Shown piece after piece: positions 1-42,268 of a DNA stretch of 42,268 bases. This stretch comes from Acidobacteria bacterium RIFCSPLOWO2_02_FULL_67_21 (GTDB lineage Bacteria > Acidobacteriota > Vicinamibacteria > Vicinamibacterales > UBA2999). The notes under the pieces were generated by a model. The model saw nothing but the letters and a program-made list of their open reading frames with translations, searched no databases and was not told the origin of the DNA. Both the position numbers and the translations under genes were made by a program. How positions within the stretch are numbered: position 1 is the first letter of the stretch; every line of letters begins with the position of its first letter. The DNA lies in assembly GCA_001767195.1 (NCBI GenBank), contig MEKU01000094.1, positions 90,712 through 132,979 on the forward strand, in the 5' to 3' direction.

Positions 1-28
1 GCTGCGCCGCCGACAAATGTAGGCCGGC

Positions 29-59
29 TCCGCGTCCGCAAGTGGCCGTCGGACGCGGA
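29..59. repeat. perfect inverted repeat / hairpin near the left edge
   Basis: TCCGCGTCCG at 29-38 pairs perfectly with CGGACGCGGA at 50-59 around an 11-nt loop. No T-tract follows on either strand. It could be a Rho-independent-like end of a gene lying to the left, or a REP-like element. Nothing else is recognisable in bases 1-91. Confidence 0.5.
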
Positions 60-91
60 CCCGGCGACCTGACATAGCATTGTCTACTGCG

Positions 92-1156
92 ATGAAAACC
101 TACCGGATAGCAGTCATTGCCGGCGACGGCATCGGCCAGGAGGTGATTCCTGCCGGAATCGAGGTGCTGAAGGTGGCCGCGTCGCGCGGTGCCTTCGGAT
201 GCGACTTCACGGAGTTCTCCTGGGGCTCGGAGTTCTACCTGCGCACGGGCCGCATGCTCGACGACGACGCCTTTCAACAGGTCATGGCGTTCGACGCCAT
301 CTACTTGGGCGCGATTGGGGACCCGCGTGTGCCGGACCACATCTCAGCACGCGAGCTCATCCTTCCGTTCAGACAGCGCCTGCGGCAGTACGTCAACCTG
401 CGGCCGATGCGGCTCCTGCCGGGGATCGCGTCTCCACTGGCCGGGCGCACGGCGGCCGATATCGACATGGTGTGCGTGCGCGAGAACTCCGAGGGCGAGT
501 ATTGCGGGATGGGAGGACGCCTTCACGTCGGCACGCCCGACGAAATCGCCGAGCAGACCGGTGTGTTCACCCGCCGCGGCATCGAGCGCATCGCGCGCTA
601 CGCCTTCACGCTCGCGCGGTCGCGACCGCGGAAGCTGCTGGCCAGCGCCACCAAATCGAACGCCCTGCACCATGCGATGGTGCTGTGGGACGAGGTGGTG
701 GCGGAGGTGGCCGGGGAGTTTCCGGACGTCACGTTCCGCAAGTATCACGTCGACGCGCTGGCCGCGCGGATGATCACGCATCCGCAGACGCTCGACGTGA
801 TCGTCGCCTCGAATCTGTTTGGCGACATCCTCACCGACATCGGCTCGGCGATCTCCGGCAGCCTCGGCGTCGGCCCGAGCGGCAACATCAACCCCGATCG
901 GACCGCCCCGTCGATGTTCGAGCCGATCCACGGGTCGGCTCCCGATATTGCCGGCAAGGGCATCGCCAACCCGATCGCGGCGATCTGGGCCGGCGCGATG
1001 ATGCTGGATCACCTCGGCGAGCGGAGCGCGCACGACGCCATCCTTCGGACGATCGAGCGGGTCATCGGCGACGAGCGCGTGAGGACGCCGGATCTGGGCG
1101 GCCGGGCGACCACGGCGGAGATGACGAAGGCCGTGACGGGGCTGCTGGCGGCCTGA
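92..1156 (+). CDS. dmlA: tartrate / D-malate dehydrogenase (isocitrate/isopropylmalate dehydrogenase family)
   Basis: A 354-residue NAD-dependent beta-decarboxylating dehydrogenase. The N-terminus has the family's GDGIG start. A VPDHIS segment near residue 75 and YVNLRP near 105 are typical of the tartrate/D-malate branch rather than of LeuB. VRENSEGEY near 130 and the metal-binding SNLFGDILTD near 245 are intact, and GSAPDIAGKGIANP near 285 is the NAD-binding region. Such enzymes oxidise and decarboxylate D-malate or tartrate to pyruvate or related acids using Mn2+ or Mg2+. I chose ATG at 92; a TTG four codons upstream (80) is the alternative, and neither has a clear ribosome-binding site. 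The gene is convergent with the kinase that ends 13 bp away. Substrate preference cannot be read from sequence alone, and 3-isopropylmalate remains possible. Confidence 0.85.
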   Translation: MKTYRIAVIAGDGIGQEVIPAGIEVLKVAASRGAFGCDFTEFSWGSEFYLRTGRMLDDDAFQQVMAFDAIYLGAIGDPRVPDHISARELILPFRQRLRQYVNLRPMRLLPGIASPLAGRTAADIDMVCVRENSEGEYCGMGGRLHVGTPDEIAEQTGVFTRRGIERIARYAFTLARSRPRKLLASATKSNALHHAMVLWDEVVAEVAGEFPDVTFRKYHVDALAARMITHPQTLDVIVASNLFGDILTDIGSAISGSLGVGPSGNINPDRTAPSMFEPIHGSAPDIAGKGIANPIAAIWAGAMMLDHLGERSAHDAILRTIERVIGDERVRTPDLGGRATTAEMTKAVTGLLAA

Positions 1157-1169
1157 ACCGCCGGCGCCT

Positions 1170-3527
1170 TCACCCGTCGAGCATCTTGCGGACTTTTCGC
1201 GTCAGCTCATCCCGCGTATAGGGCTTGGCAAGAAACGCCGCAGTATTCTCCAACACGCCGCGGCGCAGGATCACGTCGTCGGTGTAGCCAGAAGCGTAGA
1301 GAACCCTCAGCCCGGGGCTCACTTCGTGCAGGCGCGCCGCCAGCTCGGACCCGATCATGCCCGGCATGATCACGTCGGTCAGCAGCAGGTCGATCGCCCC
1401 GTCGGTCCGCCCGGCCATCAGGAGCGCCTCGTCCCCGTTTCCGGCCTCCAGCACCGTGTAGCCGGCCGAGACGAGAAACCGCCGTGCGAGGCGGCGCACC
1501 GCCGAGTCGTCTTCGACCAGGAGGATCGTTTCGCCGCGACCGGCCACCACCGTTCTATCGACGACGGGGCGTGGCGGAGCAGGGGCGACGTCGGTCCGCG
1601 GCAGATAGATCTTGAACGTCGTGCCCCGGCCAGGCTCGCTGTACGCCCAGATGCTGCCCCCGCTCTGCTTCACGATCCCGTAGACCGTCGCCAGCCCGAG
1701 CCCCGTGCCTTCTCCCGATTCCTTGGTGGTGAAGAAAGGCTCGAAGATCCGCATCCGGGTCGCCTCATCCATGCCTACGCCGGTGTCGGTGACCGCCAGC
1801 ATGACATACGGGCCGGGCTGGACGGATGGGTGCGACACCGCGGCGATCTCGTCCATCTCGATGTCGCAGGTCTCGATGACGAGAGCGCCTCCCTGGGGCA
1901 TGGCGTCTCTCGCATTGACCGCCAGATTCATGACGATCTGTTCCAACTGCGTCCGGTCGGCTCTGACGCCGCCCAGCCCGCCGGCGAGCGCGCACCTGAG
2001 CTCGATGTGCTCACCAATCAGCCGGCGGAGCATGTCTGAAATGCCGACCACGATGGCGTTCAGGTCCAGGACCTCGGATGTCAGGATCTGGCGGCGGCTG
2101 AACGCCAGGAGTTGTCGCGTCAGGGCGGCCGCCCGCTCCCCGGCCGCGCGGATCTCGACGAGATCCTCGTGCAGCGGGTCTTCGGGCCTGAGGTGATTCA
2201 GCGCGAGATCGGCCGTCCCATTGATCACCGTGAGCAGGTTGTTGAAGTCGTGGGCGACGCCCCCGGCGAGCCGGCCGATGCTCTCCATCTTCTGGGCCTG
2301 CAGGGACTGTGCCTGCAGTGACACGTACTCGGTGATGTCGATGTCTGAGCCGCACAGCTTGACGGGAGTGACATCCTCGTCGCGCACTGCCGTATAGCGC
2401 GTCAGCACGTGTCGATACGACCCGTCTTTATGACGAACCCGGTACTTCAGCTCACAGTCAGACGCCGCGCCGCTCAGCAACGCCTCCAGAGCCCGACGTA
2501 AGATCGCGTCGTCGTCGGGGTGCACGTGGCTGCGCCACTCATGGAAGTCGTCGACAATCTCGTGGTCGGCGTAGCCGTTCTGCCGCTTCCACTCGGGAGA
2601 GACGACGATCTGATTCGTGCGGAGGTCGCGCTCCCACAGGCCGACCTTGCCGGCCTCCACGGCCCGTTTCAATCGATCCCGCGCTTCCAGCAGGTCCGTT
2701 TCGACTTTCCGCCGGACGGTCACGTCGCGGACCGATGCGAGCACGATCGGGGCGTCGCCGGCACTATCGTAATTGAGGCTGATTTCGCACGGGAACTCCG
2801 TGCCGTCCTTTCGGCGGGCCCACAACTCCAGGCATTCGCTCATCGCCCGCGCGCGCGGGTCCTCGAGATAATCCGCGGAGTAACGCCGGTAGCGCTCGTG
2901 ATACCGCGGGGGCATCAGGTCCTCAATCACCAGCGTGAGCAACTCGTCTCCCGTATATCCAAAGAGACGGACGGCCTGGGCGTTGCCACGAAGGGTCCGA
3001 CCGGCACGATCGAATATCAGCATCGCATCGGGTGCTGATTCCAGCAGCCGCTCGTAGATCCGCTCGTTGGCCCGGCTGGCGGCCTCGGCCTCGACGCGCG
3101 CGGTAACGTCGGTGACGAAGCCCTCGAGATACAGGAGCGTGCCCTCCGCGGAATACACGCCCCGGCCGCGCTCCCACACCCAGCGCGTCCCGCCGGTCTT
3201 CGTGCGAATCCGGTATTCGCACTCGTAGGACCGCCGAGCCTCCAAGGCTGCCTGCACGTGCTGCCACACCCTCGGGGCGTCCTCCGGCACGATTTCCTTA
3301 CCGCACGAGGTCGTGCGCGTCACCAGGTATTCATCGACGGCATAGCCCGTGATCGCCGTCACGCCTGCGCTGATGAAGGTGGGGGTGTAGTCGGGGTCGT
3401 TCCGGACGCGGTAGACGTACCCGGGCAGATCCGCCAGCAGGCTCTCCGGCAGCAGGGAGCGCCGCGGCGGTTTGCTCGCCCCTTTTCGGGTGGTGCGGCG
3501 TCGATCAACCCTTTTCGAGCTGCCCAT
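1170..3527 (-). CDS. PAS-rich hybrid sensor histidine kinase with C-terminal receiver
   Basis: 785 residues with no obvious membrane segment, so probably a cytoplasmic sensor. Three PAS/PAC modules occupy roughly residues 25-145, 150-275 and 285-405; the second begins with the typical LLESAPDAMLIFD pattern. A HisKA domain follows with the phospho-acceptor in GGVAHDFNN (His426). The HATPase has its N box near NARDAM and a G box GEGTGLGLA. The C-terminal receiver has Asp718 in LLTDVIMPG and a conserved Lys in FLAKPY. Fusing the receiver suggests intramolecular phosphotransfer before an external partner is reached; no output domain or partner regulator lies beside it. The start ATG has GGGAG directly upstream with almost no spacing. 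It is divergent from the E1 gene and convergent with the dehydrogenase. The signal is unknown. Confidence 0.9.
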   Translation of the reverse strand: MGSSKRVDRRRTTRKGASKPPRRSLLPESLLADLPGYVYRVRNDPDYTPTFISAGVTAITGYAVDEYLVTRTTSCGKEIVPEDAPRVWQHVQAALEARRSYECEYRIRTKTGGTRWVWERGRGVYSAEGTLLYLEGFVTDVTARVEAEAASRANERIYERLLESAPDAMLIFDRAGRTLRGNAQAVRLFGYTGDELLTLVIEDLMPPRYHERYRRYSADYLEDPRARAMSECLELWARRKDGTEFPCEISLNYDSAGDAPIVLASVRDVTVRRKVETDLLEARDRLKRAVEAGKVGLWERDLRTNQIVVSPEWKRQNGYADHEIVDDFHEWRSHVHPDDDAILRRALEALLSGAASDCELKYRVRHKDGSYRHVLTRYTAVRDEDVTPVKLCGSDIDITEYVSLQAQSLQAQKMESIGRLAGGVAHDFNNLLTVINGTADLALNHLRPEDPLHEDLVEIRAAGERAAALTRQLLAFSRRQILTSEVLDLNAIVVGISDMLRRLIGEHIELRCALAGGLGGVRADRTQLEQIVMNLAVNARDAMPQGGALVIETCDIEMDEIAAVSHPSVQPGPYVMLAVTDTGVGMDEATRMRIFEPFFTTKESGEGTGLGLATVYGIVKQSGGSIWAYSEPGRGTTFKIYLPRTDVAPAPPRPVVDRTVVAGRGETILLVEDDSAVRRLARRFLVSAGYTVLEAGNGDEALLMAGRTDGAIDLLLTDVIMPGMIGSELAARLHEVSPGLRVLYASGYTDDVILRRGVLENTAAFLAKPYTRDELTRKVRKMLDG

Positions 3528-3579
3528 CTCCCTTCGTCTTCTGCCCGGGCAGAGCGGCCTACATTACCATGTCTGCCTG

Positions 3580-6069
3580 ATGGCTTTATCGGCCGGCGCC
3601 GCGTCGAGCGCAGGCGTCAGCGGCCGCCTGGCCGCCTTCGTCCTCGAGCGATTTCCGTTCGCATTGAGTGTCGTGCGCGAGGTCCTCGACGCGTGCGGCG
3701 CCGGCCGTCTGCTCGATCGCGATGCCGCCAAGCTCGAGTCGCTCCGCGTCAGCCTTCGGCGGGAGCTGCGCCGCGCGCTCGAAGCGGTGGATCTCACCGA
3801 CGTTGAGGAGACGACGCCTGGTGTCGATGGCAGGGTCCGGGCGGAAGCGGCGCAGAAGGAGCTGCTCGACGCGTGCGACGGGTTCCTCGCCCGGGAGGCG
3901 ATTGCCGCCTCGTTCACGCCCGATGAACGGCGCGAGATGCTGACCGGCATGATCCTGACCCGGGCGGTCGACAACCGGCTGAAGCGGTTCTTCACCAGCG
4001 GCGAGATCCAGTATGCGGGCACGCCGTTCCAGGGCAAGGGCTTTCGCTCGCTCGGCCAGGAGGCCATCTACGCGGCTGCCCTGCGCCTGCATCGCGGCGT
4101 CCGGTACCGGCACCCCGAGCACGGCTGGCAAGGAGACGTCGTCGGACCGATCATCCGCGACCTCGGCGTGGCGCTGGCGATGAGACCGGAGCCCGAGACC
4201 ATCCGGCTCGTGCTGAACGCCCAGATGGGGAAGCAGGGTCCGCCGATGGAGGGGAAAGACCTCCACTTCGGAGACTTCAACCGGGGCATTCTGCCGGCGG
4301 CCGCCCCGCTCACGATCAGCACGCTGACGATCGCCGGCCTTGCGATGGCGTTTGCCCGTCAGCGCGCTCCGCGCGTGGCCGTCTCGTTCATCGGCGAAGG
4401 AGGATCGTCGCTCGGGGAATGGCACGAGGCGATCAACCTCTGCGCGGCCCACCGGCTGCCCGCCGTCTTCTGCCTCGAGAACAACCAGACGGCGCTCTCG
4501 ACGCCGCTCGGCGAGCAGTCGGCCGTACGCGTGTTTGCGGACAAGGCGGCCGGATACGGGATTCCCGGTATCACGATCGACGGCACGGATCCGGAGGCTG
4601 TCGCGGCGGCGTTTACGTGGGCGGCCGACCGCGCGCGCGACGGCGCCGGCCCGGCACTCATCGAGGTCGTCTCCATGCGCATGTGCGGGCATGCGCACCA
4701 TGACGACATGCTGTATCTCGGCAAAGAGCCGCCCGAGGCCTGGACGTATCCCGAGCTCGCGCCGGCGCACGCGTACGCCGACCGCGAGCAGTATGGTCTC
4801 TGGATGAAGAAGGATCCGATTGCCACCTACGCCCGCACGCTCGAGGACGAGGGCCTGATCGGCCCGGGCGATCTCGAGCGGTTTCAGCAGGATGCCGAGA
4901 CGATGGTCGAGGCTGAAGCCCGGGCGGTCGTGGACACGCCATGGCCTGACGCCGCCTCGGCCGCGACCGGCGTGTGTGCGTCCGAGCCGCCGCGCCAGCG
5001 ACGTGAGCCGCTCGACCCGGGGGAGCGGCTGCACATCGACCTCGCCCCCGGGCTTCCCGACGTGGAGCCGGCGCCGCCCTTCGACCCCCGCGGCAGCACG
5101 TTTCTCGATGCGATTGCCATGGGGATTCGGGATGCGCTGCAGTCGGATCCGCGGGTGTTCGTGTACGGCGAAGATGTTGGCGGCCGCTACGGCAATGCGT
5201 TCCTGCTCCTCCGGCCACTCCTGTCGGAGTTCGGCGACCGGATCGTCAACTCCCCGCTCTCCGAAGCAGGCGTGCTTGGCGTCTCGGTCGGCGCGGCGCT
5301 CGCCGGGCTGCGGCCGATCGGCGAGATGCAGTTCAACGACTTCGTGGCCACCGGGTTCAATCAGCTGGTCAACAACGCCGCAAAGATCCGCTATCGCTGG
5401 GGCGCATCGGTGCCCATGGTCGTGCGGATGCCGTGGGGCGGCCGGCGGCACGCCGGTCCGTATCACAGCCAGAACACCGAGCCCTGGTTCTACCGCACGC
5501 CCGGGCTGAAGATTGTCGTGCCCTCGACGCCGCACGACGCGCGGGCGCTCATGGCGGCGGCGGTTGCCGACCCCGACCCGGTGCTCTATTACGAGCACAT
5601 CGCGCTCTACCGCGACCCTTCCATCAAGCAGCGGCTGACGGAGGAACCGCCGGAGCCGCTGGCGATTGGACGGGCGGCGCTGAGGCGGGCCGGCGACGAT
5701 CTCGCTATCATCTCCTACGGCGCGTACGTGCACGTGGCGCTCTCGGCGGCCGAACGGCTCGCCGCTGACGGGATCGACGCGAGCGTGCTGGATCTGCGCT
5801 CGCTCGCGCCGCTCGACCGCGGCACGGTGCTGCAGGTGGCGCGGCACTGCGGGCGGGTGCTGATCGTGCACGAGGATTCCCGGACGGGCGGGATCGGCGA
5901 GAGTCTCGCCGCGATCGTTCAGGAAGAGGCGTTCGAGTCGCTCGACGCGCCGGTGCGCATCGTCGCGGCGCTCGACACGCCGGTCCCGTATTCGCCGCCG
6001 CTGGAGGAGTACTTTCTGCCGTCAGAGGCCGACATCGACCGTGCCGCGCGCCTGCTGATGGCGTACTGA
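3580..6069 (+). CDS. 2-oxoacid dehydrogenase E1, fused alpha and beta subunits
   Basis: 829 residues carrying both halves of a thiamine-diphosphate E1 that is usually encoded by two genes. Residues about 125-400 are the alpha part: the TPP/Mg motif begins GEGGSS at 272 and ends NN at 301-302, and a GHAHHDD-like segment follows. Residues about 505-829 are the beta part (VYGEDVGG, EAGVLGVSVGAALAG, HSQNTEPWF). About 110 residues before the alpha domain match nothing I recognise. It decarboxylates a 2-oxoacid and passes the acyl group to lipoyl-E2. Branched-chain 2-oxoacids or pyruvate are the likely substrates. The E2/E3/LipB operon lies 11-14 kb away on the other strand and probably supplies its partners. 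ATG 3580 was preferred over an upstream in-frame start (3472) that would run back into the divergent kinase. The next gene, for an FHA protein, begins 14 bp after the stop. Confidence 0.9.
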   Translation: MALSAGAASSAGVSGRLAAFVLERFPFALSVVREVLDACGAGRLLDRDAAKLESLRVSLRRELRRALEAVDLTDVEETTPGVDGRVRAEAAQKELLDACDGFLAREAIAASFTPDERREMLTGMILTRAVDNRLKRFFTSGEIQYAGTPFQGKGFRSLGQEAIYAAALRLHRGVRYRHPEHGWQGDVVGPIIRDLGVALAMRPEPETIRLVLNAQMGKQGPPMEGKDLHFGDFNRGILPAAAPLTISTLTIAGLAMAFARQRAPRVAVSFIGEGGSSLGEWHEAINLCAAHRLPAVFCLENNQTALSTPLGEQSAVRVFADKAAGYGIPGITIDGTDPEAVAAAFTWAADRARDGAGPALIEVVSMRMCGHAHHDDMLYLGKEPPEAWTYPELAPAHAYADREQYGLWMKKDPIATYARTLEDEGLIGPGDLERFQQDAETMVEAEARAVVDTPWPDAASAATGVCASEPPRQRREPLDPGERLHIDLAPGLPDVEPAPPFDPRGSTFLDAIAMGIRDALQSDPRVFVYGEDVGGRYGNAFLLLRPLLSEFGDRIVNSPLSEAGVLGVSVGAALAGLRPIGEMQFNDFVATGFNQLVNNAAKIRYRWGASVPMVVRMPWGGRRHAGPYHSQNTEPWFYRTPGLKIVVPSTPHDARALMAAAVADPDPVLYYEHIALYRDPSIKQRLTEEPPEPLAIGRAALRRAGDDLAIISYGAYVHVALSAAERLAADGIDASVLDLRSLAPLDRGTVLQVARHCGRVLIVHEDSRTGGIGESLAAIVQEEAFESLDAPVRIVAALDTPVPYSPPLEEYFLPSEADIDRAARLLMAY

Positions 6070-6083
6070 GGACACCCGACTCT

Positions 6084-6383
6084 ATGTGGATACTGCGAAC
6101 GGTGGACGAGGCTCAACCCGAGAAGACCTTCCGGATTCTCCCGGGCGGCGTGCGGACGATCGGCCGCGCCACCGGCGCCGACTTCATCGTCGACGCGCCG
6201 CTCGTCTCGCGCGTCCACTGCCGGCTGACCGCGCGTCCCGATGGCGGCCTGGAAGTCAAGGATCTCGACAGCACGAACGGGACGTTCATCAACGGCAACC
6301 GCGTCGAGGCGGGCGTGCTCTCCTCCGGCGACCGGCTGGGCGTGGGCCGCGTGGAGCTGGTGGCGCTGCGCGATGCGGACTGA
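6084..6383 (+). CDS. small FHA-domain protein
   Basis: 99 residues consisting of essentially one forkhead-associated domain, which binds phosphothreonine peptides. The diagnostic residues are visible: IGR near 29, SRVHC near 46 and STNGTFING near 67. It lacks any catalytic or membrane segment, so it would act as a phospho-reader or scaffold. It starts 14 bp after the E1 fusion gene and is probably co-transcribed with it, which hints at phosphorylation-dependent control of that enzyme, though this is inference. The only Ser/Thr-kinase-like gene in the window (10.0-10.9 kb) looks inactive, so the phosphorylating partner is probably elsewhere. Confidence 0.85.
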   Translation: MWILRTVDEAQPEKTFRILPGGVRTIGRATGADFIVDAPLVSRVHCRLTARPDGGLEVKDLDSTNGTFINGNRVEAGVLSSGDRLGVGRVELVALRDAD

Positions 6384-6433
6384 TCGCTCCCAAGAACACA
6401 AAGACGGAATGGCCACGAAGGGCACAAAGGGAT

Positions 6434-6650
6434 TCAGCGAACCGTCTTCATCAAAGAAGCTTTGACTGGCGCCGGCACGTCGATAGCGACGAAGCGCTCC
6501 GCCGAAAATAAATAGTCCTCACCGCTCTCGTCGATGATTCGAAGATCCCGTCGCGCTCAGCCTTCGGATCAGGCAAGACCCGGTAGATCTTGTTACGTTC
6601 GAGGGATGCCTCGTAACCGTCGTTCCGGACGCAGAACCACCGAGAGACGT
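6434..6650 (-). pseudogene. frameshifted remnant of a small hypothetical protein
   Basis: On the minus strand one frame reads WFCVRNDGYEASLERNKIY and continues to KAERDG. The coherent sequence then resumes in another frame (LRIIDESGEDYLFSAERF) and ends at a stop at 6434-6436. Joining the two frames gives about 70 residues that look like a small uncharacterised protein I recall from high-GC bacteria. A single-base loss near 6537 would explain the break. No start codon is visible, and the 5' part lies under the 3' end of the DUF5615 gene. Upstream at 6384-6433 there is only a degenerate CACAAAGG-type repeat. The family assignment is from memory and weak; the frame break itself is directly visible. 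Confidence 0.45.
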
Positions 6651-6910
6651 TGGTTCACGGAGTCGGCACGTTCATCAGCCAGTCGAAAGATGATGACGCT
6701 TGGTTTGTCCACTATGCCACGCGCAAGAAGCTCGCCGAAGTCGAGGTCGAATGTCAGAACAATTCGGGAATCCGCGCGGGCGCGTTCGATGAGATCGGAA
6801 TCAGTGGCGCGCTGGAGTCCCAGAGTTCGGACGTGAACCGCATCGTGGCCAAGCTGCTGCAGGAACTCAACGGTCCTGGGCGAGATACCACCATCCGCCA
6901 GAAACCGCAT
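6593..6910 (-). CDS. DUF5615 PIN-like protein, putative toxin
   Basis: 105 residues. It begins MRFLADGGISPRTV and contains GHDAVHV and the TFDLDFGELL motif, which match DUF5615, a compact PIN-like fold normally paired with DUF433 proteins. Acidic residues typical of PIN nucleases are kept at D6 (in FLAD) and in the central LTFDLDFGE. The usual N-terminal FLxDENL is changed to FLADGG, which may weaken metal binding. Its ATG lies three bases beyond the stop of the DUF433 gene, so the two form a two-gene operon. By family precedent it would be an RNase-type toxin neutralised by the partner, but this has not been shown for most members. Confidence 0.75.
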   Translation of the reverse strand: MRFLADGGISPRTVEFLQQLGHDAVHVRTLGLQRATDSDLIERARADSRIVLTFDLDFGELLARGIVDKPSVIIFRLADERADSVNQRLSVVLRPERRLRGIPRT

Positions 6911-6913
6911 CGG

Positions 6914-7144
6914 TCAGGCGCGCAATGGATGAAGTTCATCCTGCGCGAGGGCAGCGGCATAGGCGAGTGCCTGGCGAATGTCTTCCTCTTCGAGGTCCGG
7001 CAACTCCTCGATGATCCGGGTCGTCGTCATGCCGTTGGCAACGAGGTTGACAACGTGGGCCACTGAGATACGAAGACCGCGGATGGTGGCTCGCCCGGCC
7101 AGGACATCCGGGTTCTGCGTGATGCGATCGAAGGTGTTCGGCAT
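6914..7144 (-). CDS. DUF433 protein, putative antitoxin
   Basis: 76 residues from ATG 7144, preceded by AAGG at good spacing; an upstream ATG at 7168 has no ribosome-binding site. The RITQNPDVLAGRATIRGLRISV opening with a short C-terminal helical part (ELPDLEEEDIRQALAYAA) is the DUF433 signature, a small winged/HTH-like fold. It precedes the DUF5615 gene by three bases in the same operon, the standard arrangement for this putative toxin-antitoxin pair. DUF433 proteins are thought to be DNA-binding antitoxins. The pair sits in an AT-richer patch with gene remnants, consistent with horizontal acquisition. Confidence 0.8.
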   Translation of the reverse strand: MPNTFDRITQNPDVLAGRATIRGLRISVAHVVNLVANGMTTTRIIEELPDLEEEDIRQALAYAAALAQDELHPLRA

Positions 7145-7279
7145 AGCGAACCTTGAGTTAGCTCCCATTCTACCGTGCTGGCATCTGAAGATGAGGCTCC
7201 CAGTCGAACAGACTGATTGCGAAGCAGTTTAGGTTGGTGCGGAAGTGGGGGATACGACACGGCCAGTATTGGCCAGTAG

Positions 7280-7874
7280 TCCCCCGTTCGTTCCTGTTCG
7301 ATTTATCAACTGCGCTCCGCATTAGATCATTTGGTCTATCAGTTGGTGTTACTGAACGGGAATGAGTCGAAGTTGCGCAGCCGACGGCTTCAGTTCCCGA
7401 TCTTCGATACAAGCGAAGGATATGAAGCAAAAGCGGCAGGCATGATTGACGGTGTATCACGGCAAGCAGTCGAACTCATCGCAGCAGAGCAGCCGTATGT
7501 GCGACGGCCGGACAATCCGAGGAATGATCCTTTGTCGGTTCTCCAAGACCTCAACAACACCGATAAACACAGAATGCTGCCGGTGACTGTTATTGGACTT
7601 GGCATTGCGCGAGCCGATGACAGCAAGGGTCGGTGCCACAACCACTTGGGAGAGCGGGTACACTCGCGTGAAGGCCGCGAAGATGGCGTCCATTCATGTG
7701 CCATCGAATCTGTCGTCGGACTCGGAGTGTCAGGATTTGTGGGCGAATATCGCCCGTGCGGGCATGGACATGGATAACTTCAGCGATGACTGGAACGACG
7801 TGATCCTTGATAGTGCAACGTTCCTCATCGAGAAGGGCTGCGTTCAGAGCGCGCGCCGCTCTCAGATGAACTAG
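7280..7874 (+). pseudogene. decayed hypothetical gene (LRSALDHLVYQL-type), frameshifted
   Basis: An open frame without a credible start begins after a stop at 7277-7279. It contains YQLRSALDHLVYQLVLLNG, FPIFDTSEGY and LNNTDKHRM, the core of an uncharacterised family (about 200 residues or more) seen in soil bacteria. After about residue 105 the sequence stops looking protein-like, while another frame (7593-7874) stays open to a stop at 7872-7874. The N-terminal third of the expected protein is missing. Codon usage is less GC-biased than in the neighbours. I read this as a frameshifted, 5'-truncated remnant; two small intact genes cannot be fully excluded. Bases 7169-7279 hold no feature that I can support. 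Confidence 0.5.
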
Positions 7875-7940
7875 CCACGGGCGCTGCCCTTGATATCCCG
7901 TTAAATGCGCGAGGCCAGGAAGGGCAGCGCCCTTGGCTAG
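7871..7940. repeat. long inverted repeat between convergent genes
   Basis: A 21-bp arm at 7871-7891 (CTAGCCACGGGCGCTGCCC + TT) pairs with 7920-7940 with one mismatch, around a 28-nt loop. There is no clear T-tract. It separates the decayed gene from the convergent RES gene and may act as a bidirectional terminator, or be a remnant of a small mobile palindrome. Confidence 0.7.
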
Positions 7941-7941
7941 T

Positions 7942-8406
7942 TTAGGCAAGGAACCGGGAGTCATACGAGAACGGCTCCGGAGGATAGACCCGTACGCGTC
8001 TGAAGTCGGGATGGTCAGGGTTCAGCAGCCAGTTGAATTCGTCCGGCGCGAGGGCCGACGGCACCAGGAGTATCGCCTCGCGCCTTCTCCGAACGAAGCG
8101 ATCGCCAATAGCAGCCAGCTCCGCCAGGGCGGGTGTCTGGCGCCATGTCGCCGGCAGCTTGGCAGCTGCGACATGAACACGTGACACATCGTCCGGAACG
8201 TCTGCGGCCGCGACGACAAGGTCCGGCGGCGGGTCGTCACGGTCGAGATGGACGAAGTACTCGACCATTGCCAGCGACAGATGCTCCGAGGCGTACGCAA
8301 GGCGAACCCCTGGACTCGACCACCGGCCGCCATAGCGGTGCGCGCCTTCGCCGTCGAACGGCGTCTTCGCGAAGCGTTTTCGCAGAATTCGATAGACCCG
8401 GATCAA
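7942..8406 (-). CDS. RES-domain toxin (NAD+-degrading type)
   Basis: 154 residues from TTG 8406. The opening RVYRILRKRF supplies the conserved Arg. The GEGAHRYGGRWSSPG loop, the YAS motif and the Glu of MVEYF complete the RES active-site pattern. Studied RES toxins (ParT, MbcT) degrade or ADP-ribosylate using NAD+. The TTG start overlaps the antitoxin stop by 4 nt (TTGA), giving translational coupling. A longer in-frame extension upstream would add about 40 Arg-rich residues unlike the family, so I rejected it. Length is normal for the family and all key residues are present, so it is probably functional. Confidence 0.85.
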   Translation of the reverse strand: MIRVYRILRKRFAKTPFDGEGAHRYGGRWSSPGVRLAYASEHLSLAMVEYFVHLDRDDPPPDLVVAAADVPDDVSRVHVAAAKLPATWRQTPALAELAAIGDRFVRRRREAILLVPSALAPDEFNWLLNPDHPDFRRVRVYPPEPFSYDSRFLA

Positions 8407-8840
8407 CTCACGCCGCCGAAGGCGATGCGACCGAGGACATTCTCGACGGCTCGAGCTCCGATTTCGGTGTCGATGACGGCGAGCGGGGCTTTGCCGCCGA
8501 GCGCGCGGTTCGGACGCTTGAGCCATCGGGTGGCGGCTTCGCGACTACCGAGCGATGACTTCGCAAGCGCAACGACCCGAGCCAGCCGGTAGACTCGGTC
8601 CGACTCGTACCGGGCCAGTCGCCCCTGACCCCGTCGGCGCTGGAGGCTTCGAAGGGACAGGTCGAGGCACGCCGCGAGATCCTTGATGCTGAGATCGGCG
8701 GCTTCCATGAGCTCGGCGATGACCTTCTGCGGGAACCCTTCGCGGATCGCGGTTTGAAGATCCCTGTCCCGCCTCAAGCGGCGTCCGAGGACGGCTTCGC
8801 CTCCGAGCTCGTCGACCACGGCGCGCAATTCGCTTGCCAT
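8403..8840 (-). CDS. Xre/MbcA/ParS-type antitoxin
   Basis: 145 residues. A central helix-turn-helix (ADLSIKDLAACLDLSLRSLQRR) and a C-terminal DUF2384-like toxin-binding region ending NVLGRIAFGGVS are typical of the antitoxins that inhibit RES toxins. I chose ATG 8840 because a good promoter lies at 8851-8879, inside the longer reading frame that begins at 8882. With that promoter the transcript would start only a few bases before the ATG, so the mRNA is nearly leaderless. A palindrome in the promoter spacer is a likely autoregulatory operator. The gene is translationally coupled to the RES gene downstream. Confidence 0.85.
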   Translation of the reverse strand: MASELRAVVDELGGEAVLGRRLRRDRDLQTAIREGFPQKVIAELMEAADLSIKDLAACLDLSLRSLQRRRGQGRLARYESDRVYRLARVVALAKSSLGSREAATRWLKRPNRALGGKAPLAVIDTEIGARAVENVLGRIAFGGVS

Positions 8841-8850
8841 ATTGTCGTCC

Positions 8851-8879
8851 AGTATAGCGCCAAATGGCGCCACATCCAA
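8851..8879 (-). promoter_or_regulatory. promoter and operator of the Xre/RES pair
   Basis: Read on the minus strand: a -35 TTGGAT (8879-8874), a 17-nt spacer and a -10 TATACT (8856-8851). The spacer contains the perfect palindrome GCGCCA-AA-TGGCGC (8857-8870), placed where a bound Xre dimer would block RNA polymerase. The predicted transcription start is around 8844, against ATG 8840. Confidence 0.7.
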
Positions 8880-8886
8880 CACATGC

Positions 8887-8908
8887 GGCGGGTCCGAAAG
8901 GACCCGCC
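8887..8908. repeat. short perfect hairpin with GAAA loop
   Basis: GGCGGGTCC (8887-8895) and GGACCCGCC (8900-8908) form a 9-bp stem closed by GAAA. It lies between the MBL gene end and the toxin-antitoxin promoter. No T-tract is present. It may be a REP-type element. Confidence 0.6.
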
Positions 8909-8935
8909 CTACGCTCGGGAATTAGGGAACCGGTT

Positions 8936-9643
8936 CTAATCCGTCTTCGTGCTCTTGAGGGCGAAGTACTCCAGCACGAACGGATTCGTCGTCCGCTCGC
9001 GGCCGAGGGTGGTATCCGGCCCGTGGCCAGGATGCACGATCGCCTCGTCGCCAAGCGGAAACAGCACCCCGGTGATCGACCGCATCAGCACCTCATAGTC
9101 GCCGCCAGGCAGATCCGTCCGGCCGATCGACCCCGCGAAGAGCGTGTCGCCCACGAACAGATGCTTTTCCCGTGAGCCCTGGGCCCTGAGCCCTGAGCCC
9201 TGTTGGGCCCTGGGCCCTGAGCCCTGTATTTCGAGGCACACCCCTCCGGGGCAGTGGCCGGGCGTGTGATGCACCCGCACTTCGTAGTCGCCGAATGCGA
9301 TGAGGGCCTTGGCGTAGAACACGTCGACTGGAGGCAGCTTCCGCACCGCCAGGCCGAACATCTGCCCCTGCTCGACCGCATGCTCGTAGAACGGCAGATC
9401 GTCGGCATGCAGGTACACCGGAGCACCGCAGGCGTCTTTGACGATACCGACCCCGGTGATGTGATCGACGTGCGCGTGGGTGAGCAGAATGTGCCGAACG
9501 CGCAGCTCGTGGCCACGCACCGCATCGAGCAGCGCCGCCGCCTCGTCGCCCGGATCGATGACGACCGCCTCGCGCGTCCGCTCGCACGCGGCCACGAACC
9601 CGTTCTTGTAGAACGGACCGACCGCCCGCACGTCCAGAATCAT
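8936..9643 (-). CDS. MBL-fold metallo-hydrolase (glyoxalase II-like)
   Basis: 235 residues. The metal-binding THAHVDH near 55, HTPGHCPGG near 125, GDTLFAGSIGRTD near 165 and PGHGPDTT near 210 give the full set of ligands of a glyoxalase-II-like enzyme that hydrolyses thioesters such as S-lactoyl-glutathione; YcbL-type substrates are equally possible. Between the second and third motifs an insert of about 18 residues (QGSGPRAQQGSGLRAQ and flanks) is encoded by a GGGCCCTGAGCCCTG-type tandem repeat and has no counterpart in the family. It falls in a surface loop between strands, so activity may survive. The start codon lies just below a T/C-rich intergenic repeat. Confidence 0.85.
   Translation of the reverse strand: MILDVRAVGPFYKNGFVAACERTREAVVIDPGDEAAALLDAVRGHELRVRHILLTHAHVDHITGVGIVKDACGAPVYLHADDLPFYEHAVEQGQMFGLAVRKLPPVDVFYAKALIAFGDYEVRVHHTPGHCPGGVCLEIQGSGPRAQQGSGLRAQGSREKHLFVGDTLFAGSIGRTDLPGGDYEVLMRSITGVLFPLGDEAIVHPGHGPDTTLGRERTTNPFVLEYFALKSTKTD
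9171..9226. repeat. GGGCCCTGAGCCCTG-type tandem repeat inside the MBL gene
   Basis: Imperfect reiteration of GAGCCCTGGGCCCT units in two blocks separated by TTGG. It is read through in frame and produces the repeated GSGPRAQ/GSGLRAQ peptide. The composition is that of intergenic repeat DNA rather than evolved coding sequence. Confidence 0.75.
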
Positions 9644-9661
9644 CCCTGCCCCCTTGCCCCC

Positions 9662-9682
9662 TTAACCCTTAACCCTTAACCC
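9662..9682. repeat. three tandem TTAACCC heptamers
   Basis: Three exact TTAACCC units (9662-9682) preceded by CCCTTGCCCC lie between the divergent MBL and receiver-like genes. Another heptameric tract of different sequence lies near 27900. Confidence 0.8.
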
Positions 9683-9698
9683 CTGATAACCTATACCG

Positions 9699-10094
9699 AT
9701 GGTCCTGTGCATCCTGGACGACCTGATCTTCTCGATCAAGATCTCGACCGCCGCCAAGGCGCTCGGCGCGCCCGTGCTCTTCGAGCGGAACCCCGATCTG
9801 GTGCTGGCGCGGATCCGGGAGAAGCAGCCGTCGCTCGTCATCTTCGACCTGAACAGCGCGAAGATGCGTCCGATCGAGACAATCGCGGCGCTGAAGCGCG
9901 ACCCGGCGCTGCGGAGCGTCCAGACCCTCGGGTACGTCTCCCACGTCGACACAGGCACCATCGAAGCGGCGCGCAGCGCCGGCATCGACCAGGTCCTGGC
10001 ACGGTCCGCGTTTTCCGACCGGGTCGGCGAGATTCTCGCTGCGCAGCCCACTACGCCGCCCACCAGGCCAGCAGGCCCAGCGCCAGCAGAATAG
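9699..10094 (+). CDS. stand-alone receiver-like protein
   Basis: 131 residues with a CheY-like layout: acidic pair D7-D8 after the first strand, a central strand LVIFDLN with the putative phospho-acceptor D50, and alternating helices. The conserved Lys near the end is replaced (VLARSAF), and the usual Thr/Ser strand reads LGYVSH. It may therefore signal by binding rather than by normal phospho-switching. The C-terminal tail is Pro/Ala-rich. Its end overlaps the 3' end of the convergent pseudokinase gene by 44 bp. The start ATG has no strong ribosome-binding site but follows a TATACC sequence closely. The partner kinase is unknown. Confidence 0.65.
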   Translation: MVLCILDDLIFSIKISTAAKALGAPVLFERNPDLVLARIREKQPSLVIFDLNSAKMRPIETIAALKRDPALRSVQTLGYVSHVDTGTIEAARSAGIDQVLARSAFSDRVGEILAAQPTTPPTRPAGPAPAE

Positions 10095-10944
10095 CCGCGG
10101 CAATCAGCAGCGCGCGCCCGACGTTGGCGCCGCGATCGTGGATGTGATCCGGCTCGTCGCCGGCGCCGCCGCGGACGTCGAGGATGGCCGCGGCGCTGCG
10201 CAGCTCGGCGGCCAGCGTGGCGGCGCTCTGATACCTCGATTCTGGATTCGGCGCCACCGCCTTCAGCACGATCTCGTCGAGCTCGCCGGTCACGTGCCGG
10301 TTGGACGCGCTCGGCGCCGCCGACCCCCGGTGGAGCGGCCGCCGCGCCGCGAGCATCTCGTACAGCACGGCACCGACCGAATAAATGTCGGATCGCTCGT
10401 CCGGCGCGCCGCCCCGCGCCTCCTCCGGCGACTCGTAGTCGCGGAGCTCTCCCGAAGACGCCTCGAAGCCGCTGCGGGTCGCCAGATCGAATGCCGGGAT
10501 CTTGGCGTGCCCCTTGGCCGTGATCACGATCGTGTCGGGGCTCAAGGCGCCATGAATGAAGCCGGCCGCATGGGCGTCGGCCACCGCGTCGGCAATCTGA
10601 ATGGCCAGCTCGACGGCGCGGCGCACGTTCATCACGCCGCCCGACATCTCCGCGCGCAGCGACTGCCCCTTGAGGAACTCGAAGACGAGAAACACCTGCT
10701 CCTCGTGCTCGCCGGCATCGAAGAGCGCCGTGACGTTCGGGTGCGACAGCGCAATGACCGATCGCGCGCGATCGAGGAGCGCGGCGCGCTCTTCCCTCGT
10801 GCCGCCGAACTCGGGCGGCAGCAGCCGGACGGCGACCGTCCGGCCCAGGCGCGTGTCGCGTGCGCGATAGAGAGTGCCGGGGCCCGACGGCTCGAGCCGC
10901 TCCAGCAGGTTGTAGTGCGCGACCGCGCCGAGCGGCTCGGTCAT
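10051..10944 (-). CDS. membrane-anchored Ser/Thr pseudokinase
   Basis: 297 residues with the bacterial Hanks-kinase fold. The scaffold is clear: LYRARD near 25, SHPNV near 67, YESPEEARG (activation-segment end) and SDIYSVGAVLYEML. Catalytic positions are lost: the VAIK lysine is Arg40 (VAVRLL), HRD is HGA (131-133), the metal-binding Asn is Thr138, and DFG is AFD (151-153). The glycine loop is also degenerate. One transmembrane helix (LLIAAAILLALGLLAW) ends the protein, leaving the kinase-like domain in the cytoplasm. It is therefore most likely a scaffold or nucleotide-independent regulator. ATG 10944 overlaps the upstream SDR stop by four bases (ATGA). A longer frame would add 38 residues unlike the family. 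Confidence 0.85.
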   Translation of the reverse strand: MTEPLGAVAHYNLLERLEPSGPGTLYRARDTRLGRTVAVRLLPPEFGGTREERAALLDRARSVIALSHPNVTALFDAGEHEEQVFLVFEFLKGQSLRAEMSGGVMNVRRAVELAIQIADAVADAHAAGFIHGALSPDTIVITAKGHAKIPAFDLATRSGFEASSGELRDYESPEEARGGAPDERSDIYSVGAVLYEMLAARRPLHRGSAAPSASNRHVTGELDEIVLKAVAPNPESRYQSAATLAAELRSAAAILDVRGGAGDEPDHIHDRGANVGRALLIAAAILLALGLLAWWAA

Positions 10945-11666
10945 CCCTTTCGTGGAGGCCGCGAGGGCCGCAGCTCGACGCGGCTCGGCAGGCTTCGCGA
11001 CGGATGAGCAATGAGGTCGCTCACGACCTGCGCCACGTCGTCGGGCGAGAGCTTCCATTCATCGCCGCCGCCGGCGATCCTGCCGGTGAACTCGGTCCGG
11101 ACGGACCCTGGCATGACATACGCCACGCGGATGCCGTCGTGCCGCACCTCCTGCATCAGCGCCTCGCTGAACGCATTCAGCCCGGCCTTCGACGCGCAGT
11201 AGGCGGCCGCCTCGGGGAAGGCGTTCTTGCCGGCGAGGCTGCTGATGTTGATGATCCAGCCGCCGCCTCTCGCGCGCAGGTGCGGCAGCACCGAGCGGCA
11301 GCAGTAGAACACCCCGCTCAGATTCGTGTCGATGATCTGGTGCCACTCGTCGACCGACATCTCGGCCACCGGACGAAACAGGCCGACGCCGGCGTTGTTG
11401 ACGAGGATGTCGATCCCGCCGAACCGCTGCGCCACCGATCCGATCGCCTGCTCCACCTCCGCCGGCCTGCGCACGTCCGCCCTGATCGGCAGCAGGGTGC
11501 CTGCGCCCGCGACCTTCGCCAGATCGGCCGCCGCCGTGGCCAGCGTCGCGTCGGAGGTCGCCGTAATGGCGACGTGCGCGCCGCGCTCGAGCAGCGCGCG
11601 GGCGATCGAGCGGCCGATGCCGCGCGATCCGCCGGTCACGATCGCAACTTTGCCGGTCAACGTCAC
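10941..11666 (-). CDS. short-chain dehydrogenase/reductase
   Basis: 241 residues from GTG 11666, which directly precedes the TLTGKVAIVTGG start of the fold. The cofactor loop TGGSRGIG, NNAG near 85, the catalytic Ser in ISS near 138, and Tyr-Lys in YCASK near 152 are all intact, so it should be an active classical SDR. The residues after strand 2 (TATSD) do not settle NAD against NADP. The substrate is unknown; the sequence resembles 3-oxoacyl-reductase-like enzymes. It is the first gene of a two-gene operon with the pseudokinase. The frame continues upstream to 12029 but that part lies under the divergent MDH-like gene. Confidence 0.85.
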   Translation of the reverse strand: MTLTGKVAIVTGGSRGIGRSIARALLERGAHVAITATSDATLATAAADLAKVAGAGTLLPIRADVRRPAEVEQAIGSVAQRFGGIDILVNNAGVGLFRPVAEMSVDEWHQIIDTNLSGVFYCCRSVLPHLRARGGGWIINISSLAGKNAFPEAAAYCASKAGLNAFSEALMQEVRHDGIRVAYVMPGSVRTEFTGRIAGGGDEWKLSPDDVAQVVSDLIAHPSRSLPSRVELRPSRPPRKG

Positions 11667-11736
11667 CTCGCCTTTATACAATACCCGGGGTCCCCACAGC
11701 GCCTTTTGGGCGCTGTGGGGTGGAAGACATGGGCTC

Positions 11737-12585
11737 ATGAGCACTGTGGCCATCGTCGGGGCCGGCGAGATCGGCGGCGCGGCCGCGCACGCGCTTGCCG
11801 CGTCGGACCGCGTCCGCCGCGTGCTGCTGATCGATCCGGCCGGCTCGATCGCGGCAGGCAAGGCGCTCGACATCCAGCAGGCGGGCGCGATCACCGGCAC
11901 GCACGTCCGCCTGGAAGGGACCGACGACCTCGGGAGGGCCATCGGCTGCGCCGCGTATGTCATCGCCGATCGGGCTTCAGGAGGACGCGGCGAGTGGCGC
12001 GGCGACGAAGGCGCCGCGATGCTGCGCACGGTGATCGGGTCGGCGCAGGAGGCGCCGATCGTCCTGGCCGGCGCTCAGCAGGCCGACCTCCTGGCCTACG
12101 GCGTCCTGGAGGCCGGGCTCCACCGCAGGCGGATCCTCGGATCCGCACCGGAAGCGCTCGCGTCGGCGCTGGCCGCCATCGTGGCGCTCGAAGCGCGCTG
12201 CTCGCCATCGGAGGTCGCGCTCACCGTGCTCGGCAGCCCGCCCGCGGCATTTGTCGTTCCGTGGAGCGAAGCATCGATCGGCGGCTACGCGCTGCAGCAG
12301 ATGCTGTCGCCGCCGCAGCTCAGCCGGATCGAGGCGCGGGTCGCGCGTCTATGGCCTCCCGGTGCGTACGCGCTCGGCGCGGCGGCGGCCGGAGTCATTC
12401 GCGCGATCCTCTTCTCCTCCAGGCGGTCGTGCAGCGTGCTCGCCTCTCTGGGAGGCGAATTCGGCGTTCGCAACCGGGTCGGCATCGTCCCGGCCTGGCT
12501 GGCGCCTCAAGGCATTGCGCAGACACGGACGCCGGCGCTGACGCCGCGGGAGCGCGTGCAGCTCGAGATCGCGCTCGGCGGCTAG
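11737..12585 (+). CDS. malate/lactate dehydrogenase-like protein lacking catalytic residues
   Basis: 282 residues. The N-terminus is a good LDH/MDH Rossmann start (VAIVGAGEIGG, then LLIDPAG for the adenine-ribose acidic residue). The family's WSEASIGG segment and C-terminal length are also kept. The active site is not: the GxHGD loop reads VLGSPPAAF (164-172), so the catalytic His is gone. The LDSARFR helix reads ALASALAA, removing both the Asp partner and the substrate-binding Arg, and the NPVD motif is absent. It may bind NAD(H) without turning over 2-hydroxyacids. ATG 11737 starts 70 bp from the divergent SDR gene. A palindromic repeat begins on its last base. Confidence 0.75.
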   Translation: MSTVAIVGAGEIGGAAAHALAASDRVRRVLLIDPAGSIAAGKALDIQQAGAITGTHVRLEGTDDLGRAIGCAAYVIADRASGGRGEWRGDEGAAMLRTVIGSAQEAPIVLAGAQQADLLAYGVLEAGLHRRRILGSAPEALASALAAIVALEARCSPSEVALTVLGSPPAAFVVPWSEASIGGYALQQMLSPPQLSRIEARVARLWPPGAYALGAAAAGVIRAILFSSRRSCSVLASLGGEFGVRNRVGIVPAWLAPQGIAQTRTPALTPRERVQLEIALGG

Positions 12586-12643
12586 AAGCGGTTGCATAAC
12601 CGGCGTAGTGCCCGGCTTTAGCCGGGCTGAAGCCCGGCACTAC
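12585..12643. repeat. dispersed palindromic repeat, copy 1
   Basis: The element opens GAAGCGGTTGCATAACC and contains GTAGTGCCCGGCTTTAGCC folding onto GGCTGAAGCCCGGCACTAC. It differs from the copy at 21692 at only two positions over 59 bases. The right outer arm present in copy 2 is missing here. It lies immediately after the MDH-like stop codon. Confidence 0.85.
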
Positions 12644-12691
12644 AGACCGCGATCGGGAGCTGAGCGACGCCGCTGGGGTAGGATCAACCTG

Positions 12692-14212
12692 ATGTTTTGC
12701 GCGCTCCGCCCGGCGGTGCTGCTGCTGGCGCTCGCCTCCTGTGCCGTCGGAGCGTCCACGCCCGCGATCGCGCCCGACGCGCTGCTGGCGCACGTCAAGT
12801 TTCTCGCATCGGATGAGCTGCAGGGCCGTGGCAACGGGAGCAGCGGGCTCGAGCGGGCGGCCGACTACATCGCCGGCGAGTTCAGGAAGGCGGGCCTCGA
12901 ATCGGGCGGCGAGGCCGGCAGCTGGTTCCAGCCCTTCGAGATCACCACCGGCGTCGCAATCGGCGGTCACAACGGCCTCACGATCCGCGCCGGCGGCCGC
13001 ACGGTGCGCCTGACGCTCGGAGAGTCGTATTACCCGCTCGCGGCGACGCCGAGCGACGCGGTCACCAGCCTCACGGATGTCCCGCTCGTCTTTGCGGGAT
13101 ACGGCATCGCGGCTCCCGGATTCAAGTACGACGACTACGCCACGATCGACGTCTCGGGCAAGGCCGTGCTGATCTTCTCCCACGAGCCGCAGGAGCACCA
13201 GCGTGACAGCCGCCTCAACGGCACACGGCCCCTGCGCGAGACGACGCTCTATCAGAAGGCGCTGGCGGCCCGCAGCCGCGGCGCCCGGGCCCTCCTCGTC
13301 GTCTCGGACCCGTCGCACTCGACCGACGAGGCGAACTACCGCGCGTTTCCCATCGAGTCGGACGCCGAGGATCACGGTATTCCGGTGCTGCGCGTACGGC
13401 GCAACGAGATGGCGCCGCTGCTGCAGGCCCTCCAGCTGGATGCGACGGCGGCCGCCATCGATCGCGACCTCGTGCCGCGCTCCCGCGCCCTGAGGGGTGC
13501 CGCGGTGGATTACACGCAGGAGCTCGGCGCCCGGCGCCAGACCGTCCGGAACGTGATCGGCATCCTTCCCGGCGCCGACGCCGCACGCGGCGAGGAGGCG
13601 GTGGTGCTGGGCGGGCACTACGACCACGTCGGCCTCGGCGGACGCTTCTCGAGCGTCCCGGAGCGCACGGGCGAAATCCACAACGGCGCCGACGACAACG
13701 CCTCCGGCGTCTCGGCCCTCATCGAAATCGCGCGCGCGGCGGCCGGGGATCGGCCCCGCTTCCGCCGCTCGCTGGTGTTCGTGGCGTTCGCGGGCGAGGA
13801 ACGCGGCCTGCTGGGCTCCTCGTACTACGCCGCGCATCCCTCCATCCCTCTCGACGAAACGGCTGCCATGCTCAATCTCGACATGATCGGCCGTTTTCGC
13901 GGCCGGGTCGAGGTGGGCGGCCTCGACGCGTCGGACCCGCTTCGCGCCGAGGTCGATGCGGCCGCGCGCGAGGTGGGCATCAGCGTGCGCCCGGGCGGAC
14001 CCGGGGCCGGCCGGAGCGACGATTCCTCGTTCGTCGACCACCGCGTGCCGGCACTGCATTTCTTCACCGGATTCCACGATGAGTATCACCACCCCGGCGA
14101 CGACTGGGATCGCATCGACGCCGAGGGGACGGCGCGCGTGGCCACGCTCGCGCTGGAAGTGGCCGCCCGACTGGCCGGGCGTGACGACAAGCTGCCGTTC
14201 ACGTCACGGTGA
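12692..14212 (+). CDS. M28-family zinc aminopeptidase, lipoprotein
   Basis: 506 residues. A hydrophobic N-terminus with lipobox LASC (Cys17) predicts an exported lipid-anchored protein. A PA-like domain (about 120-270, with VFAGYGI and DVSGKAVLI) is inserted before the catalytic domain. Zinc ligands and catalytic residues are visible: H309 in GGHYDHVG, D334 in GADDNASG, E369-E370 in GEERGLLGS, Asp in LNLDMIG, and the final His in EYHHPGDDWD. All are present, so it should release N-terminal amino acids from peptides outside the cytoplasm. ATG 12692 has GGGTAGGA eight bases upstream. A longer frame starts inside the upstream palindrome and was rejected. It may be co-transcribed with the CNNM genes that follow. 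Confidence 0.9.
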   Translation: MFCALRPAVLLLALASCAVGASTPAIAPDALLAHVKFLASDELQGRGNGSSGLERAADYIAGEFRKAGLESGGEAGSWFQPFEITTGVAIGGHNGLTIRAGGRTVRLTLGESYYPLAATPSDAVTSLTDVPLVFAGYGIAAPGFKYDDYATIDVSGKAVLIFSHEPQEHQRDSRLNGTRPLRETTLYQKALAARSRGARALLVVSDPSHSTDEANYRAFPIESDAEDHGIPVLRVRRNEMAPLLQALQLDATAAAIDRDLVPRSRALRGAAVDYTQELGARRQTVRNVIGILPGADAARGEEAVVLGGHYDHVGLGGRFSSVPERTGEIHNGADDNASGVSALIEIARAAAGDRPRFRRSLVFVAFAGEERGLLGSSYYAAHPSIPLDETAAMLNLDMIGRFRGRVEVGGLDASDPLRAEVDAAAREVGISVRPGGPGAGRSDDSSFVDHRVPALHFFTGFHDEYHHPGDDWDRIDAEGTARVATLALEVAARLAGRDDKLPFTSR

Positions 14213-14230
14213 GCGGCACGCCCCGCTGAC

Positions 14231-15550
14231 GTGGTCCTGCTGACCATCTTCATCGTCGCCGCGCTGATCCTGATCAACGCGGTCTACGTCGGCGCCGAGT
14301 TCGCCGCCGTCGGCGTGCGGCGCAGCCGCATCCGGCAGCTTGCGGCCGACGGCAACCCGCTCGCGTCGTGGCTGCTGCCGCTCATCGACTCGCCGGCCGC
14401 CCTCGACCGGTACATCGCGGCGTGCCAGATCGGCATCACGCTGAGCAGCCTGGTGCTGGGTGCCTACGCTCAGCGGACCATCGCCGTCTGGCTCGCGCCG
14501 CTGTTCGTCGGCGTGGGCGGGCTCCAGGACGTCGCCGCGCAGTCGACCGCCGCGGCCGTCGTGCTCCTCGTCCTGACGATCGCGCAGGTCATCTTCGCAG
14601 AGCTGATTCCCAAATCGCTCGCGCTCCAGTATCCGACCCAGGCAGCGCTCTACACCCTGCCGCCGATGCTGGCGTCGCTCTGGATCTACCGCCCCTTCAT
14701 CCGATGGCTGAACGGCACCGGCCTCCTCGTGCTGCGGCTCCTCGGCTCGCCTTCGCGGACGCACCGGCACATCCACTCGCCGGAGGAAATCGAGCTGCTG
14801 ATCGCCGAAAGCCGCGACGGCGGCCTGCTCGAGCCGGACGAGCACCGGCGGCTCCAGCGTGCGCTGCGGCTCAACCTGCGCCAGGCGAAACAGCTGATGG
14901 TCCCTCGCCGCAAGATTGCGGCGATCGACGTGGAGACGCCGCTGCACGAGGTCGTCACGGCCGTCGCTCAGAGCCCGTTTTCGCGGCTGCCGGTCTACCG
15001 CGGATCGATCGACAACATCATCGGCATGCTGCACACCAAGGATCTGGTGCGGTGGCGCGTCGGAGGCCCCCCGGATGCCACGGTGGCCGGCATGCTTCGA
15101 CCGCTCGCGAGCGTGCATGAGAGCGTCACCGCCGACCGGATACTGCGGGAGCTGCGCGAGCGGCGCTCCCACCTGGCGCTCGTCGTCGACGAGTTCGGCG
15201 GCACCGCGGGTCTGCTCACGCTGGAAGACGTGCTGTCGGAGCTGCTCGGCGACGTCGGCGACGAGTTCAAGCCGTCGGAGCCGGTGGCCGAAGCGCTGGC
15301 GGACGGGCGCATGCGCATTCCCGGCGGCATGTCCGTGGATGACGCAGCCACGCTGCTGAAAACCAGCTGGGAGGCCGAGGCGACCACGGTCGGAGGGCTG
15401 GTGACGGCGGCGCTCGGACACATGCCGCAGCCGGGCGACCGGGCCGGGATCGGCGACTACGAGTTCGAGGTCGAGCAGATCGCCGATCGGGCCGTCGAGT
15501 CGGTGCTTGCGCGCCGTGTCGTTCCGGAAGCTTCCGAGGCGGAGGACTGA
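14231..15550 (+). CDS. CNNM/CorC-type membrane protein (hemolysin family), first copy
   Basis: 439 residues. The N-terminal DUF21 membrane domain begins at the GTG start with a hydrophobic helix and the family's GAEFAAVGVRRSRI pattern; further helices follow to about residue 180. Two CBS domains (about 215-330, with MVPRRKI and DEFGGTAGLLTLEDVL) and a C-terminal CorC/HlyC domain complete it. Members of this family are linked to Mg2+/Co2+ efflux or membrane-damage resistance; the old hemolysin name is misleading. The stop overlaps the start of the second copy (TGATG), so the two are translationally coupled and may form a hetero-complex. Confidence 0.9.
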   Translation: MVLLTIFIVAALILINAVYVGAEFAAVGVRRSRIRQLAADGNPLASWLLPLIDSPAALDRYIAACQIGITLSSLVLGAYAQRTIAVWLAPLFVGVGGLQDVAAQSTAAAVVLLVLTIAQVIFAELIPKSLALQYPTQAALYTLPPMLASLWIYRPFIRWLNGTGLLVLRLLGSPSRTHRHIHSPEEIELLIAESRDGGLLEPDEHRRLQRALRLNLRQAKQLMVPRRKIAAIDVETPLHEVVTAVAQSPFSRLPVYRGSIDNIIGMLHTKDLVRWRVGGPPDATVAGMLRPLASVHESVTADRILRELRERRSHLALVVDEFGGTAGLLTLEDVLSELLGDVGDEFKPSEPVAEALADGRMRIPGGMSVDDAATLLKTSWEAEATTVGGLVTAALGHMPQPGDRAGIGDYEFEVEQIADRAVESVLARRVVPEASEAED

Positions 15551-16851
15551 TGCTGTTGGCGCTCGGCATCATCCTTCTGCTCGTGGTCGCCAACGCGCTG
15601 TTCGTGGCCGCGGAGTTCGCCATCGTCGGCGCGCCCCGGGCCAGCATCGACCACCAGGCGGCGCAGGGCGGGCGGCTGGCCCGCCGGGTGGCCGCCATTC
15701 TCGGCGACCCGCGGCGCCAGGACCGGTACATCGCCACCACCCAGGTCGGGATCTCGGTGGCAAGCCTTGGGCTCGGGATGTACGGCGAGCACGTGATGGC
15801 GGACTGGATCGCCGTCCGCCTGGAGCTGGCCGGTGCCGCCCGGTGGGTGGCGTCGCACGCCGCGGCCAGCGTCATCGCGGTGGGGCTGCTGACGTATCTC
15901 CATATCGTCATCGGCGAGATGGTGCCCAAAGCGCTCGCGCTGCAGCGAGCGGACCTGACGGTGCTGTATGTCTCGCCGGTGATCGAAGCCCTCCAGGCGG
16001 TGCTTTTTCCCGTCATCGTCGGTCTCAACGCCGTGGGCAACGGCATGCTGCGTCTGATCGGGGTGCATCGTCAGGCGGTCACCACCGAGCGGTATCACAC
16101 GACCGAAGAGCTCCAGTACATCGTCGAAGAGAGCCAGGAAGGGGGCCTGCTCCGCGGCGAATCCGGTGACATCATGCGCGAGCTGTTCGAGTTCGGCGAT
16201 CTCACGGCGGGCGAGGTCATGGTGCCGCGCGTGCTGCTTGCCGGCATACCCGTAGGTGCCACCGCCGGGGAGATGGAAAAGATCGTCCAGGCCCGTCCTC
16301 ACACGCGCTACCCCGTCTACGACGGCGACTTCGACCACATCGTCGGCAGCCTGCACATCAAGCAGGTGCTCCATCTTTTGCTCGGTGGACGCCCGGTGAC
16401 CGCCGACGACGCCCGGCCGCTGCCATACGTGCCCGGGCCAATGCCTCTCGATGAGGTGCTGGGAGCGATGCGCCGGCACCGCGCTCAGATGGCGGTCGTG
16501 ATGGACCAGCACGGCGGTACGGCAGGCCTGGTGACGATGGAGGACCTCTTCGAAGAGGTCGTGGGCGACATCGAGGAAGGATCCGGCCGCACGTCGATCA
16601 TCCGCGAGGCGCCCGGCCGGATCCGCGCGCGCGGGACCGTGCGGCTCGAGGAAGTGGGCGAGGTCTTCGGCTGCAGCCTCGAACACCCCCAGGTGACGAC
16701 CGTCAGCGGCCTGGTGCTGCTCATGGTCGGCCGGCCGGTCGCGGTCGGCGACTCGGTGACCTGGAATGGCGTGAAGATTGACGTGACGGCGGTGGCGGGC
16801 CGGGGGGTTGCGGATGCGGTGATTACGCGGGTGTCGCCATCGCTCGGCTGA
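15550..16851 (+). CDS. CNNM/CorC-type membrane protein (hemolysin family), second copy
   Basis: 433 residues with the same order as its upstream neighbour: DUF21 membrane domain (VAAEFAIVGAPRASI at the first helix, then IGEMVPKALALQ), CBS pair (VMVPRVLLAG, DQHGGTAGLVTMEDLFEEVVGDIEE) and a CorC/HlyC tail. Its divergence from the first copy is considerable, so this is an old duplication rather than a recent one. It starts within the stop of the first copy. Its last 29 bases overlap the convergent lipB gene. The likely role is divalent-cation transport or its regulation, with the CBS pair sensing adenosine nucleotides. Confidence 0.9.
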   Translation: MLLALGIILLLVVANALFVAAEFAIVGAPRASIDHQAAQGGRLARRVAAILGDPRRQDRYIATTQVGISVASLGLGMYGEHVMADWIAVRLELAGAARWVASHAAASVIAVGLLTYLHIVIGEMVPKALALQRADLTVLYVSPVIEALQAVLFPVIVGLNAVGNGMLRLIGVHRQAVTTERYHTTEELQYIVEESQEGGLLRGESGDIMRELFEFGDLTAGEVMVPRVLLAGIPVGATAGEMEKIVQARPHTRYPVYDGDFDHIVGSLHIKQVLHLLLGGRPVTADDARPLPYVPGPMPLDEVLGAMRRHRAQMAVVMDQHGGTAGLVTMEDLFEEVVGDIEEGSGRTSIIREAPGRIRARGTVRLEEVGEVFGCSLEHPQVTTVSGLVLLMVGRPVAVGDSVTWNGVKIDVTAVAGRGVADAVITRVSPSLG

Positions 16852-17533
16852 CGCGCCGGCTGAAGACCTGCGCGAAGTGGTGGACGAGCGATTCCTCCAC
16901 GTCTGCCATTGGAACCTCCCGTCCGAGCTGCTGCCGAAGCGACGTCACCCCTCGCTCGGCAATGCCGCACGGGACGATCAGATCGAAGTACTGCAGGTCG
17001 GTATTGACGTTGAAGGCGAACCCGTGGCTCGTGATCCACCGTGAGATGCGGACGCCGATTGCGCCGATCTTGTCCGCGCCGGCCCAGGCGCCGGTGAGCC
17101 CGCCAATCCGGCCGGCCCGTACGCCGAAATCGGCGCACGTCCGGATCATCACCTCTTCAATGTCGCGCACGTAGCGGTGCACGTCGCACCGGTCCGGACG
17201 CAGGTCGAGAATCGGATAGCCCACGACCTGGCCGGGGCCGTGATACGTCACGTCCCCGCCGCGGCCGGTTTCAGACACCTCGACGCCCAGCGCCGCGAGA
17301 TGCGCCGGCTCGGCCACGATGTGGGATCGGCCGCCGTCGCCGCGCACTCCGAGGGTGATCACCGGAGGGTGCTCGAGCAGCAGCAGGAGATCGGACACAC
17401 CTCCGGCACGCCGCTCTTCGACGAGCGCGCGCTGCAGCGCCAGCCCGCGCTCGTACGGCACGACGCCGAGCCGACGGATCTCCAGCAGACGCTCCGTCGC
17501 CTGGTCAGACCTGGTTGATGTCGAAGTGCTCAA
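16823..17533 (-). CDS. lipB: octanoyl-[ACP]:protein N-octanoyltransferase LipB
   Basis: 236 residues. LipB moves octanoate from acyl carrier protein to the lipoyl-domain lysine, the first step of lipoate assembly. The signature GRGGDVTYHGPGQVVGYPI is complete. The acyl-thioester Cys189 lies in VPCGIAERGVTSL and the catalytic Lys155 in GADKIGAIG. It is the third gene of the E3-E2-lipB operon, so the enzyme that modifies E2 is made with it. The TTG start at 17533 overlaps the E2 stop by 29 bases; a start further in is possible, since the first 15 residues are poorly conserved. LipA is not in the window. Confidence 0.93.
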   Translation of the reverse strand: MSTSTSTRSDQATERLLEIRRLGVVPYERGLALQRALVEERRAGGVSDLLLLLEHPPVITLGVRGDGGRSHIVAEPAHLAALGVEVSETGRGGDVTYHGPGQVVGYPILDLRPDRCDVHRYVRDIEEVMIRTCADFGVRAGRIGGLTGAWAGADKIGAIGVRISRWITSHGFAFNVNTDLQYFDLIVPCGIAERGVTSLRQQLGREVPMADVEESLVHHFAQVFSRRVSRAMATPA

Positions 17534-18800
17534 TCTGTGCCTTGACGTCGGCCATGAACTCGTCGGCGACCGCCCCGTCGATCAGTCGATGGTCGAAGCC
17601 GAGCGTCAGATACCCCATCGTGCGGATGGCAATCGCGTCGTCCACCACGATGGGCCGCTTCTCGATCGTGCCCACGCCGAGGATCGCGACCTGCGGCTGG
17701 TTGATGATCGGCATCCCGAACTGCGCGCCGAAATGGCCCGGGTTGGTGATCGTGAACGTTCCGCCATGCACTTCATCAGGCCGCAGCTGCTTCGCGCGCG
17801 CCCGCTCGGCGACATCGACGATCGCCCGGCTCAGCCCCAGCAGGTTCTTCTCGTCGGCGTTCCTGATGACGGGCACGATCAGCCCGGTCTCGAGCGCGAC
17901 GGCGATTCCCAGATTGACATCCTTCCGGTACACGACGTTGTCGCCGTCAATCGACGCATTGACGATCGGGTGCCGGCGAAGCCCGTCGATGACGGCCTTG
18001 CCGATGAACCCCATATAGGTCAGCCGCGCGCCGAGCCGCTCGTACTCCTGTTTCTTGTCGCGCCGGATCCGCTCCACGTGCGAGAAGTCGACGTGGAACA
18101 CCGAGTGCACATGAGCCGACGTGCGCCGGCTCAGGATCATGTGCTCGGCGATCTTCTTGCGGATCGGCGACAGCGGCTGGATCTCGCCGCGGGATTCACG
18201 CTCCGGGCGGACCTGACCGCCTTCGCCAAGGCTACGGCGGTCCGCCGAAGCTTCATGCGAAGGCGGAAGGTCCGCCCCTACGACCGCTTCGGGCCGGGGC
18301 GTGGGACCTGGGCCCTGAGGCCTTTCGAGAAAGGCCAGGATGTCCTTCTTCGTGACGCGTCCGCCGATACCCGACCCGGCGATCTGATGGATGTCGACAT
18401 GCTTCTCGCGCGCGATGCGGCGGACGAGCGGTGACGACTTCTGACGCCGAAGGTCGTCGGGTGAGGCGGCTGCCTGCGGCGACGACTGGGCTGGCCCCGC
18501 GGCACGCGGCGTGGGACTTGGAGGTGGCGGTGCGCTCACCGGGGCCGGCTGCTCTGCTTCGCCCACCTGCCCGATGGTCCCGACGACGGTATTGACCGCC
18601 ACGGTCTCGCCTTCCTTCACCTTGATCTCGGTGAGCACGCCGGCGGCGGGAGACGGAATCTCCGCATCGACCTTGTCGGTCGTGATCTCGAACAGCGGCT
18701 CGTCGCGCTCGACCTCGTCGCCGATCTTCTTGATCCAGCGGACGATGGTGCCCTCGGCAATCGATTCCCCCATCTGGGGCATCACAACGGGCGTCGCCAT
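17505..18800 (-). CDS. 2-oxoacid dehydrogenase E2 (dihydrolipoamide acyltransferase)
   Basis: 431 residues. The lipoyl domain (1-78) carries the lipoylated Lys43 in TTDKVDAE. A Pro/Ala linker leads to a complete peripheral-subunit-binding domain near 122-158 (SPLVRRIAREKHVDI then GGRVTKKDI). The catalytic domain follows, with TFTITNPGHFG and the active-site FDHRLIDGA. It accepts the acyl group from E1 and passes it to CoA; the fused E1 at 3.6-6.1 kb is the probable partner. The second linker (about 165-205) contains residues SADRRSLGEGG encoded by a palindromic repeat. The start codon overlaps the E3 stop (TGATG) and lipB follows with overlap. Branched-chain acyl or acetyl specificity cannot be told by eye. 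Confidence 0.92.
   Translation of the reverse strand: MATPVVMPQMGESIAEGTIVRWIKKIGDEVERDEPLFEITTDKVDAEIPSPAAGVLTEIKVKEGETVAVNTVVGTIGQVGEAEQPAPVSAPPPPSPTPRAAGPAQSSPQAAASPDDLRRQKSSPLVRRIAREKHVDIHQIAGSGIGGRVTKKDILAFLERPQGPGPTPRPEAVVGADLPPSHEASADRRSLGEGGQVRPERESRGEIQPLSPIRKKIAEHMILSRRTSAHVHSVFHVDFSHVERIRRDKKQEYERLGARLTYMGFIGKAVIDGLRRHPIVNASIDGDNVVYRKDVNLGIAVALETGLIVPVIRNADEKNLLGLSRAIVDVAERARAKQLRPDEVHGGTFTITNPGHFGAQFGMPIINQPQVAILGVGTIEKRPIVVDDAIAIRTMGYLTLGFDHRLIDGAVADEFMADVKAQIEHFDINQV
18217..18266. repeat. palindromic repeat inside the E2 linker
   Basis: CCGCCTTCGC (18217-18226) pairs perfectly with GCGAAGGCGG (18257-18266). Further self-complementary GCGG/CCGC elements lie in the 30-base interior. 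The neighbouring GGACCTGGGCCCTGAGG (about 18305-18319) resembles the tract inserted in the MBL gene. All of it is translated in frame as linker. Confidence 0.65.
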
Positions 18801-20212
18801 CAGAGGTGGATGGGAGCGCCGTGCGTCGCGTGGGCCGCTTCGCCGATCGCTTCAGAGAATGTGGGATGCGCGTGAATCGTCCTGACCAGCTCTTCCACGG
18901 TGCACTCGAGGCGCAGGGCCAGCACGGCTTCGGCGATGAGCTCGGTGGACCGCGGACCGATCATGTGCACGCCAAGCACCTCGTCGTACTTCCTGTCGGC
19001 CACGATTTTGACGAAGCCCTCGGTCTCCCCTGCCATCTTCGCACGGCCCAGGACGCCGAAGGGAAACGTGCCGACGCGCACATCGTACCCTTTGTGCGTC
19101 GCCTCGGCTTCGGTCAGGCCGACGCTGCCGATCTCCGGGTCGCAATACGTACAGCGCGGCACGTGATCGTAGTTCAACGGTCGAATCTCCTGCCCCGCCA
19201 GCCGCTCCGCCACGAGGATCCCTTCGGCTGACGACACGTGGGCGAGCTGAGGATGCGCGAGGCCTTCGAGGGCAATCACATCGCCAATCGCCGCCACGTT
19301 GGCGACCGACGTGCGATAGGCCGCGTCCACCGTGACATACCCCTTCTCCATCCGCAGCCCGAGCTCCTCGGCCCCGAGCCCCTTCGTGACGGGCTCCCGT
19401 CCGGTGGCCACCAGCACGATGTCCGCCGTCAGCGTCTGCGAGCGGCCGTCGGGCATCCGGGCCTCCAGATCGACGCCCCTGGGAGAGACGGACGCGCCGG
19501 TGACCCGCGTCCCCGTGAGAGTCTTGATGCCCTGCTTCCGGAACGATTTCTCCAGCTCCGTCGAGACGGCTTCATCTTCCCCGGGCACGAGCCTCGACAG
19601 CAGCTCGACGACGGTCACGTCGCTGCCGAAGCGCCGGTAGATCGACGCGAACTCCACGCCGACCGCGCCGCTTCCGAGAATCACCAGCGATTTCGGCACC
19701 TCGCTCAAATGGATCGCTTCGTCGCTCGTGATGATGCGCGTGCCATCGAGCTCGATGCCGGGCACGCTCCGCGGCGAAGAGCCGGTCGCCACGACGATCT
19801 GCTCCGCGCGGAGCGTCTGCTTGTCGCCCTCGAAGACGTCCACACCGCCGCGGGTCAGCCGCGCGGTTCCGCGGATCCAGTCGATCTTGTTCTTCTTGAA
19901 CAGAAACTCGACGCCGCGCGTCAGGCCGGACACGATCTTGTCCTTCCGCGCGTGCACCTGGCGCATGTCGATCGCCGGCGTGCCCTGAGGCACCACCACG
20001 CCCCACTCCTTCGCGTTCTGAACGACCTTGAACGCGTGCGCGTGTTCGAGCAGCGCCTTGGTGGGGATGCACCCCCAGATGAGGCAGGTGCCGCCGAGCG
20101 ACGTCTGCCGTTCGACAACGGCGACCCGCCGGCCGAGCTGCGCCGCGCGAATGGCAGCCACGTACCCGCCCGTGCCGGCGCCGACTATGACGACATCGTA
20201 GGAGTTGGACAA
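18800..20212 (-). CDS. lpdA: dihydrolipoyl dehydrogenase (E3)
   Basis: 470 residues. The FAD-binding GAGTGGYVAAIRAAQLG opens the protein. The redox disulphide is Cys43/Cys48 in GGTCLIWGC, followed by IPTKALL. The NAD site GSGAVGVEFA lies near 178, ATGREP and AAIGD (second FAD contact) are present, and the C-terminal His-Glu pair lies in HAHPTFSE. It reoxidises dihydrolipoamide using NAD+. TTG 20212 is preferred because AGGAGG sits five bases upstream; a longer frame reaches 20497 but crosses the divergent promoter. It is the first gene of the E3-E2-lipB operon and is the only E3 in the window, so it may also serve the sucA/sucB complex. Confidence 0.94.
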   Translation of the reverse strand: MSNSYDVVIVGAGTGGYVAAIRAAQLGRRVAVVERQTSLGGTCLIWGCIPTKALLEHAHAFKVVQNAKEWGVVVPQGTPAIDMRQVHARKDKIVSGLTRGVEFLFKKNKIDWIRGTARLTRGGVDVFEGDKQTLRAEQIVVATGSSPRSVPGIELDGTRIITSDEAIHLSEVPKSLVILGSGAVGVEFASIYRRFGSDVTVVELLSRLVPGEDEAVSTELEKSFRKQGIKTLTGTRVTGASVSPRGVDLEARMPDGRSQTLTADIVLVATGREPVTKGLGAEELGLRMEKGYVTVDAAYRTSVANVAAIGDVIALEGLAHPQLAHVSSAEGILVAERLAGQEIRPLNYDHVPRCTYCDPEIGSVGLTEAEATHKGYDVRVGTFPFGVLGRAKMAGETEGFVKIVADRKYDEVLGVHMIGPRSTELIAEAVLALRLECTVEELVRTIHAHPTFSEAIGEAAHATHGAPIHL

Positions 20213-20254
20213 CGGGCCCTCCTGACGGTCACCACCCGACCTTATCGGACGCAA

Positions 20255-20282
20255 TTCGCAAGTGTCAAGGAGGCGGTATACT
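20255..20282 (+). promoter_or_regulatory. candidate sigma70-type promoter of the response-regulator gene
   Basis: TTCGCA (20255-20260), a 16-nt spacer and TATACT (20277-20282). A start near 20289 would leave only about six bases before ATG 20295. The AAGGAGG within the spacer is too far from that ATG to serve it. The -35 matches only 4 of 6. Confidence 0.4.
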
Positions 20283-20294
20283 CGCGGCCGCTCC

Positions 20295-21686
20295 ATGTCC
20301 GAACGAAAAAAGACCGTCCTCATCGTCGACGATGACGAGGGGATGCGGGACACGCTGACCGTTCTGCTCAAAGCGCAGTACCGGATTCTGCGCGCCGCGA
20401 CCGGCGAAGCGGCCCTGCAGATGATGGAAAAGGAAGATGTCGACCTGATGCTGCTCGACGTCCGCCTGCCGGGCATCAGCGGATTCGAGGTCCTCAAGAT
20501 CGCGAAGGAGAACTATCCGTACGTCGAGGTGATCGTGATCTCGGTCATCAAGGAGCTGGATGCGGCGATCGAGGCCATGCGGCATGGCGCGTATCACTAC
20601 ATCTCCAAGGACTTCGACCTCGAAGGGCTTCGGACGCTCGTCGCGAACGCCAGCGAGCGGCAGGATCTCAACCGCCATGTGATGCGGCTCCGTGCCGAGG
20701 TGGCCGAACAGGTCGACCGCGAGTTCGTCGTCGGACCGAGCCGCGCGACCCGCGATGTCATCGAGATGGCCCGGAAGGTCGCCGGGCTGTCGGCCACCGT
20801 CCTGATCCTCGGCGAGAGCGGCACCGGCAAGGAGCTGCTCGCGCGCCTCATCCACCGCGAGTCGGGCGCGGCCGACGCGCCGTTTGTCGCCGTCAACCTG
20901 GCCGCCATTCCCAGGGATCTGGTGGAGAGCGCGCTGTTCGGGCACGAGAAGGGCTCGTTCACCGGCGCCATCCGCCAGCAGCTCGGGAAGTTCGAGCTGG
21001 CCGCCGGCGGCACGTTGTTTCTCGATGAGGTCGGGGACCTCCGCTACGAGCTGCAGGCGAAGCTGCTGCGCGCCATTCAGGAGGGCGAGATCGAACGGGT
21101 CGGCGGCACGCATCCGATCAAGACCGACTTCCGCCTGATTGCGGCCACCAACACTGACTTGGACAAGGCGGTCAAGGACGGCACCTTCCGCGAAGATCTG
21201 TACTACCGCCTGAACGTGATCCCGCTCCGGATGCCGGCGCTCCGCGACCGCATCGACGATGTACCCGAGCTGGCGCGGTTCTTCGTCGGGCGCTACAGCG
21301 TCAAGTTCCGCAAGAATATCCAGGGCATCGCCGACTCCACGCTGCAGATTCTGAGCAGCTACTGGTGGCCCGGCAACATCCGCGAGCTGGAGAACCTGAT
21401 CGAGCGGCTCGTGGCCGTGTCCGACCGCGACTGGATCTCGGATGAAGACCTGCCGTACGAGCTGCACGTCGCCCAGCTCGCTGCGCAGCCGTCCGGCGGC
21501 TCCGAGAACCTGCTGGAGCAGGCGGTCTCGACCTTCGAGCGCAACTTCGTCATCCGCGCACTCGAGAAGTCGGCATGGAACGTGACTGCAACCGCCCGTG
21601 CGCTCGGCATCCCGCTGAGCACCCTGAAGTTCAAGATGGATCGGCTTGAGATCCGGGAGCTCGCCCGCAAGATCCGCGGAAATTAG
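20295..21686 (+). CDS. NtrC-family sigma54-dependent response regulator
   Basis: 463 residues in the order receiver (1-125, phospho-acceptor Asp55 in [10 protein letters not shown]), AAA+ sigma54-activation domain (about 145-385) and a Fis-type helix-turn-helix (about 420-460, [17 protein letters not shown]). Walker A is GESGTGKE (173-180). The sigma54-contact loop is GSFTGA (220-225), a variant of GAFTGA. Walker B is LFLDEVGDL, and the arginine-finger region is present. It would activate sigma54 promoters when phosphorylated. It lies upstream of the radical SAM/peptide/kinase genes on the same strand and is the best candidate partner for the kinase at 25.2-27.0 kb. It is divergent from the E3 operon. 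Confidence 0.92.
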
Positions 21687-21691
21687 GAACA

Positions 21692-21790
21692 GAAGCGGTT
21701 TCATAACCGACGTAGTGCCCGGCTTTAGCCGGGCTGAAGCCCGGCACTACGTACGAAATCGGTGCCCGTGGTCGGGTATGAAACCGGTTG
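21692..21790. repeat. dispersed palindromic repeat, copy 2 (full length, nested arms)
   Basis: An outer arm AAGCGGTTTCATAACCGA (21693-21710) matches the reverse complement of TCGGGTATGAAACCGGTT (21773-21790) at 16 of 18 positions. Nested inside is the stem GTAGTGCCCGGC...GCCGGGC...GCACTAC (about 21712-21750). The 5' 59 bases match copy 1 with two differences. The structure suggests a small non-autonomous palindromic element. Confidence 0.85.
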
Positions 21791-22125
21791 TGGAGTCGCT
21801 TGCCGTCAGTCAAGGAGTTGCAGCACGGGCCAAGAAGTTGGCCGCCACCCGATAGGCCTGTCTTGCCTCGCAACATCTTCCGGAACAAGGGGTAACAGCT
21901 ACACACAACCGCTGTAAGTGAGGGTCCCGGCAACCCCTTGGCCGGGCGCGCCGAGCGCCCGTATTGGCGAGCCGCCTGCCGATCGCGCGTATCCCTTCGC
22001 AAATTCTCGATGTCCGCTTCCGAATCCGTGCACACCCGCCGCGGCACATCCGTTGCCTAGCTGAACGAACAGCCGCAGGGAACGCCCGTCGTCCGGGTGC
22101 CCGCCTGCAGCAGCCCGGAGACCAC
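21791..22125 (+). other. leader region of the radical SAM gene
   Basis: About 335 bases without a gene. GC-rich hairpins occur around 21928-21965, such as CCCGGC with GCCGGG and GGGCGC with GCGCCC. A GG-N10-GC pair (21966-21967 and 21978-21979, within TTGGCGAGCCGCCTGCC) is compatible with a weak sigma54 promoter. GGAG before ATG 22126 is the ribosome-binding site. I recognise no known riboswitch. Confidence 0.35.
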
Positions 22126-23541
22126 ATGCAGCTCTCGCGATTCAACGTGCACGTGCCGCTGGCGGACCGGAACGAGGTGTTCCTGATGAACACCTTCTCT
22201 GACGCGCAGCTCGTCGCGTCGAACGAGGTGAGCGGGCTGCTGGCCCGCATCGCGCGCGGCGACTCCGCCTTCAACCAGGAGGAGCTGGGCACGATCGAGA
22301 CGCTCGTGGAGAACGGATTCGTCGTCGGGAGCCGCGAGGACGAGAGCGCCGCCCTCAGCAAGTACTTCCAGGATCTCCGCGAGGACACCGAGCAGCTCCG
22401 CGTGACCGTCCTGACGACGCTCCAGTGCAACTTCGCGTGCGACTACTGTTTCCAGGGCGACCACGGGGACCACAACAAGTTCGCCGAGAAGATGTCGCTC
22501 GAGACGGCCCGCGACGTCGTCGGCTGGATTGAGAAGCGGCTGGACGAGATCCGTCCCGAGAAGTTCGTGCTGACGCTGTTCGGCGGCGAGCCGCTGTTGA
22601 ACCTGCCGGTGGCCTACTACCTGGCCGAGCAGTGCCACGCGCTGTGCACCGCGCGCGGAGTCGAGCCGGGCATCAGCCTCATCACCAACGGGCTGCTCCT
22701 GGCGCCCGAGGTGGTCAACCGTCTCGTGCCCTGCGGCCTCTACGGCGTGAAGATCACGCTCGACGGCGACCGCGACACGCACAACCGCATGCGTCCGCTG
22801 CGCGGCCGGCAGGGGACGTTCGACCGCATCATCGAGAACGTCCGCCAGGTGGCGCACCTGGTGCCGATCACCATCGGCGGCAACTTCGACGAGTCGTCGG
22901 TCGACAGCTACCCGGCCCTGCTCGATTTCCTCCGCGAGCAGGAGTTCGCGGACAAGATCGCGCGCGTCAACTTCAAGCCGATCATCAAGTCGTTCGCCGA
23001 GGCAGCCCCCAAGGGGGTGATTCCGCTCACGGCGGTTGGCAGTAGTGGCAAGCCGCTGAATGGAACCTGCATGACCACCGCAGGCGCCGGCGCGCTGAAA
23101 GGGTCGAGCGTCTGCGACTCCTGTCACTTCGCCGACGAGAAGATGGCCTTCCTGCGGAGCGAGACGCGGAAGCGCGGCTTTCCGACACCCGACGGCGTCC
23201 ACATGGGGCCGTGCGAGATCCACCGGCGGCATGCCTACACGCTCGGGCCCGACGGATCGATCTACGCCTGCCCAGGATTCACCGGCGCCAAGACCGAATC
23301 GGTCGGCCACATCGACGGCCATGAGGAGTCCTGGCAGGAGGCCGCGGCCGAGCGCTTCGATCGGCTCAGCCCCCGCAAGGACGAGTGCGGAGACTGTTCG
23401 TTCATCCCCGTGTGCGGCGGCGGCTGCTCCGTTGCGGGACACACCGAGCTTGGTGACATGTATCAGCCGTCATGTCACAAGGGTGCGTTCGAGTCGGCTG
23501 TGGTCAGCCTGGCGGAACGCACCGTCGCAGCTATCGCGTAA
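22126..23541 (+). CDS. radical SAM/SPASM peptide maturase
   Basis: 471 residues. The radical SAM cluster motif is CNFACDYC (Cys101, Cys105, Cys108), followed by the SAM-binding GGEPLLN near 155 and LITNGLLL near 185. The first 90 residues form a small domain with no enzyme motif and may bind the leader peptide. The C-terminal SPASM region carries many cysteines (CDSC, YACPGF, CGDCSFIPVCGGGC) for two auxiliary 4Fe-4S clusters. Such enzymes install thioether or C-C/C-X crosslinks, or other radical modifications, in ribosomal peptides. ATG 22126 has GGAG five bases upstream; a longer frame into the leader was rejected. A 33-residue peptide gene starts 30 bp after the stop and is the likely substrate. 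The chemistry cannot be predicted from sequence. Confidence 0.92.
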   Translation: MQLSRFNVHVPLADRNEVFLMNTFSDAQLVASNEVSGLLARIARGDSAFNQEELGTIETLVENGFVVGSREDESAALSKYFQDLREDTEQLRVTVLTTLQCNFACDYCFQGDHGDHNKFAEKMSLETARDVVGWIEKRLDEIRPEKFVLTLFGGEPLLNLPVAYYLAEQCHALCTARGVEPGISLITNGLLLAPEVVNRLVPCGLYGVKITLDGDRDTHNRMRPLRGRQGTFDRIIENVRQVAHLVPITIGGNFDESSVDSYPALLDFLREQEFADKIARVNFKPIIKSFAEAAPKGVIPLTAVGSSGKPLNGTCMTTAGAGALKGSSVCDSCHFADEKMAFLRSETRKRGFPTPDGVHMGPCEIHRRHAYTLGPDGSIYACPGFTGAKTESVGHIDGHEESWQEAAAERFDRLSPRKDECGDCSFIPVCGGGCSVAGHTELGDMYQPSCHKGAFESAVVSLAERTVAAIA

Positions 23542-23571
23542 CCATCGGCCACTCACCAGAAACGGAGTAGA

Positions 23572-23673
23572 ATGATGAAACTCACCGTTATCAAGAAGGC
23601 GACGACGACTCGGAAGCCGCAGAACTTTTGCCCGTGGATTGTGGAAGGTGGCTCACCTCAGGACAAGAGGTAA
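23572..23673 (+). CDS. putative RiPP precursor peptide
   Basis: 33 codons starting with two adjacent ATGs. GGAG at 23564-23567 is seven bases before the second (23575), the likelier start. The peptide has a basic N-terminal half (MKLTVIKKATTTRKPQN) and a C-terminal half with the only Cys and Trp (FCPWIVEGG, then SPQDKR). The split fits a leader and core for the adjacent radical SAM/SPASM enzyme: Cys20 or Trp22, with nearby Ile, Val or Phe, are plausible sites. It is not a family I recognise. No Gly-Gly cleavage site beyond GGS is seen, and no peptidase or exporter gene is adjacent. A terminator-like hairpin begins 44 bp after its stop, so it could be transcribed more than the genes downstream. 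Confidence 0.75.
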   Translation: MMKLTVIKKATTTRKPQNFCPWIVEGGSPQDKR

Positions 23674-25247
23674 GAAGTCCTGTCCGGGCTTCGACCCGGC
23701 AACTCTTTGCTTCGATACGCCGCACCACCCTGCAGGTCTGGTGCGGCGTCATTTTTTCCCTCGCCTCTTCCGCCTGCAATCCCTCTCCACAACGACAGAG
23801 TGAACCGTCTGCACTTACGATCGGATTTCCCGAAGGAGGTGTAGCTAGTGCTAGTCTCGGTCTTGGGCAACTGATCGCCGGGCTGACGCTCGAGGGGCTG
23901 ACGCAATCGTACATGAGCGTTGATGGACGCGCTGTCCCACGCCTGGCTGAGAAATGGACCTGGGAGAATAACGGCCGTCGTCTGCGCGTCGATCTGAGGC
24001 CGGGCGTCTCATTCCACGATGGAACACCTCTGACTGCGACAATTGCCGCCGAAGCGCTGAGCCGTGCCGTTGCGTTACCCGCAAACCGGGCGTTGTATCC
24101 GTCGGTGACCGACATAACTTCCATAAGCGCCGACGGAGCCTTGCAGCTGGTGGTCGAGTTGTCTAAGCCATCAGCGTTTCTTCCGGACGACCTGGATCTG
24201 CCGCTCAGCCTCGGTCCTGACGGCGTCGGCACCGGAGCGTTTCGGCTTACGCGAAGGGATTCTTCAGGCGCGGAACTGGAGCGCTTCGACCGGTACTACC
24301 TCGGTGTTCCGAAAATTGACCGCATCGTCGTCCTGGTGTCAGACAACCTGAGGACATCCTGGGCGCGGCTGCTCCGCGGCGAAGTTGACATGGTCACCGA
24401 TGTACCTCCGGAAGCGGTTGAGTTCATTCAGAACGATGACATTCAGGTGATTTCGTTCGCGCGAAGTTTTCAGTTTCTGATCGCTTTCAACGCGCGCGCA
24501 ACGTCCTTTCGATCGCCAGCGGTGCGACGTGCGCTCAACGCGGCTATCAACCGCGAGGCCTTAATCGCGAACGTGTTGCAGGGGCAGGGACATCCGGCGA
24601 CCGGACCGATCTGGCCGCAGCACTGGGCATACGACTCCTCCGTGCAACCGTTCGGATTCGATCCGCGCGGCGCGGTGTCGGCACTTGAGGCCGAGGGCTA
24701 TCAGCTTCAGCCCGGATCTGATGACGCCAACCGCCCGCCTGCGCGGCTGCGGTTCACCTGCCTGTTGCCTGCTGAATTCAGCCTCCTGGAACGCATAGGA
24801 TTGGAGGTTCAGAAGCAGCTGTACGACATTGGCGTCGATGTTCAGTTCGACCCGCTGCCGCCGGAGGAGTACAGCTTGCGGATCAGCGAAGGACGCTTCG
24901 AAGCCGTCTTGGTCGACATGATTAGCGGGCCCGCCCTCGCGCGCCCCCACATCTTCTGGGGCGCGCCGCGCCGCGAAGGGCTTCACGCTTTCGGGTACGC
25001 CAACGCAGAGGCGCTGCGGCTCTTCGAGCTCCTTGGCTCGTCCACGAATGAAGCGGCCACGCGATCCGCGGTCGGCCGGCTCCAGCGCGTGCTCCTCGAT
25101 GACCCCCCCGCGCTTTTTCTCGCCTGGAACGAGCGCGCACGAGCCGTACGGCGTCAATTCAACATTCCATCATCCGGTGGCGACCCCCTGTTCACAATTC
25201 CTCAATGGACCGAAAACACCGATAGACAGCCCGTTTCCACTCAGTGA
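23628..25247 (+). CDS. oligopeptide-binding (SBP family 5) lipoprotein
   Basis: The mature part (from about residue 55) is a periplasmic binding protein of the DppA/OppA type: LTIGFPEGG start, VSFHDGTPLTA near 125, GTGAFRL near 200, and FNARATSFRSPAVRRALNAAINREAL near 285. A hydrophobic stretch ending SSAC (Cys50) predicts lipid anchoring. The start is unsure: only TTG 23628 and GTG 23634 are available in frame. Both lie inside the precursor-peptide gene without a ribosome-binding site, giving an unusually long Arg-rich n-region. A terminator hairpin falls within the signal-peptide codons. No ABC permease or ATPase genes accompany it, so sensing rather than import is likely. Its stop overlaps the kinase start (GTGA). 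Codon use is visibly less GC-biased than in its neighbours. Confidence 0.8.
   Translation: MPVDCGRWLTSGQEVRSPVRASTRQLFASIRRTTLQVWCGVIFSLASSACNPSPQRQSEPSALTIGFPEGGVASASLGLGQLIAGLTLEGLTQSYMSVDGRAVPRLAEKWTWENNGRRLRVDLRPGVSFHDGTPLTATIAAEALSRAVALPANRALYPSVTDITSISADGALQLVVELSKPSAFLPDDLDLPLSLGPDGVGTGAFRLTRRDSSGAELERFDRYYLGVPKIDRIVVLVSDNLRTSWARLLRGEVDMVTDVPPEAVEFIQNDDIQVISFARSFQFLIAFNARATSFRSPAVRRALNAAINREALIANVLQGQGHPATGPIWPQHWAYDSSVQPFGFDPRGAVSALEAEGYQLQPGSDDANRPPARLRFTCLLPAEFSLLERIGLEVQKQLYDIGVDVQFDPLPPEEYSLRISEGRFEAVLVDMISGPALARPHIFWGAPRREGLHAFGYANAEALRLFELLGSSTNEAATRSAVGRLQRVLLDDPPALFLAWNERARAVRRQFNIPSSGGDPLFTIPQWTENTDRQPVSTQ
23717..23757 (+). terminator. intrinsic terminator / attenuator after the precursor gene
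   Basis: ACGCCGCACCA (23717-23727) pairs perfectly with TGGTGCGGCGT (23739-23749) around an 11-nt loop. CA and six T residues follow (23752-23757). This has all the parts of a Rho-independent terminator, placed 44 bp after the precursor stop and inside the signal-peptide codons of the binding-protein gene. A smaller hairpin (CCGGG/CCCGG, 23684-23699) precedes it. Confidence 0.75.
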
Positions 25248-26989
25248 CCCGCATTTCCACCCGTTTCGCGCTGCTGCTGGCCGCCGCGGCCGTCGTGCCG
25301 CTGCTCGGCTACGGTGCCGTCTCGATCTATTCCCTGCGGACGGGCGCCCAGCAGGCGGTGATCCTGGGCAACCTCAACGTCGCCCGCCAGGTGGCCGAGC
25401 AGATCGAGCTCTACGTGACCGGCAGCGTCAAGATCCTGAAGGCCGTCGCCGCCGACCTGCAGCAGACCGGCCTCCAGCAGTGGCAGAAAGACCGCATCCT
25501 CAAGAACTTCGTTCTCCAGTTTCCAGAGTTCAAGGAGCTGACCCTCGTCGACGACAACGGCATCCCGACGGTGTCCAGCCGTCTCGGCGCGCCGACGGTG
25601 AGCGTGCCGGGCTCCGAGGGTGTCGCTTTCGAGGGCGTGCTGATGTCGCGCTTCTCCGTTGACGACGACCTGCTGCCGACGTCGATCGTCGCCGTCAGGC
25701 TGCAGGATGAAGAAGGCGGATGGCTCGTGGGCCGGTTGAACCTCGAGGAGCTCTGGCGCATGGTCGATCGCATCCGCGTTGGCGATGCCGGCTACGCCCT
25801 CGTCGTCACGGGCGACGGGCAGCTGCTCGCCCACGGCAATCCGGCGGCGAAGTCGCGCGTCGCGCGCGGCGACAACCTGCGCACACATTCGCTCATGTCC
25901 GGAGGCGACGGCGCGGCACCGAGCGGGGAAACCGCCTTCGGTCAGTACTCGGACGAGCGGGGGCCGGTGCTGGGCGTTGCCGCGCGCCTGCCCTCGCTCG
26001 GCTGGACCGTCATCGTCGAGCAGCCGCGGTCCGAGGCGTTTGCGATTCCCATCTACCTGCAGTGGCAGCTCGGGATCGCCATCACCATCGCGCTGATGGT
26101 CATGCTCGGCGTCGGCTACGTCTTTGGCTACCGCTTCATCGATCCCATTCTCGCCCTGACGCGCGGCACCAGGGCGCTGGCGGAAGGCCGGCTCGATGAG
26201 CGGGTCGCCGTCGAGTCGAAGGACGAGATCGGCCAGCTCGGCGTCGCGTTCAACAACATGGCCGACCGGCTGGTGGAGCTGCAGGAGGACGTCCGGAAGA
26301 AGGAGCGGCAGGCGATGTTCGGGCGGATCTCGATCGGCCTGGTCCACGACCTCTCGCATCCGATTCAGAACATCGGCAACAGCTGCAAGCTGATCATCAA
26401 GATGTTCGACGATGTGGAATACCGCGAGACGTTCAAGCGCACGATCGAGCGCGAGCTGGCGCAGGTCAAGCGGGTGCTCGACGATCTCCGAAACGTCGCG
26501 CGTCCCATCCCGCTGCAGATGTTCCCGATCGACACCAACAAGGGGCTGGCCGACCTTGTCGAGTCGATGCAGACAACCGCCGAGACCGCCGGCCTGCGGA
26601 TCGAGCAGGAGCTCGTTCTCGGGCCGCTGTACATCGACGCCGACCTGTACGCGCTCAATCGCGTCTACCGCAATCTGATCACGAACTCACTGCAGGCGAC
26701 GCCGCCGAGCGGAAGCGTCGTGGTCCGCAGCACGCGCGACGGCAGCCACGCGGTGATCGAAGTGGCGGATACGGGGTACGGCATCCCGAAGGAGCGCCTC
26801 GAGACGATCTTCGAGGACTTTGTCACCACCAAACGCCGCGGTCTCGGCCTCGGTCTGGCCATCTCGAAGAAGATCGTGGAGCAGCTCGGCGGAACGATCT
26901 CGGTGCAGAGCGAGGTGGGCGTCGGCACGACGTTCACCCTGCGGTTCCCGCTCACGAAGGCCCGCCCCCAGCGGCTCGAAGCCGTCTAG
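25244..26989 (+). CDS. cache/HAMP sensor histidine kinase
   Basis: 581 residues. Transmembrane helix 1 is near 8-28, an extracytoplasmic cache-type region spans about 29-270, and helix 2 is near 276-298. A HAMP domain (about 300-352) and a HisKA-type helix with His368 in LVHDLSHPIQNI follow. The HATPase has NLITNSLQATP, DTGYGIP and RRGLGLGLAISKKI. There is no receiver, so it needs an external regulator; the NtrC-type protein at 20.3-21.7 kb is the obvious candidate. GTG 25244 overlaps the binding-protein stop (GTGA). That coupling suggests the lipoprotein delivers a ligand, possibly the modified peptide, to the sensor domain; this is inference. A bidirectional hairpin follows. Confidence 0.9.
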   Translation: MTRISTRFALLLAAAAVVPLLGYGAVSIYSLRTGAQQAVILGNLNVARQVAEQIELYVTGSVKILKAVAADLQQTGLQQWQKDRILKNFVLQFPEFKELTLVDDNGIPTVSSRLGAPTVSVPGSEGVAFEGVLMSRFSVDDDLLPTSIVAVRLQDEEGGWLVGRLNLEELWRMVDRIRVGDAGYALVVTGDGQLLAHGNPAAKSRVARGDNLRTHSLMSGGDGAAPSGETAFGQYSDERGPVLGVAARLPSLGWTVIVEQPRSEAFAIPIYLQWQLGIAITIALMVMLGVGYVFGYRFIDPILALTRGTRALAEGRLDERVAVESKDEIGQLGVAFNNMADRLVELQEDVRKKERQAMFGRISIGLVHDLSHPIQNIGNSCKLIIKMFDDVEYRETFKRTIERELAQVKRVLDDLRNVARPIPLQMFPIDTNKGLADLVESMQTTAETAGLRIEQELVLGPLYIDADLYALNRVYRNLITNSLQATPPSGSVVVRSTRDGSHAVIEVADTGYGIPKERLETIFEDFVTTKRRGLGLGLAISKKIVEQLGGTISVQSEVGVGTTFTLRFPLTKARPQRLEAV

Positions 26990-26997
26990 CTCTACAC

Positions 26998-27031
26998 GAA
27001 AAAAATAAACCCGGCGCCAGGGCGCCGGGTT
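26998..27031 (-). terminator. intrinsic terminator of the HU-like gene
   Basis: AACCCGGCGC (27008-27017) pairs perfectly with GCGCCGGGTT (27022-27031) around a 4-nt loop. On the minus strand the stem is followed by TTTATTTTTTT, so it terminates the HU-like transcript. For the converging kinase transcript the stem is present but no T-run follows. Confidence 0.85.
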
Positions 27032-27071
27032 GGGGGAACGCGCACGGCTGTGAGAGGCCCCTGCCGGGCCC

Positions 27072-27371
27072 TTACTTCTTCGGCAGGACCGTGTCCTTGA
27101 GCTGCTTGGCGATCCGCGCCTTGACGACGGTCTTCGCCGGGATCTTGATGGCCTCACCCGTTGCCGGGTTGCGCCCCATGCGTGCCTTCCGCTTCTGCAC
27201 GACGAGCTTCACCATGCCGGGGAGCACGAACTCGCCCGCTCGCTTCAGCTCCTTTTCGGCGAGGCTGGTCAGCTCGTCGAAGTACTCGCGCGCCTGCGTA
27301 CGCTTCATCTCGAAGCGATCGGCGAAATGTGAAAAGAGTTCGGACTTGCCCATTCTCCGGGCCTCAGCCAT
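27072..27371 (-). CDS. HU/IHF-family DNA-binding protein
   Basis: 99 residues. The C-terminal arm region GRNPATGEAIKIPAKTVVKARIAK is the HU/IHF signature, and the N-terminal helices (GKSELFSHFADRFEMKRTQA) match the dimerisation core. It bends DNA as a dimer and would organise the nucleoid; an HU-type protein could also assist sigma54 promoters. I chose ATG 27371 because GGGGG sits five bases upstream. A TTG at 27398 adds nine residues, and ATG 27353 is also possible. A strong intrinsic terminator follows. It is divergent from queF, with about 180 bp between the start codons. Confidence 0.88.
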   Translation of the reverse strand: MAEARRMGKSELFSHFADRFEMKRTQAREYFDELTSLAEKELKRAGEFVLPGMVKLVVQKRKARMGRNPATGEAIKIPAKTVVKARIAKQLKDTVLPKK

Positions 27372-27549
27372 CACGTCCCCCTTGCTGATGCGCGTCAATT
27401 CTTCGGCCGGTCGCAGCTGCGCGCGCGCTCACACTGCGGCGGAAACTTGTGGCAAAACCGCGGTAATGCTATCTCGCGCGATGGTGGGTGTCAACGAAAC
27501 GCGTGCCTCAACCCGTCGATTTCGGCCCAAAGTGCTAGAATTTCGCGGC

Positions 27550-27897
27550 GTGTCAAGCACGAAGGTCCTCGAGACGTTTCCCAATCCGCGCCCCGGACGG
27601 GAGTTCGAAATCGCGATCGCGTGCCCCGAGTTCACCTCGGTGTGTCCCAAGACCGGGCTTCCCGACTTCGGCGAGATCCGCATCACGTACGTCCCGGGCG
27701 ATCGCTGTATCGAGTTGAAATCGTTGAAGTACTACATCATCGAGTTCCGCAACCGCGGCATCTTCTATGAGGCGGTTACCAACGAGATCCTGGACGATCT
27801 GGTTGCCGCCTGCCAGCCGCGGCGGATGACCGTGGTGGGGGATTTTTCGGTCCGCGGCGGCATCAAAACGGTGGTGACGGCCAAATACGAGCAGTAG
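27550..27897 (+). CDS. queF: NADPH-dependent 7-cyano-7-deazaguanine reductase QueF (type I)
   Basis: 115 residues, the length of the short unimodular QueF type. It reduces preQ0 to preQ1 in queuosine biosynthesis. Cys32 in SVCPKTGLPDFG forms the covalent thioimide and Asp39 is the proton donor; ELKSLKYY, characteristic for NADPH binding, and the substrate Glu in IFYEAV are intact. GTG 27550 is used as the start; the frame is open further upstream into the HU region but without family similarity. No other que gene or preQ1 riboswitch is visible. An Smr gene lies a few bases downstream. Confidence 0.93.
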   Translation: MSSTKVLETFPNPRPGREFEIAIACPEFTSVCPKTGLPDFGEIRITYVPGDRCIELKSLKYYIIEFRNRGIFYEAVTNEILDDLVAACQPRRMTVVGDFSVRGGIKTVVTAKYEQ

Positions 27898-27901
27898 TTC
27901 T

Positions 27902-28204
27902 TTGGGATTTGGGGTTTGGGATTTGGGATTTGATAGCCCCCACCGCGTCCCGATTGACGGGACCCTGGATCTTCACGCTTTCCTTCCTTCCGACACCAGG
28001 TCCGTCGTCGAGGAGTACGTCAGCGCCGCACATGCCGCCGGCCTCCGCGAGGTGCGCCTGATTCACGGGCGAGGAAAAGGGATTCAGCGCGGAATCGTCC
28101 ACCAGGCGCTCGAGCGGCATCCCCTGGTCGAGGAGTTCTGGGATGCCTCGGAGTCCCATCTCGGAGCGACCGTCGCCCGCCTGCGGTCGGCAGGTTCATC
28201 GTAG
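27902..28204 (+). CDS. Smr-domain protein
   Basis: About 100 residues holding a single Smr domain: DLHAF at the start of the fold, then VRLIHGRGKGIQR near 50-63, the LxGxGxG signature. Smr domains are DNA- or RNA-nicking nucleases or bind nucleic acid. Here the domain stands alone, without the MutS2 ATPase. The start is uncertain. No ATG is available, and TTG 27902 or TTG 27923 lies inside a degenerate GGGATTT/GGGGTTT tandem tract (27903-27932), so the first 10 residues may be repeat-derived. It follows queF by four bases. Confidence 0.8.
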   Translation: MGFGVWDLGFDSPHRVPIDGTLDLHAFLPSDTRSVVEEYVSAAHAAGLREVRLIHGRGKGIQRGIVHQALERHPLVEEFWDASESHLGATVARLRSAGSS

Positions 28205-28231
28205 CGGCCGGGCTGAAGCCCGGCCTCTACG
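28200..28231. repeat. short palindrome related to the dispersed repeat, copy 3
   Basis: CGTAG...GGCCGGGCTGAAGCCCGG...CTACG forms an imperfect stem sharing the GCCGGGCTGAAGCCCGG core of the repeats at 12585 and 21692. It lies directly at the end of the Smr gene. The remaining 28232-28369 holds no gene that I can support. Confidence 0.6.
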
Positions 28232-28369
28232 ATCAGACGAGCTGACGAACGTCGCAAAAAAGGACCACACCCGCCCGAGGCCCGTTGGCAGTTTCCGCAC
28301 ACCTTTGCCTCTGTCTCCGCGATTTGCCGGGCGGACTGCGCGGGAATCCGTCCTGCACTCGCGCCGGAC

Positions 28370-30775
28370 GTGAACCTCCGGCGCGGCGACGTGCTTGGCG
28401 TGCGTGACGAGCGATGGCGGGTCGTCCGGCATCGCATCGACGGCGGCATCACCACCGTCGATGCGGTCGGCTGCAGCGCGGCCAACCGCACGGCGACGGC
28501 CCGATTTCTCTTGCCGTTCGAACCCGTTCGCCGCTTCAGCGCGGCGCCACGACCGCGCCTCGTCCGCACGGCACGATGGCGGCACTCGGCGCGCCGGCTG
28601 CTGGCCGACGCACAGCCCTCCTGGGCGTCCCTCACCGCGGCCACTCGCGCGGATCTGGATCTCATTCCGTTTCAGCTCGAGCCGACGCTCGCCCTTCTGA
28701 ACGGCCACGGCTGCCGCTTCCTGATTGCCGATGCCGTGGGGCTCGGCAAGACCGTTGAAGCAGGGCTCATGATTGCCGAAACCCTGTCGCGCAACGCGGC
28801 CGCCAGAGCGCTCGTGATCTGTCCGGCCGGACTGCGGGAACAGTGGTGCGGCGAGCTCATCCACCGCTTTGGACTGGGCCCGGTCGTCTTCGACGCGTAC
28901 GGCGTCGCCCACGCCGCCGCCCGGCTGCCTCCCGACGTCAACCCGTGGGCGCTCCAGCCGCTCGTGATCACGTCGATCGACTTCGTCAAGCGCCCCGAGG
29001 TCGTCCGCGCGCTCGAACGGCTCACCTGGGACATCGTCGTGCTCGACGAAGCGCACAACCTCGCTGGCCGGTCGGACCGTGCGGCGGCCGCGGGGATGCT
29101 CGGCCGGCGCGCACGCGTCGTGGTCATGCTGACCGCGACGCCTCATTCAGGCGACGACCGCGCATTCGATCGCCTGTGCGATCTGGGCCGCCTGACGGCC
29201 AGCGAACCGCTCGTGGCGTTCCGTCGGACGAGGTCGGACGCCGGGGTGGCGCGCCCGGTTCGTGGCCGACTGCTCCGCGTGCGCACGACGGCGGCCGAGG
29301 CCGCCATGCACGAGGCGCTGCTTGCCTACACCCGGCAGGTCTGGGCCGGTTCAAGCGGAGCGCGCCCCGGAGCACGGCTCGTGGCGTCGCTGCTGGCCCG
29401 GCGCGCATGCAGCAGCCCCGACTCGCTCGCCCGATCGATTACCAGGCGGCTGGCGATGCTTGCGACAACAGAGAGCGTCGCCGCGCAGCCGGCGCTGCCT
29501 TTTGGTCCCCCGGACACTGGCGACGAGGAACCGTCTGCGGTGCTGGGAACGCCTGGCCTGACGCACGTCGCCGACGAACGGCGCCTTCTCGAACGTCTGC
29601 TCCACCTGGCCCAGGCGGCGGCCGCCGCGGAAAGCAAGATTGCGGCGCTCCGGCGGTTCCTGCGCCGAACGCGCGAGCCCGCCATCGTGTTCACCGAATA
29701 CCGCGACACGCTGAACCGGCTGGCGCAGGCGCTCGGCGGCATGGATGCGGTCGAGCTCCACGGCGGGCTGACGGCGCGAGAGCGGGCTGACGCGCTGCGC
29801 CGGTTCAACGACGGCCGGGCGCGGCTGCTGCTGGCGACCGACGCCGGCAGCGAGGGGCTGAACCTGCACCACCGCTGCCGGCTGGTGATCAATCTGGAGC
29901 TTCCGTGGACTCCGCTTCGGCTGGAGCAGCGCGCGGGGCGGGTCGATCGGCTCGGGCAGAGGCGGCGCGTTCACGTCATTCATCTCGTCGCAGCCGGCAC
30001 GTGCGAGCACTCGGTGCTGGCGCGTCTCGTCAGCCGGATCAGCCGCCTTCGCGGGTCGATGGGCCTTCTCGCCCGTCTCCCCGATGAACAACACGTGGCC
30101 TCCTCAGTGTTCGATGCTGCGCCGCTGCCGGATCCCGGCGCGCCTGCCGCGGTCGCTCCACACGTTGTCACGGTCGACGTCAGGCGCCAGGCCGAAACCG
30201 AAGCGCGGCGCATTCAGATCGCCCGCGCACTGCGGAATGCCGAAAGGCATCCCGGTTCCGACGACCGGCCGGCGATCGCCCGTATCCGTCGGCGGCGCGG
30301 CCGAACCGGCCCGCCGCAGTGCGTGTGGGCATTCAGGGCGCATTTCACCGGCGCTCACGGCCGTCTTCTGTGGCAGACGCTGATCCCGCTCGTGGCGGCG
30401 CTTCGAGGCGGACACGAGCCGGCAGCCGTGCGGGCGCTGCTCGATCCCGACCAACCGGTGGTGCAGCGCGCCATCTCACGTGCGTGCGCCCTGTCTCTGC
30501 GCGGCCTGCGGGCAGAGCTTCGACGCCCCCTGGCCTGCTGGCGCGCCCGCGAAGGCGCCCTGGTGACGGCGCTTCAAGCCGACCACGGGCGTCTTGCCGC
30601 CTGCCTGCTGCAGGGCGGGCTCTTCACCCGCTCGAACGAGCGCATCGCAGCCGCACAATCACGTCAGCTCGAGGACGCGCTGCGGCGGTCGCGCGCGCGT
30701 CTCGCCGAGCTCGCCGACAGCGCCGACCCTCGCGTCGACTCGTTCGACCTGGGCTTCGGCGCCCTCATGGAGTGA
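28370..30775 (+). CDS. SNF2-family helicase/translocase (DrmD-like)
   Basis: 801 residues. A small N-terminal domain (1-100) precedes the ATPase: Walker A DAVGLGKTVEAG (Lys127), LVICPAGLREQW, DEAH from Asp226, and LTATPHSGDD. Helicase domain 2 has VFTEYRDTL, TDAGSEGLNL and QRAGRVDRLGQRR. The layout is that of RapA/HepA and DISARM DrmD-type SNF2 translocases, though it is shorter than typical DrmD. A C-terminal helical region (about 600-801) follows. All ATPase motifs are intact. GTG 28370 is the start. The methyltransferase gene begins one base after the stop, so the pair is one transcription and translation unit. A defence role is inferred from that pairing. Confidence 0.9.
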   Translation: MNLRRGDVLGVRDERWRVVRHRIDGGITTVDAVGCSAANRTATARFLLPFEPVRRFSAAPRPRLVRTARWRHSARRLLADAQPSWASLTAATRADLDLIPFQLEPTLALLNGHGCRFLIADAVGLGKTVEAGLMIAETLSRNAAARALVICPAGLREQWCGELIHRFGLGPVVFDAYGVAHAAARLPPDVNPWALQPLVITSIDFVKRPEVVRALERLTWDIVVLDEAHNLAGRSDRAAAAGMLGRRARVVVMLTATPHSGDDRAFDRLCDLGRLTASEPLVAFRRTRSDAGVARPVRGRLLRVRTTAAEAAMHEALLAYTRQVWAGSSGARPGARLVASLLARRACSSPDSLARSITRRLAMLATTESVAAQPALPFGPPDTGDEEPSAVLGTPGLTHVADERRLLERLLHLAQAAAAAESKIAALRRFLRRTREPAIVFTEYRDTLNRLAQALGGMDAVELHGGLTARERADALRRFNDGRARLLLATDAGSEGLNLHHRCRLVINLELPWTPLRLEQRAGRVDRLGQRRRVHVIHLVAAGTCEHSVLARLVSRISRLRGSMGLLARLPDEQHVASSVFDAAPLPDPGAPAAVAPHVVTVDVRRQAETEARRIQIARALRNAERHPGSDDRPAIARIRRRRGRTGPPQCVWAFRAHFTGAHGRLLWQTLIPLVAALRGGHEPAAVRALLDPDQPVVQRAISRACALSLRGLRAELRRPLACWRAREGALVTALQADHGRLAACLLQGGLFTRSNERIAAAQSRQLEDALRRSRARLAELADSADPRVDSFDLGFGALME

Positions 30776-30776
30776 C

Positions 30777-33700
30777 ATGATCGCCGGCGTTCGAGGACGA
30801 CTGCTGACCTCGAGCTTCATCGAGCGCCGCCTGAACGAACTGCCTGGGGCGGCAGCGCCGCCGCCACAGGTCGTGCGGGCCCTGGACGTCTGGTCGGAGC
30901 GCAGACATGCGACGCTGGGGCCGGCCTCGAGCATTCGCGCGATCGGTGAGATCGCGGTGATTCCGCTGCTGAAGCTTCTGGGGTTCGACATCCGGCGCCG
31001 GATCGACGAGGCCGATCGCACGATCGTGCACGCGGCGGCTGCGGCGGACGTTGTTCCGGTCGTCATCCTCCAGTGGAACGCGCCGCTCGACGCGGCCTGG
31101 CGGGGCGCGATTCTCGATGGCATCCGCGCTGACGCGCGCTGGTGCCTCTGCTGCAACGGCGCCTCCCTGCGGCTGGTCGACGCGCATCACACGTGGACGC
31201 GCCAGCACCTCGAGTTCGACCTGACGCTGCTGCCGTATGCAGACGATGTGCGGACGCTGTTCTGGACGACGGTTCGCGCGGACGCCTTCGCCGGCCGCCC
31301 GTCGCTCCTGGAGCGCGCGGTCGCGCTCTCGGCGAGGTACGGCGCCGAAGTCTGCCGGGCGCTCGGCAGCGGCGTGCTCGAAGCGCTCGACACGCTGTTC
31401 GGAGCGGTCGCGCAGCGCGAGCCGTCCCGATCGCCCCGGGCCCTGTTCGAGCAGTCGCTGACGGTGCTCTACCGCGTGCTGTTTCTTCTGTTCGCAGAGG
31501 CGCGCGGGCTTGTTCCGGTGTGGCATCCCATTTACCGGGAGCGCTACACGATCGAAGGCATCGTCACCACGCTGCTCGCCGGAGGCCGCTACTCCGGGAT
31601 CTGGGAGGCGGTGCTGGCGATCTCCCGGCTCGCGCATGCCGGGTGCCACACCGGAGAGCTGCAGGTCACGGCCTTCAACGGCCGCCTGTTCTCCCCGGCT
31701 CAGTCGAGCGCGTTCGACCGTACGCGGATCGGCGACCGGATCATGGGCCAGGCGGTTCTTGCGCTGGGCAGCACACCGGCTGCCGGAAGCCGCACCCGTA
31801 TTTCGTACGGCGATCTCGACGTGGAACAGCTCGGCGCCGTGTACGAGCGTGTGCTCGAGTACGAACCGGCAGGCACGGACGCAGAATCGAAGCGGGCCGC
31901 GGCAGGGGCCAGTCTGGTCCGCAACCGCGACAACCGCCAGTCGAGCGGCACGTTCTATACCCCTCGCCTCCTGACGGCGTTTCTCGTCCGTCACACGCTG
32001 GAGCCGCTGGTCGCCGGTCGAAGCGCCGACGACATCCTCGAGCTGCGGGTACTCGACCCGGCCATGGGCAGCGGCGCGTTTCTCGTTGCGGCATGCCGGT
32101 ATCTCGCGGCGGCGGCCGAGGCCAGCCTGGTCCGCGACGGCCGCTGGCATTCCGGCGATGTGACGGACGGGGACCGAACGGCGCTCCGCCGCGACATCGC
32201 GATGCGCTGCCTCTTCGGCGTCGACGTGAATCCGATGGCCGTGCAGCTTGCCCGGCTGTCGCTCTGGCTTGGAACGCTGGCGTCCGATCGCCCGCTCACG
32301 TTCCTCGATCACCATCTCGTGGCGGGCGACAGCCTCATTGGCGCCACCCTCGACGACCTCGTCCGGCAGCCGACTCGAACGCGGGAGCCGCGGCGCCGGG
32401 CGGCTCCCACTCCGCTCTACGACAGCCTGGACGCGACACCCGCGCTCGAACAGGCCGTGCGCACGCGGTTGGCGCTCGCGCGGCAACCGGACGAATCCGC
32501 GGCCATCGTGGCCGGGAAGGGAAGGACGATCGAGGCGCTTCACGCGCCGGAATCGCCGCTCGGACGATGGTCGAGCGTGCTCGATCTCTGGTGCGCCGGC
32601 TGGTTCTGGGAGGCGGCCACCCCGCTCACTGCAGGCGTGTTCGGCGAGTTGCGCGACCGCCTGCTCGGGCGCGGCGGCTCACTGCCGGCACGCGTCGCCG
32701 AGCCGCTGCTGGAGCACTCGAGAGCGGCGGCGGCCCGCCACAGTTTCCTTCACTGGCCGCTTGCGTTTCCAGAGGTCTTCTCCGACGAGGAAGGGGCGCG
32801 ACTCGCCTCTCCGGGATTCGATGCCGTCATCGGCAATCCTCCGTGGGACATGGTCCGCGGAGACAGCGGAGACGAGACCGTGCGCGCCGGACGGAGGCTG
32901 ACGGCGCACCAGTTCACCGGCTTCGTGCGCGAGGCCGGCGTCTATCGCCTCGACGCCCGCTCGCATCTCAATCGCTACCAGTTGTTCGTGGAACGGGCGC
33001 TCCAGCTCGTGAAGAAGGGAGGACGGATCGGGCTCGTCCTGCCCTCCGGGGTGCTGGCCGACGCAGGCGCGGCCGCGCTGCGGCGCCACCTGTTCGACCG
33101 GGCCAGGATCGATTCGATCACCGGACTGGACAACCGGCGCCGCTTCTTTCCGATCCACCGCAGCCTCCGCTTCGCCGTGCTGACGTGCACCGCGGGGCAG
33201 CCGACCGATACGGTCGCGTGCCGTTTTGGCGTGACACGGGGCGAGGATCTCGAACGCGACGCACGCCCGCTGCTGATCTCGCGCCCGCTGCTGTCGCGGA
33301 TATCAGGTCCGGACGATCTGGGCATTCCTGAGCTTGCCACCGAGCACGACCTCCGCATCGTCGAAGCCACGAGCGGCAGCATCCCGTGCGCCGGCGCCCC
33401 GGAGGGATGGGGCCTCGAGTTCGGGCGGGAGCTCAATGCCACCGACGATCGCGGCCTGTTCAGGCCGTTCCGCGGCCGCGGCGATGTGCGGCCCGTTCTG
33501 GAAGGCAAACAGATTCAGCCCTTCCGGTCCGAGGTCAACGCCTGCCGGTACGAAGTCGCTGCCGGATCGGCGCCCCACATCCCCAGGCGCGCCCGGGTCG
33601 CGTACCGGGACGTCGCCAGCGCCACGAACCGCCTCACGCTGATTGCCGCCGTCGTTCCCGCGCGCGTGGTGACCACCCACACGCTCTTCTGCCTGAAGTC

Positions 33701-34058
33701 GACGCTCTCTGCGGACGCGCAGCAGGTCGTCTGCGCGCTCCTGAACAGCTTCGTCGCCAACTACCTGATCCGGCTGCGCGTCAACACCCATGTCACCACG
33801 GCCCTGGTCTCGCGGCTGCCACTGCCTTTCCTCGATGCGCGGCATCCATGGTTCGCCAGGATCGCCCGGCTGGCGCGCGCGCTGATGCGCGGCCGTGAGC
33901 CTGTCGACGACATGACGGAGTATCCGGAGCTGCAGGCGATCGTGGCGCACCTGTACGCGATCGGCAGCGCCGACTTCGAGCACATCCTGGGCACCTTCCC
34001 GCTGATTCCGGTCGCGGTGAAGGAAACAGCGCTTCGCCGGCTCTCTGCACTCCGCTGA
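30777..34058 (+). CDS. large N6-adenine-type DNA methyltransferase (DrmMI/Eco57I-like)
   Basis: 1093 residues. The SAM-dependent core starts with GTFYTP (391) and motif I DPAMGSGAFLVAA (Asp427). GVDVNPMAVQLARLSLWL follows, and the catalytic motif IV is NPPW (Asn687), the gamma-class N6A pattern. A C-terminal target-recognition-like region follows. The first 250 residues have the layout of a PD-(D/E)XK-type domain (LLKLLGFDI, VVILQWNAPLD, LCCNGASLRLVD), but the expected catalytic Glu-x-Lys is not evident, so cleavage by this protein is doubtful. It is coupled to the SNF2 gene upstream. Class 1 DISARM pairs these same protein types with drmA, drmB and drmC, none of which is nearby. A longer frame into the helicase gene was rejected. 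Confidence 0.9.
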   Translation: MIAGVRGRLLTSSFIERRLNELPGAAAPPPQVVRALDVWSERRHATLGPASSIRAIGEIAVIPLLKLLGFDIRRRIDEADRTIVHAAAAADVVPVVILQWNAPLDAAWRGAILDGIRADARWCLCCNGASLRLVDAHHTWTRQHLEFDLTLLPYADDVRTLFWTTVRADAFAGRPSLLERAVALSARYGAEVCRALGSGVLEALDTLFGAVAQREPSRSPRALFEQSLTVLYRVLFLLFAEARGLVPVWHPIYRERYTIEGIVTTLLAGGRYSGIWEAVLAISRLAHAGCHTGELQVTAFNGRLFSPAQSSAFDRTRIGDRIMGQAVLALGSTPAAGSRTRISYGDLDVEQLGAVYERVLEYEPAGTDAESKRAAAGASLVRNRDNRQSSGTFYTPRLLTAFLVRHTLEPLVAGRSADDILELRVLDPAMGSGAFLVAACRYLAAAAEASLVRDGRWHSGDVTDGDRTALRRDIAMRCLFGVDVNPMAVQLARLSLWLGTLASDRPLTFLDHHLVAGDSLIGATLDDLVRQPTRTREPRRRAAPTPLYDSLDATPALEQAVRTRLALARQPDESAAIVAGKGRTIEALHAPESPLGRWSSVLDLWCAGWFWEAATPLTAGVFGELRDRLLGRGGSLPARVAEPLLEHSRAAAARHSFLHWPLAFPEVFSDEEGARLASPGFDAVIGNPPWDMVRGDSGDETVRAGRRLTAHQFTGFVREAGVYRLDARSHLNRYQLFVERALQLVKKGGRIGLVLPSGVLADAGAAALRRHLFDRARIDSITGLDNRRRFFPIHRSLRFAVLTCTAGQPTDTVACRFGVTRGEDLERDARPLLISRPLLSRISGPDDLGIPELATEHDLRIVEATSGSIPCAGAPEGWGLEFGRELNATDDRGLFRPFRGRGDVRPVLEGKQIQPFRSEVNACRYEVAAGSAPHIPRRARVAYRDVASATNRLTLIAAVVPARVVTTHTLFCLKSTLSADAQQVVCALLNSFVANYLIRLRVNTHVTTALVSRLPLPFLDARHPWFARIARLARALMRGREPVDDMTEYPELQAIVAHLYAIGSADFEHILGTFPLIPVAVKETALRRLSALR

Positions 34059-34216
34059 CGGGCCACAGAGACACAGAGGCACAGAGAAGATGCGTGATGG
34101 ATTACATGCCCAACTCACCGAGCAGATCCTGCACTGCGTGGGGTTCGCCGCGTGATGCTCTGATCGAGTCGGGTACGTGTCCGCCCGCCTCTGTGGCTCT
34201 GTGCCTCTGTGGCCCG
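34059..34216. repeat. inverted pair of CACAGAGG-type repeats
   Basis: A 28-bp tract at 34059-34086 (GGGCCACAGAGACACAGAGG core) matches the reverse complement of 34189-34216 at 26 of 28 positions, with about 100 bp between the arms. The element fills almost the whole gap between the methyltransferase and sucA. The 100-bp interior has no recognisable gene. Confidence 0.8.
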
Positions 34217-34263
34217 TATCGAACTGCGGAGTCCTCGTATATGAGGGTACGATAGAAGAGGCC

Positions 34264-37053
34264 ATGAAGCTGGAGTCGATTCAGGGCGTCAATGCCGGGT
34301 ACGTGGTCGAGCTGTACGAGCGCTACCGCCAGAACCCCGAGTCAGTTGACGCTGCCACGCGCGCCGTCTTCGAGAGCTGGCAGCCGGTGGATGCCCGCGA
34401 GCCCGAGCCCTCCGGCATCCCGTCCACCCTGCACGCCGTCGTCGGCGCCGCCAACCTGGCCGAGTGCATCCGGCGGTACGGACATCTGGCGGCGCGCACC
34501 GACCCGCTCGGATCGGACCCGCCCGGCGACCCCTCGCTGTCACCGGCCGCCCACGGACTCACCGATGAGGACCTGAAGCGCCTGCCCGCCTGGCTCGCCG
34601 GCGGCGTCGTAGCCGAGAGCACGGCCAGCGCGTTCGACGCGATCGAGACGCTGCGGCGCGTCTACTGCTCCACCACCGGCTTCGACCTGGCGCAGGTGTT
34701 CGTCCCCGAAGAGCGCGTCTGGCTGCGTCATGCCGTCGAGTCGGGCCGCTTCCTGCCCACGACGGATCCGCAGAGCGCCGACGCGCTGCTGGATCGCATC
34801 ACGCAGGTCGAAGTCTTCGAGCAGTTTCTCCATCGCGTGTTTCCCGGCAAGACGCGCTTCTCGATCGAAGGGCTCGACATGCTCGTCCCGATTCTGGACG
34901 AGATCATCAGCGGCGCCGGCGATCGGGGCGTGCGGCACATCGTGCTCGGCATGGCGCATCGCGGGCGTCTGAACGTGCTCGCCCACGTGCTCGACACGCC
35001 GTACGCCGAGATCCTTGCGGAGTTCAAGGACCGCATTCAGCACGAGGCGGTGCGGCTCGATCTCGGCTGGCGCGGCGACGTCAAGTACCACGCGGGCGCG
35101 CGCACGTCGACGCCGCGCGGGCAGATGTTCGTCACCCTGGTGCCGAATCCGAGCCACCTGGAGGCGGTGAACCCGGTCGTGGAAGGCATGGCGCGCGCCG
35201 CCGGAACACGGACCGATCGGCCCGGAGAACCCGTCTTCGACGGCCGCATCGTGCTGCCGGTCCTCATCCACGGCGACGCCGCCTTTCCGGGACAGGGCGT
35301 CGTCGCCGAGACGCTGAACCTCTCCCGGCTCGCCGCCTATGACACCGGCGGGACGATTCACATCATCGCCAACAATCAGCTCGGGTTCACGGCCACGCCG
35401 GCCGAGTCGTACAGCACGAGCTATGCGAGCGGGCTGGCGCGCGGCTTCAAGATTCCCATCGTCCATGTCAACGCGGACGATCCCGTGGCCTGCCTCGAGG
35501 CGGCGCGCCTGGCGTGGGAATACCGCACACGGTTCCAGCGCGATTTTCTCATCGACCTCGTCGGCTACCGGCGCCACGGCCACAATGAGGGCGACGAGCC
35601 GGCGTTCACGCAGCCGCTCATGTACCGCGGGATTGCGGCTCACCCCACCGTCCGATCGCTCTGGGCCGACGTGCAGGCGCGGCAGGGGCAGATTCCGAGC
35701 GAGCGCGCGGACGCGATCACCCGGAAGCATTTCGCGACGCTCGAAGCGATGTATCAGTCGCTCGCGCCCGAGGTCGAATCCTCCGCCGAGTTGCCGGAGC
35801 CTGCGCCGCCGCGCGCCGCCGCCCGGATCGACACCGGCGTCCCGCTCGATCGGCTCCGTTCCCTGAACGACGCGCTGCTGGCGCCACCCGCCGGCTTCAC
35901 GTTTCACCGCAAGCTTCAGCGCGCCCGCGACCGCCGGAAGGCCGCGCTCGCCGACCCTGGCGCGCGGACCGTCGACTGGACCACCGCCGAGGAGCTCGCG
36001 CTCGCCAGCGTGCTCGCCGACGGCATCCCGATCCGCATGACCGGCGAAGACGTCGAGCGCGGCACCTTCAGCCAGCGGCACGCGGTGTTTCACGATCCCG
36101 GGAGCGGCCACCGGTTCGTGCCGCTGCAGTCGTTCGCAGGCGCCCGCGCGGCATTCGAGATTCACAACAGCGCGCTCTCGGAGAACGCCGCGGTCGGCTT
36201 CGAGTTCGGCTACAACGTGTACGAACCGGGATGTCTCGTGCTGTGGGAGGCGCAGTACGGCGACTTCCTGAACGGCGCCCAGGTGATGCTCGACCAGTTC
36301 GTCACGTCGAGCCGGGCGAAGTGGGGGCTGCGGCCGTCGCTGGTGTTTCTACTGCCGCACGGCTACGAAGGCCAGGGTTCGGAGCATTCGAGTGCACGAC
36401 CGGAGCGGCTGCTGCAGGCGGCAGCGGATGTGAATCTGCGCCTCGTCAACTGCAGCACGGCGGCGCAGTACTTCCACGTACTCCGGCGCCAGGCGGCGCT
36501 GCTGCAGACCGACCCGTTGCCGCTCTTCGTCCTGACGCCGAAGAGCCTGCTTCGCCACGCCGCCGTCGCGTCGACGCCGATGGAGCTGGCGGAAGGCCGC
36601 TTTCAGCCGGTGCTGGACGACGCGGGAGCCAGGGACCGGGCCAGGGAGGTGCGGCGTGTGATCTTCTGCAGCGGCAAGGTGTACGTGGACGCCGACGCCG
36701 GCGAACAGCGGAAGGCCAGACCCGACGTGGCGATCTGCCGGGTCGAGCAGTTGTACCCCTTTCCCGTGGAAACGCTGCGGGGCGTCCTCGACGCGTACCC
36801 CTCGCTGCGGGACGTGGTCTGGCTGCAGGAAGAGCCCGAGAACATGGGGGCCTGGGAGTTCGCACGTCCGCTGCTCGAGGAGATCGTTGGCGGCCGCTAT
36901 CCGCTGAAGTACGTGGGACGGGCACGCAGCTCGAGCCCGTCGGAAGGCTCGGCCGCGTGGCACCACGTCAATCAGAAGATGCTGGTGGAGCGGGCGTTCG
37001 ATCTGGCGAGACAGACCGGCGAGCCGTCGCTCGTGCTCTCCAAACACGTGTAG
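34264..37053 (+). CDS. sucA: 2-oxoglutarate dehydrogenase E1 component
   Basis: 929 residues, normal for the family. A short N-terminal E2-binding-type segment (NAGYVVELYERYRQNPESV) opens the protein. GMAHRGRLNVL (from 230), the TPP/Mg motif starting GDAAFPGQG (337) and ending NNQLGFT, RRHGHNEGDEP near 440, and the C-terminal transketolase half with FSQRHAVFHD and PHGYEGQGSEHSSAR are all present. It decarboxylates 2-oxoglutarate in the TCA cycle. ATG 34264 was chosen over an upstream start inside the CACAGAGG repeat; GAAGAGG lies just before it. sucB begins 10 bp downstream. No E3 gene is adjacent. Confidence 0.95.
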   Translation: MKLESIQGVNAGYVVELYERYRQNPESVDAATRAVFESWQPVDAREPEPSGIPSTLHAVVGAANLAECIRRYGHLAARTDPLGSDPPGDPSLSPAAHGLTDEDLKRLPAWLAGGVVAESTASAFDAIETLRRVYCSTTGFDLAQVFVPEERVWLRHAVESGRFLPTTDPQSADALLDRITQVEVFEQFLHRVFPGKTRFSIEGLDMLVPILDEIISGAGDRGVRHIVLGMAHRGRLNVLAHVLDTPYAEILAEFKDRIQHEAVRLDLGWRGDVKYHAGARTSTPRGQMFVTLVPNPSHLEAVNPVVEGMARAAGTRTDRPGEPVFDGRIVLPVLIHGDAAFPGQGVVAETLNLSRLAAYDTGGTIHIIANNQLGFTATPAESYSTSYASGLARGFKIPIVHVNADDPVACLEAARLAWEYRTRFQRDFLIDLVGYRRHGHNEGDEPAFTQPLMYRGIAAHPTVRSLWADVQARQGQIPSERADAITRKHFATLEAMYQSLAPEVESSAELPEPAPPRAAARIDTGVPLDRLRSLNDALLAPPAGFTFHRKLQRARDRRKAALADPGARTVDWTTAEELALASVLADGIPIRMTGEDVERGTFSQRHAVFHDPGSGHRFVPLQSFAGARAAFEIHNSALSENAAVGFEFGYNVYEPGCLVLWEAQYGDFLNGAQVMLDQFVTSSRAKWGLRPSLVFLLPHGYEGQGSEHSSARPERLLQAAADVNLRLVNCSTAAQYFHVLRRQAALLQTDPLPLFVLTPKSLLRHAAVASTPMELAEGRFQPVLDDAGARDRAREVRRVIFCSGKVYVDADAGEQRKARPDVAICRVEQLYPFPVETLRGVLDAYPSLRDVVWLQEEPENMGAWEFARPLLEEIVGGRYPLKYVGRARSSSPSEGSAAWHHVNQKMLVERAFDLARQTGEPSLVLSKHV

Positions 37054-37063
37054 GGATCGAGAT

Positions 37064-38179
37064 ATGCCTCACATCGTTGTTCCGCAGCTCGGTGAATCGG
37101 TGGTCGAAGCGCGCGTCGCCCGCTGGCTCAAGAAGGAAGGCGATCGCGTCGAAACGGGCGAACCGGTGGTCGAGCTCGAGACCGAGAAGATCGACCTCGA
37201 GGTCGGCGCAGATCAGACCGGCGTCATTTCCAGCATCAAGCATCGGGAGGGAGACGACGTGAAGGTTGGGGAGGTGCTGGCGGTCATCGACGCCGCGGGA
37301 GCGCCCGCGCCGGCTCCCGAGCCGAAGGCGCCGCCGGCGCCAGAGGCGGGCGCAGGCGGCCGCGTCACCAAGCAGGACGTGCAGAGCGCTATCGCACCGA
37401 CGGGCGAAAACCGAATTGCACCGGCCGCCGAACGCGGCGTCGCACCGACCCGCGAACAACGCATTGCACCCTCCGCCGACCGCCGCGAGGATCGCGTGCG
37501 CATGTCCAAGCGCCGCCAGACGATCGCGCGGCGGCTGGTCGAGGCTCAGCGTACGGCGGCGATGCTCACCACCTTCAACGAGGTGGACATGTCGGCGATC
37601 GTGGGGCTTCGCGAGCGGCACAAGGAGGCCTTCAAGAAGGAGCACGGCGTCGGGCTCGGGATCGCGTCGTTCTTCGTCAAGGCGAGCATTGCCGCCTTGC
37701 AGGCTTTCCCCCAGCTGAACGCGGAAATTCAGGGAGACGAGATCGTCTACAAGCGTTATTACGACATCGGGATTGCCGTCGGCGCCGAAGGCGGCCTCGT
37801 CGTCCCGGTGCTTCGCGACGCCGACCGGATGTCATTTGCCGGGATCGAGCTCGGCATCCGCGACTTTGCCGCCCGGGCGGCCGACGGTTCGCTGACGCTC
37901 GAGGATCTGACCGGAGGAACCTTCACGATCACCAACGGTGGCGTCTTCGGCTCGCTGCTGAGCACGCCCATCCTCAACCCGCCGCAGGTCGGCATTCTCG
38001 GCCTGCACAAGATCCAGGATCGCGTGGTGCCGGCGGGCGGACAGCCGGCGATCCGTCCGATGATGTACGTGGCCCTCACCTACGATCACCGGCTGGTCGA
38101 CGGCCGCGAAGCGGTCCAGTTTCTGGCGGCGATCGAGGAGCTCGTCGAAGATCCCGCCAGCCTTCTCCTGGTGAGCTGA
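37064..38179 (+). CDS. sucB: dihydrolipoamide succinyltransferase (E2), reduced subunit-binding domain
   Basis: 371 residues, shorter than the usual 400 or so. The lipoyl domain (1-78) has Lys42 in ETEKIDLE. The catalytic domain (about 145-371) has RMSKRRQTIARRLVEAQ, FTITNGGVFGS and the active-site YDHRLVDGREAV. Between them the peripheral-subunit-binding domain is reduced to its last stretch, GGRVTKQDVQSAI (98-110). The two helices that normally contact E3 or E1 are missing. A linker of four roughly 10-residue repeats of the type IAPxxExR follows (about 110-140). It transfers succinyl groups to CoA. The shortened domain suggests altered complex assembly. Its stop overlaps the FKBP start (TGATG). 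Confidence 0.93.
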   Translation: MPHIVVPQLGESVVEARVARWLKKEGDRVETGEPVVELETEKIDLEVGADQTGVISSIKHREGDDVKVGEVLAVIDAAGAPAPAPEPKAPPAPEAGAGGRVTKQDVQSAIAPTGENRIAPAAERGVAPTREQRIAPSADRREDRVRMSKRRQTIARRLVEAQRTAAMLTTFNEVDMSAIVGLRERHKEAFKKEHGVGLGIASFFVKASIAALQAFPQLNAEIQGDEIVYKRYYDIGIAVGAEGGLVVPVLRDADRMSFAGIELGIRDFAARAADGSLTLEDLTGGTFTITNGGVFGSLLSTPILNPPQVGILGLHKIQDRVVPAGGQPAIRPMMYVALTYDHRLVDGREAVQFLAAIEELVEDPASLLLVS

Positions 38180-38988
38180 TGGTCCGACACACGCTGATTG
38201 TCTGCGCGCTGCTCGCCGCCGGGGCCGGCATCTCGGCTCAGGCGCCGGCGCCACTGCCCCCGCCGGCCGACGTCGCCGCGCCGCCGGCCGACGCCGTGAA
38301 GAGCCAGACGGGCATGGCGTCGAAGGTCGTGACGCCGGGAGCCGGCGCCGACAAGCCGACGCCCACCGACGTCGTCACCGTGCACTACACGGGATGGACT
38401 GTCGAGGGGCAGATGTTCGACAGCTCCCGCTCGCGCGGGACGCCGTCGATGTTCCCGCTGAACCGCGTCATGGCCGGGTGGCGCGAGTGCGTCGCGCTGA
38501 TGACCGTCGGCGAAACGAGGCGATGCTGGCTGCCGGAGGATCTCGCCTATCGCGGTCAGGCGGGGCGCCCTCGCGGCATGGTCGTGTTCGACATCGAGCT
38601 GCTGGACACCCGGCGCGCGCCACACGTCGCGCCTCCCGACGTGGCCGATCCGCCCTCCGATGCCAGGCGCACCGCGTCGGGGCTGGCGTACAAGGTGCTC
38701 AAGCCTGGCGCCGGCACGCGTCGCCCGGCTGCGTTCCAGCGGGTCACCGTGCATTACACGGGCTGGACGACGGACGGCAAGATGTTCGACAGCTCGGTGG
38801 CCCGCGGCATGCCCGTCACGCTTCGTCTGGACGATGTGATCAGGGGGTGGACCGAAGGGATGCAGATGATGGTCGAGGGGGAGCGGACGCGCTTCTGGAT
38901 CCCCCAGAGTCTCGCCTATAAAGGCGAGGCCGGCGCGCCGCGCGGAATGCTCGTGTTCGACGTGGATCTCATCAAGATCGAGGAGTAG
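38179..38988 (+). CDS. exported tandem FKBP-type peptidyl-prolyl isomerase
   Basis: 269 residues. A signal peptide (LIVCALLAAGAGISAQA) predicts export, followed by a Pro/Ala linker. Two FKBP domains follow, about 45-145 and 160-268. Each has VTVHYTGWT, MFDSS and a GWxE/C-M segment; the second, GWTEGMQMMVEGERTRFWIP, is closer to consensus. The first has WRECVALMTVGETRRCWLP with two extra Cys and may be less active. It probably assists folding of exported proteins. It is translationally coupled to sucB by TGATG, which is likely operon packing rather than a functional link to the TCA cycle. Confidence 0.9.
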   Translation: MVRHTLIVCALLAAGAGISAQAPAPLPPPADVAAPPADAVKSQTGMASKVVTPGAGADKPTPTDVVTVHYTGWTVEGQMFDSSRSRGTPSMFPLNRVMAGWRECVALMTVGETRRCWLPEDLAYRGQAGRPRGMVVFDIELLDTRRAPHVAPPDVADPPSDARRTASGLAYKVLKPGAGTRRPAAFQRVTVHYTGWTTDGKMFDSSVARGMPVTLRLDDVIRGWTEGMQMMVEGERTRFWIPQSLAYKGEAGAPRGMLVFDVDLIKIEE

Positions 38989-38994
38989 GAGCGC

Positions 38995-39408
38995 CTACGG
39001 GCCGTGGAGGAGGTCACGCACGATTCGGATCAGATCCTCCTCCCAGAGCGGTTTGAAGTACACGTGCGCGCCCAGCATCTCCAGCTCACGTGCGACCCGC
39101 TCGTCGACGAAGTAGTCGCCGGTCACGACGGCGATCGGAATGGGGGCGTACCGAACGGTGGCCCGCAGCCGGCGCAAGAACTCCAGACCGTCGGTGGCCG
39201 GAAGGTGCAAGTCGAGGAGCACTGCCGCCGGGGCCGCGCGGGCCAGTTCCGCCCAACCCGATCGCGCGTCGAGGGCCACACGAACGCAGTAGCCTTCGGC
39301 CTTCAGCATGTACTCGTAAGCCTCCGCCGCGCCGGGATCGTCCTCAACGATCAGAATCGAGGCATCGCATACGCCAGAATCAGCCGTGGCTGGAAGATCA
39401 TCCAACAT
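38995..39408 (-). CDS. single-domain response regulator
   Basis: 137 residues, one receiver domain only: acidic pair in VEDDPG (23-24), phospho-acceptor Asp66 in VLLDLHLPATDG, the switch Thr in VVTGDY and the conserved Lys in VYFKPLW. With no output domain it would act by protein contact or as a phosphate shuttle. Its ATG lies inside the last codons of the hybrid kinase gene (11-base overlap), so the two are co-translated and the kinase is its likely donor. Confidence 0.9.
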   Translation of the reverse strand: MLDDLPATADSGVCDASILIVEDDPGAAEAYEYMLKAEGYCVRVALDARSGWAELARAAPAAVLLDLHLPATDGLEFLRRLRATVRYAPIPIAVVTGDYFVDERVARELEMLGAHVYFKPLWEEDLIRIVRDLLHGP

Positions 39409-41119
39409 GATGGTCCAAACATTCGCGCACCTTCGTCGCCAGGGTCTCGGGCCTGAACGGCTTCTGGAGAAAGCTGGCGTTCTGACTGCTCACGCCAAGG
39501 TCGATGACCTCTCGGCTTCTATATCCCGACACAAAGAGCACCTTGATCGCTGGCCGGCGTCGCACGATGCGTTGGGCCAGATCGGGGCCGCTCAGCCCGG
39601 GCATGATCATGTCGGTGACGAGCAAGTGGATCGCCCCGCGATAGCTGTCGTCAATCGCGATCGCGTCGCCGGCGTCCTGCGTCGACAAGACCGTGTAGCT
39701 GTACCGTTCAAGTACCTTTCGCATGAGGCTGCAGACGCCGGCATCATCTTCAACAAGCAGAATCGTCTCTGTTCCCTCGAGGGTCTGCACACACTGCGGC
39801 CCCGCCGCGGCGGATTCGACCGGGTCGTCCACCGCCGGCAAGTACATCGTCACGGTCGTTCCTACCCCGGGTGAGCTCTCAACCATGATGTAGCCGCCAC
39901 TCTGCTTCACGAGTCCGTACACCATCGACAGGCCGAGGCCGGTGCCTTTGCCAGGCCCTTTGGTCGTAAAGAACGGCTCGAACACGTGGGCGAGCACCTC
40001 GGGTGCCATGCCACAGCCGGTGTCCTTGACGACGAGCGAGACGTAGTGGCCGGGTTGGGATCCCACGTGCCGGCGAACGAACGCTGGGCCCAGGACGGCA
40101 TTGGCAGTCTCGATCGTCAGTGTGCCGCCCTGTGGCATGGCGTCGTGCGCGTTGACGACCAAGTTGATCACCAGTTGCTCGATCTGGCCTGGATCCGCTT
40201 TCGTGCGTCCGAGAGAGGGCGCAGCGACGATGTCGACGTGGATGTCCTCACTGACGATGCGGCTCAGCATCTTTGCCAGATTGCCCACCACCTGATTGAG
40301 ATCGAGGACCTGAGGCACCAACAGCTGCTTCCGGCCGAACGCGAGCAACTGTCGTGTCAACTGGGAGGCCCGTTCCCCAGCCTTCTTGATTTCTTCAATA
40401 TCGGCCGTGATGTTGGGCTGATCCCGGACCCGATCGAGCACGAGATCGCTGTACCCGATGATGGGGGTCAGGAGATTATTGAAATCGTGCGCGACCCCGG
40501 CGGTCAGCCGACCAATCTCCTCCATCTTCTGCGCTTGCCAGAACTGCTGCTCGAAGCGCTTCCGCTCGGTAATGTCCTCGAAGACCGTGGCGAATCGCCC
40601 GTTGCCCGTCGCGAGCGCCGTTATTGTGAAGCTCCTTCTTTGCGCCGGCCTAAACGTGGTTTCGAAGTCGAAGGTCGCGGGCTCTCCGGTGGCGACCACC
40701 CTGGCATAGGTCTCCAGGTACGACAGGAAGCCCGTTCCGTACAGTTCCGACCCGTTGTTCCCAACCGCCTCCGCTCTCGTCACTCCGAAGATCGCTTCGT
40801 ACGCGGGGTTGACGTCGAGGATCCGGTAGTCGTGCGCCTCGCCCCGTTCGTCGTAGAGGATCTCACTGAGGGCGACGCCCTCCGGCATGCCCGAGAACAG
40901 CGAGTGATACACCTCCCCGCTCTCCCGTAGCGCCGCCGCCGGCCACGTGCGTCCGGTGAGCTCCACCTGAAACGCCCGCCGGTGCCTGGGCTGGCGTCCC
41001 GCGAGTGTGCTGCGTGAGATCCTCACGCGGTCCCCATTCGCCATCGACGGACCGGTGGCGTGTGGGCACGAACGGAAGCTCCGGATGTGCTGGATGGTCG
41101 CGATGTGGTGGCAGTCCAT
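39398..41119 (-). CDS. PAS hybrid histidine kinase with C-terminal receiver
   Basis: 573 residues from ATG 41119, chosen for GGAAGGTG just upstream; a frame from 41212 would overlap the gas-vesicle gene. One PAS domain (about 70-185, [12 protein letters not shown] and [14 protein letters not shown]) is followed by a HisKA domain with His211 in [10 protein letters not shown]. The HATPase has [10 protein letters not shown] and GKGTGLGLS. The receiver has Asp503 in [11 protein letters not shown] and a Lys in FLQKPF. No membrane helices are seen. It overlaps the stand-alone receiver gene downstream and follows the gas-vesicle genes by about 60 bp on the same strand. It could sense a cue governing buoyancy, but its transcription may be independent. 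Confidence 0.88.
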
Positions 41120-41177
41120 GAACACCTTCCGCCGATGACAGTGACGCGCAGACGCTCGAGACGTGTGGGACGGTGCT

Positions 41178-41456
41178 CTACTGTCCGACAGCCTGTTTCG
41201 CCAGCTTGCCATCGTTGAGCTCCGGCCGCGCCCTGGCGCAGAAGGCCGGGTTGTTCACCCACCAGTCCAACCCCATCTCCTTGGCCTTATCCACGGAACA
41301 CACGACCAGGCGAATCTGGATCGTCAGGAGTTCGACCTCGACCAACCGAATCCTGATGTCGCCCGCAATGACGATTCCCTTGTCCAAAATGCGCTCGAGC
41401 AGATCGGCCAGAGTGGCCGACTGCATGGATTGAGTGACGGCGCGCCGTGATCCCAT
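41178..41456 (-). CDS. gas vesicle protein, GvpA/GvpJ/GvpM family
   Basis: 92 residues with the gas-vesicle shell-protein core: LADLLERILDKGIVIAGDIRI, then LVEVELLTIQIRLVVCSVDKA. The C-terminal extension (MGLDWWVNNPAF and following) is longer than in the main GvpA shell protein and fits the GvpJ/GvpM-like or GvpA-like accessory branch. It would build or cap the hollow protein vesicle. AGAGGT precedes the ATG. It is the last gvp gene before the kinase. A typical short GvpA is not present in the visible part and may lie beyond the right edge. Confidence 0.85.
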   Translation of the reverse strand: MGSRRAVTQSMQSATLADLLERILDKGIVIAGDIRIRLVEVELLTIQIRLVVCSVDKAKEMGLDWWVNNPAFCARARPELNDGKLAKQAVGQ

Positions 41457-41470
41457 CTGCTACCTCTGAT

Positions 41471-41890
41471 CTAGTCAACGGTCTCGAGAAGCGTTCCGAG
41501 GGGACCGAGGTCGATGTCAAGATCCCCTTCTTCCAGGTTGAAGGCCCGTCTCAGCCGGTCGAGTTCCTCGGCCTGCCGCATCAGGGTCATTCCGAGCCGC
41601 TCGACTTCGGTCTCGGTCAGCGAACCGCCCTCGATGCGGTGGATCGCCTGCCTCTCGAGCACCTCGTGGAGCAGCTTGACGACCGCCAACACCAGTTGCC
41701 CCAACCCGTTCTTGACGTCGTCGGGTTGGAGGTTCAGCCGGCCAGGGTGCCCGGCGATGTCGAGGTCGGACGCGTCCGCCCGTCCGGACCACAGAGACAG
41801 AGGCGACACGGCCGGCGGGTGGCCCTCCATGACACCGGCGCATTCGCTCGTCGCCTGCGACTCCGTGCGCGGCTCTTCACCGAAATCCAT
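41471..41890 (-). CDS. gvpK: gas vesicle protein GvpK
   Basis: 139 residues. The conserved body (RLNLQPDDVKNGLGQLVLAV, then LLHEVLERQAIHRIEGGSLT, and the end LDIDLGPLGTLL) is diagnostic of GvpK, a minor protein needed for vesicle assembly. ATG 41890 was chosen for GGAGG six bases upstream, and it overlaps the previous gene by 14 bases. The first 50 residues are not conserved. Part of them (SPLSLWSG) is encoded by a CCTCTGTCTCTGTGGTCC tract resembling the CACAGAGG repeats near 34.1 kb. Confidence 0.9.
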   Translation of the reverse strand: MDFGEEPRTESQATSECAGVMEGHPPAVSPLSLWSGRADASDLDIAGHPGRLNLQPDDVKNGLGQLVLAVVKLLHEVLERQAIHRIEGGSLTETEVERLGMTLMRQAEELDRLRRAFNLEEGDLDIDLGPLGTLLETVD

Positions 41891-42182
41891 CGTCGGCCTC
41901 CGTGACGGCGCCGTTCCGCACCCCGTTCGGGGCACTCGAGGCTGCAATGTCCCGCGCCTTCTCGATCGACGTCAGGACCACCTGCAGCCCGAGATAGATC
42001 AGATCGATGTCGGCGACCGAGATGGTGATGTCGCCAGCGACGACGACACCTTTGTTGAGCACTCGGTCGAGCACCTCGCACAGCGAAGCGCGATCGACGG
42101 CGCTGAGGGCTCGCGGAGGATTGCCGGGCCCTTCCACTGCGGGTGACCGATTCTCAATCAGATTGGCTCTCCCGGATCGCAT
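41877..42182 (-). CDS. gas vesicle protein, GvpJ/GvpS type
   Basis: 101 residues. The core RASLCEVLDRVLNKGVVVAGDI and ISVADIDLIYLGLQVVLTSIE is the GvpJ/GvpS variant of the GvpA fold, which has DLIYL where shell proteins have ELL. It is an accessory assembly or tip protein. ATG 42182 lies within the end of the gvpG frame (29-base overlap). The first 25 residues are not conserved, so a later start is possible. GvpK follows with overlap. Confidence 0.85.
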   Translation of the reverse strand: MRSGRANLIENRSPAVEGPGNPPRALSAVDRASLCEVLDRVLNKGVVVAGDITISVADIDLIYLGLQVVLTSIEKARDIAASSAPNGVRNGAVTEADDGFR

Positions 42183-42268
42183 CCAGCCGGTCGAGAAGCT
42201 CGCGCTCTCGAGCGTCGAAATCGGCCTCGGCGATCTGCTTCGCCTCCAGCATCAGGTAGAGCTGCCGC
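42154..42268 (-). CDS. gvpG: gas vesicle protein GvpG, C-terminal part (cut by window edge)
   Basis: The last 37 or so codons of a gene entering from the right: LYLMLEAKQIAEADFDARERELLDRLDAI. Length between features and the DARERELLDRLD ending match the C-terminus of GvpG, a small helical accessory protein. Its position upstream of the gvpJ/S-like and gvpK genes agrees with actinobacterial and soil-type gvp clusters. The N-terminus is outside the window. Confidence 0.7.
   Translation of the reverse strand, partial: RQLYLMLEAKQIAEADFDARERELLDRLDAIRESQSD

Follow-up and report, generated by a model that had tools for sequence, protein, structure and literature searches.

A short conserved gene beside a radical SAM/SPASM maturase points to a possible, previously undescribed signalling system based on a modified peptide in one order of uncultured acidobacteria

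Between the genes of a radical SAM/SPASM maturase and a solute-binding lipoprotein, the 42,268-nucleotide stretch of acidobacterial DNA analysed here (the window, which belongs to a 4.19-Mb genome) contains an open reading frame of only 33 codons (MMKLTVIKKATTTRKPQNFCPWIVEGGSPQDKR, positions 23572-23673). We asked whether this frame is a gene, whether it encodes a RiPP precursor, as a sequence-only reading had proposed, and what its product might do. The features on which that proposal relied were recovered: the frame starts 30 bp past the maturase stop, it is preceded by its own GGAG site, its N-terminal half is basic and leader-like, and its only Cys and only Trp lie in the C-terminal half.

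Orthologous maturases (53-83% identical) were gathered and the DNA downstream of each was inspected for peptide genes. A peptide of the same kind was found wherever the downstream sequence sufficed, with the exception of two loci (L073 and L126), and 67 distinct Cys-bearing peptides were collected from 59 loci. Comparison of the window gene with its three nearest relatives gave pN values of 0.08-0.14 and pS values of 0.57-0.62, and across 14 near sequences pN/pS was 0.38; by these measures the gene is under purifying selection. A maturase-lipoprotein interval that was not conserved as protein had been named in advance as the finding that would count against a precursor; conservation at the amino-acid level was found instead. 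Judged from these alignments, the small gene is real and conserved, and far from a product of chance. Since the relatives keep the GGAG site with a spacing of 7 nt to the ATG, translation in the window probably starts at the second ATG (23575), giving a product of 32 aa. No second copy of the gene was found in its own genome. The positions of all features are collected in Table 1.

Table 1. Position and description of the features around the peptide gene, in window coordinates
Feature	Position	Strand	Remarks
Sigma-54-dependent response regulator (receiver, AAA+, Fis-type HTH)	20298..21686	+	retained in cassette-less relatives too
Palindrome GGGCCAAGAAGTTGGCCG	21827..21844	.	probable (predicted) regulator binding site; like sites in 22/40 loci
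Second, imperfect palindrome	21927..21944	.	100 bp beyond the first
Sigma-54-type -24/-12 promoter (predicted) CGGCACATCCGTTGCC	22042..22057	+	conserved 5' of most maturase orthologues
Radical SAM/SPASM peptide maturase, 471 aa	22126..23541	+	N-terminal RRE-like domain, residues 1-85
GGAG ribosome-binding site of the peptide gene	23564..23567	+	spacing kept in relatives
RiPP precursor peptide gene (predicted)	frame opens 23572, conserved start 23575, to 23673	+	leader MKLTVIKK..., core with Cys-X4-Glu
Family-5 (peptide/nickel type) solute-binding lipoprotein, PF00496	23634..25247	+	probable GTG start in the CPW codons of the peptide gene
Hairpin with T-run, terminator or attenuator within the lipoprotein frame	23717..23759	+	-22 kcal/mol
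Histidine kinase, dCache sensor domain and HAMP	25244..26989	+	

The leader of the peptides follows the consensus M-K-I-x-V-I/V-K-K (a KIxVIKK signature), and the mean net charge is about +4 N-terminal of the Cys, with a slightly acidic tail. Invariance of the FCPW stretch, the check proposed with the sequence-only reading, did not survive the alignment: the Cys is present in 67/67 peptides, but the Pro at +1 in only 53 and the Trp at +2 in 42, this position being occupied by Phe in 12 others. An aliphatic residue is found at +4 in 60 of the 67 peptides and an acid (Asp/Glu) at +5 in 62. The five peptides without the +5 acid all belong to one family (f4), and all five have a Glu at +9. Most peptides (63/67) contain one Cys only. 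On this alignment the motif of the peptide is C-X4-[D/E] and not FCPW. A three-residue cyclophane at the Trp was also considered and appears unlikely, Trp being absent from +2 in 25 of the 67 peptides.

Several loci depart from the single-copy arrangement. Tandem copies of the peptide gene, two to four in number, occur in several of them; L120 carries four near-identical Cys peptide genes 162 bp apart (143, 305, 467 and 629 past the maturase stop). In ten loci (L048, L079, L084, L085, L116, L117, L119, L122, L128 and L139) a second, Cys-less peptide gene lies between the maturase and lipoprotein genes, mostly directly 3' of the maturase, and its core, R/H/T/S-PWLVDV, aligns with the Cys peptide at the Pro-Trp pair and at the Asp. 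The peptide frame of L126 (genome G477) is interrupted by two in-frame stops next to an open maturase frame, by decay or by assembly error, and in L073 (genome G027) the peptide core is deleted while the start, the terminator hairpin and the maturase are retained.

The CX3CX2C motif of the radical-SAM core and the canonical SPASM Cys pattern are kept in 38 orthologues of the maturase, and its match to the SPASM model TIGR04085 (52.7 bits for a cut-off of 27) places it among SPASM maturases. In an AF2 model (pLDDT 77), the N-terminal domain consists of three strands and three helices, a topology that we read as RiPP recognition element-like. The best solved structural match of the model was thioether-forming CteB (5why), over almost the full length of the maturase, followed by TigE, both RiPP maturases. 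An additional set of Cys (C315...C330-x2-C333), likewise kept in the 38 orthologues, was observed between the radical-SAM core and the SPASM domain, in a low-confidence region of the model. A short conserved gene with a basic leader and a Cys core is thus found next to a peptide-modifying enzyme, and it almost certainly encodes the RiPP precursor for this enzyme, as first proposed from the sequence. The retention of the maturase beside a damaged peptide gene in L073 and L126 counts against the overall explanation given below. The peptide exceeded the cut-off of no model tested and fell into no named RiPP family.

The maturase likewise scored under the cut-off of every peptide-maturase family model tested. 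The nearest of these sub-cut-off models were those of the geopeptide, C-rich, CefB, FlmE/OhkG, Clo7bot, PapB, QHNDH and SCIFF maturases, among which PapB, QHNDH and SCIFF are thioether enzymes, and the nearest named maturase records came nearly all from uncultured Acidobacteria. The best-scoring NCBIfam model, geopeptide maturase TIGR04280, was matched by all 38 orthologues, a likeness at the level of maturase model scores; the score was 251.4 bits for a cut-off of 400, and no protein of the genome exceeded this cut-off. SCIFF maturases share with the window enzyme the fold of CteB, which has an N-terminal leader-binding domain, but SCIFF precursors have six Cys and a different gene neighbourhood, and the SCIFF model TIGR03974 gave 85.5 bits (cut-off 425). 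The PapA/PapB ranthipeptides also combine a SPASM maturase with a Cys followed at short spacing by Asp/Glu, PapB linking the Cys to the acid and tolerating 0-6 intervening residues (PMC9413430). Unlike the Cys-X3-Asp/Glu motifs of PapA, the peptides described here have one Cys each and an X4 spacing, the cross-link is a prediction, and the PapB model NF047865 gave 119.9 bits (cut-off 340). By analogy with such enzymes, a thioether cross-link between the Cys and an Asp/Glu is the likeliest chemistry, with odds slightly in its favour. What fits this chemistry least well is family f4, which lacks the +5 acid, and the existence of the Cys-less paralogues; since the latter share the PWLVD core, conservation of the Asp need not mean a link to Cys.

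Wherever contigs reach, the gene order is constant: response regulator, maturase, peptide, lipoprotein, histidine kinase. Among 99 relatives, the maturase was found in 39 genomes and an orthologue of the kinase in 42, every mismatch falling at contig ends, and the response regulator in 68. In 15 of 16 loci with a regulator but no cassette, HU directly follows the regulator. Because the maturase and the kinase co-occur and the empty sites show regulator and HU side by side, the maturase, peptide, lipoprotein and kinase genes behave, in this comparison, as a single unit, either present or missing as a whole between the regulator and HU; the regulator itself is more widespread. The pairing of peptide and maturase put forward in the sequence-only reading is constant, but the functional unit is larger, with four genes instead of two, and adjoins the sigma-54 regulator. 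The divergences of the regulator, maturase, lipoprotein and kinase correlate at 0.84-0.94, as expected from common descent at one site. Within the order, 66 of 162 genomes carry the maturase; among 396 evenly sampled genomes of the phylum, an orthologue (E <= 1e-40) was found in 19, all from this same order, and no cassette was found outside it in this sample. No permease, exporter or peptidase was found in the cassette, and no description of it in the open-access literature, subscription journals and preprints being outside the scope of this search. One genome contains two maturase loci on separate contigs (G013:C198 and G013:C97; L068 and L062), each with its own regulator, which may reflect duplication or mixed strains. 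Elsewhere in the window (28370-34058), two genes whose identities are guessed from sequence, one helicase-like and one DNA-methyltransferase-like, lie side by side, as they do in many relatives at the corresponding site; they may form a defence or repair pair.

The clearest conserved block between the regulator and the maturase in the near clade is a site of the -24/-12 type, YGGyAC-N4/5-GTTGCT. A lone match of this kind in the window would not by itself be significant (21 of 100 shuffles contain one). Palindromes of the form CGGCCAA-N4-TTGGCCG, often paired about 100 bp apart, precede the -24/-12 site in 22 of 40 loci vs 1-10% of shuffles. The locus thus displays the features of a sigma-54 two-component operon: receiver and sigma-54 activator domains, a -24/-12 promoter and upstream sites. 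As the gene of a sigma-54 activator adjoins the -24/-12 site and the palindromes, the cassette is likely controlled by this regulator. The palindrome recurs in perfect form only once more in the genome (G000:C3:102630-102647; L109, L115), about 40 bp 5' of an operon for a family-5 binding protein and a two-permease ABC transporter, which may be a member of the same regulon or a chance occurrence.

The sequence-only reading had also given the peptide gene a terminator of its own. A hairpin with a T-run is present and conserved in the near clade, but it overlies the signal-peptide codons of the lipoprotein, within the open frame of the latter, and does not simply belong to the peptide. The lipoprotein frame overlaps the peptide gene (23634-23673 in the window); in the near clade and in f4 it is always +2 relative to the peptide gene, and in nearly all of these loci candidate NTG starts 5' of the signal peptide are found within the peptide gene, in or close to the TGY-CCN-TGG codons. 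This arrangement suggests coupled translation of peptide and lipoprotein with an internal attenuator. Overlap and hairpin are absent from most other families that retain the peptide.

In fold, the lipoprotein model (pLDDT 91) comes nearest to AppA, NikZ/NikA, DppA and AapF, a binder of signal molecules. The lipoprotein gene lies beside that of a dCache kinase, which suggests sensing rather than uptake. A role of the mature peptide as a signal is our leading inference, with a probability of roughly 0.45. The basic leader would probably be bound by the RRE-like domain of the maturase, which would most likely join the Cys to the +5 acid (in f4, to the Glu at +9) and so close a small thioether ring. 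Once mature, the peptide would be released and exported and would most likely act as an extracytoplasmic signal, captured by the family-5 lipoprotein. The latter would work with the dCache kinase, which would phosphorylate the adjacent regulator, and the regulator, through the palindromes and the -24/-12 promoter, would increase expression of the operon that encodes the peptide. As the regulator is also found without the cassette, it has other duties, and its pairing with the kinase is one that we infer. Taken as a whole up to the signalling role, the exact cross-link being left open, this chain appears slightly less probable than the role alone. Its most specific form, a peptide autoinducer whose ring is closed by a radical SAM enzyme and which acts, without AgrB, through a binding protein and a dCache kinase on a sigma-54 activator in one acidobacterial order, is clearly more tentative.

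Divergence data bear on the signalling role as well. With the divergence of the regulator taken into account, that of the peptide core correlates at 0.39 with the lipoprotein, 0.31 with the kinase and 0.25 with the maturase, and the first value exceeded the last in 96% of subsamples, label permutation leaving shared ancestry in; this gives weak support to a signal. Specific tracking of the maturase by the leader, seen with 29 loci, was set aside as it was not robust with 42. Against a signal stands the lack of an exporter or a peptidase in the cassette. A signal of this sort would have a precedent, since clostridial quorum sensing is reported to involve SCIFF-type ranthipeptides (Chen 2020, as cited in PMC8102284). 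The proposed logic also resembles two known systems. In LuxPQ, as here, the gene of the binding protein adjoins that of a dCache-type kinase; unlike LuxP, the lipoprotein belongs to the peptide/nickel family 5, its proposed ligand is a RiPP and its contact with the kinase is a proposal. In agr (AgrBDCA), a modifying enzyme, a short Cys peptide, a kinase and a regulator follow one another in the same order of logic, and the ring Cys plus four residues come before an acidic residue. The cassette differs from agr by its basic leader, its radical-SAM enzyme, the added binding protein and the sigma-54 regulator. No match to AgrB (PF04647) was found in the genome, and the AgrD model did not detect the window peptide, one peptide of a relative reaching 18.7 for a cut-off of 19. 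By this comparison the cassette is not a member of agr, although it may work like it.

The same RiPP could instead serve as a metallophore or scavenging peptide, in which case the lipoprotein would capture it, free or complexed with metal, for import by a permease whose gene lies elsewhere, and the kinase would sense occupancy of the binding protein or shortage. The fold of the lipoprotein, near NikZ/NikA, fits this explanation, as do a free Cys able to bind metal, weak sub-threshold matches to methanobactin models, and the location of the other perfect palindrome ahead of a binding protein and permease operon. We nevertheless hold it to be unlikely: the peptide has a single Cys and no other conserved metal ligands, none of the cassettes includes a permease, and no sigma-54 site was seen after the second palindrome copy, which could be there by chance. 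That many SPASM RiPPs are antimicrobial, together with the patchy presence of the cassette in the order, would agree with an antimicrobial or toxin, for which the binding protein and the kinase would be sensing or immunity parts. Such a function is rather improbable for a cassette without exporter, peptidase or immunity gene that always occupies the same chromosomal site and shows no sign of mobility.

PQQ and mycofactocin are also made from a short precursor with the help of a SPASM enzyme, and the peptide could likewise become a small redox cofactor for an enzyme encoded elsewhere. The cassette contains neither a second biosynthetic enzyme nor a client dehydrogenase, and neither pathway includes a binding protein or a sensor kinase, so that we give this explanation very little weight. 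In f4 and in the near clade, the lipoprotein frame shares sequence with the peptide gene, where it likely starts, and in the near clade a terminator-like hairpin lies in between; this raises the further question of whether the peptide frame acts only on the lipoprotein, as a regulatory leader peptide or as a coupler of translation, and is not a RiPP precursor. This is hardly credible given that the protein sequence is conserved along its length, leader included, that overlap and hairpin are missing in most other peptide-bearing families, that the gene is repeated in tandem in several loci, and that it is constantly linked to a RiPP-type maturase.

A peptide signal thus remains our preferred reading, in a system whose key gene is so short that routine gene calling would miss it. 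The 67 peptide variants, the family without the +5 acid, the Cys-less paralogues and the close relatives with empty sites provide a natural test set for it. Signalling is little understood in Acidobacteria, which are abundant and difficult to culture. Our results suggest that one order of these uncultured bacteria signals by means of a modified peptide in a way not described before; if this is true, a radical SAM enzyme would close the ring of the signal, and the cell would sense it by way of a binding protein and a kinase.
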